NCBI GenBank assembly: GCA_902812415.1
Contig: CADDZJ010000009.1
Span: 1 to 64,000 of the forward strand
Reading direction: 5' to 3'
From: Acidobacteriota bacterium
GTDB taxonomy: Bacteria; Acidobacteriota; Terriglobia; UBA7540
Length of the DNA stretch: 64,000 nt
In this document: positions 1 to 64,000 of the stretch, in pieces
Layout of the letters: every line of letters starts with the position of its first letter
Position numbering within the stretch: the first letter of the stretch is position 1
Notes under the pieces: model-generated
What the model was told of the DNA's origin: nothing
The model's database searches: none
What the model saw: only the letters and a program-made list of their open reading frames with translations
Position numbers and translations under genes: made by a program

Positions 1-351
1 GGATAAGATTTAAGATTCGTGATTTCAGCCGAGAGCGCTTTCTGCCACGTCTCGTGGCTTACCACGGGATTCGTATTTTCCGATCAAGCCCCAACATTGG
101 GCAGTTTCTCAATGCGGGTATAAAAGAGGCCAGACCTTGGCAGGCGTCCCGGCATCATTGATAATGCCAAAATTCGAGTTTTCACACAGGCTCTTGAAGC
201 CCCTCTTTCCCTCGATTACAATTCAGTAAAGGAGAGAATAGACTCAGCTTTGGATCTCCATACCTCTCACGGTCGCCTATGCGCTTCTTACGGACCGCCC
301 GATGATTCTTCCCAGCCTGCCACGCCCTTCGCGGAGCGATCTCGTGGGGTC
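1..351. other. Leader region before miaA, no confident gene
   Basis: No convincing reading frame lies here on either strand. An AAAGGAGAG string at about 228-235 resembles a ribosome binding site. It sits 14 bases before a TTG that opens the miaA frame and could also serve something shorter. In many bacteria mutL precedes miaA, but no MutL C-terminus is visible here. Confidence 0.4.
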
Positions 352-490
352 GTGGTTACTGCTCGTGGTCATCTTGATCCTCCTGCTGATTCTCGCGCTC
401 GAGCGACTTCCGGGGAGGTTGCAAACGCCCTCGGCAGCTATCCACTCGTCGTCATCGTCGGTCCAACCGCCTCCGGAAAATCAGCGCTAG
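302..490 (+). CDS. Possible small single-pass membrane protein overlapping the miaA 5' end (doubtful)
   Basis: This 62-codon ATG frame encodes a strongly hydrophobic stretch ([16 protein letters not shown], about residues 18-33) preceded by Arg and Pro residues. Its last third is a shadow of miaA and is Ser/Pro-rich. The miaA frame over the same bases reads as unstructured residues, so the small frame looks more protein-like in its first half. No good ribosome binding site precedes the ATG and no family is recognised. It may be a chance frame in GC-rich DNA. It is listed because it bears on where miaA really starts. Confidence 0.2.
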   Translation: MILPSLPRPSRSDLVGSWLLLVVILILLLILALERLPGRLQTPSAAIHSSSSSVQPPPENQR

Positions 491-1449
491 CTATCCGGTT
501 TGCGGAATGCCTCGACGGAGAGATTGTCAACTACGATTCCATTCAGGTCTATCGGGGTCTGGATGTTGGGTCTGGCAAAGTCTCCGAAGAAGAGCGACAG
601 CGGATTCCCCACCACCTTCTCGATATCCTCGAACCGAACCAATTGATGACCGCGGGGCGCTATCGCCATATTGCCTTGGAAGTTCTGACAGGAATCAGGG
701 AGCGAGGAAAGCTGCCGATTCTTGCGGGCGGCACGGGGCTTTACCTCCGGGCGCTCCTCGAAGGTCTCTTTGAAGGTCCCGCGCGTTCTGAGGATCTGCG
801 CGCCCGGTTGAGGGCTATTCGAGATCGACGCGGCCGGATCTTTTTGCATCGACTGCTTGCGCGGTGGGATCCCACAGCCGCACAGCGCATTCATCCTCAC
901 GATGCGAATAAAGTCATTCGGGCGCTGGAGGTGCGCTTCGCCACTGGAGATCCGATCAGCACATGGCATGATCGTGGCCGAAAGGCCCTCGCAGGCTTTC
1001 ACCCCTTCAAGCTGGGTCTTCTTCCTGACCGCGCCGAGTTATATCGGCGCATCGATCGGCGGGTAAAAGCCATGTTTGCCGCAGGCCTGATTGAGGAAAC
1101 CCGCGCAGCTCTTGTCCGCCATGGAAACTTGCCGTCCGGCTGTTCAGATCCGCTGAACGCGCTCGGCTACCGTCAGGCGCGCGCGGTTTTGCGAGGAGAC
1201 GTGAGCCTTCCCGAGGCCATCTGCGCCGCTCAGGCGGCAACGCGTCATTACGCCAAACGCCAGATCACCTGGTTCCGGCGCGAGCCGGATGTCGCCTGGT
1301 TTGCCGGGTTTGGAGACGATCCTGAGACCCAGCTTCAGGCGTTCGACTGGCTGTTTCGGAAGTTGCCTCAAGCATCGCAGGCAGCCCGCTCTCCAGGTTG
1401 GCGTTACAATTTTGCAAAGGGGCTCAACCATGAACACTCCGGGAAATGA
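352..1449 (+). CDS. miaA: tRNA dimethylallyltransferase MiaA
   Basis: MiaA transfers a dimethylallyl group from dimethylallyl diphosphate to N6 of A37 in tRNAs that read UNN codons. The sequence shows the P-loop GPTASGKS, the substrate segment [30 protein letters not shown] and the C-terminal [11 protein letters not shown] that contacts tRNA, all typical of the family. The start is uncertain. The open frame reaches a TTG at 250, but the first 60 codons look non-coding. GTG at 352 is the last possible start before the P-loop and gives 365 residues, still with about 20 extra at the N-terminus. The 3' end overlaps hfq by 20 bases, so translation is probably coupled. The miaA-hfq-hflX order is a widely conserved neighbourhood. 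Confidence 0.93.
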
Positions 1450-1723
1450 TCGCAAGGAACTTGCCGAAAAGGGTTTGCAGAATATTCAGGAAAGTTTTCT
1501 GAACGGTGTGCGGAAGGAAAAATCTTCGGTCACCATTTATCTGATGAGCGGAGTCAAGCTGACTGGACGCATTCGCAGCTTTGATAAATTCTCGCTGATT
1601 CTGGAGAACAATCACCAGGAGCAATTGATCTTCAAACACGCGATCTCCACCGTCATCGTCAATCGCCCGCCGGCAGCCCCGGCTCCGGCAACGAACGCCA
1701 CCACGGAGGGTAAAGATTCTTAA
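1430..1723 (+). CDS. hfq: RNA chaperone Hfq
   Basis: Hfq is a hexameric Sm-like protein that anneals small RNAs to mRNAs. The 97-residue product has the Sm1 segment ([21 protein letters not shown]) and an Sm2 segment, [12 protein letters not shown], close to the canonical YKHAIST. A short Pro/Ala tail follows. I chose the ATG at 1430 because AAAGGGG lies seven bases upstream and this start matches the family N-terminus. The open frame continues upstream only as a shadow of miaA. The gene overlaps the miaA stop and is followed 28 bases later by hflX, so the three probably form one transcript. Confidence 0.96.
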
Positions 1724-1751
1724 GTCAAAAGCTGGGGAGAAGGTTTATCTG

Positions 1752-3020
1752 GTGGGTTGGGTCTCAGCGCGCCGAACGGCTCTTCCGGGCGGCCAGAATC
1801 GCTCGCCGGCGGGGCTCGAAGCCCTTGAAGAGCTTTCGGAACTCGCCAGGAGCGCCGGCGCGCAAGTGCTCGGCTCGGCATTACAACGCGCTCCCGAGCC
1901 GGATCCTGCCACGCTGGTAGGCCGGGGGAAACTGGAACAGATTCGCGTCGAGGCGCGCGCGTTGGGGGCGGAGTGCGTGATTTTCACTCACGACCTCACG
2001 CCCACTCAATTGCGGAACTTGGAAGCTGCGCTCGACCTGAAGGTGATCGATCGCACGCAGTTAATTCTGGATATCTTCGCGCATCGCGCTCGCACGCGCG
2101 AAGGCAAGCTCCAAGTGGAGCTGGCGCAATTGAAATATTTGCTGCCCCGCCTGATGGGGCGCGGCACGCTGCTGTCACGATTGGGCGGAGGCATCGGGAC
2201 ACGCGGGCCTGGCGAACAGCAATTGGAATTTGACCGGCGGCGCATCCGATCCCGAATTCAGAAGCTCACGCAGGCCCTGGAGTGCGTCCGCTCCCAGCGC
2301 GCGCTTCACCGCGAGCATCGCCGCGAGAGTCAATTTCTGAATGTGGCCCTGGTGGGCTATACAAATGCCGGGAAATCCACATTGTTTAACACCCTGACCG
2401 GCTCTCATGCGCTGACCTCTCCTCGCCTTTTCGCAACGCTTGATCCCACTGTGCGCGCTCTTCGCCTCAAATCCCGCCGGCGGGTGTTGCTCTCGGATAC
2501 AGTAGGCTTTATTCGCCACTTGCCCGCGCACCTCGTCGAATCTTTTCGGGCTACTCTGGAGGAACTGGATTCCGCCGATCTTCTGCTCCACGTCACCGAC
2601 GCCTCTGATCCCGACTGTGAGCAACACGACCGCGCTGTCGAAGAGTTGCTAGACGAGATGGGGCTGGCTTCAACGCCGCGTCTTCATGTATGGAATAAAA
2701 TCGATCTCCTCCCTGAATCGGCGCTTAGTCGTCTTTCATCCGGTCCTTGGGATGTTGCCGTCTCGGCCCAAACAGGTTCAGGCGTTCCTCAACTCCTTCG
2801 TCGCATCGATGAGATGCTCAACATAGACCCCGTGGTTGAAGCGGATTTTGAACTGCCCTCGACTGATAGCAAGAACCTGGCTCTTCTGCACCGACGCGGC
2901 ACGGTTCTTTCCGAGCAGTATATTGATCATCGGATTCTGATTCGCGCGCGGGTGCCCGAATCGTTGCGAGTTAGCCTGGCTTCTGGCCGCCTTGCCGCCC
3001 CGACTAGCTCCTCGAAATAG
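1752..3020 (+). CDS. hflX: GTPase HflX
   Basis: HflX is a ribosome-associated GTPase that splits stalled or stress-damaged ribosomes. The 422-residue product has the glycine-rich linker GGGIGTRGPGEQQLE (the usual Thr of GETQLE is Gln here), the G1 loop GYTNAGKST near residue 202, the G3 motif DTVGF and the G4 motif NKIDL. The GTG start at 1752 is supported by GGGGAGAAGG eight bases upstream. The frame is open further 5' but offers no better signal. It is third in the miaA-hfq-hflX unit. The following 500 bases hold no gene, so the transcript probably ends here. Confidence 0.95.
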   Translation: MGWVSARRTALPGGQNRSPAGLEALEELSELARSAGAQVLGSALQRAPEPDPATLVGRGKLEQIRVEARALGAECVIFTHDLTPTQLRNLEAALDLKVIDRTQLILDIFAHRARTREGKLQVELAQLKYLLPRLMGRGTLLSRLGGGIGTRGPGEQQLEFDRRRIRSRIQKLTQALECVRSQRALHREHRRESQFLNVALVGYTNAGKSTLFNTLTGSHALTSPRLFATLDPTVRALRLKSRRRVLLSDTVGFIRHLPAHLVESFRATLEELDSADLLLHVTDASDPDCEQHDRAVEELLDEMGLASTPRLHVWNKIDLLPESALSRLSSGPWDVAVSAQTGSGVPQLLRRIDEMLNIDPVVEADFELPSTDSKNLALLHRRGTVLSEQYIDHRILIRARVPESLRVSLASGRLAAPTSSSK

Positions 3021-3516
3021 TTTTCACCTGATATTTCGCGGGCATGAAAGCTGTGGAAAAAAATGTGGAAAATCCGGCCTCTTTCTTTAAAGCGTCGCTT
3101 AAGGCTCGTTTTTAATTCGATAAATTAACCAGATATTAAATGATCTTAGTGCCTGCTTTTCAGCAACTTAAGACCGCCAAAAGGCCTTTTAGCTGGCTGC
3201 TCGTTACTTGGTTCAATGTTAAATGAACGTAAAACATGCCCTGAGTTTTGCACAATTGCAGGGCAGGACGCACAACGAAATCTAGCCTCCCGGCTTCGTT
3301 TTCACCGCGCCAAAATTGACGAATTCTGGCACTTACTAGCATCCTAGCCTCGCCGCGAAAAGCCTCCATAGAAAAGAGCCTTTTTCACTCAGCCATTTAT
3401 TCTCTGCACCGAGGCCATTCCACACTGCCATTCCAATCGCGCATGGAATATTTCGTGTGAAGTCTTTTACGTGCGTTAGGCGAGGCGTATGCAGCACAGA
3501 TAATGGAAGCGGTGCG
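3021..3516. other. Intergenic region after hflX
   Basis: This AT-richer stretch separates hflX from the convergent minus-strand protease gene. Frames on both strands are short and show no recognisable domain. A near-direct repeat, TGTGGAAAAAA/TGTGGAAAAT, occurs near 3052-3072. No clear terminator hairpin was found. Confidence 0.5.
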
Positions 3517-4512
3517 CTACCTTACTGTGAACGGAGTAAATGTAAAGCAGAGGACGAAGATCACGAGGGCAAGAATCGCAAGATATTTCCGGCGGCGATC
3601 CAGGGGCTCGGAATCGATCAGCGGCGCCGGATGACGCAGACCGAGAAAGAGCATGAGGACAGCCCAGAAAATCCAGCCGAGCCAGCAAAAAACGCCAAGG
3701 GGAAGAAGCGCCGCAAAAAATCCAAACGAAACGTATCGATGCTTGCGTCCAATCACCGCGTAAAGAATATGCCCGCCATCAAGCTGGCCGATGGGAAGCA
3801 AGTTGAGCGCGGTGGCGAAAAGTCCGACCCAAACGCCGCATCCCACTGGCGTGAGCGTCCAGTGCACCACGTGAAGCTTGGGATGGAAAAGGTGGGCCAG
3901 GAACGATATGGCCAGCGGATGACCCAAGGTGATGGTTCCAGGGGTGACCGAAACCATGCGATTCCCAGCCTGCCACGCCGCAACGATCAACGCTGGAATC
4001 GCCACTACAAACCCTGCGATAGGGCCAGAGATGCCGACATCAAAGAGTTCCTGACGAGTGACAAGGGGAGCTTTGATGCGGATGAAAGCTCCCATGGTTC
4101 CGATCAACGTCGGAGCCGGAATGAACAGCGGGTAAGTTGCGTCAATCGCATAACGGCGACACGTGAAGTAATGGCCAAGTTCGTGCGCCAGAAGGATGCC
4201 GACCAGGGTTAGGGAATAAGGCGCTCCCATCCAGAGTCGCGCCGGATGGCGGAGCAGATCGGTGAAAAAGGATGCAGAGATATCCAGATCAAAAATGGGC
4301 AAATGCCGTGCATAATTGTCGGCCAGATGGACGCCTACGACCAGGGTGGTGAGGATGGTGAGAAGGAACAACGCCACGCAAAAGGGCAATGATTGCACCA
4401 CCCGGCCTGCAAGACCTTGAAGGGAAGCACGTCCTAAATTGCGAGCGTCAACAAGGGCCGGCCTCACGAGGAGGGGCTGGGAAGCATCGTCCACTTCAAA
4501 CCCGTGACTCAT
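3517..4512 (-). CDS. Site-2 protease family (M50) zinc metalloprotease, membrane protein
   Basis: This 331-residue polytopic membrane protein carries the M50 zinc site HELGH near residue 110 and the second metal-ligand segment LPIGQLDGGH about 150 residues later, as in site-2-protease-type intramembrane proteases. A soluble N-terminal segment of about 45 residues precedes the first membrane helix. The family cleaves membrane-anchored substrates such as anti-sigma factors, but the substrate here cannot be read from the sequence. The ATG at 4512 is the start. The gene lies 113 bases downstream of the HU-like gene on the same strand and may be co-transcribed with it. Confidence 0.9.
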   Translation of the reverse strand: MSHGFEVDDASQPLLVRPALVDARNLGRASLQGLAGRVVQSLPFCVALFLLTILTTLVVGVHLADNYARHLPIFDLDISASFFTDLLRHPARLWMGAPYSLTLVGILLAHELGHYFTCRRYAIDATYPLFIPAPTLIGTMGAFIRIKAPLVTRQELFDVGISGPIAGFVVAIPALIVAAWQAGNRMVSVTPGTITLGHPLAISFLAHLFHPKLHVVHWTLTPVGCGVWVGLFATALNLLPIGQLDGGHILYAVIGRKHRYVSFGFFAALLPLGVFCWLGWIFWAVLMLFLGLRHPAPLIDSEPLDRRRKYLAILALVIFVLCFTFTPFTVR

Positions 4513-4625
4513 AAAAAGCGTAGGTTGAAAGAGCTGCGAGGCGCGAAGCGGCTCCGCAAAACAGAGGGATGAAGAAGGTCATTGCCAGGCGCGCCGCCCG
4601 CCGCAACAGAAGGAGAGAGTAAGGG

Positions 4626-4892
4626 TTACATCGACTGAAGTTCTTTCCCGGGCTTGAAGCGCACCGCCTTACCCGGTGGAATGCTTACTTCCTCACCGGT
4701 TCTGGGATTCCGGCCAATCCCGGTCTTACGGGGCCGAACGTTAAACACGCCAAATCCGCGCAGCTCGATGCGATCCCCCTTCGCCAGGGCTTTTTTCATC
4801 GACTCAAACACGATTTCGACCGCAGTCTCAGCCTTGGTTTTGGTAATTCCCGTGCGCTCGACTACCTCATTCACAATGTCGTGTTTAATCAC
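4626..4892 (-). CDS. HU/IHF-family DNA-binding protein
   Basis: The product is a small nucleoid-associated protein that bends DNA as a dimer. It has the dimerisation helices (KTKAETAVEIVFESMKKAL) and the beta-arm segment GRNPRTGEEVSIPPGKAVRFK, which includes the proline that intercalates into DNA. The arm wording is closest to IHF-alpha/HU-like proteins, and I cannot decide between them. The annotated start is GTG at 4892, giving 88 residues, because AGGAG lies six bases upstream. The TTG at 4913 has no such signal. Confidence 0.93.
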   Translation of the reverse strand: MIKHDIVNEVVERTGITKTKAETAVEIVFESMKKALAKGDRIELRGFGVFNVRPRKTGIGRNPRTGEEVSIPPGKAVRFKPGKELQSM

Positions 4893-4898
4893 TCTAAT

Positions 4899-4903
4899 CT
4901 CCT
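4899..4903 (-). promoter_or_regulatory. Ribosome binding site fixing the HU-like start
   Basis: AGGAG (read on the minus strand) lies six bases before the GTG at 4892. It favours this start over the upstream TTG, which would place the site inside the coding region. Confidence 0.7.
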
Positions 4904-4913
4904 GAAAATCCAA

Positions 4914-5286
4914 GAACTTCCATCGTAGAAAATGCTCTTCGACATTGTCAAGGGTCTTTTGCCTGTACTATGATGCTCCGCTTGACCTTAGCGGGACCTT
5001 ACCGCTTCTCGCCATCGACGGCAGCTTTTTATCTCGAGTTGCTAAAAAACGCCCAAGGCAGCCCTTGGTGAAGCGGAGGAAGGCTCTCCGTATCAGTTTG
5101 ATTTTACAAAGGCTAAGGGTGCTTTGCGAAGTTTACCTGAGCGAAAATACAGAGATTCTTCGCTGTCGCTCAGTGAGAGACAAAGATTTAGCAGGACATT
5201 AAAAGTTTTTTCAACAACTTCCTCGGCAAGCGGGAAGTCGAGCGCTCGGGGAGCGCCGCTACATCTTCTGAAACGAGGCGTGTTCA
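4914..5286. other. Intergenic region between HU-like gene and dcd
   Basis: This divergent intergenic space presumably holds promoters for both genes. A plus-strand frame at 4945-5202 shows no domain and is not called. The 3' half (about 5095-5180) is a copy of a dispersed repeat described separately. Confidence 0.5.
5095..5180. repeat. Dispersed repeat, half-copy of the 40.75-kb element
   Basis: Read as reverse complement, this stretch aligns with 40758-40850. Shared blocks include the segment read as CTGAGCGACAGCGAAG, then AGAATC-CTGTATTT, then CTCAGGTA, with small gaps between. The match covers about 85 bases of intergenic DNA, so it is a dispersed element and not shared coding sequence. 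It ends about 105 bases upstream of dcd. Confidence 0.6.
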
Positions 5287-5841
5287 ATGTCAGTTAAAAG
5301 TGATCACTGGATTAAACGCATGGTTCGTGAGCACGAGATGATCAATCCCTTCGCCGAAAGCCAGGTACGGCAAGGGGTTATTTCGTATGGGCTTTCCTCC
5401 TACGGCTATGATTTGCGTGTGGCCGATGAGTTTAAAATCTTCACCAACGTCAACAGCACCATCGTGGACCCCAAACAGTTCGACGCCCGCTCCTTTGTGG
5501 AGTTTCGCGGCCCCATCTGCATTATTCCTCCGAATTCCTTTGCCCTGGCGCGCTCGGTGGAATATTTCAAGATACCGCGCAATATTCTGACGATCTGCGT
5601 CGGCAAATCCACCTATGCCCGCTGCGGAATCATCGTAAATGTCACGCCTCTGGAGCCGGAATGGGAAGGCCACGTGACCCTGGAAATTTCCAATACCACG
5701 CCGCTCCCCGCCCGCGTCTATTCCAATGAAGGGCTTTGCCAGATTGTCTTCTTTGAGTCCGATGAAGTGTGCGAAGTTTCCTACAAGGATAAAAAGGGCA
5801 AGTACCAGTCGCAGCAGGGAATTGTCTTGCCGCGAATTTGA
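5287..5841 (+). CDS. dcd: dCTP deaminase
   Basis: Dcd deaminates dCTP to dUTP for dTMP synthesis, or directly to dUMP in bifunctional members. The 184-residue product has the family signature [20 protein letters not shown] followed by [16 protein letters not shown], including the catalytic Glu of the TLEISN segment. The N-terminal [13 protein letters not shown] is also typical. Length and both ends match the family. The ATG at 5287 has only a weak upstream GAGG. The gene stands alone between the HU-like gene and a Ste24-like protease. I cannot tell mono- from bifunctional Dcd from these motifs. Confidence 0.95.
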
Positions 5842-5903
5842 AGGGGCGAGAATCTTTGTTTAAACCAGCAAAAAGGTTCTTTTCTAAAAAACTTTGAGGG
5901 ACT

Positions 5904-7442
5904 GTGATATCAGGAATTGGCGTCGTGAGAAGTTCCGCCGCTTGCCATTCGATAAAAGACCGTCTTCTCACCTGTAACCTGGTTCCGCGTCTAGGTCTCT
6001 TGTTCTCCCTCTCGCTCGTTTTGCCTGGCGCAAGCCTCCCTGCATTTGCAATGCACGGCAGCCTGACGCGGGCCATTGTTTTGCCCGCCTTGACTAGCGG
6101 CATCGCAGGCACAAAACCCAGCCTGACAACCGTAAACCCGGAACAGTCAGCGGTTCGAGATCCAAACCCTCCGGTCTCCGAACAGGATTCCGAAAAAATT
6201 GGCGGCGAAAGGGCCTCGAAGAACGAATACAAGATCGGGCCGTATACGCTGTCCCCTGCCCTCCGGGAAAAAGCCAGGCGCTATTCGCGCATTCAGTACG
6301 CGATTTATTTCGGAGGAGTTGCGCTGGCCCTTGTCATCTATTTGGCACTCTGGCTGAGCGGCTTTGGAGCCTGGCTGCGCAATCTTGCAGCCCGAGTTTT
6401 CAACCATTTGTTTCTGCAATGCCTCATCTTCGTGCCCATCTTCTGGGTTCTGGTTAGCATTCTTCAATTTACGCTGGATTTCTATTCCGGTTATGTGGTG
6501 GAGCATCGATTTGATCTCTCCACCCAGAGTTTTCCTTCATGGCTCGCAGATTGGAGCAAGGCGCTGGGGCTCACCATCCTGGTAGCAATCTTCGCGGTTT
6601 GGATCCTGTACCGTGTCATCCGGCGAAGCCCGCGACGCTGGTGGCTCATCTTCTGGCTCATCACCCTTCCACTGGGGCTTTTGGTGATGTTCATCGAGCC
6701 CTGGGTTGTGGAGCCTCTTTTTTACAAATACACGCCGCTTGAGAGAACACATCCGGCGCTTACGACGCGGATTGAAGAAATGGTCCATCGCGCGGGCATT
6801 GATATTCCAAAGTCGCGTATCTTCGAGATGAGCGCCAGCGCCAAGACGCGCACGCTGAACGCTTATGTCTCAGGCATTGGACGAAGCAAGCGTATTGTCG
6901 TGTGGGATAACACGCTGCGCGAATTGAGCTCTGACGAAATTCTCTCGGTGCTGGCGCATGAAACAGGCCACTACGCACTTCATCATGGCCTCAAAGAGTT
7001 TGCGCTGGATGAACTTGTTGCGTTGGGATGGTTTTTTGTGGGATTCCTGATCGCGGTCGCCGCCGCGAGGCGATGGGGACAGAAGACTGGAATGGCAAAC
7101 CTCGGAGATCTTGCCAGCTTTCCTCTTTTGATGCTGATTTTAACCGCGATCCTCTTTCTAGCGTCGCCTATTTATTGTGGCATCTCGCGCCATTACGAGC
7201 ATCAGGCGGATCAATACGGCCTCGAACTGACCTATGGAATCATTCCTGATCCGAACGGGAGCGCCGTGCGATCTTTCGAGATTCTCGGTGAAAAGGACTT
7301 ATCCGATCCGGCTCCAAACCCGTTCATCAAATTCTGGCTATTCACCCATCCTCCGCTCGCGGAACGAATCCGTTTCGCCGAGCATTACAAACCCTGGGCC
7401 GAAGGCAAGCCGATGCAATTGCTGCGTAGACCGAATCAGTAG
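5904..7442 (+). CDS. M48 family metallopeptidase, Ste24/CAAX-prenyl-protease-like
   Basis: This is a 512-residue membrane-bound zinc protease of the Ste24 type. It has a possible signal peptide (hydrophobic run near residues 32-48, ending PAFA), a polytopic N-terminal CAAX-protease domain (about residues 130-250), and the catalytic motif HETGH at 352-356. The third ligand region HYEHQADQYGLEL lies downstream. Bacterial homologues act in membrane protein quality control. Prenylated substrates are not expected. The GTG at 5904 is preceded by GAGGG with short spacing, and a start inside the next 30 codons is also possible. Confidence 0.92.
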   Translation: MISGIGVVRSSAACHSIKDRLLTCNLVPRLGLLFSLSLVLPGASLPAFAMHGSLTRAIVLPALTSGIAGTKPSLTTVNPEQSAVRDPNPPVSEQDSEKIGGERASKNEYKIGPYTLSPALREKARRYSRIQYAIYFGGVALALVIYLALWLSGFGAWLRNLAARVFNHLFLQCLIFVPIFWVLVSILQFTLDFYSGYVVEHRFDLSTQSFPSWLADWSKALGLTILVAIFAVWILYRVIRRSPRRWWLIFWLITLPLGLLVMFIEPWVVEPLFYKYTPLERTHPALTTRIEEMVHRAGIDIPKSRIFEMSASAKTRTLNAYVSGIGRSKRIVVWDNTLRELSSDEILSVLAHETGHYALHHGLKEFALDELVALGWFFVGFLIAVAAARRWGQKTGMANLGDLASFPLLMLILTAILFLASPIYCGISRHYEHQADQYGLELTYGIIPDPNGSAVRSFEILGEKDLSDPAPNPFIKFWLFTHPPLAERIRFAEHYKPWAEGKPMQLLRRPNQ

Positions 7443-7585
7443 CACATGGTTTGCTGATGGCCTTGTGGCTTTTGGGGCGTTATTAGAACAGGGAGCTGAA
7501 GAGCTTCGGTGGTTAAACAAAGTGAATAGCACGCTGGAAGATAGTCCCGGGTCCTCAGCGGCCTGAACGGGAATCCCTTTTCAGA

Positions 7586-8081
7586 TCAAAACCCCAGCGT
7601 TTCATCCGCTGAGGGACCGTAAGTGGCGGGGACCGGCACATTATTCAAGCGCAGGTAGCCGCCAAGCTGGGCGCGATGATGCACGAGATGATTTAAGAAC
7701 ATTCCCCGGTACGCCAGAAACCGCGAGCCGGTGAAAATCGGTTTGCCTTGAAAGCTCAGTCTCCAGGTTTGCTTCCAGGCGTCATCCGGAGTGTTCTGGA
7801 GAGCGACGCGCATCTTGGCGACGGCTTCGTCGAAAGCCTTCAGGAGTTGAGCCGCTGATTCGAAAGGCAAGGGCGTGAAGCTTGAGTTAGAAAAATCCAG
7901 TTCGGGAGAAGTCAGTACAATATCGCCAAAGCTGAACAACGTGCGGCGCGAGCTTGCTCAACGGCATCGACTTGGGATGCGGGGCAAAGTCCTTTTTATC
8001 CGCCGGAACACGCTCCAGTGTAGGACGCGTCTTTTTCATTTCATCATCAAATTCGAGCAGTAAAAATTCGCTGATCGGCAT
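7586..8081 (-). pseudogene. DinB-family protein, frameshifted
   Basis: Two minus-strand frames together make one DinB-like four-helix protein of about 165 residues. The first (ATG at 8081) gives the N-terminus through KLAPHVVQL. The second, in another frame, continues with FGDIVLTSPELDF to the C-terminal LVHHRAQLGGYLRL and ATYGPSADE. The His residues expected to bind metal are split between the frames. The switch falls near 7920-7930. DinB-like proteins are thiol-dependent transferases or stress proteins of mostly unknown role. This is either a real inactivation or a sequencing error. Each half alone is too short to fold as the family does. Confidence 0.75.
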
Positions 8082-8243
8082 ACATCTTTTCCTTTCGGTT
8101 TTAATGTATCGCTATCGAAGCGCTGATTCATGAGCGCGAAGCGGCAGTCTCCCGGCTCGCAACCCGTTGAATGGTATTTTAACCTGAGCTAAGCTGCGCG
8201 GAGTCGTTTTTTAACTTTGCGGTTTTCCATCCATCGTTATAGG

Positions 8244-9692
8244 TCATCCCCATTTTGCGGGAGTCCAGATAACACTTGCCAGCCATCCGACCACGAATGT
8301 GGTAACGGCGCCGATGGCCACATACCATGTCCATGCGACGCTAGTGAACACCATGACCCACAGCAGAGCGACCAGCCCTGCCAGGGCGCCCGTCAGCGTG
8401 CCTTTCCAGTGAGCCTTCTTTGAGAGCGCCGCCAGCAGAAAGATGCCCAGCATGCTGCCGTAGGGAAATGATGCGATGGTGAGGGCCAGCACCAGAACGC
8501 TTTCCCGGAGCAAATGAGCGGCAAGCGCGAAAACAATGAGCACAGCGCCCCAAAAAATCGTGATGGCGCGCGAAACGCGCATATAGTGCTTCTCATCGCG
8601 CCCGGGTCGTATCCAGGGACGATAGAAGTCCATCACAGAACTGGAGGAAAGCGAGTTGAGAGCCGCGCTCAGGTTGGCCATTCCAGCGGCGACAATGGCG
8701 GCGATCAAGAGTCCCGATAACCCCGTCGGAAGCGAATGCACCACAAAAAAGGGATAGACCTGGTCCGGCCTTCCAAATGGCTTGGAGGGCGGATAGGTGC
8801 GGTAATAAACGAAAAGGACAACGCCGATGACCAGGAACAGCGCAAACTGAAACAGAATCACCAGGCCGCTTGAGAGCAGGGCCGCCTGGCTTTGTCGCTT
8901 GGTGCGGGCCGCCAGCAACCGCTGGACGATCAATTGGTCCGTCCCGTGACTGGCGCTGGTGAGAAACGTGCCGCCGATCAGTCCGGAAAGGAAGAGATAG
9001 GGATCGTGAAAGTTGAAGCGAAAATCGAAGACTTGAAGCTTGCCGCCGTAGACTTGCGCCAGATGGCTCACTGTCGCCCAGCCGCCCGGCACCCAGTGCA
9101 ACGCCAGAATCAGAGCCACCACGCTGCCGCTGAGATAAATGGTCAACTGGGTGACATCCGTCCAGATGACGGCGGTGAAACCGCCCTCAAAGGTATACAC
9201 CAGCGTCAGGATTGTAATGATGACGACTGCAGGCAGAATGCCGGTCTTGAAAATAATTTCAAAGACAATCGCAATGGCAAAGACGCGCACCCCTTCGGCA
9301 AGCGCCCGGGTGGAGAGAAACAAACCGGCGGTAAAGACCTTGAGTGCGCGCCCAAAACGGCACTCGATGAACTGATAAGCTGTGAAGATTTCTCCGGCAA
9401 AATATTTGGGAATCAAGACAAAACTCACCACCACTCGCGCCACAAGATAGCCAAAAATCAGTTGCAGGAAGTTCATATTGGAGGCATAGGCGATGCCCGG
9501 CGTGCTGATGATGGTCAGGATGCTGGTTTCGGCGGAGACAATCGAAAGCATGATCGCCCACCAGGGAAGCTCGCGGCCTCCCAGGAAATAATCCCGCAAG
9601 TTATGCTGGCGCTTGCGGAAATGGGCGCCGAAAATCGTGATGCCGATGAGATAGGCAACGATGATGGTGAGGTCGATGGGACCGAACGCCAC
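8244..9692 (-). CDS. Sodium:solute symporter (SSS family)
   Basis: This inner-membrane protein of 482 residues has about 13 hydrophobic segments. It has the SSS hallmarks: the N-terminal DYFLGGRELPWWAIMLS, followed by SAETS, and later SHGTDQLIVQRLLAAR, typical of the sugar/proline/pantothenate symporter family. The substrate is not inferable. The GTG start at 9692 is supported by AAGGAG five bases upstream. No metabolic genes lie nearby to suggest a substrate. It is convergent with nothing on its 3' side and divergent from the next gene. Confidence 0.93.
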   Translation of the reverse strand: MAFGPIDLTIIVAYLIGITIFGAHFRKRQHNLRDYFLGGRELPWWAIMLSIVSAETSILTIISTPGIAYASNMNFLQLIFGYLVARVVVSFVLIPKYFAGEIFTAYQFIECRFGRALKVFTAGLFLSTRALAEGVRVFAIAIVFEIIFKTGILPAVVIITILTLVYTFEGGFTAVIWTDVTQLTIYLSGSVVALILALHWVPGGWATVSHLAQVYGGKLQVFDFRFNFHDPYLFLSGLIGGTFLTSASHGTDQLIVQRLLAARTKRQSQAALLSSGLVILFQFALFLVIGVVLFVYYRTYPPSKPFGRPDQVYPFFVVHSLPTGLSGLLIAAIVAAGMANLSAALNSLSSSSVMDFYRPWIRPGRDEKHYMRVSRAITIFWGAVLIVFALAAHLLRESVLVLALTIASFPYGSMLGIFLLAALSKKAHWKGTLTGALAGLVALLWVMVFTSVAWTWYVAIGAVTTFVVGWLASVIWTPAKWG

Positions 9693-10188
9693 GCAAACTC
9701 CTTGACCCCTATGTCTTTGAAGCGCTAAAAAGTAAGAACCCTAGAGGAATAGCAAAAGCTTGGGGCGATTTGCAAAGTGAAGCGTATCGCCCGCAAAGAA
9801 ACGGACGCGGAGAGTAAAGAGATTCCATGTTAAGGTAATAACAGGGAGGCGACAACTGGTTCGCCCGCGCCCGCTGCCGCCCGCCGAGGAGGTGGCATGC
9901 AGGGGCGCTTATTCGACCTCCCACATAAGCCCTCGTTCGCATCTAACTCAACGGAGGCTTGGATCCATCGCGTAGGGTTAAGATGTGCCAAACCATGAGA
10001 TGGGATTCCAAAATGAGATTTTACTTGCAAAATTTTTGAACTCTTGGTATTCCAAATGGCTCGCAGGAATCGCCGACGGATATGTTTAGCGATTGGTGGA
10101 TAAGGCCCCGAGTTTTCATTGGGGGAGCCGTTGCCTATCCCTGCTGATCCGAAATAAACTGAAAATATCAAACAGAGGTAGTAGTTCC
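9693..10188. other. Divergent intergenic region, no gene seen
   Basis: Frames on both strands are short and lack recognisable domains. The region probably carries the promoters of the symporter (leftward) and the secreted TPR-like protein (rightward). I could not fix a -35/-10 pair. Confidence 0.4.
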
Positions 10189-11580
10189 ATGAAAAGGACA
10201 ATCACCTTTTTAAGCGCTGGGTTGCTTGCCTGCTTCGTCTCGCTAACGCTTTGGGGAACGCCAGCAAACGATCCTGAGATATTGTTAGCGAAAGGCTCGC
10301 AGCAAGCATCTCAAGCGGCTCCGGCAGGGGTTCCAGCCGGTCAGTCGGCAGCCAATCAAGCGCCGCAATGGAAGAGCCGGGCAGAATATGACGCATTCCA
10401 GGAGATCCTGAAGGCTACCGATCCCCACGGCAAGATTTCTGCGGCGGATGCATTCTTGCAGAAATATCCCACGTCGGACTTCAAAGCTCAGGCCGATATC
10501 CTCAAGCTCCAGTCTTACGTGCAGCTCAATCAAGTGAACCAGGCCATGAGCGCTGCGAAAGATGCACTGAAGGATAACCCCAATAACGCCATCAAGATTA
10601 CGGCTTTGCATTACCTGACTTACGTTTTCCCTTACATCTATAAGCCCGGCGCATCAGATGCCTCCACCGAGCTTTCCGATGCCCAGAGCCAGGCCAAGGA
10701 GGGCCTGCAATTGTTGCAGCAAGTTCAGAAGCCTGCCAACGTTTCCCAGGAAGCGTTTGAGACTCAGATTAAGCAATATCGAGCGGACTTCAATCGCGCG
10801 TTGGGCTTTGCAGCGCTTCAGCAGAAGGACTTCAACAACGCCATCACCTATCTCAAGGCGGCCGCAGAAGATAATCCAAAGGATCCTTACACTTTTTCAT
10901 TTCTCGGCCAGGCTTATCTTTACGTGAAACCGGCGGATTATAACAGTTCGCTGTGGTATCTGGCGCGGGCGGTATCGCTGGCACAGCAGCAGCACACGCC
11001 CAACTTGTCAGCCCTCGAAAAGTTTTACGGTCAGGTTTATGTGAGCCGTCACGGTTCGGATGAAGGAGAAACCGATCTTGAGGCAAAAGCGGCTACCAGC
11101 TTGAATCCGCCGACAGGCTTCAACGTGGCCCCGCCGCCCAAGCACGCCAAAACAGGCAATCCGAACGTAGACGCGTTCTATACGGTTGAGGATGCCTTAG
11201 CTGTGGGTGGGAATCAGGCTCAAGAGGCTTGGGGAAGCCTCAAGGGGCAGCCCTTAGGCATTGTGGCGTTCGTGGAGAGCGTTTCTCCGGGAAGTGATCC
11301 GGGAACTTATCAAGTGAAGGCTGATGTCCTTCCCGATAGTCGGGGAAAGGCGGGGGTCTATCAATTGGTTCTGGTTACAAACCAGGCCGATGCGAAATAT
11401 CTCCAACTGGGAGACCCGATTCGATTTAAGGGAACGCTTTCTGCTTACACAAACGATCCCAGCTTTGTCCTGACGGTCTCGAATGTGGAGATTGATCCAC
11501 AGAGCTTGCAGATGGCCTCGGAACGCGCCAAAGCCAATGCCCAAAAAGCAACGCAGCAACGAACACATCACCGAAGATGA
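10189..11580 (+). CDS. Secreted TPR-like repeat protein of unknown function
   Basis: This 463-residue protein starts with a signal peptide (hydrophobic run FLSAGLLACFVSLTLWG). A low-complexity Gln/Ala/Pro segment follows, then helical repeats that look like tetratricopeptide units (AADAFLQKYPTSDFKAQA; NRALGFAALQQKDFNNAITY). The last third (about residues 320-440) is beta-rich, and the tail is basic and Gln-rich. The ATG at 10189 has AGAGG ten bases upstream. The longer frame from 10093 would bury the signal peptide. It is probably periplasmic or surface-located. No specific function can be assigned. Confidence 0.8.
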   Translation: MKRTITFLSAGLLACFVSLTLWGTPANDPEILLAKGSQQASQAAPAGVPAGQSAANQAPQWKSRAEYDAFQEILKATDPHGKISAADAFLQKYPTSDFKAQADILKLQSYVQLNQVNQAMSAAKDALKDNPNNAIKITALHYLTYVFPYIYKPGASDASTELSDAQSQAKEGLQLLQQVQKPANVSQEAFETQIKQYRADFNRALGFAALQQKDFNNAITYLKAAAEDNPKDPYTFSFLGQAYLYVKPADYNSSLWYLARAVSLAQQQHTPNLSALEKFYGQVYVSRHGSDEGETDLEAKAATSLNPPTGFNVAPPPKHAKTGNPNVDAFYTVEDALAVGGNQAQEAWGSLKGQPLGIVAFVESVSPGSDPGTYQVKADVLPDSRGKAGVYQLVLVTNQADAKYLQLGDPIRFKGTLSAYTNDPSFVLTVSNVEIDPQSLQMASERAKANAQKATQQRTHHRR

Positions 11581-11705
11581 AGACTAAGACGGAATGCGAT
11601 TCAGGAAAGCTGGAACCTGTGATTCTTGCATTTTTAGGATGGATTTGCTAAGTTGATACTGTAAGAGTTTGAGCCGGATAAAGGCTTTGTTATAAGGAGT
11701 TTAAG

Positions 11706-12038
11706 ATGGCGACTTCACTGGATTTAACCCCTACTGCGGTCGGGAAGGTCAAGGAAATCCTGGCGCAGCAGGCGCCTCAGCCCCTTGGGTTGAGAGTCTC
11801 GGTTGTAGGGGGAGGGTGCTCAGGGTTCTCTTACCAGATGAACTTTGAGAACGAAACCAGCCCTATTGATAAGACCTTCGAGTTCGATGGCCTGAAGGTT
11901 TTTGTTGATCAGGCCTCTTTGATGTACCTTAAAGGCACTAAGATTGATTATGTGGAAAGCCTCACAGGATCGGGATTCAAGTTTGAGAACCCTAATGTGA
12001 AATCAACCTGCGGTTGCGGCAGTTCCTTCACCGTATAA
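11706..12038 (+). CDS. Iron-sulfur cluster assembly/insertion protein, IscA/ErpA (HesB) family
   Basis: A-type carriers deliver Fe-S clusters to target enzymes. The 110-residue product has the three conserved cysteines: one in GGGCSGFSYQMNFE (about Cys38) and two in the C-terminal STCGCGSSF (about Cys102 and Cys104). The length is standard. The ATG at 11706 follows AAGGAG with six bases of spacing. No isc or suf genes are adjacent, so it stands alone, as erpA often does. Which of ErpA, IscA or SufA it corresponds to cannot be settled here. A strong terminator follows. Confidence 0.93.
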   Translation: MATSLDLTPTAVGKVKEILAQQAPQPLGLRVSVVGGGCSGFSYQMNFENETSPIDKTFEFDGLKVFVDQASLMYLKGTKIDYVESLTGSGFKFENPNVKSTCGCGSSFTV

Positions 12039-12063
12039 GCTTCTTTAAAAGCTGTCTTGAAAT

Positions 12064-12107
12064 GCCGACGTCACGCCTCAAAAGGCGGCGTCGGCTTTTC
12101 TTTTTTC
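12064..12107 (+). terminator. Rho-independent terminator after the IscA/ErpA-like gene
   Basis: GCCGACG at 12064 pairs with CGTCGGC ending at 12095, with an inner GCCT/AGGC pairing around a short A-rich loop. A T-rich run (TTTTCTTTTTTC) follows immediately. This is a textbook intrinsic terminator 25 bases after the stop codon. Confidence 0.85.
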
Positions 12108-12129
12108 AGAGGGGCTATTCCGCACATGC

Positions 12130-12915
12130 ATGCGAAATCTACGGCTACACATAGCTTATGACGGCGCTGATTTCTGTGGCTGGCAATATCAGCCCCAGAA
12201 GCCGACTATTCAAGCTTGCTTGGAAGAGGCGCTGACGAAGACTCTAGGTGGCGAGCGAGTTCGTCTGATTGGGTCGGGACGCACTGATGCCGGGGTGCAT
12301 GCGGCAGGCCAGGTGGCGAATTTCCGAACGGAATGCCCTATTCCTTGCGAAAATCTTCGGAAGGCGCTCAATGATGCTCTCCCTCCGGCGATTCGAATCC
12401 TCCAAGTTTCGGAGGCCCCGCTTGGTTTCCATGCGCGGTACGACGCGCAGGCAAAAACCTATCGCTACCGAATTTTGCAAGCTCCAGTGTGCCCTCCGTT
12501 TCTCTCACGATTCGTCTATCATGAGCCTTGCCCCCTGAATCATCGCAGGATGGCGCAGGCCGCGAAACTGATCGAGGGAAAACACGACTTTACTTCGTTT
12601 GCCGCCTCGAACGCGCGATCTGATAGAAACACGGGAAAAGACAAGCTGGCCCACACGCAGAGCAAATCCAACATTCGCACGGTCTTTTCATCATGTTTCT
12701 TCTGGAAACCGCAGACCAAGTTGCTTACCTACGAGGTTCGCGCCGATGGGTTCCTGCAGCATATGGTCCGAAACATTGTGGGAACCCTCCTCCTGGTAGG
12801 TTGTGGCCGCTTGGCTCCTGAAGACATCCTGAATATCCTTAGCGCTCGCGATCGGCGCCAGGCTGGGCCCACCGCGCCTGCCCAGGGGTTATGGCTCATC
12901 AAAGTCGAATATTAA
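12130..12915 (+). CDS. truA: tRNA pseudouridine synthase A
   Basis: TruA isomerises uridines 38-40 in the tRNA anticodon arm. The 261-residue product begins LHIAYDGADFCGWQYQPQ and carries the catalytic Asp in GSGRTDAGVHA. The C-terminal FLQHMVRNIVGTLL is also diagnostic. A polar insertion (about residues 158-180, GKDKLAHTQSKSN) interrupts the usual IRTV strand region, so the protein is slightly longer than a minimal TruA. The ATG at 12130 follows an overlapping ATG four bases earlier, with GAGGGG further upstream. The gene begins just after the terminator and may have its own promoter. Confidence 0.95.
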   Translation: MRNLRLHIAYDGADFCGWQYQPQKPTIQACLEEALTKTLGGERVRLIGSGRTDAGVHAAGQVANFRTECPIPCENLRKALNDALPPAIRILQVSEAPLGFHARYDAQAKTYRYRILQAPVCPPFLSRFVYHEPCPLNHRRMAQAAKLIEGKHDFTSFAASNARSDRNTGKDKLAHTQSKSNIRTVFSSCFFWKPQTKLLTYEVRADGFLQHMVRNIVGTLLLVGCGRLAPEDILNILSARDRRQAGPTAPAQGLWLIKVEY

Positions 12916-13071
12916 TGTGGCTTCGCTTTGGGCCTGTAAGCCGTAGCCGCTTACGCGTTCCTGCTCGACGGTGAGCCCCGCCCCGCAAGATGGACCCGAG
13001 GACATGAATGCAACTTACTTCTCCCCACCGGGGTAAGGATCTAAAAGGAACTTGACTCAAACGCCAATCGC

Positions 13072-13950
13072 ATGCCGTTTTCACAACGACTGAAAGCTGA
13101 AATTTTGCTGGTGGTAATCACGTTCATTTGGGGCGCGACTTTCGTCATCGTCAAGCAAGCGCTCAATGACGCCTCGCCTCTCGTCTTTCTCGCAGCAAGG
13201 TTTACACTAGCCGGGGCGCTCTTATTCTTCATCCTTGGAAAAGGAAAGATAGCCTCGAAGTCGCTGAGACCTGCATTTGTACTGGGCATCTTTCTGTTTC
13301 TTGGGTATTTTTTCCAAACCTGGGGGCAGGAATATACCACTCCCTCCAAGTGCGCTTTTATTACCGGGTTTAGCTTCATTCTCGTACCCCTGATCGAGAT
13401 GTTCAGGGGATCGTCTTTGAGTCGGGCCAGCCTCGCAGGAGCCTTTCTGGGGCTTGGAGGGATCTATTTGTTAGTCTTGCCTTCCAGCGTCTATGCCGTG
13501 AATCGCGGCGATGTTCTGACGTTGTTAGGAGCCATCGGATTCGCCATTTACATTGTCCTGGTGGACATCTATACTCATCGACACCCGTTCACCCACCTGG
13601 CGCCTATGCAGATTCTGGTAGTGGGAGGGCTTGCGCTGCTGGGGTTGCCGCTCGACCTGGGAAGAATGCTGCATTGGACGGCGGGACTGATATTCGCTAT
13701 TGCAGTGACCGCCGTTTTCGCCACCAGCTTTGCGTTTGCAGTCCAGATTTGGGCGCAACGGTACGTGCCGACCGCACACACGGCGCTCATCTTTGCTCTG
13801 GAACCTGTTTTTGCGGCTTTAACGTCTTATTCAGTTCTGGGCGAACGGCTGGGGCATCGCATCCTGTTAGGATCTGCGCTCATTCTGGCAGGTATGGTCG
13901 TCTCGGAGCGTCGGGGTTCCTCTCAAGCAGTCGTGGATAAACACGGCTGA
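13072..13950 (+). CDS. DMT superfamily transporter (EamA domains)
   Basis: The product has 292 residues with about ten membrane helices in two EamA repeats. It begins with the typical LLVVITFIWGATFVIVKQAL, and the second repeat ends near ALEPVFAALTSYSVLGERLG, a hallmark of the drug/metabolite transporter superfamily. Substrates vary widely (amino acids, nucleotide sugars, drugs) and cannot be read from sequence. No strong ribosome binding site is positioned before the ATG at 13072. It is convergent with the following minus-strand gene. Confidence 0.9.
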   Translation: MPFSQRLKAEILLVVITFIWGATFVIVKQALNDASPLVFLAARFTLAGALLFFILGKGKIASKSLRPAFVLGIFLFLGYFFQTWGQEYTTPSKCAFITGFSFILVPLIEMFRGSSLSRASLAGAFLGLGGIYLLVLPSSVYAVNRGDVLTLLGAIGFAIYIVLVDIYTHRHPFTHLAPMQILVVGGLALLGLPLDLGRMLHWTAGLIFAIAVTAVFATSFAFAVQIWAQRYVPTAHTALIFALEPVFAALTSYSVLGERLGHRILLGSALILAGMVVSERRGSSQAVVDKHG

Positions 13951-14020
13951 GTCGCGCGTTTGGTTTTGTCGCACTCACCCCCTTCGCTTTTTGCCTTCCA
14001 TCTGTGAGGGTTAGGGCAGG

Positions 14021-14737
14021 TCATTCTTTCTGGCAACGGCTCTGCCAGACGGCTTTGCCGACAAAGAAGGGTCCCATGCTCTGGATATAGCGGGAAGTCT
14101 GCCGCGTTTTGCGCATTTCCTGGACGCAAGCCGAAAGTGGATAAAGCTCACGGCCAAGGAGGCCGATGACGAAGTCATTATCGTTCTGATCCAGCCCAAA
14201 GCAGGCCAGGCGAACATCGTGGGCGTAATCAGCCTCGCCAAAGGCATGCCCAATCCGGCCATGTTCGCTCAGAATGGAACCTTTTTCCTCGGAAGGCAAT
14301 CCGGAAAAGGTTCCCGACCGCCGTAGAGGATACCAGATGGCCCACGGCCAGTCAGGGTTCAGTACGGTATGTCGCGGCTTTTCAAAGAGCCAGTCCTCAA
14401 GATTCGGCTCATGCCCAACTGCATAAGTGCGACCGAACATTGTGAACTCAGGTTTCAAGGCGAGTGCAGAGAAAGGCGGCGTCAGTAAGAATTCACGAGC
14501 TGTTGTGACAAAAAAGCCAGGGTTTCGGCTCCAGGTGAGGAGCGCCACCCCGCGTGGGTCATTAAGATCGGCATAAAGAACGCTTTCAAATGCGGCCGTT
14601 TTCAGGGAATCCACAAGGTCCGCAACATGCGCGCAAGCGCCAAACGCCAGAAATTGCATAAACAGGCGCGCCTCGGAAGTGATGCGCTCTCCGTTTCGCA
14701 TCGCCCCTTTTTCTCGTAAGTCAAGCTGTACGGCCAT
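14021..14737 (-). CDS. Chlorite dismutase/ChdC-family heme protein
   Basis: The 238-residue product matches the chlorite-dismutase fold family, which includes coproheme decarboxylase (ChdC/HemQ), the last enzyme of the coproporphyrin-dependent heme pathway. Visible family features are WYPLRRSGTFSGLP, EHGRIGHAF, the proximal-histidine region YAHDVRLACFGLD and the C-terminal RKTRQTSRYI followed by GPFFVGKAV. The distal Arg of true chlorite dismutases was not identified. ChdC is the likelier role (inference). It sits 31 bases downstream of a CDP-alcohol phosphatidyltransferase gene on the same strand. No other heme gene is nearby. Confidence 0.82.
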   Translation of the reverse strand: MAVQLDLREKGAMRNGERITSEARLFMQFLAFGACAHVADLVDSLKTAAFESVLYADLNDPRGVALLTWSRNPGFFVTTAREFLLTPPFSALALKPEFTMFGRTYAVGHEPNLEDWLFEKPRHTVLNPDWPWAIWYPLRRSGTFSGLPSEEKGSILSEHGRIGHAFGEADYAHDVRLACFGLDQNDNDFVIGLLGRELYPLSACVQEMRKTRQTSRYIQSMGPFFVGKAVWQSRCQKE

Positions 14738-14768
14738 ATTCCCCTTTCTGGATACACCCGGCAGGCTC

Positions 14769-15362
14769 CTAAAGCCGGCCGGCCAACCGCTGGGTTTCGC
14801 GGTAAGTGTGCACTACGCGATGGAGGACGGTCAGGTTCGAGAAAACCACAATGACCCACAAAACCGGGGCCATGCGATCAAAAAGCGCCCCGATAATCAG
14901 CAGAACAATCCGCTCCGGCCGCTCGAGAAATCCGACCTTACAGGAACGGATCACGTTCTCCGCGCGTGCGCGCGTATAGCTAGTCATAATGGCGCCGATC
15001 ATGCAGATGGCGACGAGAACGACATACCAGAATCGATTGGCGCGGCTATAAAACACCAGCAGCCCAACCAGCAGGAGCAGGTCAGAGTATCGGTCCAGAA
15101 CGGAATCCAAAAATCCTCCGAAAGGCGTGACCCGATGGCTGATGCGGGCGACTGGCCCATCTGTTAGATCAAAGATAGCGGCGATGATAATCGTAACTCC
15201 CGCCCATCGGAAGTAGCCCGCCGCAAAGAGGTAGGCAGCCACCAGATTGATGAGAAGCCCGATGGAAGTAAGAAGGTTGGGATTCACACCCCGGCGCACG
15301 AAGCCACCGATGATGCGGTCAACCAGATATTTCCCGCCTTTACCGATCTGCGCTGTGATCAT
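14769..15362 (-). CDS. CDP-alcohol phosphatidyltransferase family membrane protein
   Basis: The enzyme transfers a phosphatidyl group from a CDP-lipid to an alcohol (glycerol-phosphate, inositol-phosphate or similar). The complete signature D-x2-DG-x2-AR-x8-G-x3-D-x3-D is present, with Asp65, Asp68, Asp86 and Asp90 as predicted metal ligands. The 197-residue protein has about six membrane helices. The acceptor alcohol cannot be told from this motif, and a PgsA or phosphatidylinositol-phosphate-synthase-like role are both possible. It is divergent from the waaF operon and leads the ChdC-like gene. Confidence 0.9.
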   Translation of the reverse strand: MITAQIGKGGKYLVDRIIGGFVRRGVNPNLLTSIGLLINLVAAYLFAAGYFRWAGVTIIIAAIFDLTDGPVARISHRVTPFGGFLDSVLDRYSDLLLLVGLLVFYSRANRFWYVVLVAICMIGAIMTSYTRARAENVIRSCKVGFLERPERIVLLIIGALFDRMAPVLWVIVVFSNLTVLHRVVHTYRETQRLAGRL

Positions 15363-15675
15363 AAGAAGCCATTTTACTGCCGTCCCGCAGCAGTCTCTTC
15401 ATTATAGATGGGAACAATAATGCTGACCAATCGAGGGCTCTCGACTTCCTCATCCTCCGGCCTTTCCAGCCTGAGCGGAAAGGGAAACCGCGAAGGCACG
15501 GGTGGGGGCCTTAAATCCGTCCCGCCGGAGTTTTTGCTGCAAATTTAAGGCGCCATGAGGCATATACTCGCCGTCAGTCTTTGTGAAGCGTATGCCGATT
15601 TGGCCCTGGCTTTTGTTATACTCGCTCTAGACCATTTTGGCGTCATCATGCGCCTTTAGGAAGAAGGATTGACCC
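15363..15675. other. Divergent promoter region before the heptose operon
   Basis: This is 313 bases without a gene between the leftward phosphatidyltransferase and rightward waaF. Two similar boxes containing ATACTCG occur (TATACT at about 15563-15568 and 15617-15622). They could be -10 elements, but I found no well-placed -35 for either. Confidence 0.35.
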
Positions 15676-16794
15676 TTGATTGTTCGTGGGAGCCTGTTGC
15701 GGGAACCGCAGAAAATCCTTGTGCGGGCAACCAATTGGATTGGAGATGCCGTCATCTCCCTGCCTGCTCTTGAAGCATTGCGGGCGCGCTTTCCCGAGGC
15801 CGAAATTGTGGTGGTGGCCAAACCCTGGGTCAGCAGCGTCTATGATCGTCATCCGGCTTTGGACCGGCAGATCCTCTATGATCCGCAAGGCGTGCATCGC
15901 GGCTCCGGGGGATTCAGCGCGCTGATTCGGCAGCTAAGGAAAGAACGTTTTGACGCGGCCATTTTGTTTCAGAATGCCTTCCATGCCGCCTGGATGGCGT
16001 GGCGGGCCAACATTCCAAATCGAATCGGTTATGCGCGCGACGGGCGCGCCTTTCTGCTGACAGAATCCATTGAGACGCCCGCTCCAGCGGCATATGGGCA
16101 TCAGGCTTACTATTATCTGCACCTGCTGTTTCGCGCGGGGATAATTCCGCGGCCTGAGCCTCCTGGCCCTCTGGAAGGAATTCGCCTCACGGTTCAACCG
16201 GAGGAGAGAGCCTGGGCGGTGCGGCATCTTGAGTCGCTCGGGCTGGGCGGACCGAGATTTCTGGTTGCAGTGGTTCCCGGCGCCTCCTACGGACCGGCCA
16301 AGCGCTGGTCTCCCGAGCGATTCGCAGAGTTGGCAGACCGGCTGATTGAGACCCTCCACGCGGACGTGCTTTTGTTCGGCTCGGCGGCGGAAAGACCTCT
16401 CGCCGAGGAAATCGCCCAGGAGATGGAGCACACTCCGACGCTCATAGTCGGAGAAACAACGCTCCGCCAATCCATGGCTTTATTCGAGCGCTGCCGCTTG
16501 GTGGTGACAAATGATTCGGGCCCCATGCACGTTGCAGCAGCCATGGCTCTGCCCGTCATCGGAATCTTCGGCTCGACCAATCTGTACGCGACCGGCCCCT
16601 TCGGTCCTAACGCCCGGATGGTCCGGCATCCGGTTGAATGCAGCCCCTGCGGCCTGCGCGTGTGCCCTATTGATTTTCGTTGCATGGAGGGCGTCACCGT
16701 CTCCACGGTCTATCGAGTGGCATTGGAACTTGTCAAGCAGCTGGGTGTAACTCACGATCATCCTGCGCGTGGAAGACCGTCACCATCGGATTGA
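15676..16794 (+). CDS. waaF: ADP-heptose:LPS heptosyltransferase II (WaaF-type, GT9)
   Basis: The enzyme adds a heptose to the LPS inner core at the cytoplasmic face of the inner membrane. The 372-residue product shows the GT9 features VRATNWIGDAVISLPAL at the N-terminus, VPGASYGPAKRWSPERF in the middle, and the nucleotide-sugar site TNDSGPMHVAAAMALPVIG. The segment SPCGLRVCPID near the end is typical of WaaF. The start is TTG at 15676, supported by AGGA eight bases upstream. It heads an operon with hldE1, hldE2 and waaC, and its 3' end lies just before the hldE1 start. Confidence 0.92.
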   Translation: MIVRGSLLREPQKILVRATNWIGDAVISLPALEALRARFPEAEIVVVAKPWVSSVYDRHPALDRQILYDPQGVHRGSGGFSALIRQLRKERFDAAILFQNAFHAAWMAWRANIPNRIGYARDGRAFLLTESIETPAPAAYGHQAYYYLHLLFRAGIIPRPEPPGPLEGIRLTVQPEERAWAVRHLESLGLGGPRFLVAVVPGASYGPAKRWSPERFAELADRLIETLHADVLLFGSAAERPLAEEIAQEMEHTPTLIVGETTLRQSMALFERCRLVVTNDSGPMHVAAAMALPVIGIFGSTNLYATGPFGPNARMVRHPVECSPCGLRVCPIDFRCMEGVTVSTVYRVALELVKQLGVTHDHPARGRPSPSD

Positions 16795-16873
16795 GTGGCG
16801 CAACGTAATAGAGCCGCAACCCAAAAGAAATCAAGACTTTGCATGCAATAATCCGTCTTCCCTGCAAAAACCC

Positions 16874-17887
16874 ATGAGAATTTCCTCACGCGACCGCCGT
16901 GATTTACTCTCGCTGATTCACCGCTTTCCTCGGCAGGTCATCAGCGTGCTTGGGGACCTGGTGGCGGATGAATTTATTCGCGGAGAGATCGCCCGCGTCT
17001 CCCGAGAGGCTCCTGTCCTGATTTTAAGGCAGCAGCGGAAAGATATTGTGCCAGGCGGAGGCGGCAACGCGGCCAATAACCTCGTCGAACTTGGCGCTCG
17101 GGTACAAATCGTAGGCGTTGTCGGAGAGGATGAGTCCGGCGAAGCATTGCTCCGTTATTTTCAGAGCAAGGGAGTCTCGACGCGCTGGATTACGCGGCTC
17201 CCGAATTATGATACGCCCACCAAATCGCGAGTGTTAGGAGGGCTGGGGCATGGCCATTCTCAACAGATTGTTCGCATCGATCGTGAGCCGCAGGAAGCGC
17301 TGTCGCGAGATTTTCGACGCGAGCTTCGCCAGCGAACGGTTCCGCTGTTGAAAGAATCTTCAGCGCTTTTGGTCTCGGACTACGGGTATGGAGCCATCAA
17401 CGCGCAAGAATTGACGCAGCTTCAGAAGAGCTTGCGCGGAATTCGCCTGCCTGTTACCGTAGATTCCAGGTATCGTATTCTGGATTACCGCCGCGTCACC
17501 GCTTCAACTCCGAATGAGCCGGAGATGGAAGCCGCCTTCAGACAGCGTATTGGCGACGAGATCGGCCTCCTTCACCAGTTGGCCTATCGCCTGCTGCGCA
17601 CGGCTTCTCTCAGGGCCTTGCTCGTGACACGCGGGCGCGAGGGGATGGTGCTTTACGAGCCCCGGCGCAAGCCTCAGGCCCTGCCTATTTTTGGATCTGA
17701 CCAGGTGGCGGATGTCACGGGCGCAGGCGACACCGTGATTGCGGCTTTCACCCTTGCTTTGGCAGCGGGAGCAAGCTTTTTACACGCTGCTATGCTTGCC
17801 AATTGCGCCGGAGGATTGGTAGTGATGAAGAGTGGAACAGCCACCGTATCCAGACAAGAACTGGAAGAAGCCATTCGGAACGCGTGA
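16874..17887 (+). CDS. hldE1: D-glycero-beta-D-manno-heptose-7-phosphate kinase (HldE1/RfaE1)
   Basis: This PfkB-family sugar kinase phosphorylates heptose-7-phosphate at C1 in ADP-heptose synthesis. Visible motifs are VPGGGGNAANNLVELGA (substrate side) and DVTGAGDTVIAAF (the catalytic Asp and anion hole). In enterobacteria this domain is fused to the adenylyltransferase. Here the two are separate genes overlapping by four bases. I chose ATG at 16874 (337 residues). A GTG at 16769 would overlap waaF and add an unlikely 35-residue leader. The start is uncertain because neither has a good ribosome binding site. Confidence 0.9.
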   Translation: MRISSRDRRDLLSLIHRFPRQVISVLGDLVADEFIRGEIARVSREAPVLILRQQRKDIVPGGGGNAANNLVELGARVQIVGVVGEDESGEALLRYFQSKGVSTRWITRLPNYDTPTKSRVLGGLGHGHSQQIVRIDREPQEALSRDFRRELRQRTVPLLKESSALLVSDYGYGAINAQELTQLQKSLRGIRLPVTVDSRYRILDYRRVTASTPNEPEMEAAFRQRIGDEIGLLHQLAYRLLRTASLRALLVTRGREGMVLYEPRRKPQALPIFGSDQVADVTGAGDTVIAAFTLALAAGASFLHAAMLANCAGGLVVMKSGTATVSRQELEEAIRNA

Positions 17888-18375
17888 ATCACAAGATCAT
17901 CCCGCAATCTGAATTACCTTCGCTGGGTGACCGCCTCAGGAAGAGGGGGTGGAAGATTGTCCTGGCGAATGGCTGTTTCGATCTGCTGCACGTCGGCCAT
18001 ATTCGATTCCTCCAGGATGCCAAGCGGCAGGGCGATGTTCTGGTGGTCGGAATCAACAGCGATCGTGCCGTCAGAACCTTGAAGGGTTCCGGAAGGCCGT
18101 TGATGCCTGAAAACGCGAGAGCAGAGTTAATCGCGGCTCTCGAATGCGTGGACTTTGTGACCATCTTTGATTGCCTCACGGCTGAGGAGATCTTACGCGA
18201 CCTGAGACCACACATCCAGTGTAAAGGGACCGATTACTCAGAAGCATCCGTGCCAGAAGGAAAAGTCATCGAAGGGTTGGGGGGCACGGTTTGTATTGTG
18301 GGAGACGCGAAGGGCCACTCGACACGCGAGATTCTGGCGGATATTCGAAAGCGCTTTAAACACCCTCCGGCATAA
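17884..18375 (+). CDS. hldE2: D-glycero-beta-D-manno-heptose 1-phosphate adenylyltransferase (HldE2/RfaE2)
   Basis: The enzyme transfers AMP from ATP to heptose-1-phosphate, giving ADP-heptose. The 163-residue nucleotidyltransferase has GCFDLLHVGHIRFL with the HxGH ATP site and the C-terminal GHSTREILADIRK typical of RfaE2. The GTG at 17884 overlaps the hldE1 stop as GTGA, indicating translational coupling. Longer frames upstream are shadows of hldE1. No gmhA, gmhB or hldD epimerase gene is in the window. Confidence 0.93.
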   Translation: MNHKIIPQSELPSLGDRLRKRGWKIVLANGCFDLLHVGHIRFLQDAKRQGDVLVVGINSDRAVRTLKGSGRPLMPENARAELIAALECVDFVTIFDCLTAEEILRDLRPHIQCKGTDYSEASVPEGKVIEGLGGTVCIVGDAKGHSTREILADIRKRFKHPPA

Positions 18376-18395
18376 CTTCAAAGTTGCCGCTCGTT

Positions 18396-19439
18396 ATGTC
18401 TCAAAACCCGCAGAAGTTTCTGGTAATCCGCTTGAGTTCGATTGGGGATATTGTGCATGCGTTGCCGGCGGTCGCAGCGCTGGGAAATACGTTTCCGGAC
18501 GCAGAAATCACGTGGGCCGTCGAAACCCGATATGCCTGCCTGCTGCAAAACAACCCTTATCTTAAGCAGGTCATATCTCTCGACACCTTGGGATGGCGAT
18601 GTAGCTTGAATCAGGTGGCAACTTTCAGGGAGATCATTCAGACGGCGCAGGCTCTCCGCCATGAACCGTTTGACGCCGTTATTGATTTTCAGGGGCTCGT
18701 GAAAACAGGTTTTATCGCCTGGATGTGCCGCTCTCCGCGCCGTGTCGGATTCGCAAAATATCAACATCGCGAGCCAGGATCTGGATTTTTTTATACGGAT
18801 GAGGTGCCCGTCCCGGTAGGGCGACATGTGATTGAAGAAAATCTGGCTTTGGTGGAATGGCTTGGGGCGCGCGCCGGCGCTTGGCAATTCCCTTTACCGC
18901 AGCATCCGGAAGACAACCTCTACGTGGAATCCGCGCTCGAAAACCGTAAGATTAAAGATTTCATCCTGATTAATCCTGGCGGCGGGTGGATTACCAAGCG
19001 TTGGCCGCCGGCAAATTATAGCATTCTGCTCCAGAAACTCGATGCAGAATTGCCCTGGAGCACCGTGATGAGTGGCTCTCCGGCTGAAGAAAAGGAAATT
19101 CTCGAGATCATTCAACGCTCCGGCTCGCAGCGCGCCCACTATATTCCCACAACGTTGCGCCAGTTTCTGGCGCTGGGCCGACGCGCCCGCTTGTTTGTGG
19201 GGGGCGATACCGGCCCTTTGCACATCGCAGGTGCTCTCGGCGTTCCAATCGTCGCGCTTCACGGCCCTACGGACCCCAGGCGCAATGGCCCATTCTCTCC
19301 CGCTGATATCGCGCTCTCCAATCGAGGACCAATCAATCACACGCGCAAGGCACGGAACCCGAAGTTCCTTGACGGAATTTCAGTCGCTGAGGTCCTTGAG
19401 GCCATTTGTGAGCGTTTGGCGAGGTCCTGTGGAACATAA
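18396..19439 (+). CDS. waaC: ADP-heptose:LPS heptosyltransferase I (WaaC-type, GT9)
   Basis: The enzyme transfers the first heptose onto Kdo of the LPS core. The 347-residue product begins KFLVIRLSSIGDIVHALPAV and later shows INPGGGWITKRW and GGDTGPLHIAGALGVPIVAL, the GT9 donor-binding segments. The wording at the N-terminus and LHGPTDPRRNGPF favour WaaC over WaaF. ATG at 18396 is chosen over a TTG 12 bases earlier. It is fourth in the heptose operon and its end overlaps the next gene by 11 bases. Confidence 0.9.
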   Translation: MSQNPQKFLVIRLSSIGDIVHALPAVAALGNTFPDAEITWAVETRYACLLQNNPYLKQVISLDTLGWRCSLNQVATFREIIQTAQALRHEPFDAVIDFQGLVKTGFIAWMCRSPRRVGFAKYQHREPGSGFFYTDEVPVPVGRHVIEENLALVEWLGARAGAWQFPLPQHPEDNLYVESALENRKIKDFILINPGGGWITKRWPPANYSILLQKLDAELPWSTVMSGSPAEEKEILEIIQRSGSQRAHYIPTTLRQFLALGRRARLFVGGDTGPLHIAGALGVPIVALHGPTDPRRNGPFSPADIALSNRGPINHTRKARNPKFLDGISVAEVLEAICERLARSCGT

Positions 19440-19974
19440 CTACGCAACCTGGGCGGCGCGATGGCGCGTACCCCTGGGCTTCGCCTTCGCCATTGCATAC
19501 CTCGTGTTGAGTCAGCCTACGCCCGGGCTTCTAACCATTGGCCTCATCATCGCCTTTCTGGGGCTGATTCTGCGTCTTCTCGCCGCAGGCTTTATCGATA
19601 AAAACGAGCGCCTCACCAGGGCCGGGCCTTTCCAATACACCAGAAACCCACTTTATTTAGGGAGCCTGGTGCTCGGCCTTGGTTTGATGATCGCTGGAGC
19701 TTCGTGGATTCTCGGAATGACTTTTGTCATCTTATTCGCTTTGATTTACACGCCGGTGATGCAGTCTGAAGAAGCCTTTCTGCGTCAAAAATTCGGCTCC
19801 GTTTATGAAGAATACGCCCGCAAGACGCCTCTGTTCGTACCACTTCCCGGACGGCGGTATTGCGAGGCTGGTCAATTCCGGTGGGAGCGTTATAAGAAGA
19901 ATCGAGAATATGAGGCGGCGTGCGGCTATCTTGCGATCCTTGTTTTCCTCGTCATTAAAATGATGTTACGATAG
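19429..19974 (+). CDS. Isoprenylcysteine carboxyl methyltransferase-like membrane methyltransferase
   Basis: The 181-residue product has about four hydrophobic segments and the family core RAGPFQYTRNPLYLGSLVLG, followed by FLRQKFGSVYEEYARKTP, as in the ICMT/PEMT superfamily of SAM-dependent membrane methyltransferases. GTG at 19429 lies inside the end of waaC with GAGG just upstream. Much longer upstream frames are shadows. Bacterial members act on lipids or small molecules and the substrate is unknown. Tight coupling to waaC hints at a lipid or envelope substrate (inference). Confidence 0.85.
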   Translation: MEHNYATWAARWRVPLGFAFAIAYLVLSQPTPGLLTIGLIIAFLGLILRLLAAGFIDKNERLTRAGPFQYTRNPLYLGSLVLGLGLMIAGASWILGMTFVILFALIYTPVMQSEEAFLRQKFGSVYEEYARKTPLFVPLPGRRYCEAGQFRWERYKKNREYEAACGYLAILVFLVIKMMLR

Positions 19975-20112
19975 CGCAGAGTCGAGAGTTTACCTTTTCG
20001 TGACATCAGGCGTCTAACATTCTATTGCCTTGTGAGGGGATGCTGTGAGCGTCTTATTTTGCAGAGTAACGAGGCGACAGACTTTTTCAGGAAACGGCTG
20101 AACAGCGAGGTT

Positions 20113-20919
20113 ATGTCTTTTCGGGTCTTACAAAAATTGTGTGTCCTGGCGCTGGCCCTCTCCATGAGCGGAGTGGCCCTTGCGACTTCTCCAGCGCCGG
20201 AACCCTTGCCGTTCGCCCCGGGTGAAACACTGACTTATAACGTGACTTGGTCCGTCTTCCCCGCCGGACAAGTTGTTGCCTCGCTCAAGCAGCTTGGCAG
20301 CGGGCCCCAGGACGATTATGAGATCGACACCACCGCTCGCTCCTCAGGATTCGTCTCGTTGCTCTTCAACATCGATAACGCTTATCACTCGGTTTTCGAT
20401 CCTCGAACGCTCTGCTCGCGGGAAATTTCCAAAACCATCAACGAAGGTCGGAGGCATAAGCAAACTCAAATTGTGTTTGATAGCGCCCGCAAAGTGGCAG
20501 TCTTGAATGAAAAAGATCTCAGCAAGCCCGATCATCCAGTCAAGAAGGCTGAGAATGCGATTCCAGCTTGTGTGGAGGATATCATTACGGCTTTCTATTA
20601 CCTGCGCCGCGCCCCGATGCATGTGGGAGAGCAGATCAGAATTCCCGTCAATGATGGGTCACAAACCCATGAGGTGCTGGTCGACGTTCAACAACGCGAA
20701 CGAGTTCAAACGCCCATGGGAACTCGCTACGCCTTCCGCGTGGAGCCTCACGCCCTGGGCGACCTTTACAAGAAGAAAGGGCGAATGTTGATCTGGTTCA
20801 GCGACGATCAGGAGCGCCTTCCGCTGCGCATCAAGGCGATGATGCTGGTGGGCACTATCACCGGAAATCTGGTCTCCGTCAAACAACAGCCTCCGGAACA
20901 ATCGATGCTGCACCCCTAA
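20113..20919 (+). CDS. DUF3108 domain-containing secreted protein
   Basis: The 268-residue product has a signal peptide (LCVLALALSMSGVALA) and then a DUF3108-like beta-rich body: LPFAPGETLTYNVTWSVFPAG near the mature N-terminus and GRMLIWFSDDQERLPLRIKA near the end. Proteins of this family are periplasmic and of unknown function, often near envelope genes. ATG at 20113 is chosen because it places the signal peptide at the N-terminus. It follows the heptose operon by 138 bases and may be its last member. It is convergent with comEC. Confidence 0.85.
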   Translation: MSFRVLQKLCVLALALSMSGVALATSPAPEPLPFAPGETLTYNVTWSVFPAGQVVASLKQLGSGPQDDYEIDTTARSSGFVSLLFNIDNAYHSVFDPRTLCSREISKTINEGRRHKQTQIVFDSARKVAVLNEKDLSKPDHPVKKAENAIPACVEDIITAFYYLRRAPMHVGEQIRIPVNDGSQTHEVLVDVQQRERVQTPMGTRYAFRVEPHALGDLYKKKGRMLIWFSDDQERLPLRIKAMMLVGTITGNLVSVKQQPPEQSMLHP

Positions 20920-20983
20920 ATCAGCGGCGACGACCAAAGCAAGGAATTTCAAATTTCCAATCATCGTCTCTTGCGCTTATATA

Positions 20984-23611
20984 TTAGGGTTCTTCCCCCT
21001 GGTAGCGCTCGACCGCGAGTTCGGAACCTCGCAGGTTGATCGTGACCGAGCCATCCATCCCCACGCGGAAAAGCTCTGTGTTGGTCTTCCTGAAGGGTTG
21101 TGACGCTTCGGTGTTAAGCGCCTCTTCGGAACTGATTTCTCCACCTGCTGCCAACGTGACACGCGGGCTCACTCTTGAGACCAGCATAGAAAATAAGTTG
21201 TCTTGGAGAGCGCCGCGCGGCGCCTGCAGAATATCGCTTTGAATCGGCGCTTGGGATTTCAGGATTCTTTCGATTCCCTCGTCGCGCAGATCGCCTGCAA
21301 GCAGAATCGATCCCGCCGTCCCGGAAATACGAAGGGCAATCGAAGGAACTAAGCCGGCATCCGTATTGGAATCTTGTTCGCTCGGAGCCGCAAGAACGTC
21401 AAATGAAGTCTTCGAGAAGTGGATTCGCTGACCAGCCTCAAGCCGAAGCGCTCGCACCCCGCGCTGCTCTAATAGCTCATGGAGGCTGGCTTCCGCTTGA
21501 TGCGACGGAAGCCTTCCATGCCAAAATTCTTTCACCCGAAAATTACGCAGAATGGCTGGCACGCCGCTCAGATAATCCGCCCTAGAATCCGTGAGAAGGA
21601 AAATATCAATGCTTTTGATTCCTCTCCACCATAAGTAAGGTGAAACGATGTTTTCGCCCGGATCCCAGCGCCGGGCAGGGAAGGGATCGCCCCCGCCCAG
21701 CCGTCTTCGGCTTCCTCCGCAAGCGTCAACCATCATGGTCGTGCGATCGGGGAACGCCAGGAACAGCGCTTCTCCGCCTCCACAGTCGAGGTCGGCCACC
21801 TGGAGTATCCCTTTCGGAACACGTGGAGCAAAAGGATCGAGCGCGAGCAACAAGCCGAAAGCGACGGCGGCCAAGGCCGCGGATACGCCGAAAAGCCGCC
21901 CGTGAAAGGCGAGCCCGCAGGCGGCCACCACGATGGAAAGGCCAAATCCCCACGCTACCCAAAAAGGTGGGTTGGGAACCCGGAAAGAAAGCCAATGAGG
22001 CAGTCGGGGAATCTGAGTCAGGCTGAAAAGCCATGACATGACTAAAGAAAGCAGCTTCGCAGGCAGTACTGCCAGCGCCGGAACGATCGTATGGAATACG
22101 ACCACAGGAACCGCAATGGCGAGAAGAAGAGTCATCACAGGAACTGCCAGCGCATTCAGCCCAATCCCTGCCAGCGTCACGCGATGGAAAATCTCAACCA
22201 TTGGCAGCAGTAAACCCATCTGCAAAATCACGGAAAAAATCAGCAGATCAATGATCCAGATCACAACCCTCATCGGGACTGTCAAGACCATAAGAGGCAA
22301 CCCAGGCCGCGCGCTCAGGAATGGAAGACCATGCATCATCCAATCTGCTGCAAGGCGAAGATCGAGACGGAACTGAGCGAGGCGCGGCTCAAGAGCGACA
22401 TCGAATGAAGAATCGTGGATGCGCCACAGCGCTCGGCGATAGGGTTCTGTCGTTCGCTCGAGAATGGGCACGGCAAGTCCGGCGATCAACAACGCCGCGG
22501 CAAAGGAAAGCTGGAAACCCGAATCGAACAGCCACGCCGGCCGGTGGAAGAGCAGAATCAATGCAGCCAGCCCGATTGCATTGAGCGCGGGTTGCTCGCG
22601 ATCAAGCAGTCGCGCCAGCAGATAGGCCACGATCATCAGGGTTGCGCGCAACGTCGGAGCGCGCTGTTCAACCAGCATGGCATAAAAGCCGAGAAATACA
22701 ATCAAGAGGGCCGTCCTCCAGGGTTCGCGCAGGCCCAGCAGGCGCAAGAGGCCGCCGACCAGCATGGCCAGCAATCCGACGTGCAAGCCCGCAACCACCA
22801 GCAGGTGATAGAGGCCGCTCTTGCGAAAGTCTTCAACCGTGTTTGAGTCAAGCGAGGAGCGATCGCCAAGCAGGATCGCCTTTAATACTGCTCCGTTGCG
22901 CCCTTCCAGAGACCAGGGTGGGTAGAGTTGATCGATGCTATCGAGCAGCTTCTGGCGGACAGCTTGAATCCATCTCCGGAAAGAAAGCGAGCGTATAGTC
23001 GGCAGCTTCTCGATGAGATCGGGTTGTTCAACGGTCCCTTCCCAGGCAATATCCTGAATCGATTGAAGCCAGCGACGGTAATTGAAGCCGCCGGGATTTT
23101 CATAGTTGTGCGGTCGGCGTAAACGAGCCAGAGCCGATATCGCATCACCGTAATGGAGGCCCAGCGAAGTCGCAGGGAGAGGAGAATGCCAGCCATTCCA
23201 AACGTGCAGACGGATTTTTCCGGCTGCCGGGTGGGCAACACTGCCTTCCGAAATCGAGAGTGCCTGAAGATCGAATTGAATCCCATAAGGCATGAGCAGA
23301 GGATTGGTCAACAGCGTCCCTTCGACACGAACCGGCCGGCTCAGATCAAAGCCCCATTCACTCAGGTGAGCAACGTGGTCCGGTGGAAAACGATATGGAA
23401 ACAGGCGGGCGGCAGACGCTCCTGCAAAAAGAAAGCCTGCCAGGATGCATAAGGCAGCTCCACGACGCCAATTGCGCCATAACGCGAATAGGCCCGTGAG
23501 CGCGCAGGCCAGGCAGACAAGAAGGTACAAGAACCAAGCGCCGCCCTGCGCATGGGAGAATAGAATCCCAAGCGCAAAGCAGCCGGAGAGCAGCAACAGG
23601 GGGCTTCTCAT
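20984..23611 (-). CDS. comEC: ComEC/Rec2-family DNA internalisation channel, degenerate C-terminal MBL domain
   Basis: ComEC forms the inner-membrane channel for transforming DNA. The 875-residue protein has an N-terminal membrane and OB-like domain (DUF4131), a polytopic competence domain (GLYHLLVVAGLHVGLLAMLV near residue 270) and a C-terminal metallo-beta-lactamase-like domain from about residue 640. That last domain is unusual. Where the family has an HxHxDH metal site, this one reads LLTDSRADYLSG (about 671-682). The later HHGS is replaced by PRGA. The Asp of LLAGDL is kept. Channel function may survive while nuclease-like activity is probably lost. Upstream on the same strand is the RlmD-like gene. 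Confidence 0.92.
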   Translation of the reverse strand: MRSPLLLLSGCFALGILFSHAQGGAWFLYLLVCLACALTGLFALWRNWRRGAALCILAGFLFAGASAARLFPYRFPPDHVAHLSEWGFDLSRPVRVEGTLLTNPLLMPYGIQFDLQALSISEGSVAHPAAGKIRLHVWNGWHSPLPATSLGLHYGDAISALARLRRPHNYENPGGFNYRRWLQSIQDIAWEGTVEQPDLIEKLPTIRSLSFRRWIQAVRQKLLDSIDQLYPPWSLEGRNGAVLKAILLGDRSSLDSNTVEDFRKSGLYHLLVVAGLHVGLLAMLVGGLLRLLGLREPWRTALLIVFLGFYAMLVEQRAPTLRATLMIVAYLLARLLDREQPALNAIGLAALILLFHRPAWLFDSGFQLSFAAALLIAGLAVPILERTTEPYRRALWRIHDSSFDVALEPRLAQFRLDLRLAADWMMHGLPFLSARPGLPLMVLTVPMRVVIWIIDLLIFSVILQMGLLLPMVEIFHRVTLAGIGLNALAVPVMTLLLAIAVPVVVFHTIVPALAVLPAKLLSLVMSWLFSLTQIPRLPHWLSFRVPNPPFWVAWGFGLSIVVAACGLAFHGRLFGVSAALAAVAFGLLLALDPFAPRVPKGILQVADLDCGGGEALFLAFPDRTTMMVDACGGSRRRLGGGDPFPARRWDPGENIVSPYLWWRGIKSIDIFLLTDSRADYLSGVPAILRNFRVKEFWHGRLPSHQAEASLHELLEQRGVRALRLEAGQRIHFSKTSFDVLAAPSEQDSNTDAGLVPSIALRISGTAGSILLAGDLRDEGIERILKSQAPIQSDILQAPRGALQDNLFSMLVSRVSPRVTLAAGGEISSEEALNTEASQPFRKTNTELFRVGMDGSVTINLRGSELAVERYQGEEP

Positions 23612-23739
23612 GGGATGACAGCCTCATCCGCCAGGCGTCAATGAGGGTTTGGGGAATGACTGAGAACAGGCAGCTTCAGTTGCGAAACCCGGCGCCGATT
23701 CTCTCTCCATGCCTTCCCCCTAACCCAACAACATCCGAC

Positions 23740-25044
23740 TTACAGATGCGCGCGACGGAGTTGTACAAAAGCCTCGATATGGTATGTCTGAGGGAAAAAG
23801 TCGAACATCTCAACGGAAGCCATAACATAACCCTGTTGAAGGAGAAAAGCGAGATCGCGAGCGAGTGTTGGAGGGTGGCAACTGACGTAGAAGATTCTCT
23901 GTGGCTGAAGCCTGACCAATGCTTTCAGCGAGGGATATCCGACGCCTGAGCGGGGCGGGTCCAATACAACGAGGTCGGGTTGGGGCCTGGAAAAGCGCCG
24001 CAAAAAGTCAAATACCGATCGGTGGATAACCTCGATTCGAGACGAGTCGTGGGTTTGAGCGTTCGCCCTGAGGTCCGCCGCCGAGCCCGGATGCATCTCA
24101 ACCCCAATCACTTTTCTGAAATGTTGGGCCAGCGGAAGCGTGAACAGCCCGACTCCGGCATAAAGATCGAGGGCAAGAAACCCGGCTTCACAGGCATCCT
24201 GCTTTTTAGCGCCTGTTGCGGCTTTTGTGACCGAAGCGGCAAGCTCAGGGAGAAGAAATCGCGAGGCTTGGAAAAAAGAGCCTGGGCTGATTTGATAGCC
24301 AAAGGGTCCGACGCGATAAACAAGCGTTGGCTGCCCCATAATTCTTGTCTTCCCGTTGATCCCCTCAAGGGCCACCGTCTGCACCTGCGGCAATTCCCTG
24401 AGAATTGTATGGTCCATACTTTGGGCTTTGGCAGGAGGCGCTTGTCCGCATAGCCGCAGCATCACATGCTGATCACGATCATCAGTCATCATTTCAATTT
24501 CGTGGAACCCTGCAAGGCCGTCACAGTTCAGGAGTTGGCGTAAGCCGGCGAGAGTCTTATTCAGACCGGGAGACAGGATGCGGCAGGAATCAATATCCAC
24601 TAACTGATGCGATTCCGGGGCGAAGAACCCCAACCGCACCTTCCCGGCAGGCAGCGTTTCCACCTTGAATTGCGCCTGATTGCGATAATTCCATGGAAAT
24701 GCCGCATGCGCAGGGATTTCAGCCGTCCATTCAATTCCTCCCAGACGGGAAAGAGTTTCCCGCAGAATGGCAATTTTCCAGACGACCTGCTTTTCCGCCA
24801 GGAAGTGCTGATACTGGCAACCTCCGCAATTCTCAAAATAGGGACAGGATGCCTGAATTCGCTCGGCGGCAGGCTTGATGATTCGCGTCACACGCGCATG
24901 GATCATCCCTTTTGCTTGGCGCACCTGCTCAGCTTCCACAACTTCACCCGGAAGGGCTCGGGAGACCAGCACGGGCGATCTCTGGTGATATCCCAGGGCT
25001 GCGCCCCCAAAAACGAGTTTCTGCGGAATCAACTCAAAGCTCAT
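23740..25044 (-). CDS. rlmD: 23S rRNA (uracil-5-)-methyltransferase, RlmD/RumA type
   Basis: The 434-residue SAM enzyme is expected to methylate U in rRNA to m5U. It has an N-terminal TRAM-like domain, an Fe-S cluster motif CPYFENCGGCQYQH (Cys67, Cys73, Cys76, with a fourth Cys near 153), the SAM site LDLYAGVGLFTLPLA, the DPPRSG loop and the catalytic YVSCHPPTLARDL. Within this family RlmC, RlmD and TrmA are hard to separate. The Fe-S cysteines exclude TrmA, and RlmD is the usual name for a lone copy. It starts at ATG 25044. Confidence 0.9.
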   Translation of the reverse strand: MSFELIPQKLVFGGAALGYHQRSPVLVSRALPGEVVEAEQVRQAKGMIHARVTRIIKPAAERIQASCPYFENCGGCQYQHFLAEKQVVWKIAILRETLSRLGGIEWTAEIPAHAAFPWNYRNQAQFKVETLPAGKVRLGFFAPESHQLVDIDSCRILSPGLNKTLAGLRQLLNCDGLAGFHEIEMMTDDRDQHVMLRLCGQAPPAKAQSMDHTILRELPQVQTVALEGINGKTRIMGQPTLVYRVGPFGYQISPGSFFQASRFLLPELAASVTKAATGAKKQDACEAGFLALDLYAGVGLFTLPLAQHFRKVIGVEMHPGSAADLRANAQTHDSSRIEVIHRSVFDFLRRFSRPQPDLVVLDPPRSGVGYPSLKALVRLQPQRIFYVSCHPPTLARDLAFLLQQGYVMASVEMFDFFPQTYHIEAFVQLRRAHL

Positions 25045-25150
25045 ATCGATTGATCCCGAAGCGCGCAGTTGGCGCGCGTCAATCGGCCCTGAACAACGTG
25101 ATTCAAAAGGTGTGCGACGGCATGACCACTCAGAAATGTGCCTGAATTCC

Positions 25151-25861
25151 TTACAGGTAGAATAGACTCAGCCGAGGCAATTGATGATGTTCGAACAATT
25201 TCTTCTTAATAAATTGCCGCTCCAGCAATTCAATCTGGGCGGCATTCATTGTCCGCCGGAAAGGGGTCATTCCGCGTTCTACTTCTTCGCGCATTCGCGT
25301 AAGAAGCTCCACGGAACAGCTCCGCGTAAGAGAGGCTGTCAGTTTTTCCTCAATTACTGTCAGTTGTCTTTCCAGGCCCTGAAGATCCTTTAGAAGCGTT
25401 TCTCCGGTCTGAGCTGCGATGGCCCGCAGGTCAGAAGCAGCCTGGTCGAAGTCTTTCTCCAGATCGAAATTTGAATTGTCCCGCGCCAGGCCCGCGGCAT
25501 TTCCAAGCCGGGAAATTCCATCCTTCAGGTATTGAATAATTTGCTCTGCCGTGAAGGGGGAATTCGATCCGCCGGCGTAGTCATCGCCTGACTCTACTTT
25601 TGCCGTTTTCATCTGCTCGGCAGCCGCCATCACTTCCTGTGCGCAGTAACCCAGCCCATTCACCTTCCTGAAACGATGGCGTTTTTGCGCGAATTTCTCA
25701 AACGCGCGTTCAATGCCGACGCAGACCGCCTCAAGCGGAATCCCTGCTTCTTTCCAGGATTCGATCAACGCCCAGTCCAGCGTTGAAAGCAATGTCGGCG
25801 TGCCTCGCGCTCGCTGGAAGCGCTCTTCAATCTCGGTGAAATAATTGTAGTAGTTTTCCAA
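25151..25861 (-). CDS. Conserved-looking protein of unknown function, last gene of the valS-birA-coaX unit
   Basis: I do not recognise this 236-residue soluble protein. It starts MENYYNYFTEIEERFQRARG, contains SWKEAGIPLEAVCVGIERAF (an amphipathic helix) and KVNGLGYCAQEVMAAAEQ, and is mostly helical with a coiled-coil-prone segment near residues 140-200. The only usable start is a TTG at 25861, since an in-frame stop lies just upstream. It follows coaX by 33 bases on the same strand, so it is probably translated from the same mRNA. The sequence has normal coding character and looks like a real gene. Confidence 0.7.
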   Translation of the reverse strand: MENYYNYFTEIEERFQRARGTPTLLSTLDWALIESWKEAGIPLEAVCVGIERAFEKFAQKRHRFRKVNGLGYCAQEVMAAAEQMKTAKVESGDDYAGGSNSPFTAEQIIQYLKDGISRLGNAAGLARDNSNFDLEKDFDQAASDLRAIAAQTGETLLKDLQGLERQLTVIEEKLTASLTRSCSVELLTRMREEVERGMTPFRRTMNAAQIELLERQFIKKKLFEHHQLPRLSLFYL

Positions 25862-25894
25862 GACTGGTCTCGCTCAAGCTGATGTCCCCATTGA

Positions 25895-26680
25895 TCAGGC
25901 TTTGCGTCTCGCCCCCTTCAAGTGCCGTTCATGAATGATTCGCAAGCCCTCCAGAGTGAGCGACCCTTCGACGGGCGGCTTGTACTTCGACACCGGAGCA
26001 ACCCAGGACGCCTGGCCGCCTGTGGCGATCACTCGCGTTCCTTTGCCCAGGATGGCGCAGAGGCGATCCAGAATGCCGTCCACCAGGCCGATCGCTCCAT
26101 AGAAGAGGCCCGACTGCATGCTGCCCACCGTATTCGTACCGATCACCGTCTCCGGCTCGCGAATCTCCACTCGCGGCAGGCGCGCCGCGCGTTGAAACAA
26201 GGCCTCGGCAGCAATCCCGATTCCGGGCGCAATCACGCCGCCCAGATATTCTCCGCGCGCGGAGACGGCGTCAAAAGTAATGGCTGTCCCAAAATCCACA
26301 ATAATGCACGGTCCCCCGTATTTCTCAAAAGCCGCCACGCTATTCGCAATCCGGTCAGCGCCGACTTCCTGCGGATTGTCGTAGTGAATGGGCATCCCCG
26401 TCCGCGTTCCAGGCCCCAGAAAGACCGGCGCAAGGTGAAAATATTTCCTCACCATCTCCTCAAGCACGCCGTTGAGAGGCGGAACGACGCTTGCAATCAT
26501 CACGTGTTTTACCACGCCCGACTCCAGCCCGTCTAACGCCAGAAGATTTCGGATCAAAAGTCCGTACTCGTCAACGGTCTGCGCGCGATTGGTTGAGATC
26601 CGCCAATGTCCTCGCAAAGACTGATCGGCGTAGATTCCGAACACGGTATTTGTATTTCCAACGTCGATGACCAGAAGCAT
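25895..26680 (-). CDS. coaX: Type III pantothenate kinase
   Basis: CoaX phosphorylates pantothenate, the first step of coenzyme A synthesis, and is insensitive to CoA feedback. The 261-residue product has the ASKHA-fold motifs [10 protein letters not shown] at the N-terminus, [24 protein letters not shown] and the late GGQA. ATG at 26680 gives the family N-terminus [15 protein letters not shown] five codons upstream (26695) is possible. The birA-coaX pairing is common in bacteria. The gene lies 40 bases after birA. Confidence 0.95.
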
Positions 26681-26720
26681 TTTGATCAGGAGCACCCTCT
26701 GCCGGCACGATAGGCGGCCC

Positions 26721-27710
26721 TTACTTCAATTCCAGCACCTCCCCGGAAATCAGCGCTTCTTCGCGTCCATCTTCAAACCGCACGCGCAAGGCGCCGCTCG
26801 GTTCAAGCCCCTGCGTCAGGCCGAAAGCTTCCTCGGAATTTCGAAGCACTCGGATTCGCTTGCCGCGCGCGAAGCTGGAAATTGATTCCCAGCCGCGTAC
26901 CACCTCGGCGCTCCCACGCTCCTGGAGCAGCAGGTAAAAGCGCTGCATTTCCTTGAGGAGCGCAGCTAGAATATGAACGCGGGAATATCTTCGTCCTCCC
27001 TCAAGACTCAACGAGGTGGCAATCGATCTTAAGTCCCTGGGCATGCTGCGATGATTCACATTCAGACCGAGACCCACGACGACCGCGTGAATGCGATCAA
27101 GCTCCGCGCTCATTTCCGTCAGAATGCCACCCACCTTTTTCCCGCTGATGAGCAGATCGTTCGGCCAGCGGATGTCCGTGACAAGCCCCGTAATCTTGCG
27201 AATGGCGTGATGTCCCGCCACGCCTGCCAACAACGTCAGGATCGGGGCAGCCGCCGGCGGCAGCGTGGGACGTAAAATGATGGAGACGTAAATGCCGCTC
27301 GATTTTTCGGAATACCAGGCGCGTCCAAAACGCCCACGCCCCGCGCTCTGTTCCTCCGCCAGAACAACCGTTCCGTGCGGCGCTCCGTCGGCTGCCAACT
27401 CCATCGCCACGGTGTTGGTGGAACCCGTGAGGAAGTAGTGCACGATCTTCTTCCCAATCTCGCACTCTCCTAATTCCGGGCGAACGAGGCTGGGCGTCAG
27501 GAGGTCTGGAACGACGCGAAGCTGGTAACCGGTTGCAGGGTAACCCTGAATTTCGACTCCCAGGGACCGAAGCCGCTCAATCCATGCCCACACCGTTGCC
27601 CGCGTTACGCCAATTTCGGCGGCGATCTTCGGGCCCGGCATCACCACCGTTGCGTTTTCTGCCAGCAGGTGAATCAGGCGATCCATTCGGCGGTCGGTGG
27701 GCTGGGACAT
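26721..27710 (-). CDS. birA: Biotin--[acetyl-CoA-carboxylase] ligase, with N-terminal HTH
   Basis: BirA activates biotin to biotinyl-AMP and attaches it to the biotin carrier protein. The 329-residue protein has an N-terminal winged-helix domain ([20 protein letters not shown]), which suggests it can also act as a biotin-dependent repressor. The catalytic domain shows GRGRFGRAW and the Lys-containing [19 protein letters not shown] small C-terminal SH3-like domain ends the protein. It starts 16 bases after the valS stop. No bio operator was identified. Confidence 0.95.
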
Positions 27711-27726
27711 AAATCACCTGAGGAGG

Positions 27727-30522
27727 CTACGAAGTCATGCCATCCATGCCCAATCGTTCCAGCGATTCCAGAATCCTTTTATGGTGCGCGGAAAGCTCGG
27801 CATAGCGCTGCTCGACCCCGCGGACCACCTCGCGGGGCGCCCGGCTTAAAAATTCCTGGTTCTCGAGCTGCTTTTGAGCCTGGGAAATCGATTGCTCGAT
27901 TTTCGACCTTTCTTTCTCCAGGCGAGCGCGTTCCGCCGCAACGTCAACCTGGGCCGCGTGGAAAATGCGAAGGTCAATGGAAGCTGACACGGCGATCCGG
28001 TCAGAATCCGCCGGCATCCGGCCATGCGCGAAATGGAGAGCTTCGAGGCCTGCCAGACGGGCAATGTGCTCCTGATGGTTTCGAAACAGCTCCAGCCGTT
28101 GCAAATCCTCGCTCGCCACCTGCGCGCTGGGCTTTTCGCGCTGTAGTCCGCGCTCCGCCTTGGCGTTGCGCGTGGCCACAATCAACTCCTGAAGACTTTC
28201 AAACTGCGTTTCAGAAACCGGATCGTGGAGTCGTTCGGTGACGAGCCCAAAACTCGTCAGCGAGATGGAAACCTCCTTCCCATGCCGGGGAAGCTGTCGC
28301 CACAATTCCTCAGTGATGAAAGGCATAAAAGGGTGCAGCAGGTGCAGGGCTGCCTCAAAGACGCGCAACAGATTGACCCACCCTGCAGTCGCTTTCTCAT
28401 CCTTCGCGGGTTGGGTAATCTCCGGCTTGACCCATTCCAGATACCAGTCACAGAACTCATGCCAGAAAAAGTGATAGATGATGTAGGCTGCCTCATGAAA
28501 TCGAAAGTCCGCCAACGCCTCATTCATCTCGCGGGTCACTGCGCTCAGGCGTGAAAAGATCCAGCGATCAACCAACCGAAGGCGGTCGCCAAAGTTTCCG
28601 CTCGTTCCAGACGGCGCCACGGCGTCAAACCCAAGCTCGGGGATAGGTTCCAGAGCCGCGCCCAGTTGTGACTGAGCCGCCTCGGGCAAACGTTGCAAGT
28701 TCATCAGAATAAACCGGCCCGCGTTCCACACCTTGTTGGCAAAAGCGCGGTAGGATTCAACTTTGTCAGCGCTAAAGGCAATGTCCGTGCCCGGCGCGGC
28801 GCTGATCGCCAGGGCGAAGCGCACGGCGTCGGTTCCGTATTCCGATGTCACCTCCAGGGGGTCCAATACGTTCCCCTTGGTTTTCGACATTTTCTGACGC
28901 TCAGCATCGCGCACCAGAGCGTGGATATAGAGTTCCCGGAACGGCACGTCCCCCATCAGCTTCAGACCCATCATGATCATCCGCGCGCCCCAGAAAAACA
29001 GGATGTCCTCGCCCATGACCATCAGGTCATTGGGATAGAAGCGCTTGAGGTCCGGCGCGCGGTCGGGCCAGCCGAGCGTGGCAAACGGCCAAAGCGCGGA
29101 ACTGAACCATGTGTCCAACACGTCGGTTTCTTCCCTGAGCGATCCTGCTCCGCACTGCGGGCATTTCGTGGGGGTCTCGCGCGCGGCAATCGCTTTTCCG
29201 CATCCATCGCAGTACCAGACAGGAATTCGATGTCCCCACCAAAGCTGCCGCGAAATGCACCAGTCGTGAATGTTTGTCATCCAGTTCAGGTATTTCTTCA
29301 TGCCGCTTTCGGGAAGGATCTGTATGCGGCCGCCCTGAACTGCTTGAACGGCAGATTCGGCAAGCGAATCCATCTTCATAAACCATTGCATTGAAAGCAG
29401 CGGCTCAACAACGGTTTTGCAACGCTGGCAGGCGCCCACGCTCAAAGAGTGGTCCTGAACTTTTTCCAGCAATCCCTGCGCCTCAAGATCGCGCAGAACG
29501 GCTTTGCGCGCCTCATGGCGATCAAGGCCGCGGTAGGGGCCGGCAGCCTCCGTCATGCGGGCCTGTTCATCCATCACGGCAATACGCGGCAGATTGTGCC
29601 GAAGGCCTATTGCGAAATCGTTAGGATCGTGCGCAGGAGTGACCTTGACAGCGCCCGTCCCGAAAACGGGATCCACAAACTCATCGGCAATAATCGGAAT
29701 GCTGCGCCCGAGCAGCGGCAGCTTCGCCTTCCGCCCGATCAGGCGGGTGTAGCGCTGATCCCCGGGATTCACCGCTACGGCGGTATCCCCCAGCATGGTT
29801 TCCGGACGGGTTGTGGCGACGGAAATCGCTCCCGATCCGACTTCCAAAGGGTAGCGGATGGTCCAGAGTTTGCCCACGCGTTCCTCGTGCGCGACCTCGA
29901 GATCCGAAAGCGCTGTCCCGCAACGCGGGCACCAGTTCACAATGTACCGGTCTCGGTAGATCAAGCCCTCTTCATAGAGCCGCACAAACGCTTCCACCAC
30001 GGCGCGCGAGTAAGCCGGGTCCATCGTGAATCGCTCGCGTGTCCAGTCGACCGAAGCGCCCAGCCGCTCCATCTGCTTCCTGATCGTGCCGCCGTTCAGC
30101 TCTTTCCACTTCCAGCAGCGCTCCAAAAACTTTTCGCGGCCCATTTCCAGCCGCAGCCGCTGTCCTTCTCTCTGCCAGGCGCGGGCTGCGTCGGGGCTGC
30201 CTTCAAGAGAGGGCAGCGCTTCGCGGCCAATCTCGCGCTCAACAATCATCTGGGTCGCAATTGAAGCGTGATCCGTTCCGGGCAGCCATAGAACGTCGTC
30301 GCCACGCATGCGATGCCAGCGCATCAGGATGTCGATTTCTGTATGCTCCAGCATGTGGCCCATGTGGAGCGAGCCGGTAATATTGGGAGGAGGGATCGCC
30401 AGGCAGAACCGCGGGCGCGCAGGATCATCCCCCGGCCGATAGAGCTTTCTCTCCACCCAGTAGCGCGCCCAGCGCGGCTCAATGCTTTCTGGCGAGTAAA
30501 CCTTTGGAATTTCCGCTTCCAT
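27727..30522 (-). CDS. valS: Valine--tRNA ligase
   Basis: The class I aminoacyl-tRNA synthetase has 931 residues from ATG at 30522. It has the HIGH-type motif (GSLHMGHM) near the N-terminus, the editing domain, the KMSKS-type loop as KMSKTKGN near residue 545 and the C-terminal coiled coil (VDVAAERARLEKERSKIEQ) characteristic of ValRS. GAGGAGAGGA immediately precedes the ATG, so the TTG four codons upstream is part of the ribosome binding site and not the start. It is first in the valS-birA-coaX-unknown transcript. Confidence 0.97.
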   Translation of the reverse strand: MEAEIPKVYSPESIEPRWARYWVERKLYRPGDDPARPRFCLAIPPPNITGSLHMGHMLEHTEIDILMRWHRMRGDDVLWLPGTDHASIATQMIVEREIGREALPSLEGSPDAARAWQREGQRLRLEMGREKFLERCWKWKELNGGTIRKQMERLGASVDWTRERFTMDPAYSRAVVEAFVRLYEEGLIYRDRYIVNWCPRCGTALSDLEVAHEERVGKLWTIRYPLEVGSGAISVATTRPETMLGDTAVAVNPGDQRYTRLIGRKAKLPLLGRSIPIIADEFVDPVFGTGAVKVTPAHDPNDFAIGLRHNLPRIAVMDEQARMTEAAGPYRGLDRHEARKAVLRDLEAQGLLEKVQDHSLSVGACQRCKTVVEPLLSMQWFMKMDSLAESAVQAVQGGRIQILPESGMKKYLNWMTNIHDWCISRQLWWGHRIPVWYCDGCGKAIAARETPTKCPQCGAGSLREETDVLDTWFSSALWPFATLGWPDRAPDLKRFYPNDLMVMGEDILFFWGARMIMMGLKLMGDVPFRELYIHALVRDAERQKMSKTKGNVLDPLEVTSEYGTDAVRFALAISAAPGTDIAFSADKVESYRAFANKVWNAGRFILMNLQRLPEAAQSQLGAALEPIPELGFDAVAPSGTSGNFGDRLRLVDRWIFSRLSAVTREMNEALADFRFHEAAYIIYHFFWHEFCDWYLEWVKPEITQPAKDEKATAGWVNLLRVFEAALHLLHPFMPFITEELWRQLPRHGKEVSISLTSFGLVTERLHDPVSETQFESLQELIVATRNAKAERGLQREKPSAQVASEDLQRLELFRNHQEHIARLAGLEALHFAHGRMPADSDRIAVSASIDLRIFHAAQVDVAAERARLEKERSKIEQSISQAQKQLENQEFLSRAPREVVRGVEQRYAELSAHHKRILESLERLGMDGMTS

Positions 30523-30811
30523 TCCTCTCCTCAACGATCTTGCTGAATCCCGTCTCTTTTATCATCCATCGTACCGCAGACGCCATCACCCCGATGCTGG
30601 ACATGGCTGCGTGCTTCAAACTTGTCGCAACACGACGTCGAGACTCGTTCTTTTAACAAGCTTCTGGCGCAGGCATGCCGCGGTGACAATGATGAATCCT
30701 TTATTTTGCCACGAAAGGCTTCATGCGCCGATCATAGCATAGCCGGGGAGGGAGGTTTGAGCGCCGCTTCAGTGAGACCGGCGCGCGCCGGAGCGTTCCT
30801 CAATAATCTGT

Positions 30812-32167
30812 CTATGGCTTGGGGCCTTTGGAGATGGGTGAGGTGGCGAGGTCGGCGGCAATCTCCTGAATCAGCTTCTGTTCCAGGCTTTGAATCACTT
30901 CGGGCGGGAGCGCCGGAGGCGACATGCGGAGGATCACCTTGTGAACAATGGAAGCGATGAGCGCAGAATCCACAGCGCCAGCATGGCTGGAAATCGCTGA
31001 GGCAGGTTCTGCGAATTCGGCCAGATTTGACAGCGATGAAAACGGAGAAGATTCCTCATACCCGAAGTCATTCTGAGAAGTTGCCTCGCTGCCGCTTGTC
31101 CCCGCGCTTCCTGCTATCTGGGACGCGGAAACCTGATCCGTTGTTGAATCGTGAAGAAAAAGCGATTGGACCATCTCTTCGTATTGCGACGTTGAAGCTG
31201 CCCCTTCCGCCGCAACGTCCGCCCTGAGAGGTTCGGCGGGCGGCCCGAGAGGCGTATCGGAAAACTCCCAGTCCGGCATCGGCGATCCTTCTGAATTTTG
31301 CTCCGTGGGTGGGAAGCTGACTGAAGCGGGAGTGGATGGTTGTTCCGCCAATCCGCGGGTTTCATTTCCTTCAGAATCTCCCTCCGGTAAGCTCCAAAGG
31401 TGCGCTTCATCAGACTGCGGAACCGGCTCGCCTTCCCATGGCGAATTCACAGGCAGTTCCGAAAGGGGCGATCGATTTGCCTGCTCAACCCGGACGAACG
31501 AAGAAGAACTTTCCGGCGCTCCTGCTCGGCTTTCGTTGACCGTCATAACTTCGGCGTCCTCAGCCCCAGGCCCCGGCGCACCTGGAGGAAAGGGCTGATG
31601 ACTTCCCGTGTCCATTGCCCAAGGAGATTCTTCAACAGGTTGAGGGGAAGGGAAGGGTTCACCAGGTTGCGGCTCTCCTGCCATCGCCCCGTAAACTGTG
31701 GGTTGCTGTTCAGCGAAAGGAATCTCCTGGGGGGCTTCAGACGGCCATGAATTTGAAATGCTCGAGGCTGGATTTATCTCACGAGATTGCTGCGCCTCAA
31801 ATTCGTTCGCATATCGAATGATGACGGAGGTCAATTCCTTACGATCGAAAGGCTTTTTGATGATTCCGTCAGCCCGAGAGCGTGAGCCCCGCTTCGGGTC
31901 ATACGGGTCGGTATCGCTGACCGCAAGGAGCACACGCACCCGGCTGAGTTCTGGCTGACGTTTTACGAATTCACAAACTTCGTAGCCGTCCTTTCCGGGC
32001 ATATCGACGTCTGCAAGCACCGCCAAGGGTCTGAGCGTGGAAAGCTTTTTCAGGGCTGCCATGCCGTTCCCTACCGCGACTACCTCGAACCCCTCCTGAG
32101 TCAGCATTTCCGTAGCGGTTCTTTGGTTCGTCAAATTATCGTCCGCGACCAAAATGGTTCCAGCCAT
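30812..32167 (-). CDS. Response regulator with REC domain, long acidic linker and conserved C-terminus
   Basis: The 451-residue protein starts with a CheY-like receiver domain (residues 3-120): acidic pair Asp9-Asp10, phospho-acceptor Asp53 in LADVDMPG and Lys in IIKKPFD. A long Ser/Pro/Glu-rich disordered stretch of about 250 residues follows. The last 50 residues form a helical segment (SIVHKVILRMSPPALPPEVI), similar in style to the end segments of other receiver proteins with a VxxxVxxxMSPxxL motif. There is no DNA-binding domain. ATG at 32167 is chosen because it gives the normal receiver N-terminus. No kinase gene is adjacent, so the partner is unknown. Confidence 0.85.
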   Translation of the reverse strand: MAGTILVADDNLTNQRTATEMLTQEGFEVVAVGNGMAALKKLSTLRPLAVLADVDMPGKDGYEVCEFVKRQPELSRVRVLLAVSDTDPYDPKRGSRSRADGIIKKPFDRKELTSVIIRYANEFEAQQSREINPASSISNSWPSEAPQEIPFAEQQPTVYGAMAGEPQPGEPFPSPQPVEESPWAMDTGSHQPFPPGAPGPGAEDAEVMTVNESRAGAPESSSSFVRVEQANRSPLSELPVNSPWEGEPVPQSDEAHLWSLPEGDSEGNETRGLAEQPSTPASVSFPPTEQNSEGSPMPDWEFSDTPLGPPAEPLRADVAAEGAASTSQYEEMVQSLFLHDSTTDQVSASQIAGSAGTSGSEATSQNDFGYEESSPFSSLSNLAEFAEPASAISSHAGAVDSALIASIVHKVILRMSPPALPPEVIQSLEQKLIQEIAADLATSPISKGPKP

Positions 32168-32833
32168 CGGTAAACCCTCTTGTTTATTAAATAATAACAT
32201 TCTATGGGTAACATTCATTAAATCATAAGTCAATCGACATGGACGCTTTGGAAGAAGCGTTACTTGACGAGGCACAGGAATAGTGATAATTCTTTAGTAA
32301 ATGGCGGTGTACGCTTCTCCCCTCGCATTGTCCGCCCTGATGTAACATTCCCCTCGATTTAAGACAACTGCTTTTTTCCGGCGGAGACGCCATGAGCCTT
32401 TGGTTTACCACATGGCATAAAAACAGCCCCCGCATTCCCGTAAAGCTTGTTCCCGCGAAAGCAAGAAGCGAGAATCCAGGCAGCCTCCGCCGTGTTCGTG
32501 GAGGACAATCGTCGTGGCGTAACACCCGTGGTGATTTTTCACACAAAAAGGTGGGCCGAAGACCCTTGGAACCCCTCGGAAGGACAGGCTGCTGGAGTTT
32601 TCCAGACGTATCTTAAAGATAATAAAAGGCTTACGTATTTAATTTGTTTGTTTTGATGTAATGAACAGAAAAGAATGGACTTAGCTGCAAAATCTGGAAA
32701 TTGTTCGTCATTTGTGGCGGGTAATGGTACTGAATTGAGCAGCTTGAAGCATGCAAGCGCACACCCGTTATGAGCGTGTGCGGCTTTCGATTCCAGACAA
32801 GCCGCGGACCTGAACAGCGGTCGGCGCTCCTAT

Positions 32834-32952
32834 TGAGAATTACAAATTATAGTGACAGCATTTTCTGTAGCGCCGGTCTCCTCACCGGCGTTTTTCGGCG
32901 CTGAGGACAGCGCCGCTACAGTCCGCGTTGTCACTATAATTTGTAAACCTCA
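32834..32952. repeat. Palindromic intergenic element, copy 1 (119 bp, near-complete)
   Basis: TTACAAATTATAGTGACA (32840-32857) is the exact reverse complement of TGTCACTATAATTTGTAA (32929-32946). Inside, CTGTAGCG (32865-32872) pairs with CGCTACAG (32914-32921), and outside, TGAG pairs with CTCA. The centre holds CGCCGGT-CTCC-TCACCGGCG. There is no reading frame inside. It resembles a miniature inverted-repeat element or REP-like unit. A related copy lies at about 52985-53098. Confidence 0.85.
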
Positions 32953-33098
32953 GTAGGTAGCGAAGAGCCGAAGGGCTCGCTCAGAATCGCAGGACTCGAA
33001 GTTTGGCTGAACCCCGTTTCGTTGGGGCGTGGATCTGAAACTGGGAAGGACAAAACCACGGATGGCGCCAGACGAGAAGGTATTGCGGCGGTTCACGA

Positions 33099-33104
33099 TA
33101 TAAT
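33099..33104 (+). promoter_or_regulatory. Candidate -10 box upstream of uvrA
   Basis: A perfect TATAAT lies 68 bases before the uvrA start. No matching -35 hexamer sits at the usual distance, so the call is tentative. No LexA-type box was recognised nearby. Confidence 0.25.
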
Positions 33105-33171
33105 AAAAGTTTGCGCGTCCTGACTTTCTGTCCGCAGAGACGTCCGTACTCGTTTTGACGCGTGTATCGCG

Positions 33172-36100
33172 ATGAATAAGATAGAAAACCAATCCGCGCT
33201 GCTCACTGAACCGTTCATCAGCGCATCTTCTCCCATATCGCGCATGGAGAGCTCTCCATCATCCGCCGCCGGGGGTCAGGAAGCCATCGTCGTCCGCGGG
33301 GCGCGCGTTCACAATCTCAGGAACATCGATTGCGAAATCCCCCACAATCAACTCACCGTAGTTACGGGAGTTTCAGGCTCAGGGAAATCCAGCCTGGCTT
33401 TCGACACCCTCTATGCCGAAGGTCAGCGCCGCTATGTGGAATCGCTTTCTGCCTACGCCCGGCAGTTTCTGGAGCGTATGGAAAAGCCCGATGCCGATGA
33501 GATCAGCGGCATTGCGCCAGCGGTCGCCATCCGTCAGAAAAACTCCACGCGCAACCCTCGCTCCACCGTGGCAACGGCAACAGAAATCTATGATTACCTC
33601 CGTCTGCTCTTTGCCCGAGTGGGCGTGACGATCTGCCCGAAATGCCGTGAAGTGGTGCGGAAAGATACGATCGATGAGATTGCCGATCGGATTCTGGGCA
33701 TGGAGACAGGCCGTCGTTTCCAGGTGATGTTTCAACTCAGTCCTGCGCCGCCCGCCGCACAACCCTCACCGGCCCCTAAATCGGCGGACGATTTTGACAT
33801 TCCCGATGATTCATTCAATCATTCCGATGCGATCGCGGAATCCTTCTCTTCAAACCTGAAGGTTGAGAAACCTCTTTCATCGCGCGCGCAAAAAAGCGCG
33901 AGGAAGCAGCGATCTCGCAGGGAAGGGGCTTCTGCCACAGGAACTGCCATCCCAGTTCAAGGTCCTCAATCGCCTGATGAGCCTACAAAGCAGCGCCTGT
34001 TCTCTCTGCGCCAGCATGGCTTCAATCGTCTTTATCAGCGCGGGCGCATCTTTGAATTCTCGGTGCCGGAATCCTTGCTGGAAATCGACTTCGCAAAACC
34101 GGTTTTTGTGCTTGTGGATCGTCTTGCAATCAGTTCCGAAATCCGCCAGCGCCTGATCGATTCCATCGAGCTTTGTTTCCGCGAAGCTGGAGAGGCCATT
34201 CTGGAGTTTCCCGCATCCGAGCCGCAGTCCTCACCGGAGCGACTTGTCTTCAACGAGCAGTTCAAATGCAAAAAATGTGGAACCACTTTTCAGGAGCCTG
34301 AACCGCGACTTTTTTCGTTCAATAATCCTTTTGGAGCCTGCCCGCGTTGCCAGGGATTCGGGAACACCATCGCTCTCGATTTAAATCTGGTTATCCCCGA
34401 TAAAAATAAAAGCCTCGAAGAGGGCGCCATCGAACCCTGGACCAAGCCGCGTTATCGCGAGTTCTTCAGCTCTCTGAAGCGGCTGGCGCGGTCGCGCGGC
34501 ATCCCTCTGGATGCGCCCTACCATCAACTGACGGAGGCGCAAAAGCAATGGCTGCTTGAAGGAGATGAAGACTTCATCGGCATTCGCGGCTTCTTTGAGG
34601 CGCTTGAGCATAAAAAGTACAAGCTACACGTGCGGGTCTTTCTCAGCCGGTATCGCGGCTACACCCTTTGTCCTGAATGCCGCGGCGGGCGGTTGCGCCA
34701 GGAAGCGTTGAACGTGCAGATTGACGGAAAGAACATCACTAAAGTTTGCCAGATGTCGATCCGCGAAGCTCGCGAATTTTTTGCCAGCCTCCGTTTTTCT
34801 CCCGCTCAGATGACCGTGGCGGAGAAGCTGCTGGAAGAAATATCCTCGCGATTGCGGTTTCTGGATGAAGTGGGCCTGGAGTATCTCACTCTGGATCGCC
34901 TGGCTTCCACGCTGTCGGGGGGCGAGTCGCAACGGATTCAGCTTGCCACGTCACTCGGATCGAATCTGGTGGGCGCGCTTTACGTATTGGATGAGCCTTC
35001 TATCGGTCTTCATGCTCGCGATACCGACCGGCTGATTCTTATTCTCAAGCGCCTGCGCGACCTCGGCAACACCATCCTGGTGGTGGAGCACGATCCGGCC
35101 ATGATGCGGCAAGCCGATAAGATTCTGGACCTCGGACCCGGAGCCGGCGAGCATGGCGGGCGCATTGTTTATGCTGGAGACCTTGCCGGGTTGCTGAGAG
35201 ATTCGCATTCCCTTACCGGTCGCTACCTGGCTGGAGAGCTCAGCGTTCCCCTTCCTCACCTCCGGCGTAAGCCTGAAAAAGGTTGGCTCAAAATTCATGG
35301 CGCGCGCCAGCATAATTTGAAATCCATTGAAGTCGCAATTCCCCTCGGGACCTTGACCTGCATCAGCGGCGTTTCCGGTTCAGGGAAATCGACGTTGGTG
35401 CACGATGTTCTTTATAACGCCCTCGTCTCGCGGCGCGGCGTTGCGGCGCCGCGAGCTGAATACGACCGGCTCGAAGGCGACGCAGCGCTGGCCGATGTCG
35501 TCCTGGTTGACCAATCGCCGCTCGGTCGCACACCGCGCTCGAATCCCGTGACCTACATCAAAGCCTTTGATGAGATTCGAAGCCTGTTCGCCGCGACGCC
35601 CGAGGCGCACAAGCGTGGCTATACAGCCGGCACTTTTTCCTTCAACGTGCCCAGCGGGCGTTGCGAAGTTTGCCAGGGCGACGGAACCGTTACCATCGAA
35701 ATGCAGTTTCTGGCCGACGTTGAACTGATCTGCGAAGAGTGTCGCGGCCAGCGCTTCAAACCGAGCGTGCTGGAGGTTCGTTATAAGGGGAAGAATATCG
35801 CCGAAATTCTGCAAATGACGGTCCGCGAAGCTTTAGCGTTTTTTGCCGGCATACCGAAGGTCACCAGCAAACTGCACATTCTGGAAGAAGTCGGACTGGG
35901 ATATTTGCGGCTGGGGCAATCTGCCACGACGCTTTCCGGCGGCGAAGCGCAGCGAGTTCGGTTGGCCGCTCACCTGGCGCAGCAGACCAGCGCCAATACG
36001 CTCTTCATCTTTGACGAGCCCACCACAGGATTGCACTTTGACGATATCAACAAGCTCCTGACCGCTTTCAGGAAGTTGATTGATTCCGGCTCAACGGTCC

Positions 36101-36276
36101 TGATCATCGAGCACAACCTCGATGTTTTGAAGTGCGCCGATTGGATCATCGATCTGGGCCCTGAAGGCGGGGATGCAGGGGGATATGTGGTCGCCGCGGG
36201 TCCGCCTGAAGTGATTGCCAGGCAGCCCGCGTCTCACACGGGCCGATTTTTAGCGCCATTGCTGGCAAAACCTTAA
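33172..36276 (+). CDS. uvrA: Excinuclease ABC subunit UvrA
   Basis: UvrA is the damage-recognition ATPase of nucleotide excision repair. The 1034-residue protein has two ABC modules (Walker [15 protein letters not shown] near residue 66 and [16 protein letters not shown] near 730), ABC signatures [13 protein letters not shown] and [16 protein letters not shown], and two zinc modules: CKKCGTTF...CPRC and CEVCQGDG...CEEC. An extra low-complexity segment of about 80 residues (roughly 195-275, Pro/Ala/Ser then Lys/Arg) lies between signature domain I and the first zinc module, near the UvrB-binding domain. ATG at 33172 gives a 35-residue leader before the conserved start, and an ATG at about residue 25 is an alternative. 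Confidence 0.97.
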
Positions 36277-36311
36277 AAAGCGAAGGCACAGCCGCTTGCC
36301 GCTCGCTTTTT
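36275..36311 (+). terminator. Possible intrinsic terminator at the end of uvrA
   Basis: AAAAAGCGA (36275-36283) can pair with TCGCTTTTT (36303-36311) around a 19-base loop, which gives an A/T-flanked hairpin overlapping the uvrA stop. The large loop and the close position of the Nudix gene make this moderate at best. Confidence 0.4.
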
Positions 36312-36326
36312 CGCTCTGTTTTCCTG

Positions 36327-36800
36327 ATGCCAAAAATAAGCGCCGGGTTAATCATGTACCGAAAACAACAGGGCCGGGTCGAAGTGCTGCTTGTGCACCC
36401 TGGCGGCCCTTTCTGGGCCCGGAAAGATGCCGGCGCATGGAGCATCCCTAAAGGTGAAGTGAACAGCGGAGAAGATGAGCTTGGGGCGGCTCAGCGAGAG
36501 TTTGAGGAGGAAATCGGGTTACCGCCGAAGGGGCCATTTCTGCCTGTGGGTGAGGTGCAACTCAAGAGCGGAAAGGTCGTTCGAGCCTGGGCGTTTGAGG
36601 GCAACCTTGATCCGACCGCCATTCGCAGCAATATCTTTCGCATGGAGTGGCCGCCCCACTCAGGCCGCCTTCAGAATTTCCCTGAAATCGATCGCGCCGG
36701 ATTCTTTTCAATTGAGGAAGCAAAAGAAAAGATCAATCCTGCTCAAATTCCCCTGCTGCAAACCCTCGTAAGGCAGGTTTCATGCCCTCCGGACGCGTGA
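36327..36800 (+). CDS. Nudix hydrolase
   Basis: The 157-residue protein has a full Nudix box, GEVNSGEDELGAAQREFEEE followed by IGL, matching G-x5-E-x7-REUxEExGU. The N-terminus (SAGLIMYRKQQGRVEVLLVH) and GGPFWARKDAGAWSIPKGE are typical of a subgroup often annotated as bis(5'-nucleosyl)-tetraphosphatase-like or NTP pyrophosphohydrolases. The substrate cannot be assigned. It lies 50 bases after uvrA on the same strand. Confidence 0.9.
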   Translation: MPKISAGLIMYRKQQGRVEVLLVHPGGPFWARKDAGAWSIPKGEVNSGEDELGAAQREFEEEIGLPPKGPFLPVGEVQLKSGKVVRAWAFEGNLDPTAIRSNIFRMEWPPHSGRLQNFPEIDRAGFFSIEEAKEKINPAQIPLLQTLVRQVSCPPDA

Positions 36801-36954
36801 AGAGAATGGCAGCTTGTTTTGAAATGATTGCAATAGCGGCAAACTCGTTGTTGAGCACGACGCCAGAGGATTCCATCATCCAAAGACCCATATGGGATGA
36901 TGATATGATGGTACTCAGCGAGTCATCTCGCGCAGGAGGACTCCATTCAACTTA

Positions 36955-40665
<3,711 letters not shown>

Positions 40666-41143
40666 GAGGGTCATTCGCGATTCGGACGAATTGGCGCAAC
40701 CCCCGCTTCGATGATCCCTCGCAGGTTGCTGAAGAACTCTCGCGGCCTGTCATTCTGACGCTGAGCGACAGCGAAGCGGAAGAATCCCTGTATTTCGGAC
40801 TCAGGTATGTTCCGCGAAGCCTCCTTGCACTTGCAGGATCAAGCCAATGCAAGGATTCTTCCTTCGTTTCACTCAGAGCCTGTCCTGAGCGAGGCGAAGG
40901 AACCGCCTCCGGCTCCTCAGAATGACATCTTTCGAAACTTTTCAGCCATCCGTCAGCCGCTCCCCCCACAAGCAGAAAGAAAGCGTCTTGATCATCATCG
41001 AGGCTTTATGAAACGGAGAATCGCTCGCTTGACATGTCTTTCTGGCCCTCGTACACTCAAATCAAATTCATCAGGGCTTCGCGTGCGCCTGATCCTGCCG
41101 TCGATCTCCATGCTCTTCTGAAGGAAGCCCCAGGGAGGCGGTT
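40666..41143. other. Intergenic region after metH, rich in inverted repeats
   Basis: No gene is supported. Most of 40748-40927 is a repeat element with inverted ends. The remainder up to 41143 presumably carries the promoter of the next gene (TTGACA at 41029-41034). I could not place a convincing -10 at normal spacing. Confidence 0.45.
40748..40927. repeat. 180-bp element with 11-bp perfect inverted ends
   Basis: TGTCATTCTGA at 40748-40758 is the exact reverse complement of TCAGAATGACA at 40917-40927. Further inside, GGAAGAATCCCTG near 40779 and CAAGGATTCTTCC near 40850 are near-perfect inverted mates, so the whole unit is roughly palindromic. It has no coding frame. The left half recurs at 5095-5180, and the TCAGAATGACA end recurs near 63188. 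It looks like a non-autonomous mobile or REP-type element. Confidence 0.75.
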
Positions 41144-41968
41144 ATGACAAAAATTTCTGGAGTGATCATCATGGCGCTGGCCTGTATCACGGCAGCGGTG
41201 AACCTTCAAGCTCGTAACATCCCGGTTCCTGCCGGGACCCTTCTTCAGTGCACCATCGATGAACCGAACTTTTCACCCGTCACCGCTCAGGTGGGCGATC
41301 CGGTGGTCTGTTATTTGCGCCCCGTCGTGGAATTTGGATGTTCTGCTTTTCCACCGGGCAGCCAGTTGAGCGGACAATTCGAGTCTTACCGAAAACCAGG
41401 TCGCTTTATTGGAAAAGGATGGATGCAGATTGAGTTCACCCGGCTGATCCTTCCCGCGGGCGAGACCCAGGTGAGAGCGCGGGTGATTGGCCTCCGTGGA
41501 TTCCGCGTTGACCGGGAGGGAAAAATTTTGGGGCATGGTCATCCGAAGCGCGACGCGGCAGGCTGGATGATTCCGGTGCTGTGGCCGGTCAAGGTCGTGA
41601 CGTTGCCCATGCGGGGACCCGAGCCGGCGCTGAAAGGCGAACGCGTTCTCACTCTGCGCCTGATGGATGACGTGGTGATGCCTTGCGAAGGACTGGAGAA
41701 TCCCATGATCGGCAGCGGCTGGCATCACTTCGGTTCCAGCAGTCTGATTGAACCCTATTCCGGCGAGCCTCAGATTCAAAGCTTCGAAGCGATTGAGAAG
41801 AAAGCGCGCACCGTCTTTTCTTCCTGGAAAAGCCAGTCGGTCAGCGACGATGCCAGGGTGACGACAACGGCCTTAAGGAGCGGTGATGGAACAGGTTCCA
41901 GCTTCTTCCCGCCCCGGCCTGCTCCGCAAATATCTCCGTGGACGGTCGCTGGCTTGAACGGGCAATGA
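41144..41968 (+). CDS. Secreted protein of unknown function
   Basis: The 274-residue protein has a signal peptide (VIIMALACITAAVNLQA) and a beta-rich mature part starting NIPVPAGTLLQCTIDEPNFS. Segments such as FPPGSQLSGQF and FTRLILPAGETQVRARV recall the C-terminal beta-barrel fold of TrbI/VirB10-like proteins. The match is loose and no conjugation genes are nearby. A strong GGAGG six bases before ATG 41144 supports the start. The C-terminal 60 residues look disordered. Probably periplasmic; the function is not known. Confidence 0.75.
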   Translation: MTKISGVIIMALACITAAVNLQARNIPVPAGTLLQCTIDEPNFSPVTAQVGDPVVCYLRPVVEFGCSAFPPGSQLSGQFESYRKPGRFIGKGWMQIEFTRLILPAGETQVRARVIGLRGFRVDREGKILGHGHPKRDAAGWMIPVLWPVKVVTLPMRGPEPALKGERVLTLRLMDDVVMPCEGLENPMIGSGWHHFGSSSLIEPYSGEPQIQSFEAIEKKARTVFSSWKSQSVSDDARVTTTALRSGDGTGSSFFPPRPAPQISPWTVAGLNGQ

Positions 41969-42352
41969 CGGGAAGCGGACGCGTGGGATCGGCTACTTCA
42001 GCGCGGATGCCGTCCCCAACACGATGCCTTCTGAAATGAAGGCTTCATCAGATTAATGTAGTGATGCTGCGGATCAAGAAACAGAACCGCGAAGCGCTTC
42101 TAAGGAAGGAGGAAGTGGGTAACTAGGTTGCCCTGAGCGCTACCCACCTCCCCAGGTAGTCATAAGTGTTGGTTACTATTATAGACGCAAAGTGGCCCGA
42201 AAGGGTTGCAAATTTTTTTTCTGTCACAATGCGATAGAATTTTCCGGGCATCCCGCAGATGTCGACGCTGGTGCAGCGCCATCACCGGCTGATGAGATAT
42301 TAACCTGGCTGCGCCTTGACCTGATGCAAGGCAGCATGTACCGTGGAGTCAT
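41969..42352. other. Intergenic region before glmS
   Basis: This is 384 bases without a gene. GTGGGTA at about 42115 can pair with TACCCAC at about 42141, forming a hairpin with a run of small inner pairings. A poly-T run (eight T) lies near 42213. I looked for the conserved core of the glmS ribozyme just upstream of glmS and did not find it. Confidence 0.4.
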
Positions 42353-44179
42353 ATGTGTGGCATCGTTGCTTACGTGGGTCGTCAAACCGCGCGCGGCATT
42401 CTACTGGAAGGCCTGAAACGGCTTGAATATCGCGGCTACGATTCGAGCGGAATCGCCATTCTGAATTCCGGCCCTCCTTATCTCGCCAAAGCGGTAGGAA
42501 AAGTCTCACACCTTGAGGATCGGGTCGAAGAGGAAGCTCCTGAAGGGCTTATCGGAATCGCCCATACGCGGTGGGCCACTCACGGAAGGCCCACGGAAAC
42601 GAACGCCCACCCTCATACCGATTGCTCAGGCCGGATTTTCCTGGTCCACAACGGCATCATTGAGAATTACCAGCGTCTCAAGAAACACCTTTCCGCCTCA
42701 GGACACCAATTCCGTACGGAGACGGACACCGAAGTTTTAACCCACCTCATCGAAAGCTTCTATCAGGGTGATTTGGAGACGGCGGTGCAGAGAGCGTTAC
42801 AGGAAGTGCAAGGCACCTATGGCCTGGCGGTGATTCACGGCGATCATCCCCAGGAAATCATCGTTGCGCGCCGCGGCAGCCCCATCGTGCTGGGAATTGG
42901 AAAGGATGAATCGCTGGCTGCTTCAGACGTTTCGGCCCTGGCGCAGCACACGGATCAGGTGGTTTACCTCGAAGACAATGAAGTGGCCCGGCTCGAGCCG
43001 GGCGGTTTCCGGATCAAAACGCTGGATAACCGCACGGTCAGCCGCGAGGCCCAGATTCTTGAGGCGGGACCTGAGGCCATGGATCGCGGTCCTTATCCTC
43101 ACTTCATGCTGAAGGAGATTTTTGAGCAGCCGGAAGCGGTGGAAAATGCGCTGCGCGGTCGCCTGAATCACTCCGAAGGGGTCGCAAAGCTTGGGGGACT
43201 CGAATCCGTGATGGATCGTCTCGAAAAAGCGCGCCATTTGATCATCGTCAGTTGCGGGACGTCTTACTATGCCGGCCTTTATGCGCGCTATGTTTTTGAG
43301 ACGCTCACCGATCTGACGGTTGAGACGGAACTCGCCTCTGAGTTCCGCTATCGGAAACTGAACATCCGCCAGAACACCGTTGTGCTCGCCATCAGCCAGT
43401 CCGGTGAGACGGCGGACACGCTGGCCGCCTTGCGCGAGGCGAAACGCAAGGGCGCGCTGGTGCTGGGGCTGGTGAATGTGGTGGGCTCGACCATCGCGCG
43501 CGAGACGCATGCGGGCGTTTATTCCCACGCGGGAATCGAAATCGGGGTGGCTTCGACCAAATCCTTCATCTCGCAGTTGACCATCCTGGTCCTGATCGCT
43601 TTGCTGATTGGACGTGGCCGCGATCTGTCCTACGAAGAAGGAGAAAAGCTGCTGCGGGGCCTGGAGGAGGCGCCGGACCAGATCCGCGAGGTGCTGGCGC
43701 AATCGGATCACATCCGCAGCCTGGCGCAGATCTACTGCGGCGCGTCACACTTCCTTTACATCGGTCGCAAGTACCAGTACCCGGTCGCGCTGGAAGGCGC
43801 ATTGAAACTCAAGGAAATCTCCTATATCCACGCCGAGGGCTATGCCGCCGGCGAGATGAAGCACGGACCGATTGCGCTGATCGATCCTTCTTTTCCCACC
43901 GTGGCGCTCGCGCCCGAAGACAGCTCCTACGACAAGATCATCTCCAACATTCAGGAGATTCGGGCTCGCGAGGGTCCGGTCATCGCCGTGACCACCCAGG
44001 GGAACACCCGGATCAGGTCGATGGTGGATCACATCATCGAGACGCCGCGAAACCACAGCATTCTTATGCCGCTGCTCACGGTCGTTCCGCTTCAGCTTTT
44101 TGCCTACCACTGCGCGGTGCTGCGCGGGTGTGACGTGGATAAGCCGCGAAATCTGGCCAAGAGCGTCACCGTCGAGTGA
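42353..44179 (+). CDS. glmS: Glutamine--fructose-6-phosphate aminotransferase (isomerizing)
   Basis: GlmS makes glucosamine-6-phosphate, the entry to peptidoglycan and LPS aminosugars. The 608-residue protein has the N-terminal glutaminase with Cys2 (MCGIVAYVG), RLEYRGYDSSG and HTRWATHG, then two SIS domains (SCGTSYYAG; SQSGETADTLAAL) and the invariant C-terminus LAKSVTVE. Length and ends match the family exactly. GTGGAG lies just upstream of ATG 42353. It feeds the glycan functions elsewhere in the window. Confidence 0.97.
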   Translation: MCGIVAYVGRQTARGILLEGLKRLEYRGYDSSGIAILNSGPPYLAKAVGKVSHLEDRVEEEAPEGLIGIAHTRWATHGRPTETNAHPHTDCSGRIFLVHNGIIENYQRLKKHLSASGHQFRTETDTEVLTHLIESFYQGDLETAVQRALQEVQGTYGLAVIHGDHPQEIIVARRGSPIVLGIGKDESLAASDVSALAQHTDQVVYLEDNEVARLEPGGFRIKTLDNRTVSREAQILEAGPEAMDRGPYPHFMLKEIFEQPEAVENALRGRLNHSEGVAKLGGLESVMDRLEKARHLIIVSCGTSYYAGLYARYVFETLTDLTVETELASEFRYRKLNIRQNTVVLAISQSGETADTLAALREAKRKGALVLGLVNVVGSTIARETHAGVYSHAGIEIGVASTKSFISQLTILVLIALLIGRGRDLSYEEGEKLLRGLEEAPDQIREVLAQSDHIRSLAQIYCGASHFLYIGRKYQYPVALEGALKLKEISYIHAEGYAAGEMKHGPIALIDPSFPTVALAPEDSSYDKIISNIQEIRAREGPVIAVTTQGNTRIRSMVDHIIETPRNHSILMPLLTVVPLQLFAYHCAVLRGCDVDKPRNLAKSVTVE

Positions 44180-44189
44180 GGCTGCGGTC

Positions 44190-44305
44190 GTAACGCCGGC
44201 GTCTTGCCGGCGATCACGAAGGGGCACTTTCGCCCGAATCTGTCATGGAGACACGTTGTTCGGTTACTGCTGCCGAGACGGCGGCGCTACAGCAGCAAGC
44301 GTTGC
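44190..44305. repeat. Degenerate palindromic element, related to the 32.8-kb repeat
   Basis: CGCCGGC-GTCTT-GCCGGCG (about 44194-44212) and GGCGGCGCTACAG ending near 44292 resemble the inner CGCCGGT...ACCGGCG and GCGCCGCTACAG blocks of the copies at 32834 and 52985. The outer AT-rich arms are not recognisable. It fills the convergent space between glmS and the dehydrogenase gene. Confidence 0.45.
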
Positions 44306-45082
44306 TTAGCGTCCGATTCCCTGAGCCAGGAAGCCGCCGTCTACGGCGATCACTTCGCCGGTGACGAAGCTTGCGGCATCCGAAGCCAGAAAGATGGCGG
44401 CGCCCTTGATCTCTTCCAGATTGCCGAAACGCTGCATGGGGGTGTGGGAGAGGATGGAAGCTTTTCGCCCCGGCTCATGGATAATGGCCTTATTCAGCGG
44501 AGTCTCAAAGACTCCGGGCGCGAGCGCATTGACCGTAATATTGTAGATGGTCCATTCCGCGCCGAGCGCCCGCGTGAGCGCGGCGACCGCTCCCTTGCTT
44601 GCGCAATAGGGAGCGGCCTCATGCAGGCTCAGGAAAGAGCCAATGGAGCCGATATTGATGATCCGGCCATAGCGCTGTTCCTTCATCACGCGGCCCACCA
44701 TCTGGCAGGTGAGCCACGTCCCTTTCAGGTTGACGTCCAGAATGCGATTCCACGTCTCATCATCGAGCTCCAGCGAAGGCATCCGTTTGGTGGTGCCGGC
44801 GGAGTTCACCAGGATGTCGATGCGCCCCATCTCTTGAAGCATGCGGTCAACCACTCGCTGGATATCCTCGCGCCGCGTCACGTCTGCCGTCGCTTCAAGC
44901 GTCTTGCGCCCCAGCGAGCGAATCTCTTCAGCCGTCCTCGCGACCTCGTCCGAGCGCCGGCTGACGGGAACCACGTCGGCGCCGGCTTCAGCAAGACCGT
45001 GAGCGATGGACCGGCCAAGCCCGCTGGTGCCTCCAAAAACCAGCGCGCGCTTGCCGGTTAAATCAAATCCTTTATAAGCCAC
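44306..45082 (-). CDS. SDR-family oxidoreductase
   Basis: This classical short-chain dehydrogenase of 258 residues has the nucleotide-binding motif GGTSGLGRSIA, the NSAG segment, catalytic Ser in GSIGSFLS and YCASK with the catalytic Tyr and Lys, and ends with VDGGFLAQG. The overall pattern resembles gluconate 5-dehydrogenase or KduD-type sugar-acid dehydrogenases, but the substrate is inferred only loosely. The start is GTG at 45082, fixed by a strong GGAGGTGA seven bases upstream. The longer upstream frame adds 45 residues of unlikely sequence. Confidence 0.9.
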   Translation of the reverse strand: MAYKGFDLTGKRALVFGGTSGLGRSIAHGLAEAGADVVPVSRRSDEVARTAEEIRSLGRKTLEATADVTRREDIQRVVDRMLQEMGRIDILVNSAGTTKRMPSLELDDETWNRILDVNLKGTWLTCQMVGRVMKEQRYGRIINIGSIGSFLSLHEAAPYCASKGAVAALTRALGAEWTIYNITVNALAPGVFETPLNKAIIHEPGRKASILSHTPMQRFGNLEEIKGAAIFLASDAASFVTGEVIAVDGGFLAQGIGR

Positions 45083-45089
45083 TTCGGAA

Positions 45090-45097
45090 TCACCTCC
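45090..45097 (-). promoter_or_regulatory. Strong Shine-Dalgarno deciding the SDR gene start
   Basis: GGAGGTGA on the minus strand is an almost full anti-16S match. It lies seven bases before GTG 45082 and rules out the longer frame. Confidence 0.8.
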
Positions 45098-45261
45098 GGA
45101 AAAAATCAAGCCTGCATCGTAGCATCCGGCAAAAATCGAAAGCAAGCGTCGATTGAGAAAGCTGCATTTCAGGGCAACGGATGCGATAATACAAAGTGCG
45201 TAGCTGAATTCATGCATTCAGCAGGCTGAAAGCGTCCAGAACAAGATTCATTCATCATTGG

Positions 45262-47181
45262 ATGGCCAACACGCCCTCTCAAACCGATCGCTTCTCAGGT
45301 GCCAACCCTGAGCCGCCGCCGCGAGGCTGGCAGGAACATCTCTCCGCCGGCAAACGCGCCTACGAGGAGGCCCGTTTCCGCGAGGCCGAGCGAGAATACA
45401 AGGCTGCGCTTCAGGTCGCGGAAGCTTTCGGCCCGAAAGATCCCCGCTTTGCGAGCACGCTCAACGACCTTGCGGAAGTGTACCGCGCAGACGGCCGTTA
45501 TAACAAAGCCGAGCCGCTCTTTTTGCAGGCTCTCGCACTGCGCGAAGAAACGCACGGCCCCGAGAGCATTCAGGCGGCGCATACGTTGAATAACCTGGCT
45601 GCGCTCTACGCCGCGCAGGGAAGATTTGCCGAAGCTGAAAAGAATTATCAGCGCGCCATACAGATTCAAGAGAACGTCCTCGGTTCAGAAGATTATTCTC
45701 TGGGCGCAAGCCTTAACAATTTGGCCTTGCTCTACAAGCAGCAGAATAATTTCGCCGCGGCTCTTCCGCTCTTTCAGCGCGCGCTTGACATCTGGTTGAA
45801 ATCACTGGGAGCGGAGCACCCCTATGTGGCAACCATCCTGAACAATCTGGGCGCCGTCTGCCATGCCCAGGGGGAATTCAAAAAGGCTGAATCCCTTTTC
45901 AAACAGGGGCTGACCATCAAAGAGAAAGCCTTAGGCCCTCAGCATCCCGAGGTTGCGACCATGCTCAGCAATCTTGCGGAACTTTACTGCGATCAGCAGC
46001 GCTACGCGGAGGCGAGACCGCTCTTTGAGCGAATGCTGGCCATCGATGAAGCAAGCTGGGGACCGGAGCACCCGGAGATTGCAACCGACCTGAATCAATT
46101 GGCTCGTGTGTGCGAGACGCAAGGCGATTATGCGCGAGCTGAGGAATGCTACCAGCGGGCTCTTCAAATCCGAGAAAAGGCCTTCGGACCCGATCACGCT
46201 CAAGTCAAAAAAATCCAGGATAAGCTGGCCGCGCTTTATCGTCTTCAGAGCCGGAGCGCGGCAGCGAGCCACCTCCCGCCTGAACCTGCTGCGAGCGTTC
46301 AGGAGATTATTCAGGAGCCGCAAGAACCTGAGCCTGAAGTTGCGCCAGCGCCAGAAGAGATTGCTCCTCTGAAAGAGGCCGCAAGCATCGAGCATTTGCC
46401 GGAGCGGGTGGAGTCGTCAGACATTGCGGCAGAAAGCCCGAGGTTGGAAATCGCAGAGATTCCTCTGGAGCCAGCGCCTCAGGCGGTGGATGAAGAAAAG
46501 CGCTCGTGGGAGGCTTCGGAACCCGCTGCCATTCCAGGAGCTCCGCAGAAGGCAGAGGAGGCTCAAGCCGAACCTCACGTCGAACCGCGCCCCGTCGCGG
46601 GGGAGGGTGTGAAGATAGGAGTCCGCTCGCCTGCGCGCTCCGAGGCTGCGAAAAGCGCGCGGCGCATTATCCTGATTCCTGCTTTTCAACCTGACCTGCG
46701 ACGCCCAACCGCCGCTCAGAATCTTGCGGAACTTGCGGAGCGATATGCTGAGGAGGGAAGGCTTGCCGAAGCGGAGAAGCTCTATGAAGGATCTCTGGCG
46801 ATTGAAAAATCCATGTCTTCGCAGGAGGCCAGCACAGGAGCGACGCTCAACAATCTCGGCTGCGTTCGCAAAGCGGAAGGCCAGGCGGAGGATGCCGCTC
46901 GATTATTTCAGGAATCGCTGGCCATTTGGCTGAAGACTTTCGGGCCTCGTCATGTATTGGTTGCAGCGGCTCTCAATAACCTTGCCAGTTTATGTCTCGA
47001 GCGGCAAAGCTACCCGGAGGCGGAGGCGCTTTACAAGCAATCCTTGCGAATCAGTGAGAATGCCCCGCAGTCGGATTCATCGCAGCGTGCCATCATCCTT
47101 GGCAATCTGATTGAATTGTATAGCTCCCAGGGGCGGCATCGTGAAGCTGCCGCTCTGATGGAAAAGCTTCAGCGTCGCTGA
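45262..47181 (+). CDS. Tetratricopeptide repeat protein with two TPR blocks
   Basis: The 639-residue protein has about six 42-residue, kinesin-light-chain-type TPRs in residues 20-330 (repeating pattern like ATILNNLGAVCHAQGEFKKA), a disordered Glu/Pro/Ala-rich linker of about 130 residues, and about four more TPRs in residues 485-639. No signal peptide or enzyme domain is visible, so it is probably a cytoplasmic scaffold. Strong similarity between repeat units suggests recent duplication inside the gene. No partner can be named. ATG 45262 fits the repeat register. Confidence 0.85.
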   Translation: MANTPSQTDRFSGANPEPPPRGWQEHLSAGKRAYEEARFREAEREYKAALQVAEAFGPKDPRFASTLNDLAEVYRADGRYNKAEPLFLQALALREETHGPESIQAAHTLNNLAALYAAQGRFAEAEKNYQRAIQIQENVLGSEDYSLGASLNNLALLYKQQNNFAAALPLFQRALDIWLKSLGAEHPYVATILNNLGAVCHAQGEFKKAESLFKQGLTIKEKALGPQHPEVATMLSNLAELYCDQQRYAEARPLFERMLAIDEASWGPEHPEIATDLNQLARVCETQGDYARAEECYQRALQIREKAFGPDHAQVKKIQDKLAALYRLQSRSAAASHLPPEPAASVQEIIQEPQEPEPEVAPAPEEIAPLKEAASIEHLPERVESSDIAAESPRLEIAEIPLEPAPQAVDEEKRSWEASEPAAIPGAPQKAEEAQAEPHVEPRPVAGEGVKIGVRSPARSEAAKSARRIILIPAFQPDLRRPTAAQNLAELAERYAEEGRLAEAEKLYEGSLAIEKSMSSQEASTGATLNNLGCVRKAEGQAEDAARLFQESLAIWLKTFGPRHVLVAAALNNLASLCLERQSYPEAEALYKQSLRISENAPQSDSSQRAIILGNLIELYSSQGRHREAAALMEKLQRR

Positions 47182-47356
47182 GAGGGAGGCCGGCGGCGAA
47201 GGGTTATCCAGGACTCGCTGCGCCAGGAACGTCGGCAGGGAGAGACTGTATCCCTTTGCAAAACTCCAGTCGTCATCATCCGCAACGGGCCGCAGACGAC
47301 AAACACCCCTCGTCGGCGCCGTGATTCCCTGAATTCATAGTCCAACCGGCTCTTAC

Positions 47357-48910
47357 ATGCCTTCCAAACGACATCTGCTGCGCAGCTCGATGGTCGTGGG
47401 GTCTTTTGCCTTTCTGGGCAGCCTCACGGGCATTCTGGTTGAGATCGCAATTGCCGCCCACCTGGGTCTTTCACGCAACTCGGATATCTTCTATATCGCC
47501 TATACGGTTCCTTACATCATCACCAATCTGATTTCAGCCACCGGCCAGTTTTCGCTGGTTCCTTTCTTCTCTTCTCTCGAAACAGATTCGATCGCGCACG
47601 ACCTCTGGCAGGGTTTAAGCTACGCGCTGAATCTCGTGGCGTTGGGGTTGATCATCCTTGCAGTGTCGGGAGCTCTCCTTGCGCCCTGGGTGATTCGCGG
47701 CATCGCGCCGGGCTTCACCGCAAGCCAATCCCAAATGTCCGCGCAGCTTGCCCGCTGGTTGTTTTTCATTATTGTTCCGGCGGGCGTGGCGGAAGTCTTC
47801 CGTTCCTTTCTTTTCAGCCAGCATCGCTTTGCGCTGGGATCAGCAGCAGGATTCTTTCGCAACGTTTCGGTGATTGCCTTCATTGTTTTCGGATTTCATC
47901 GCTATGGCGACTACAGCATCGTGATGGGTTATTTTGCAGGATATCTGGCCCAGGTCTCGATTCTGGGCGGGCAGGTATTCTGGTCATTTCCGGTTCGCTA
48001 TCGGTGGATGCTGCGCGGCCTCGGCAAAGCTTCCCGCCGACTGCACGGCGCTGGCGCCTCGCAGATCGCCTCCGCCATGGGCTGGCAAGCGGTGGTGTTG
48101 GTGGAAAGGATCATCGCTTCCTTTCTGCCTCCCGGCACAATTACCGCCTTGAATTACGGCTTCAAGATCATGACAACGATTGCCGAACTCGTGGCGGGCA
48201 GCATTGGCACCAGCTCCTTGCCCTCGCTCTCGCGCGCTTTTGCGCGGAAGGCCGAAGCGGCGGAACGCAAGACCTTTCGGGATGCTATTGAAATCACCCT
48301 GGTGCTGCTCTCTCCTATCGCCGTTTGCTGCCTGGTATTGCCTCATCCCATCATGCAACTGGTGTTTCAGCGAGGAAATTTCTCTGCCGCCGCGACAGGC
48401 CGCATGGCTTTCATCTTCTTCTGCTACAGCCTCAGCCTGCTTCCTTTTTCGGGCCTCCGCCTTCTGAACTTCTACCTGTTTGCGCGACACGAAATGAAAG
48501 TGTTTCTGGGCCTCTCGGCCTTGTACACGGGCGCTGTGGCAGGGCTCGATCTTCTTTACGTCGTGGTTTTGCATTGGGGAGCGAAAGGCATCCCCCTGGC
48601 TCTGCTGACCTGCCTGGGCATCATCGGCCTTGCGGTGTATTCCAAAAACTTGGCGGGCATCCGACGATTCTTCAACCGTGAATTGGGAGTCCTGGCAGGC
48701 AAAGACCTGATTGCTTCTCTGCTGGCCGCCATCGTAATCTGGCGGCTCAGCCTGTGGATTCACGCTCCGCAAAGCAGCGGGGGATTGCTGTTGTTCCTCT
48801 GCGTCGTGTGTGGAATCGGTTGCGTCGCTTTTCTGGCGATGATGATCGCCTGGAGGGCCATTTCAACCTCGCAAATCCTGAAGATTCTGGAGCGGCCTGC
48901 CCATGGATAA
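47357..48910 (+). CDS. MurJ/MVF-family lipid-linked oligosaccharide flippase
   Basis: The 517-residue protein has about 14 membrane helices and the MVF-family start SSMVVGSFAFLGSLTGILVE plus DIFYIAYTVPYIITNLIS. It could be the essential lipid II flippase MurJ or a Wzx-like exporter for a glycan made by the neighbouring glycosyltransferases. Its place at the head of that cluster favours a dedicated glycan role (inference). Its stop overlaps the next ATG as ATGGATAA. ATG 47357 has no strong ribosome binding site. Confidence 0.85.
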   Translation: MPSKRHLLRSSMVVGSFAFLGSLTGILVEIAIAAHLGLSRNSDIFYIAYTVPYIITNLISATGQFSLVPFFSSLETDSIAHDLWQGLSYALNLVALGLIILAVSGALLAPWVIRGIAPGFTASQSQMSAQLARWLFFIIVPAGVAEVFRSFLFSQHRFALGSAAGFFRNVSVIAFIVFGFHRYGDYSIVMGYFAGYLAQVSILGGQVFWSFPVRYRWMLRGLGKASRRLHGAGASQIASAMGWQAVVLVERIIASFLPPGTITALNYGFKIMTTIAELVAGSIGTSSLPSLSRAFARKAEAAERKTFRDAIEITLVLLSPIAVCCLVLPHPIMQLVFQRGNFSAAATGRMAFIFFCYSLSLLPFSGLRLLNFYLFARHEMKVFLGLSALYTGAVAGLDLLYVVVLHWGAKGIPLALLTCLGIIGLAVYSKNLAGIRRFFNRELGVLAGKDLIASLLAAIVIWRLSLWIHAPQSSGGLLLFLCVVCGIGCVAFLAMMIAWRAISTSQILKILERPAHG

Positions 48911-49429
48911 CGCAGGCAGAGAAAGGACGGACAGTGGCTTCTGGGACGAATGGTGGCAAAGATATCCTCTTCCGCCCTCCATCGATCCCACTCGTCGAGG
49001 TCTGAAGAATTACCCTTTCAGGAAATTTCACGAGTACTTCCTGCGGATTTTCCACGGCCATGAGACGAAAGGGAAGAAGCTGATTGAAATCGGCTGCGCT
49101 CAGTCGGCCTTTCTGCCGTATTTTGCAAAGCACTTTGGATTCGAAGTCTCAGGGCTTAATCGCTCTGAACTGGGCTGCGCGAGATCGCGCGCCATCCTGG
49201 AGCGGATGCGGGACTGATGGTGGAAGAGTGTGAATACTTCCTACCTATCAGCCTGGAGGTGCTGAATGTGGAAAGCTGGCCCAAGCGCTGGCCTTACTGG
49301 GTTACGGTGCGGACGCACGGGGTCATCTCAAGAATCGTCTGGTTGGTGGATGAGCGTGTCATCAGATTCAAGCCAAACCGATGGACATCTCCTTATGTGA
49401 ACTGCGTTGCCCGAAAACCATGCCGTTGA
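48903..49429 (+). pseudogene. SAM-dependent methyltransferase, internally deleted remnant
   Basis: The 5' part (48903-49216) encodes a methyltransferase N-terminus with the SAM-binding motif LIEIGCAQSAFLPYFAKHFG. It then reads into a stop just after LERMRD. A second frame from about 49205 resumes with ADAGLMVEECEYFLPISLEV and ends VNCVARKP, which looks like the C-terminus of the same family. About 100 residues between are missing, so an out-of-frame deletion has removed the middle of the gene. The product is not expected to work. It lies between the flippase and the first glycosyltransferase. Confidence 0.8.
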
Positions 49430-49458
49430 TGATTGGAGCACAGCATTCGGCTGCGAAA

Positions 49459-50625
49459 ATGGAATCCGAGCGCAAAAGGGTTCTGTTCCTCCTGCCGTCG
49501 CTGGCAGGCGGCGGCGCGGAGCGGGCCGTGGTCATGCTTCTGCGCCACATGAATCGCGCTCGCTTCGATCCTCATCTGGCTTTGGCGGAGGCCACAGGTC
49601 CCTATCTCTCGGAGTTACCCAAGGATCTTGCTGTCCACGACCTCAAGACGCGTCGTGTACGCTACAGTGGCCCGGGGTTTCTTCGGCTGATCTGGAAGCT
49701 GCGCCCTCACGTTGTGGTTTCGAGCCTCCCCGAGCTTAATATGGCCACGGTTCTTGGCAAGGCTTTCATGCCGCGCGGCACACGGCTGCTGCTTGTTGAA
49801 CAGATTGCTGTTGGCGCGCATCTTGCCGATAGCCGCAAACATCCGGGAATCTGGCGATGGCTTTACCGTCATCTCTACACGAGGGCGGATAAAGTCATCT
49901 GTGTGGCGGATTATGTGCTCGCGGACATGGAAGAGCGCTGCGGAATACCGCGACAGAAACTGTTGCGCATCTATAATCCGGTGGACGTCGAGCGGGTGAG
50001 ACGATTGGCTGAAAAACCGTGTCCTGCCTGTTCAGATTCACATCCCCATTTTGTCGCCGTGGGACGATTGGTTGCGCAAAAGGGAATCGATATCCTTCTG
50101 CGGGCCATGGTGGAGGTGCGCGCGAGGATTCCCGCCGCAGAGTTGACACTGGTGGGGGAAGGGCCGTTGAAATCTGAGCTTGAGAAGCAGGCGCAGCAGT
50201 TGGGGCTCGGTCAAGCGGCGCATTTTGCGGGGTTCCAGTCGAATCCCTATCCTTACATCAAGCGCGCGGATGTGTTTGCGCTTTCCTCGCGCTATGAAGG
50301 TCTGCCGCTGGCGCTGCTCGAAGCGCTGGCTGTGGGCACGCCTGTTGTCGCTACCGATTGTCCGGGCGGGATCAGGGAAGTGCTTGCTGATTGTTCGATG
50401 GGTTGGCTGGTTCCACCGCTTGACGCGGCGCGGCTTGCGGAGGCCATGATTTCCGCCTGGCATTCCAATTGGAAAGCTCGCGCGCAACCCGAGGAGGTGG
50501 AAAAGGTTCTGGAGCGATTTCGGGTTGAGCGGATCGTCCGCGAATATGAAAGCGTGATTTCAAGCGCTTGTAGCACGATGCAATCGACTGACCAAGTTGA
50601 TGGCCTGTCACTCAGGGCGCGGTGA
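49459..50625 (+). CDS. Glycosyltransferase family 4
   Basis: The 388-residue protein has the GT-B fold with a glycine-rich N-terminal loop (LPSLAGGGAERAVV), the phosphate-binding VGRLVAQKGIDILL and the EGLPLALLEALA motif near residue 281 with the two catalytic-region Glu residues. The donor and acceptor sugars are unknown. Start choice is uncertain: ATG 49459 fits the family N-terminus, while ATG 49420 overlaps the stop of the methyltransferase remnant. It belongs to the glycan cluster. Confidence 0.9.
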   Translation: MESERKRVLFLLPSLAGGGAERAVVMLLRHMNRARFDPHLALAEATGPYLSELPKDLAVHDLKTRRVRYSGPGFLRLIWKLRPHVVVSSLPELNMATVLGKAFMPRGTRLLLVEQIAVGAHLADSRKHPGIWRWLYRHLYTRADKVICVADYVLADMEERCGIPRQKLLRIYNPVDVERVRRLAEKPCPACSDSHPHFVAVGRLVAQKGIDILLRAMVEVRARIPAAELTLVGEGPLKSELEKQAQQLGLGQAAHFAGFQSNPYPYIKRADVFALSSRYEGLPLALLEALAVGTPVVATDCPGGIREVLADCSMGWLVPPLDAARLAEAMISAWHSNWKARAQPEEVEKVLERFRVERIVREYESVISSACSTMQSTDQVDGLSLRAR

Positions 50626-51136
50626 AGGATCTCTCCCTTCTTCCTCGCAACCCCCCAAAAACGCGGACGGCAAATTCGGCGGCCCGCCCTACCGGCGCCG
50701 AAGGAGGAAAAAGCGTCTCAAATGTCTCGTCTGTCTCCCTCCGTACCATCCGCTCTGCTATGCTGAAACCGCGATGATACGCAGGTGTCGCGCTACGGCT
50801 CGGAGGCCCCGGAGCGAGCAAAAACGAACCAACGATGTCGTTGAAAACAAGGGAGTTGCAAAGATAACATGCGAGTCCCGATTTGGATTCAAGGCCATGG
50901 GCGAGGGCGCGCGCAGCCGGGGGGTAATCCGCCTTCCAACCGGGGAGGCGAATAATGCATTGGGGGGAAGAGGCTTCGCGGGGAATGAACGTGTGGATGA
51001 TTTTCGAGAGAGCCGAAGGCGATGAAGAATTCTGCATTTGCTTGAATTCTCAGGTCTTCGGATCGCGGGCCAAAGTATCGGCCTGGTTTCAAGGCAGAAT
51101 GACAAACAAGCGTCATGAAACACGAAGGGTCAACGC
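50626..51136. other. Intergenic region inside the glycan cluster
   Basis: There are frames on both strands (about 50597-51037), but each looks like noise: basic, low-complexity and without domains. A 30-base word at 50981-51010 recurs near 63148. The space may be a relic of lost sequence. Confidence 0.45.
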
Positions 51137-51976
51137 ATGTTGAGCTGGCTTGAGTCCCGCCAGGTGGAGGGCGACTTTTGGGAGCGCTGGATGCGCGAGG
51201 TGCAAAGGCATGAGTTTGAAAGCGTCATCCGGTTCATACCTCTCGGCCGCTCTGCGCGAGTGCTTGAGCTTGGGTGCGGTGAAGGATTTCAACTTGGCCT
51301 GTTGCGGAAGCGGTTTGACTATGTCTTTGCCATCGATCCTGAACGACGCCCGGATGAAGCGCGAGGTTTTGTTGCTTCAACGGCAGAGACCCTGCCCTTT
51401 CCGAGCAACTTCTTTGATTTTGTCTACTCGCGTTGCGTCCTGGAGCATGTGTTCTCACGCTCGCAGGTGGTGGAAGAAGCTGCGCGCGTTCTTCGTCCGG
51501 GCGGATACATGGCCCATATCGTGCCGGCGCAGTTCTGGAAGGCCACCAGCGTATTGCTGAATCCGTTCGCTTATCCTTTGCACGCTTTGGGGAAATGGAG
51601 CAGCCTGCGAAGGCTCGCACGGGAGACCAGCGCAGCTCACGGAGATAAGCAGGGACGAGCGGGAAACGGGGAGAAAAACTCGCCTCAGGCCGGGCGGCCT
51701 CAATTCTCCAGAGTGCTCCAGCGATGGCTCCTGCCGGAGGTTCACGGAACTTATCCCTCGCACGGCGCCGAATATCGCGCTTATCGTCGCAAGCATTGGG
51801 CAGGAATTTTTGATCATCCGGCTTTGACGCCGATCGCTCAAGTGCCGCTGCTCTCGTATGGCGCTTTCGGCCTTTTGCGATTCCGCGGACTCGGCTGGCG
51901 CGAGCGGCTGGGGCGGTGCGGGCTTGCTGGCTCGCAGGCGTTTGTTTTAAGAAAGAACGATTCCGAATTCCCATGA
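51137..51976 (+). CDS. Class I SAM-dependent methyltransferase
   Basis: The 279-residue protein has the SAM motif VLELGCGEGFQLGLL near residue 44, the acidic ribose ligand in FAIDPE, and the post-motif segments LPFPSNFFDFVYSRCVLEHV and LRPGGYMAHIVPAQ of the Methyltransf_11 type. The substrate is probably a sugar or lipid-linked glycan given its neighbours (inference). Its stop overlaps the next start as ATGA, indicating coupling with the following glycosyltransferase. Confidence 0.9.
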   Translation: MLSWLESRQVEGDFWERWMREVQRHEFESVIRFIPLGRSARVLELGCGEGFQLGLLRKRFDYVFAIDPERRPDEARGFVASTAETLPFPSNFFDFVYSRCVLEHVFSRSQVVEEAARVLRPGGYMAHIVPAQFWKATSVLLNPFAYPLHALGKWSSLRRLARETSAAHGDKQGRAGNGEKNSPQAGRPQFSRVLQRWLLPEVHGTYPSHGAEYRAYRRKHWAGIFDHPALTPIAQVPLLSYGAFGLLRFRGLGWRERLGRCGLAGSQAFVLRKNDSEFP

Positions 51977-52956
51977 CTTCCTACCGCGTGCTGGTCGTCA
52001 CCAATCTCTGGCCCTACCCTGCCGACCCCGGCTACGGAAGTTTCGTCAAGGCGCAGATGGAATCACTCCGCCCGCTGGGCGTGGATTATGACCTTCTGTT
52101 CATCAACGGCCGGGAATCCCGCTGGAGTTACCTGCGCGGCATATGGGATTTACGCCGACGGCTGCGCGAGAAACAGTATGACCTGATCCATGCTCATTTC
52201 GGGCTTTCCGGCTGGGTGGCGCGCTTGCAGCTTCAAGCGCCGGTGGTGGTTTCCTTCATGGGCGATGACGTGCTGGGGCGATTCAAGCGCAGCGGCCGCA
52301 TCTCACTTTATGGGCGATTGCTCCAGGCGTCCAGCTTCATCCTGGCGCGGCTTGTGACGTCGGTAATCGTCAAAAGCGATGAAATGAAACGCGCGCTTCG
52401 GCTGCCCGCAGCGCTCGTGATTCCAAACGGAGTGGATCTTGATCTATTCCGCCCCATGGAAACATCCGCCGCCCGATGCATGCTGGGCCTGGATGAAAAG
52501 AAAAAGTACGTCCTGTTCCCGTATAATCCACAGGAAGAAAGAAAGCGATTTGACCTGATCGAGTCGGCAGTAAGCCTGGCGCGCAAGGAGGCGCCGGAAC
52601 TGGAAATCCTTCACGCGCGCGGAGTGCCGCGGGAGCGGATGCCGCTTTACATGAATGCAGCCGACATGCTGGTGCTGGCCTCGCTGGCAGAGGGCTCTCC
52701 CAATGCTGTTAAAGAAGCGATGGCGGTCAATCTTCCGGTAATTACGGTGGATGTGGGCGATGCCGTCCGGTTGATCGGACCAACGGAGGGCTGCTATCTT
52801 GTGCCGCGCGAGGCCCGAGCAATCGCTGAAAAAATCGTCATGGTCTGCCGGAGCGGCCAGCGCACTCGCGGGCGAGAATGGATCGAACAACTCTCGATGG
52901 AGCGCACTGCCAAGCGGGTGGTCATGGTTTACGCGGAGGTCGCCCGAAGAAAATAG
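51973..52956 (+). CDS. Glycosyltransferase family 4
   Basis: The 327-residue GT-B enzyme begins YRVLVVTNLWPYPADPGYG and shows DLIHAHFGLSGWVA, IPNGVDLDLF and the donor-site motif EGSPNAVKEAMA near residue 240. The ATG at 51973 overlaps the methyltransferase stop (ATGA). The longer frame upstream is a shadow. Sugars are not assignable. It is followed directly by a palindromic repeat. Confidence 0.92.
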   Translation: MTSYRVLVVTNLWPYPADPGYGSFVKAQMESLRPLGVDYDLLFINGRESRWSYLRGIWDLRRRLREKQYDLIHAHFGLSGWVARLQLQAPVVVSFMGDDVLGRFKRSGRISLYGRLLQASSFILARLVTSVIVKSDEMKRALRLPAALVIPNGVDLDLFRPMETSAARCMLGLDEKKKYVLFPYNPQEERKRFDLIESAVSLARKEAPELEILHARGVPRERMPLYMNAADMLVLASLAEGSPNAVKEAMAVNLPVITVDVGDAVRLIGPTEGCYLVPREARAIAEKIVMVCRSGQRTRGREWIEQLSMERTAKRVVMVYAEVARRK

Positions 52957-52984
52957 CGGAGATTGATTATCGCGCTGATACGAG

Positions 52985-53098
52985 CTGTAGCGGCGCTGTC
53001 CCTTCACTTCGTTTAGGGCAGGCTTTCAGCGTCGAAAACGCCGGTAAGGACACCGGCGCTCCAGGGAATGCCGTCATGTTAATTTGTACTTCTCAATA
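52985..53098. repeat. Palindromic intergenic element, copy 2 (inverted orientation)
   Basis: In reverse complement this copy matches the 32834-32952 element: 25 of 30 bases at the arm ending 53098, and nearly all of the GCGTCGAAAACGCCGGT and CTGTAGCGGCGCTGTCC blocks. A 24-base insertion (about 53002-53025) interrupts the left half, and the far AT-rich arm is not conserved. It ends two bases before the next start codon. Confidence 0.75.
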
Positions 53099-53100
53099 AT

Positions 53101-54147
53101 ATGCCTTCACCTGCGTTTGAGATCAGCCCGGAGAATCTGAAGTCCTACCTGGTGAGCCGAGGGCTCATCAGGCCGAAAGACGAGCTGCTCGTGCGCGAAC
53201 TCGGCGGGGGTGTTTCAAATATTGTCTTGCTCGCCGAGGGATCAGGGCCGAACAAATCCAATCATCGCTGGGTCGTGAAGCAGTCGCTCGATAAGCTTCG
53301 GGTGGAAGATGACTGGCGGTCCGAGCGTGAACGTATTTATCGCGAGGCCGAGGCTATTCAATCCTTGCGGGATGTTCTGGGACGCCGGTCTCTGCCACAA
53401 ATCATCGATACTGACCGGCGGAACTACGCTTATGTCATGACCGCCGCGCCCCAAGGCTCCAAAGTGTGGAAAGAGTCACTTCTGGCGGGACAAGTGGATC
53501 TTGAGATTGGGCGCAAGGCCGGAGAATTGTTGGCCATGCTCATGAGCGCAGCTCATAACCATCCGAACCTGCGAGAACAATTCAAGGATCGAACCGTGTT
53601 TGATGAACTGCGGATCGATCCCTACTATCGCACCACGGCGGCGCGACACCCGGAATTGAAGGCTGCTTACGAACAACTCATCGCAGATTCCTGGGGCATT
53701 CGCACGGCGCTTGTCCACGGCGACTATAGCCCGAAAAACATGCTCGTCAAAGATGGGAATATTTTCCTGATCGACTTTGAAGTGGTGCACTGGGGTGATC
53801 CGGCGTTTGATTCAGGTTTCCTGCTGAATCATCTGTTCTTAAAAGCGCTCCACCAGCCCGGGTTTGCGGAACTTTACTTTCAAACTGCGCGGAGATTCTG
53901 GCAAGCGTTAATGGCGGGCATCGAAAGCCATCGGCGCCCCGATCTGGAAAAAATGACCTTGCGGCATCTCGGCGGGCTCATGCTCGCTCGCATTGACGGC
54001 AAATCCCCGGTGGAATATATCCGCGATGAGGAAACCAAAGAACGCGCGAGGCGGTTGGCTCGCAACATTCTTCTGGACCCGCCTGAATCTCTGGATGAAG
54101 CGATAAGCCTGGCCGTAAGCAAGATTCAAACCTCCGGCGTTTTCTGA
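53101..54147 (+). CDS. APH-fold phosphotransferase (methylthioribose kinase-like)
   Basis: The 348-residue kinase-like protein has the APH catalytic loop HGDYSPKNMLVKDG (near residue 206) and the metal-binding IDFEVVHWGDPAFD. Wording is closest to 5-methylthioribose kinase (MtnK) and to sugar/amino-alcohol kinases of the same fold. No other methionine-salvage gene is adjacent. The start ATG at 53101 lies two bases after a repeat element and has no ribosome binding site, so the true start may be a GTG at 53152, or initiation may depend on the repeat. Placed after the glycosyltransferases, it may phosphorylate a glycan precursor (inference). Confidence 0.85.
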   Translation: MPSPAFEISPENLKSYLVSRGLIRPKDELLVRELGGGVSNIVLLAEGSGPNKSNHRWVVKQSLDKLRVEDDWRSERERIYREAEAIQSLRDVLGRRSLPQIIDTDRRNYAYVMTAAPQGSKVWKESLLAGQVDLEIGRKAGELLAMLMSAAHNHPNLREQFKDRTVFDELRIDPYYRTTAARHPELKAAYEQLIADSWGIRTALVHGDYSPKNMLVKDGNIFLIDFEVVHWGDPAFDSGFLLNHLFLKALHQPGFAELYFQTARRFWQALMAGIESHRRPDLEKMTLRHLGGLMLARIDGKSPVEYIRDEETKERARRLARNILLDPPESLDEAISLAVSKIQTSGVF

Positions 54148-54162
54148 CCGGTAAGGATAATC

Positions 54163-57100
54163 ATGCCCCGTTCTGTAATCGGACGCTTTCTGACGACTTT
54201 CTTTCTACCGCTTCTGGCCTTACAGACTCTTGATGCTCGGAGTCTACGATGGGCCTCGTGGTCGGGCGCGCTGAGCGATGCCGGAGGCAAGCCTCTCTCC
54301 GGTGCTGTGATCGAATTGCGCGCAGCATCAAGCCGCCTGCATTTTAGGACGACAACCAATCGGCAAGGCGTCTTCTCTTTTTCTGACCTTCCAAGCGGCC
54401 GATACAGCGTCTCCGTGCATTCAGGCGATGTCGGGGTGACCGGCCGAGGCTTCATCAGCTTAAAAGCGGGAGAAAAGCTCAAGGCAAATCTTGAGATTTC
54501 AGGAGTTAGGCAATTGATGGTCCGGTTCGTTTCGCCCATCACGGGGCCGTCAGACGCAAACGGCGCTCCGCAAACGGGCGACGTTGCAACAGGAGGGGAG
54601 AATCTCACGGGCAGGCAAGTCTCAAAACTTCCCTTAAACGGTCGCGACTTTGGGCAGTTGCTGCTGCTTGCAGCAGGCACTATGACGGATGCCAACGGCG
54701 CGGCCAATTTTACCCAGCAGTACGCCGTGAACGGACAGCGGGGCGTCACGGCGGTTTTCGCCATGGATGGAATTGATATCACCGATCCGGAACTTGGAGG
54801 CGCAACTTTCGATAACTTTAATGTGGACGCCATTCAGGAGATCAAATCAAGTTCCGCAGTGATGCCGGCAGAAATTGGCGAGGGCGCCGCATCGTACACC
54901 AACGTGATCACGAAATCCGGAACCTCTGCAGTGCACGGTGATGTTTTCGAGTTTCTCCGCAATTCCAGCCTGGATGCCCGTAATTTCTTTGACCGTCGCA
55001 GTTCCGTTAATCCAGGCCGGCTGCCACATTTTGAACGTAATGAGTTTGGCTTTACGAATGGCGGGCCGGTGACGCTGCCCGGCGTTTACAACGGCCACGG
55101 GCGAACTTACTATTTTGGTGAATATCAGGGTTTCCGGCAAATTCTGGGCACCACCCAGGTGCTTTCCGTTCCCACCCTGTCCGAGCGTATGGGCTTGGAC
55201 ACGACCGCCTTTCCGGGAGACACTTTGATTGTTCCTGTCAGCCCCTCAGTCGCTCCGGTGCTTGCGCATTATCCTTTGCCTAACGATCCTGAAGGCCCTT
55301 ACGGCGCGCGAACGTTCGCCACGTCTGCCGCAGTCACAACCAATAGCGACCAGTTCTCTTTGCGAGTGGACCACAACGTCTCTGATAAAGCCCATCTCTT
55401 TGCGCGCTTCACGTTCGATAACATCACCGGCCCCACCACCAATCCCAGCCAGCTTGCCATTGACCCGAGCTTTGCCATTCGCTTCTTCGATCACGAACGC
55501 AACGTAGGCCTGAAATATACCCGGACGATTTCCCCAAACCTCATTTCCGAATCCACCCTGGGATTCATTCGCGCCACGCCGGTTTTCCCCTCTATCAATA
55601 CGACGCAGCCTGCTCTGCTTTTTGGCGACGGACTGTACGAGCCGTTTAATTCGGCGGGAGGGACAGAAACGGGGTCATACGGCAATCTCTTCCAGTTCAG
55701 GGAGAGCGTGAGTTACCTTCATGGGAAACACGCGTTCAAGATGGGCGTTGAGACTCGCTTCAATCGGGATACCACCATCTTTGGAACCACTCCCAATGGC
55801 CAATATACGTTCGGCGGAGGGACGGCTTATTCGCCCGTGGAAATCCGCTCGGCAAGCGGCCAGCACGATATTCATGTTGGCGATCCTTTGCCAGATTCGC
55901 TCACCGGTCTCCTCACCGCAACGCCTTATAGTTACACCGCCTCAATCGCCTATCCGCTCTTTCCGCAGGGAAGCCACATTGGCGAAAGCGCGGTTCATCG
56001 CGACGCTTATAACTTCTATTTTGAAGATGCATGGAAATTGGCTGATGATCTCACCTTGAATTATGGGCTGCGGTATGAGGTGGACACGCCGATTCGTGAG
56101 CGACATCATCTCACTTCAGGTCCCGTTTTTCTGGGGCCGAATGGAAAACCGGCGCCCGCGTGGGAGGAAGGTGTGGAAGAGGAAGCCGTGTTCTATCCTC
56201 AACCGCCTTACCGCTATTCAACCGACTGGGGAGGCTGGGCGCCCCGCATCAACCTCGACTGGCGCGCCACGAAGCAGACGGTCTTCCACGCGGGCGGAGC
56301 GATCACCACCCTCCTGACCAATCTTTATCAGGACAATTTCCTCACCGGAGGCTTTCCGATGGTGATCAGTCCTTACATTACAACAACGCCGGGCCTCCCG
56401 ATCCCGTTTGTCAACGGGCCGCTTCCCATCCATTTGCCGGGCCTTTACACGGCGCAGGGGGCGCCGCTTTTCGCCTCTTCACACCCGATGACTGTGCCGC
56501 CGAATACGGTGATGGATGTCCAGAGATTTGAAGAGGACGTGGCTGCCCAGGCGCCCGGCAGCGGCATTCATCCGGTCACGCTCTTCGGGATATCTCGGAA
56601 TTTTCAGAATGGCTATATCACCACCTACACCGCCGGCCTCGAACATCATTTTGGCGATGTGACGTTCAACGCGGATTACGTCGCGACGATGGGGATTAAG
56701 TTGGCGAGCGTTATGTTTCCCAACAGTTATCCGGGCGCTGCGCCTGCTTTTGCCCCTTTCACGCGCTTCAACGCGGTAGGTCAGGCGGCGGGCGGATTCG
56801 GTCCTGAATATTTGATGTCCAATCGCTCTCATTCCACCTATCATTCCTTGCAGGCTTCCGCGACCAAAACCTCCGCGCGCTGGGGCCTGGGTTTTCAATT
56901 GAGTTACACCTACAGCAAGTCGCTGGATGACACGAGCGCGGTCCTGGCCGGGTTCAATTCCGCTTCTTCGGGAACGATCCTTCAGTCCTTCCCGCAGAAT
57001 CCGTGGAATCCCGGAGCCGACAAAGGCCCTTCCACCTTCGATTTGACGCACGTCCTGAGTTTCAGCATTATCGAGAATCTGAGTCTTGACCGCGTTGGGT

Positions 57101-57636
57101 TTCTGCGGCGGAACATGGGACAGAAGCTGACTTCCGGATGGGAGCTGCTGAACATTTCGACGCTCACCAGCGGCCCTCCTTTCTCCGTCTTTTCAGGCAT
57201 TCAGCAGACAGGAGCGGGCGCGGCGGGCGCTGACCGTCCGGATCAGGTTGCGAAGCCCACGCTTTCCACGAGCCGCCCGGTGCGAGAGGACTATTTCGGG
57301 TCAGGCTCATTTAATTCCACGTTTTTCAGCATTCCGTTGAACGTCCCTGACGGCACCGGGCCGAATCAGGGCCGCTTTGGAACGCTTGGGCGCAACACGT
57401 TTCGCGGTCCAGGTTTCGCGGATTATGACTTCGCGCTCATCAAAGATACGGCTCTTGGCCACCGCAGCGGCGGCGAGGCGGTCACGCTGGAATTTCGCTC
57501 GGAGTTCTTCAACGTCTTCAACCGGGTCAATTTCGCTTTGCCGGCCAATATCGTTCGCGGCTCTGGTTTCGGTTTTATCAACCATACGGCGGGTCCATCG
57601 CGCCAGCTTCAGTTTTCCCTGAAACTGATCTACTGA
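54163..57636 (+). CDS. Oar-type TonB-dependent receptor with carboxypeptidase-regulatory-like domain
   Basis: This is an outer-membrane transporter of 1157 residues: signal peptide, CarboxypepD_reg-like domain (about 37-115; GGKPLSGAVIELRA), plug domain (LPLNGRDFGQLLLLAAG near 156, then AMDGIDITDPELGG) and a large beta-barrel ending in the aromatic QFSLKLIY. This architecture is highly expanded in Acidobacteriota. The substrate is unknown; carbohydrates or peptides are usual guesses. AAGGA lies five bases before ATG 54163. The next gene is a secreted lactonase-like protein, with a gap of only 28 bases. Confidence 0.93.
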   Translation: MPRSVIGRFLTTFFLPLLALQTLDARSLRWASWSGALSDAGGKPLSGAVIELRAASSRLHFRTTTNRQGVFSFSDLPSGRYSVSVHSGDVGVTGRGFISLKAGEKLKANLEISGVRQLMVRFVSPITGPSDANGAPQTGDVATGGENLTGRQVSKLPLNGRDFGQLLLLAAGTMTDANGAANFTQQYAVNGQRGVTAVFAMDGIDITDPELGGATFDNFNVDAIQEIKSSSAVMPAEIGEGAASYTNVITKSGTSAVHGDVFEFLRNSSLDARNFFDRRSSVNPGRLPHFERNEFGFTNGGPVTLPGVYNGHGRTYYFGEYQGFRQILGTTQVLSVPTLSERMGLDTTAFPGDTLIVPVSPSVAPVLAHYPLPNDPEGPYGARTFATSAAVTTNSDQFSLRVDHNVSDKAHLFARFTFDNITGPTTNPSQLAIDPSFAIRFFDHERNVGLKYTRTISPNLISESTLGFIRATPVFPSINTTQPALLFGDGLYEPFNSAGGTETGSYGNLFQFRESVSYLHGKHAFKMGVETRFNRDTTIFGTTPNGQYTFGGGTAYSPVEIRSASGQHDIHVGDPLPDSLTGLLTATPYSYTASIAYPLFPQGSHIGESAVHRDAYNFYFEDAWKLADDLTLNYGLRYEVDTPIRERHHLTSGPVFLGPNGKPAPAWEEGVEEEAVFYPQPPYRYSTDWGGWAPRINLDWRATKQTVFHAGGAITTLLTNLYQDNFLTGGFPMVISPYITTTPGLPIPFVNGPLPIHLPGLYTAQGAPLFASSHPMTVPPNTVMDVQRFEEDVAAQAPGSGIHPVTLFGISRNFQNGYITTYTAGLEHHFGDVTFNADYVATMGIKLASVMFPNSYPGAAPAFAPFTRFNAVGQAAGGFGPEYLMSNRSHSTYHSLQASATKTSARWGLGFQLSYTYSKSLDDTSAVLAGFNSASSGTILQSFPQNPWNPGADKGPSTFDLTHVLSFSIIENLSLDRVGFLRRNMGQKLTSGWELLNISTLTSGPPFSVFSGIQQTGAGAAGADRPDQVAKPTLSTSRPVREDYFGSGSFNSTFFSIPLNVPDGTGPNQGRFGTLGRNTFRGPGFADYDFALIKDTALGHRSGGEAVTLEFRSEFFNVFNRVNFALPANIVRGSGFGFINHTAGPSRQLQFSLKLIY

Positions 57637-57664
57637 TCCAAACGTCCCAAGCGGAGGAACTTGA

Positions 57665-58861
57665 ATGATGTTTATCTATCGAGGCAGCGAGATTCTTGGA
57701 AGCGGGGGGGCGCTATCTGTGCGGCTGGCCGGTGCGTTGTTGCTGGCAGCCTCAACCCAGGTTTTGGGGAACCCTGCGGCGAAAGGAAAATATCTGGTCT
57801 TTATCGGCACCTACACTCAGCAGAAGAGCAGGGGTATTTACGCCTATCGTTTCGATGAAGCGACGGGCAAGGCGACGCCGCTTGGATTGGCAGCGGAAAG
57901 CGACAACCCGTCTTTCCTCGCCGTCGATCCGAGCGAGCGATTCCTTTACGCCGTCAATGAGACGGATAACTACGAAGGCCGCAAGACCGGGGCGGTCAGC
58001 GCTTTTGCAATCGACCGCCAGAGCGGCAAGCTTACTTTCCTGAACCAGGTTCCCTCACGGGGCACAGCGCCCTGCTACGTCTCCCTCGACCACACAGGGA
58101 AGTATGTTCTGGTGGCGAATTATGGCAGCGGCAGCGTGGCTGTCTTCCCCGTCTTTGCCGATGGACGCCTCGGCAAAGCATCCGCCTTTGATCAGCACAC
58201 CGGCCACAGCGTGAACCCGAAGCGGCAGGAAGGGCCTCACGCCCACTCCATCAACGTCTCGCCTGATAATCGTTTCGTTCTTTCGGCTGACTTAGGGCTT
58301 GATGAATTACTAATGTATCGCTTTGATTCGGCTAACGGGTCGCTCCAGGCAAACGATCCGCCCTTCGCCAGAGTGGCGCCGGGCGCAGGGCCGCGCCATT
58401 TTACGTTCAGTCCGAATGGCAAATTTGTCTATGTGATCAGCGAGATGGGATCCACCATTACAGCCTTCGCTTATGATGCGAGTCGCGGCGTCCTGCATGA
58501 ATTCCAGGCCATTTCAACCCTTCCCAGGAATTATCACGGCGAAAGCACCGGCGCTGAGATTGAGGCGCATCCATCCGGCAAATTTCTCTATGCCTCCAAT
58601 CGCGGCGATGACAGCGTCGCCGTGTTCAGCGTGAATGCCCGCAGCGGAAAACTGACGCCCATCGAATATGTCTCAACCCGTGGAAAAACGCCGCGCAACT
58701 TTGCGATCGATCCGACCGGCTCATACCTGTTTGCTGCTAATCAGGATTCTGACACCGTCGTCCTCTTCCGAATCGATCAGGAAACAGGCCGTCTCACCCC
58801 AACGGGCCACACGCTCAAAATCTCTTCTCCGGTTTGCGTGGTCTTCGTGACGGCGGAATAA
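57665..58861 (+). CDS. Lactonase-family beta-propeller (6-phosphogluconolactonase-like), secreted
   Basis: The 398-residue protein has a likely signal peptide (LAGALLLAASTQVLG) and a seven-bladed propeller with the family start YLVFIGTYTQQKSRGIYAY, FLAVDPSERFLYAVNE, GPHAHSINVSPDNRF and GPRHFTFSPNGKFVYV. Cytoplasmic members (YbhE/Pgl) hydrolyse 6-phosphogluconolactone. An exported copy more likely acts on an extracytoplasmic lactone or sugar (inference). GGAGGA lies seven bases before ATG 57665. It is probably co-transcribed with the receptor. Confidence 0.9.
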   Translation: MMFIYRGSEILGSGGALSVRLAGALLLAASTQVLGNPAAKGKYLVFIGTYTQQKSRGIYAYRFDEATGKATPLGLAAESDNPSFLAVDPSERFLYAVNETDNYEGRKTGAVSAFAIDRQSGKLTFLNQVPSRGTAPCYVSLDHTGKYVLVANYGSGSVAVFPVFADGRLGKASAFDQHTGHSVNPKRQEGPHAHSINVSPDNRFVLSADLGLDELLMYRFDSANGSLQANDPPFARVAPGAGPRHFTFSPNGKFVYVISEMGSTITAFAYDASRGVLHEFQAISTLPRNYHGESTGAEIEAHPSGKFLYASNRGDDSVAVFSVNARSGKLTPIEYVSTRGKTPRNFAIDPTGSYLFAANQDSDTVVLFRIDQETGRLTPTGHTLKISSPVCVVFVTAE

Positions 58862-58883
58862 TCCCCTCACCTGCCGCTTCGCG

Positions 58884-58918
58884 CCACCCTCTCCCCGCTT
58901 GCGGGGAGAGGGATGGGG
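58884..58918. repeat. CCCTCTCCCCGC-type hairpin element
   Basis: CCCTCTCCCCGC pairs perfectly with GCGGGGAGAGGG around a TT-containing loop (about 58889-58914). This GC-rich hairpin word is widespread in intergenic DNA of many bacteria and may also act as a transcription stop after the lactonase gene. Confidence 0.5.
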
Positions 58919-58995
58919 ATGAACGGGGTTGTCCGCAAGGGGGGTGCGCATACGTCACTGTAATTGCGAATGGCGGTATTTGGAAAAGGCTTGTC

Positions 58996-59334
58996 ATGGT
59001 GGATGCGCGAAGGGAGGACCCGGTCATCGAAATGGAGCGCCAAATCCTGAGCGCGCTGTGCCGGGCGGAGCATGGCGAGCCACTGCGACGTCTCGCCCGG
59101 GAATCGCTCAGGCTCTATCGCTGGCGGGAGCCTGTCCATGAGGCGATTTTTGAAGTCCTGATGGCGCTCCCCGCCGCCAGCCCCGAGATCATCCGCGAGC
59201 AACTCCCCACGCGAATTACGCGCCGCGGGTTTCCCGACGTTCCCTGGGAGCAATTGTTTCAATGCCCTGCGATCCCAATGAGCGAAGCTGAAGAACTGGT
59301 GCGACAGTTGCTTCAAAGCCAGTCATCTCGATGA
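58996..59334 (+). CDS. Small protein of unknown function
   Basis: The 112-residue protein starts MVDARREDPVIEMERQILSA. It is mostly helical, with conserved-looking CRAEHGEPLRRLARESLRLY and FPDVPWEQLFQ. No family is recognised. ATG 58996 follows AAAAGG with good spacing, and the longer upstream frame runs through the hairpin repeat and is rejected. Its 3' end overlaps the convergent phosphodiesterase gene by 12 bases. Confidence 0.6.
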   Translation: MVDARREDPVIEMERQILSALCRAEHGEPLRRLARESLRLYRWREPVHEAIFEVLMALPAASPEIIREQLPTRITRRGFPDVPWEQLFQCPAIPMSEAEELVRQLLQSQSSR

Positions 59335-60771
59335 AGCCTGATCTGCGTCTGAGCGTGATGAGTTCGCTTCCTTCCAGATATCGCCGAGAGGCGGAGCGTC
59401 TCCAAACTTCGGATCGCTGATGCCCATCGCTTTCAGGATTGTAGGCCCGACCGAGATCATGCGGATGCGATGCAGGTCAACGCCCCGCTTGATGTCAGAT
59501 CCCCAGGCGATGAACGATGCGGCTAATCCCTCGCGGAAGGGCAGATAACCATGTGTGCCGCCGGTCTGTAGTTGATCGGTGACCAGCGGACCTCGGCCTG
59601 CGCGGTCGAACATCGCCCCATCAGGCGCATCCAGGGCAATTCGCGCGCCAGGATCGGCGCCCAGATTTTTCAGGGCGTCTGGCCCAAGCGCCGCCCAAAC
59701 CAGGTTGCGATCGAAGAGCGGCTTGAGCGCCCGGTCAATGCGCGAGCGCAGGCGTTCGCCTCGCGGCCAGTAAATGAAGAACGATCCGCCGTTCGACACC
59801 GTGGTGATTCGGCCGCCGGTAATATTCCCTTGTCTGTCTGCCATCAGCAGGCCCGCTTTAACCAGCAGCGTGTTGGGATGGATGATGCGGCGGATGGGCA
59901 GGAATCCGTGGTCTGAGACGATGAAAACGTCGGTATCAGCCTCCAATCCAGCATCCTGAACCGCCTTCAGAATCTTCCCGATGTGCCCGTCAACTTGTGA
60001 AAGAACGGCCGCTGCCTCCGAACTTCCCGGCCCCGCGTGATGCTCAGCTTCATCGAGATCCGCCAGATGCACCAGCATGAAGTCAGGCTTGTGTTTTTCA
60101 AGCACGTAGACGGCAAGGCGCGTCCGAAGCGAGTCCTCGCTCAGTCGGCCCTGAGGAGGTCCCAGAGATTTCAGAACCTCCAGGGCAAACGTCGGCTTCA
60201 TAAATGTCGCCACATAAAGCGGATCCGGTTTGGGGCTTGCAGCCGGCCTCCAGATTTCAGGCACATCCCAGTCAATGTCGGCGCCCGTTGTAACAGGCCA
60301 GGTGATGGAAGCCGTGGTGAGACCGTGATTCCGCGCTTCATCCCAGAGCGTGACGCATTTAATCGACTTGGCAAACCAGAACCAGTCATAGGGATTCTTG
60401 CCCGCAATCCGCGAAGATAGGTTGGTGTAAATGCCGTGCTGGGCGGGGAGGCATCCGGTCACAATCGTGGTATGAGAGGGATAGGTGAGGGTCGGATAAA
60501 CTCCCTCTACCGCCTCGGCAAAGCTCCCCTCCTTTTTGAGCCTGAGCAGGTTTGGAATTTGAGCGCTCGGAGGAGGATTCATGTAAAAGCTGGCCCGCAT
60601 GCCATCCACTGAAATCACCAGAACGTGACGATGACGGGCAGGCGCTGACAGGGCCGGATGACCGCCTGCCACGAATCCAACCGCCAGCAACAACGCGCAG
60701 ATTATGGTTTGCGCGCGCGAGGCTGCCAGGAGCTTCAACAACGGCTGTGATTTTCCACGAAGTTTCATCAT
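59323..60771 (-). CDS. Alkaline phosphatase-superfamily phosphodiesterase (ENPP type), secreted
   Basis: The 482-residue protein has an N-terminal hydrophobic signal and a phosphodiesterase/nucleotide-pyrophosphatase body: metal Asp in ISVDGM, the Thr nucleophile segment YPTLTYPSHTTIVTG, metal residues in HLADLDEAEHH and VSDHGFLP, and the late GTHGYLPF. It is predicted to cleave phosphodiester or pyrophosphate bonds in the periplasm or outside, with substrate unknown. ATG 60771 places the signal at the N-terminus. A frame extending to 60999 is a shadow of the next, divergent gene. Confidence 0.9.
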   Translation of the reverse strand: MMKLRGKSQPLLKLLAASRAQTIICALLLAVGFVAGGHPALSAPARHRHVLVISVDGMRASFYMNPPPSAQIPNLLRLKKEGSFAEAVEGVYPTLTYPSHTTIVTGCLPAQHGIYTNLSSRIAGKNPYDWFWFAKSIKCVTLWDEARNHGLTTASITWPVTTGADIDWDVPEIWRPAASPKPDPLYVATFMKPTFALEVLKSLGPPQGRLSEDSLRTRLAVYVLEKHKPDFMLVHLADLDEAEHHAGPGSSEAAAVLSQVDGHIGKILKAVQDAGLEADTDVFIVSDHGFLPIRRIIHPNTLLVKAGLLMADRQGNITGGRITTVSNGGSFFIYWPRGERLRSRIDRALKPLFDRNLVWAALGPDALKNLGADPGARIALDAPDGAMFDRAGRGPLVTDQLQTGGTHGYLPFREGLAASFIAWGSDIKRGVDLHRIRMISVGPTILKAMGISDPKFGDAPPLGDIWKEANSSRSDADQASSR

Positions 60772-60792
60772 GATTTCTGCGATTCCCTTACA

Positions 60793-61491
60793 ATGAGCTT
60801 TGTGATCCGGCTTGATCCAACGCTTGCCAACAAGAAGGCGGAACCCTACGCTTCCCGGTCTGCGCGCGCGGCGACAGCGGTGGAATTGCTGACGGTTTAC
60901 GCGTGCATTCTCCTCTACATCTGGCGCTGGCAGCGTGACGTGCCGCTGCTGTGGATTCCACTGCTCGCGTTCGTCGTGTTGACGCACGTCCTCCATCATG
61001 ACACATTACGGGAACTGGGCCTCGCTCTTCATGAGCTTCGCGGCAGCGCGGGAATCATTCTTCCGCTGGCTGCGGCGATTTACGGCCCTATCGTGATTTA
61101 CGCGCTGGCGCGGCATCGCCTCGCATTACTGTGGCCAGGCCTGTTCGCTCTGCAGCGCTTTTTCGGATACGTCCTTTGGTGTTGCTTCCAGCAATACCTT
61201 GCTCAGTCCTATTTCCACCGCCGTCTGATGCAGGTGGTGAAGGGCCGGCATTTAAGATCGATACTGGTTGGAATCATGTTCGGCGGGGCGCATCTTCCGA
61301 ATTCGATCCTGGTGGTCGCAACGCTGGTGGGAGGCGTGATTCTGGCGGAGGTCTTTGCCCGGCACCCGAACATCTGGCCGCTGGCGCTGGCTCAAGCTGT
61401 GGGTGGTTTCCTGCTGGCGGCATTAGTGCCTGCGCCCCTCATCCACAATATGCGGGTGGGTCCCGGCTACTATACCTATCATCTCAATTAG
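60793..61491 (+). CDS. CPBP/Abi-like intramembrane protein with altered active site
   Basis: The 232-residue membrane protein has about seven helices. Its layout matches CPBP intramembrane proteases: a segment equivalent to EExxxR, then FGGAHLPN equivalent to FxxxH. The first motif reads FQQYLAQSYFHRRL, so the catalytic Glu pair is Gln-Gln. It may be an inactive homologue, or may belong to a related branch. It is divergent from the phosphodiesterase gene with only 21 bases between starts. Confidence 0.65.
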   Translation: MSFVIRLDPTLANKKAEPYASRSARAATAVELLTVYACILLYIWRWQRDVPLLWIPLLAFVVLTHVLHHDTLRELGLALHELRGSAGIILPLAAAIYGPIVIYALARHRLALLWPGLFALQRFFGYVLWCCFQQYLAQSYFHRRLMQVVKGRHLRSILVGIMFGGAHLPNSILVVATLVGGVILAEVFARHPNIWPLALAQAVGGFLLAALVPAPLIHNMRVGPGYYTYHLN

Positions 61492-61536
61492 CCGCGCCCG
61501 GGTTGCACAGTGCCGCCTGTGGCGTAGCCTGATCTC

Positions 61537-61845
61537 ATGGTGGTGTTGAACGACCGGCTGAAGCGAGTGACCGACCGGGGTGTTCAGGGCGCTCCGAATC
61601 TGGTGATTGAGGCGCTTTCTAAGGCTGTCGAGCGGCGCGATCGCGGCGAGAAGTTGAAGTTGTATGCCAAATACGACGTGTGCGAATATTGGCTTGTCGA
61701 TCCTGAAGCGGAGACTATCGAAGTTTACTCCCCTTCTGAGAGCCTCCAGCCTCGCGGGCATCTCGGGCCGCAGGACGCGCTGAAGTCCGCATTGCTCGCA
61801 GGTTTCTCTGTGCCGCTCCGAAAGGTCTTTCACTTCGAGAGATAG
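61537..61845 (+). pseudogene. Uma2-family (DUF820) nuclease-like protein, 5'-truncated remnant
   Basis: The 102-residue frame matches only the C-terminal half of the Uma2 PD-(D/E)xK fold: GAPNLVIEALSKAVERRDRG, then KYDVCEYWLVDPEAETIEVY. In intact members the first motif reads APDLVVE, so the catalytic Asp is Asn here. An in-frame TAG sits right before PDLMVV, where homologues usually have QPD, suggesting a nonsense change. The upstream half is absent, replaced by the end of the previous gene. Not expected to be functional. Confidence 0.7.
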
Positions 61846-61938
61846 CGCGCATTCGCGCTCTTTACTATAGAAAAAGCAAAAGCCGTTTGCGGCCTGTTGC
61901 AAGTTCGACAGTGGAGAAGGCAAGCGGCGAAAAACAGG

Positions 61939-63042
61939 CTATACCCTCACGCCGCTTGCCAGCCGGATGGCTTCATCCATAGAGGGCAGGATAGGCTTTT
62001 TGAAATAGCCCGGAATCTGCGCGCCGCAATATTCACACCGGCCTTCTTCATTGATGCGAACGTCGCTTACCTTGTGCCACCAGCGTTTCACGAGGATGCG
62101 CTTGCAACCCGGGCAGATGGTATTTCCGCCGTCTGAGTAGATGTTGCCTTCGTAGACAAACTTCAATCCCATCTCCAGGGCTACTGCGCGAGCGCGGTGC
62201 AGCGTCTCAGGCGGGGTGTTCGGTTTGTCGCGGAGCTTGAAATCCGGATGGAAGGCGGTGAAGTGCAGGGGCACGTCATCGCCCAGATTTTCAAGAATCC
62301 AGCCGCAGAGTTCCTTGGTCTCCTCCACGGCGTCGTTGAGCGTGGGGATCATCAGGTTGGTGATTTCAAACCACACGTTTGTTTCATGTCGCAGGGTTTT
62401 GAGCGTATCGAGCACCGGCTGCAAGTGCGTGAGCGTAATTTTGGAATAGAACTTTTCGGTGAACGCCTTCAGGTCCACGTTCGCCGCGTCGATGTGCTCA
62501 TAGACTTCAAAAAGGGCCTCGCGCGTGATGTAGCCGTTCGTCACCATCACCGTCTTCAGCCCCACCTGGTGCGCCACTTTCGAAATGTCAATCACATACT
62601 CTCCCCAGATCGTCGGCTCGTTGTAGGTGAAGGCCAGGGAAGGGCAGCGATATTCAATGGCCGCAAGCACGACCTCTGCCGGATCGAGGTGAACGGAGTG
62701 CGTCTGGTCGGCTTTGGATTTTGAAATGTCCCAGTTCTGGCAGAAGAAGCAGCCCATGTTGCAGCCGGCTGTGCCCATTGAGAAGATGCGGGTTCCGGGC
62801 ATGAAGTGATTCAGAGGCTTTTTTTCGATGGGATCGATCTGAATGGCCGCAGGTTGCGCGTAGCCCAGGTTATAGAGCCTCCCGCCGATATTCTTGCGAA
62901 TAAAGCAGAAGCCCGTCAGCCCCTCGCCAATGTGGCAATGGCGAGGGCAGAGATAACAATGAAGCCTGCCGTCAGGAAGCGTTTCCCACCAGCGCGCTTC
63001 ATGAAGTTCATTCAGAGTGTCAGGAGCGACTGCGACACCCAT
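61939..63042 (-). CDS. amrS: AmmeMemoRadiSam system radical SAM enzyme (AmrS)
   Basis: The 367-residue radical SAM protein has the cluster motif GCNMGCFFCQNWDISK (Cys94, Cys98, Cys101, a CxxxCxxC), an N-terminal four-cysteine segment CYLCPRHCHIGEGLTGFC and a C-terminal zinc-ribbon-like CPGC...CEYC. It belongs to the family named for its association with AMMECR1 and Memo proteins. Neither partner is next to it here. The biochemical role of the system is not firmly known. ATG 63042 has AAGGGTGG just upstream and is preferred over ATG 63063. Confidence 0.9.
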   Translation of the reverse strand: MGVAVAPDTLNELHEARWWETLPDGRLHCYLCPRHCHIGEGLTGFCFIRKNIGGRLYNLGYAQPAAIQIDPIEKKPLNHFMPGTRIFSMGTAGCNMGCFFCQNWDISKSKADQTHSVHLDPAEVVLAAIEYRCPSLAFTYNEPTIWGEYVIDISKVAHQVGLKTVMVTNGYITREALFEVYEHIDAANVDLKAFTEKFYSKITLTHLQPVLDTLKTLRHETNVWFEITNLMIPTLNDAVEETKELCGWILENLGDDVPLHFTAFHPDFKLRDKPNTPPETLHRARAVALEMGLKFVYEGNIYSDGGNTICPGCKRILVKRWWHKVSDVRINEEGRCEYCGAQIPGYFKKPILPSMDEAIRLASGVRV

Positions 63043-63262
63043 AAGACCACCCTTTAACTTCATTTTCCGCTTGATGGAACCCGCTTGTCAATTCGACCTC
63101 TGAGTGTTTGCCGTCTCGATTGGTCCAGAGATGGGTTCACTTTTGCGGGAATAACGGGCATGGATGATTTTCGAGGCTGCGATTGGCGTCAGAATGACAG
63201 GAAAACGGGCTCAGCATGAGATTTACGCCCTGACATAGGTCGCGCATTTCAGTCGGGCCACG
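63043..63262. other. Intergenic region with dispersed repeat words
   Basis: No gene is seen. A word at 63148-63175 (ending TGGATGATTTTCGAG) recurs at 50981-51008, and GTCAGAATGACAGG at about 63187-63200 matches the end of the 40748-40927 element. Confidence 0.5.
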
Positions 63263-64000
63263 CTAGCCGCTGCTTTGCGCAGACACCCTGAGCGCCGGAG
63301 CGTGCGGTGATATCGTTGCGCCCGCAAGCGCCTGAATGAGCCGCTCGCAATCCGTTTCCGAGAGTCCGGCGTTGAAGGAGATTCGCAGCCTGGCCGTGCC
63401 GGGCGCGACTGTGGGAGGGCGAATGGCGCGGATCGCGAAGCCCGCGCGCCGAAGGGCTTCCGCCGCACGCAGGGCGGAGTCATTGCTTCCCAGCATCACA
63501 GGAATAATCTGCGAATTGGAGCGGCCCGTATCGAAACCCAATTCCTTCAGACGCGCACGCAGCGCATCCGCCAGAGAGAACAGGCGCGCGCGCCGGTCGT
63601 CCGCCTGCCGAGCAAGCCTCAACGCAGCGCGAATTTGATGAGCCATATAAGGCGGCGGCGAGGTTGAAAAGATAAAGGTGCGGGCGCGGTTCACCAGAAA
63701 CCGCTTCAAAATATCCGAGCCGGCGACGAATGCGCCCGCGCTGGCCAGCGCCTTGCCGCAGGTGTGAACCGAAGCGAGAACGGCCTCGCGCACTCCGGCT
63801 TCCGCAACCAGGCCGCGGCCCTGGGGGCCCAGGACGCCCGTTGCATGCGCCTCATCCACAATCAGCGCCGCGCCGTATTTCTCAGCGAGCGCGGCAATTT
63901 CGGCAAGCGACGCGCGGTCGCCTTCCATACTGAAGAGACTCTCCACTACGATAAATTTTTCGCAATGCTCCCGACGGGAGTCCGCAAGGCGGTCTTCGAG
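63263..64000 (-). CDS. bioF: 8-amino-7-oxononanoate synthase-type PLP enzyme (5' end beyond the window)
   Basis: This alpha-oxoamine synthase condenses pimeloyl-thioester with alanine in biotin synthesis. The visible 245 residues include FSMEGD, the PLP-contacting VDEAHATGVLGPQGRG and the Schiff-base Lys segment HTCGKALASAGAF. The frame stays open to the window edge, so the N-terminus is missing, and the GTG at 63946 is an internal codon. BioF is favoured over KBL/ALAS by the ATGVLGPQGRG wording, though these are hard to separate. Other bio genes would be expected beyond 64000. Confidence 0.85.
   Translation of the reverse strand, partial: LEDRLADSRREHCEKFIVVESLFSMEGDRASLAEIAALAEKYGAALIVDEAHATGVLGPQGRGLVAEAGVREAVLASVHTCGKALASAGAFVAGSDILKRFLVNRARTFIFSTSPPPYMAHQIRAALRLARQADDRRARLFSLADALRARLKELGFDTGRSNSQIIPVMLGSNDSALRAAEALRRAGFAIRAIRPPTVAPGTARLRISFNAGLSETDCERLIQALAGATISPHAPALRVSAQSSG

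Follow-up and report, generated by a model that had tools for sequence, protein, structure and literature searches.

Among the very small mobile DNAs of bacteria, MITEs of the IS630 type and REPINs dependent on RAYT are both familiar classes, which have been treated separately; RAYT enzymes are thought to recognise inverted pairs of GTAG hairpins. The acidobacterial element described here has likenesses to both classes. According to the cited passages, RUP of Streptococcus pneumoniae is an IS630-Spn1-dependent MITE of 107 bp and is like this element in its IS630-type ends, TA target, number of copies (about a hundred) and tight fold (PMC2229807, PMC3049150). The Correia/NEMIS elements of Neisseria resemble it as small MITEs whose ends are 24 bp long and whose termini carry TA (passages of PMC2229807), and are called IS630-derived in PMC2817692 (passage cited). 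In contrast to the acidobacterial element, GTAG hairpins are unmentioned in the RUP passages of PMC2229807 and PMC3049150, and a REPIN cargo is undescribed in the passages cited for Correia/NEMIS; the likeness is in both cases one by description. Unlike that of RUP, the likely IS630 partner of the acidobacterial element was seen in relatives only. REPINs and GTAG REPs share with its interior the GTAG head, the short hairpin, the inverted pair and a RAYT gene with the same REPs on either side (as far as described in passages of PMC3116915, PMC2817692 and PMC3733652); unlike ordinary REPINs, however, the acidobacterial one is enclosed by IS630-type ends, and the whole unit has a 2-bp target duplication. 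For acidobacteria, TIR-flanked tyrosine transposase genes (“TIRtron”) have been reported, as well as a Koribacter repeat family composed of such TIRs (both in the passages cited of PMC3733652). No MITE with a REPIN inside appeared in titles and abstract openings of a literature lying outside most subscription papers and all preprints, which is weak evidence.

The window, i.e. the whole stretch of 64,000 nucleotides that was analysed, contains the element between a response-regulator gene (30812-32275, minus strand) and uvrA (33172-36273, plus strand). The element is very probably a non-autonomous transposon of the IS630/Tc1-mariner type (a MITE) that carries a REPIN as its cargo, on which an IS630 transposase would act in trans; this reading is based on the ends, the 2-bp target duplication and the partner enzyme in relatives. 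Judged by sequence, the MITE part would belong to an already known kind, and its nesting with a REPIN would be the new feature. The parts are as follows:

32831-32832, no strand: left TA of the target duplication (sequence; flanking bases counted over 84 copies; uninterrupted paralogous repeats compared for other copies)
32833-32953, plus strand: entire element, very probably an IS630-type MITE enclosing a REPIN
32833-32857, plus strand: left terminal inverted repeat, TTGAGAATTACAAATTATAGTGACA (18-bp core repeated across the genome; resembles IS630-family ends in relatives)
32867-32890, plus strand: REP-A, GTAG and hairpin CGCCGGTC TCCT CACCGGCG (sequence)
32891-32895, plus strand: linker TTTTT separating the hairpins (sequence)
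32896-32919, minus strand: REP-B, inverted, GTAG and hairpin CGGCGCTG TCCT CAGCGCCG in minus-strand reading
32929-32953, minus strand: right terminal inverted repeat, CTGAGGTTTACAAATTATAGTGACA on the minus strand
32954-32955, no strand: right TA of the target duplication (sequence; flank statistics; empty sites)
52953-53097, minus strand: second copy of the family, decayed (model match, E = 1.1e-7, E-values being rough)

The first-pass annotation had described a non-coding palindrome with exact 18-bp arms at 32834-32952. The palindrome is real: its arms (32840-32857 and 32929-32946) are perfect reverse complements, the 18-bp arm had two matches in the window at up to 3 mismatches (0.01 expected from shuffles), and the RNA fold of the palindrome reached −65.2 kcal/mol, the mean of the shuffles being −27.9 (z = −10.5). 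The sole inverted repeat of at least 40 nt in the window (14-nt seed) comprises 32829-32890 and 32896-32957 with 77% complementarity. No listed open reading frame of at least 100 amino acids overlaps the palindrome, and the Rfam scan of the whole window gave no family at gathering score. The limits had to be extended by one base on each side: as set from the flanks of other copies, the element spans 32833-32953 (121 bp) with TA outside both ends, and the whole unit folds into a single hairpin. Terminal inverted repeats, the non-coding interior and a size inside the range of about 70-300 bp are features of the MITE type. The second copy that had been claimed exists at 52953-53097, but is decayed and far from identical: the loop of one hairpin is enlarged and one end is badly eroded.

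The genome searched for further copies was the window's own draft assembly (4,844,903 bases in 261 contigs). With the best 40 of 196 candidates scored, BLAST of the 119-bp palindrome gave 82 matches, equivalent to at least 40 places, hit once per strand, plus two fragments. The 18-bp arm had 63 + 65 = 128 matches at up to 2 mismatches, its reversed control none. A covariance model of 25 family members (window copy included) matched 149 times at no fewer than 98 distinct places, with the best 150 of 2878 candidates scored and more copies possible. Among these 98 places there may be REP pairs whose ends are beyond recognition; at C189:3444-3562, for example, the hairpins are present with no end within 4 mismatches.

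The outer arms are the transposon ends, with the consensus YTGAGnnTTACAAATTATAGTGACA. Of 84 distinct copies with both ends from the own and related genomes, 63 have TA on both sides; in the other 21, one side or both deviate from TA, which is taken as decay. Immediately outside TA, 81 of the 84 have a pyrimidine (C or T) on the left side and 83 a purine (A or G) on the right side; these flanking bases were absent from the search pattern behind the statistics. For a comparison with uninterrupted paralogous repeats, the flanks of copies were joined minus one flanking dinucleotide. Eleven alignments spanned the junction, and six were examined, one per copy (of the other five, one is the L010 site on an overlapping locus and four involve neighbouring element sequence, L070 and L071). 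After dropping one dinucleotide, the junction was gapless in five of the six copies (L092, L010, L023, L027, L004), the alignment of the sixth, L029, being too noisy. Since L023 and L027 are inserted at the identical point in two copies of one repeat, the five sites represent at least four events. The empty copies carry TA (L077, for both L023 and L027), GA (L013), CA (L020) or TG (L004); they belong to paralogous repeats with a likeness of 71-83% rather than to orthologous sites. The duplication is 2 bp long. That the duplicated dinucleotide is TA is inferred mainly from the filled copies and this length, TA itself being visible in one empty copy only, L077. Open-frame spans over 81 joined sites were too variable to serve as a sign of interrupted genes. 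Another repeat family, GGGATTCTTCGC...CTCAGAATGAC, occurs at 32957-33000 and 40724-40861 of the window and at L010, L020 and L029; its repeats are insertion targets for some of the MITEs.

In view of the TA duplication, the partner enzyme was sought in the IS630 family. Among 29 new loci with PF13358 genes from 39 genomes of the host family, inverted ends of the element's type were present on both sides of the gene in L187 and L189 and on one side in L190; the remaining 26 loci had only weak, scattered resemblance to the ends, or none. The product of L189 belongs to the IS630 family (NF033545 and PF13358). Its gene lies in two overlapping frames, both matching NF033545. With the N-terminal frame of L189 as protein query, matches were obtained in 19 of the 39 genomes and 30 loci were tested for ends: an IS630-family gene was accompanied by both matching ends in L202, L203 and L205 and by one in L204, L206, L207, L213, L216 and L223, the ends at these nine loci deviating at 0-4 of 18 positions. 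L202, L203 and L204 are the places of L189, L187 and L190, respectively, and L223 belongs to the genus of the window. A transposase with matching ends, for which the first-pass annotation had suggested a search, was found in relatives (with both ends at three loci), but not in the window's draft genome, where the protein search with the L189 N-terminus detected no member of the matching IS630 clade; G003, a genome of the same genus whose copies are the nearest among the relatives, had a single match to this query (28% identity). The window genome's own IS630 genes were rejected as partners, their ends being different. In pattern scans of the 39 family genomes, a collection of named genomes and 396 genomes of the phylum, an end with a partner about 1 kb away was also sought; the partners found gave short elements only (up to 309 bp), and several ends had no partner. 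Because the end pattern was present at up to 1 mismatch in just 3 of the 396 phylum genomes, this form of the ends is narrow; in the named genomes, Acidobacteria subdivision 13 bacterium RH2 MAG17b supplied 24 of the 28 stretches given by the scan. The splitting of the IS630 gene into two overlapping frames was seen in three genomes (L189:1465-1490; also L187 and L190), and the frame overlap of L189 holds two runs of A, comparable to programmed frameshifting.

The interior consists of two inverted units, each with GTAG followed by an 8-bp hairpin; the first hairpin has the family form CGCCGGTG TCCT CACCGGCG, and the second reads CGGCGCTG TCCT CAGCGCCG (the first arm of REP-A in the window copy has one change from CGCCGGTG). 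On the evidence of these letters, the interior is of the REPIN design, with GTAG heads and inverted pairs as in the cited passages of PMC3733652, PMC3116915 and PMC2817692. The REP-like nature that had been offered as an alternative to a MITE is half right: the interior is a REPIN, but the either/or does not stand, since the REPIN is nested in the MITE. Taken from the first hairpin, a 17-bp stretch has 68 exact matches in the own genome, 39 of them at most 90 bp from an end among the ends listed and 29 not. By hand comparison, 13 of these 29 sit under model matches and may be decayed elements; of the 16 left over, some lie at contig ends and some are perhaps further decayed. Free REP pairs occur at L073:61-127 and L073:4037-4103 (C132) as well as beside the RAYT gene in L067 (C198), and the linker has about 17 bases in the free pairs of the genome versus 5 in the element.

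The RAYT gene at L067:270-725 (C198; NF047646 at 101.9 bits, cut-off 80) is one of six NF047646 matches in the window genome, of which two were examined (C198, C120). It has GTAG hairpins on both sides, the upstream one being exactly CGCCGGTG TCCT CACCGGCG; in this genome (G000) the RAYT-flanking hairpin matches REP-A, not REP-B. The second gene (C120; L068:1486-1687 and L068:1699-2136) has the hairpin CGGCGATC TGT GATCGCCG. In G001, a member of the same genus, the RAYT gene of L274 is flanked by CGGCGCTC TAT GAGCGTCG and CGGCGCTC TAT GAGCGCCG; REP-B of the two aligned G001 elements is CGGCGCTC TAT GAGCGTCG, as beside this gene, and REP-A has no match. The RAYT proteins that match the G000 and G001 elements are 54.8% identical. 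The RAYT protein of L285 in G003 is 57.5% identical to that of G000, and its gene has TCCT-loop hairpins with other stems. At the RAYT loci examined in G002, G003, G006, G010, G016, G019, G030 and G036 (a subset of the RAYT genes), no hairpin equals the element interior. Compared in this way, the interior appears to track the REP of its host in two genomes and to come near it in a third, and it agrees with none of the RAYT hairpins examined in the others; either REPs were captured repeatedly, or there was a single capture and both pools have changed afterwards. As a separate observation, the RAYT gene of L068 has its own distinct REP type, GTAGCGGCGATCTGTGATCGCCG, and a different GTAG hairpin type, e.g. 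CGCGGACCGC..GCGGTCCGCG or CGCAGACCTC..GAGGTCTGCG, flanks several RAYT genes; loci with different hairpin types are L254 (G026), L255 (G006), L256 (G007), L258 (G029), L261 (G012), L268 (G028) and L270 (G011).

Within the one genus, the elements of G000 carry a TCCT-loop hairpin and those of G001 a TAT-loop hairpin, each of the type beside the own RAYT gene, between homologous ends. It is possible, if doubtful, that the IS630 ends serve as a shuttle that repeatedly picks up the current REPIN of the host RAYT; the element would then take part in two mobility systems, by a double-strand DDE route via the ends and a single-strand RAYT route via the hairpins.

In the relatives, the 119-bp sequence had a match in 36 of 61 genomes (own genome counted), and both ends together with both hairpins were seen in 11 genomes of 8 genera and one family (G000-G003, G006, G010, G016, G018, G019, G030 and G036). 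From 30 chosen loci 32 elements were extracted, of which 25 were aligned; the seven omitted (L021:2905, L123:2798, L123:6540, L118, L232, L239, L243) were mostly extra copies from genomes already represented, and L123:2798 also had a damaged hairpin. In the 25 aligned elements the hairpin stems vary between genomes yet remain paired. For REP-A, 196 of 200 cells are paired versus a shuffled mean of 173 (maximum 186), and for REP-B 193 of 200 versus 170 (maximum 181); these stem counts lean somewhat towards the observed value, as the best loop length was chosen for the real arms only, and the REP-B rows G003_L123 and G010_L249 were misread with 6/8 each. For the outer arms, 86.5% of the cells are paired versus 83.2% after shuffling, with 27 versus 16.5 two-sided changes; such changes fall on 8 outer-arm pairs, a number within the ordinary range of shuffles (mean 6.6). 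The first-pass annotation had set against its proposal of a MITE family a state of only two copies with neither compensatory changes nor a duplication: what was found instead is a family at 98 or more model places in a genome-wide search, with a target duplication of 2 bp, TA on both sides in the majority of copies, stems paired above shuffles and IS630 genes with matching ends in relatives.

The same matched changes in the REP-A and REP-B stems, together with the five T directly after REP-A, could be taken to mean that the element persists chiefly because of a role in RNA or DNA (as terminator, RNA processing site or protein binding site) and that its mobility is past. This explanation is unlikely: matched stems are equally expected from a REP-recognising enzyme or from repeated capture of intact REPs, the ends too vary in a matched fashion, as expected of transposase sites, and the terminator scan of 32250-33250 left the site uncalled.

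Similar ends without such a REP pair are found in L145 and L150 (groundwater MAGs) and L151, and in L161 and L164 of another family, and the REP pair is found without the ends at loci of G014, G011, G022, G007, G008, G034 and G032. Because similar ends hold other interiors and hairpin pairs occur without ends, the two parts are separable. This bears on the idea that RAYT moves all 121 bp as a single REPIN of unusual length, in which the outer arms would be merely an extra paired stem. The folding of the entire unit as a single hairpin, the REP heads and hairpins inside it and a RAYT gene with such REPs in the genome agree with this idea; it is nevertheless very improbable, being at odds with the 2-bp duplication and YTAR preference and with the enclosure of other interiors by similar ends, and largely contradicted by the like ends on IS630-family elements. 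In addition, 67 RAYT loci from the family (a subset of the RAYT genes; L067 and L281 are one place) had no end within 3 mismatches, and L067 and L068 none within 4. That the ends come from a TIRtron, a RAYT-type gene with long terminal repeats instead of REPs, is hardly credible in view of the same 67 loci and of the ends on IS630-family genes, even though such genes and the Koribacter TIR family are on record (PMC3733652, passages cited). Longer relatives with similar ends were observed at L119:2969-3244 (276 bp) and L151:7571-7879 (309 bp); in both, a GGGGTGAGGGG stretch faces a C-rich one, and that of L119 has a REP pair in addition.

For the IS630-type MITE with REPIN cargo, the following course is proposed. 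An IS630-family transposase acting in trans would bind the two ends of about 25 bp, excise the element and insert it at a YTAR target with duplication of TA, the preference and the 2-bp length being those observed in the copies; the entire 121-bp unit, hairpins included, moves as one, as is evident from the empty sites. The REPIN was most likely captured from the REPIN pool of the host and would have been carried by the MITE thereafter. As the partner was found in relatives but not in the draft genome, the family of the window genome is presumably either stranded or served by an unassembled IS630 copy. The nesting, which was seen in 11 genomes of 8 genera and at high copy in some, offers a natural test of whether the spread of REPINs needs RAYT, of how REPINs get to new sites and of whether the cargo of a MITE is chosen or accidental; copies inserted at TA can be distinguished from those moved by RAYT and could give a second clock for REPIN evolution.

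Each end of the window copy also contains a perfect, outward-pointing TATAAT hexamer (32935-32940 and the mirror site within 32840-32857), which was left uncalled by the promoter scan. The right-hand hexamer faces uvrA at a distance of about 230 bp, and the outward TATAAT might form a promoter, as reported for Correia elements (passage of PMC3049150).
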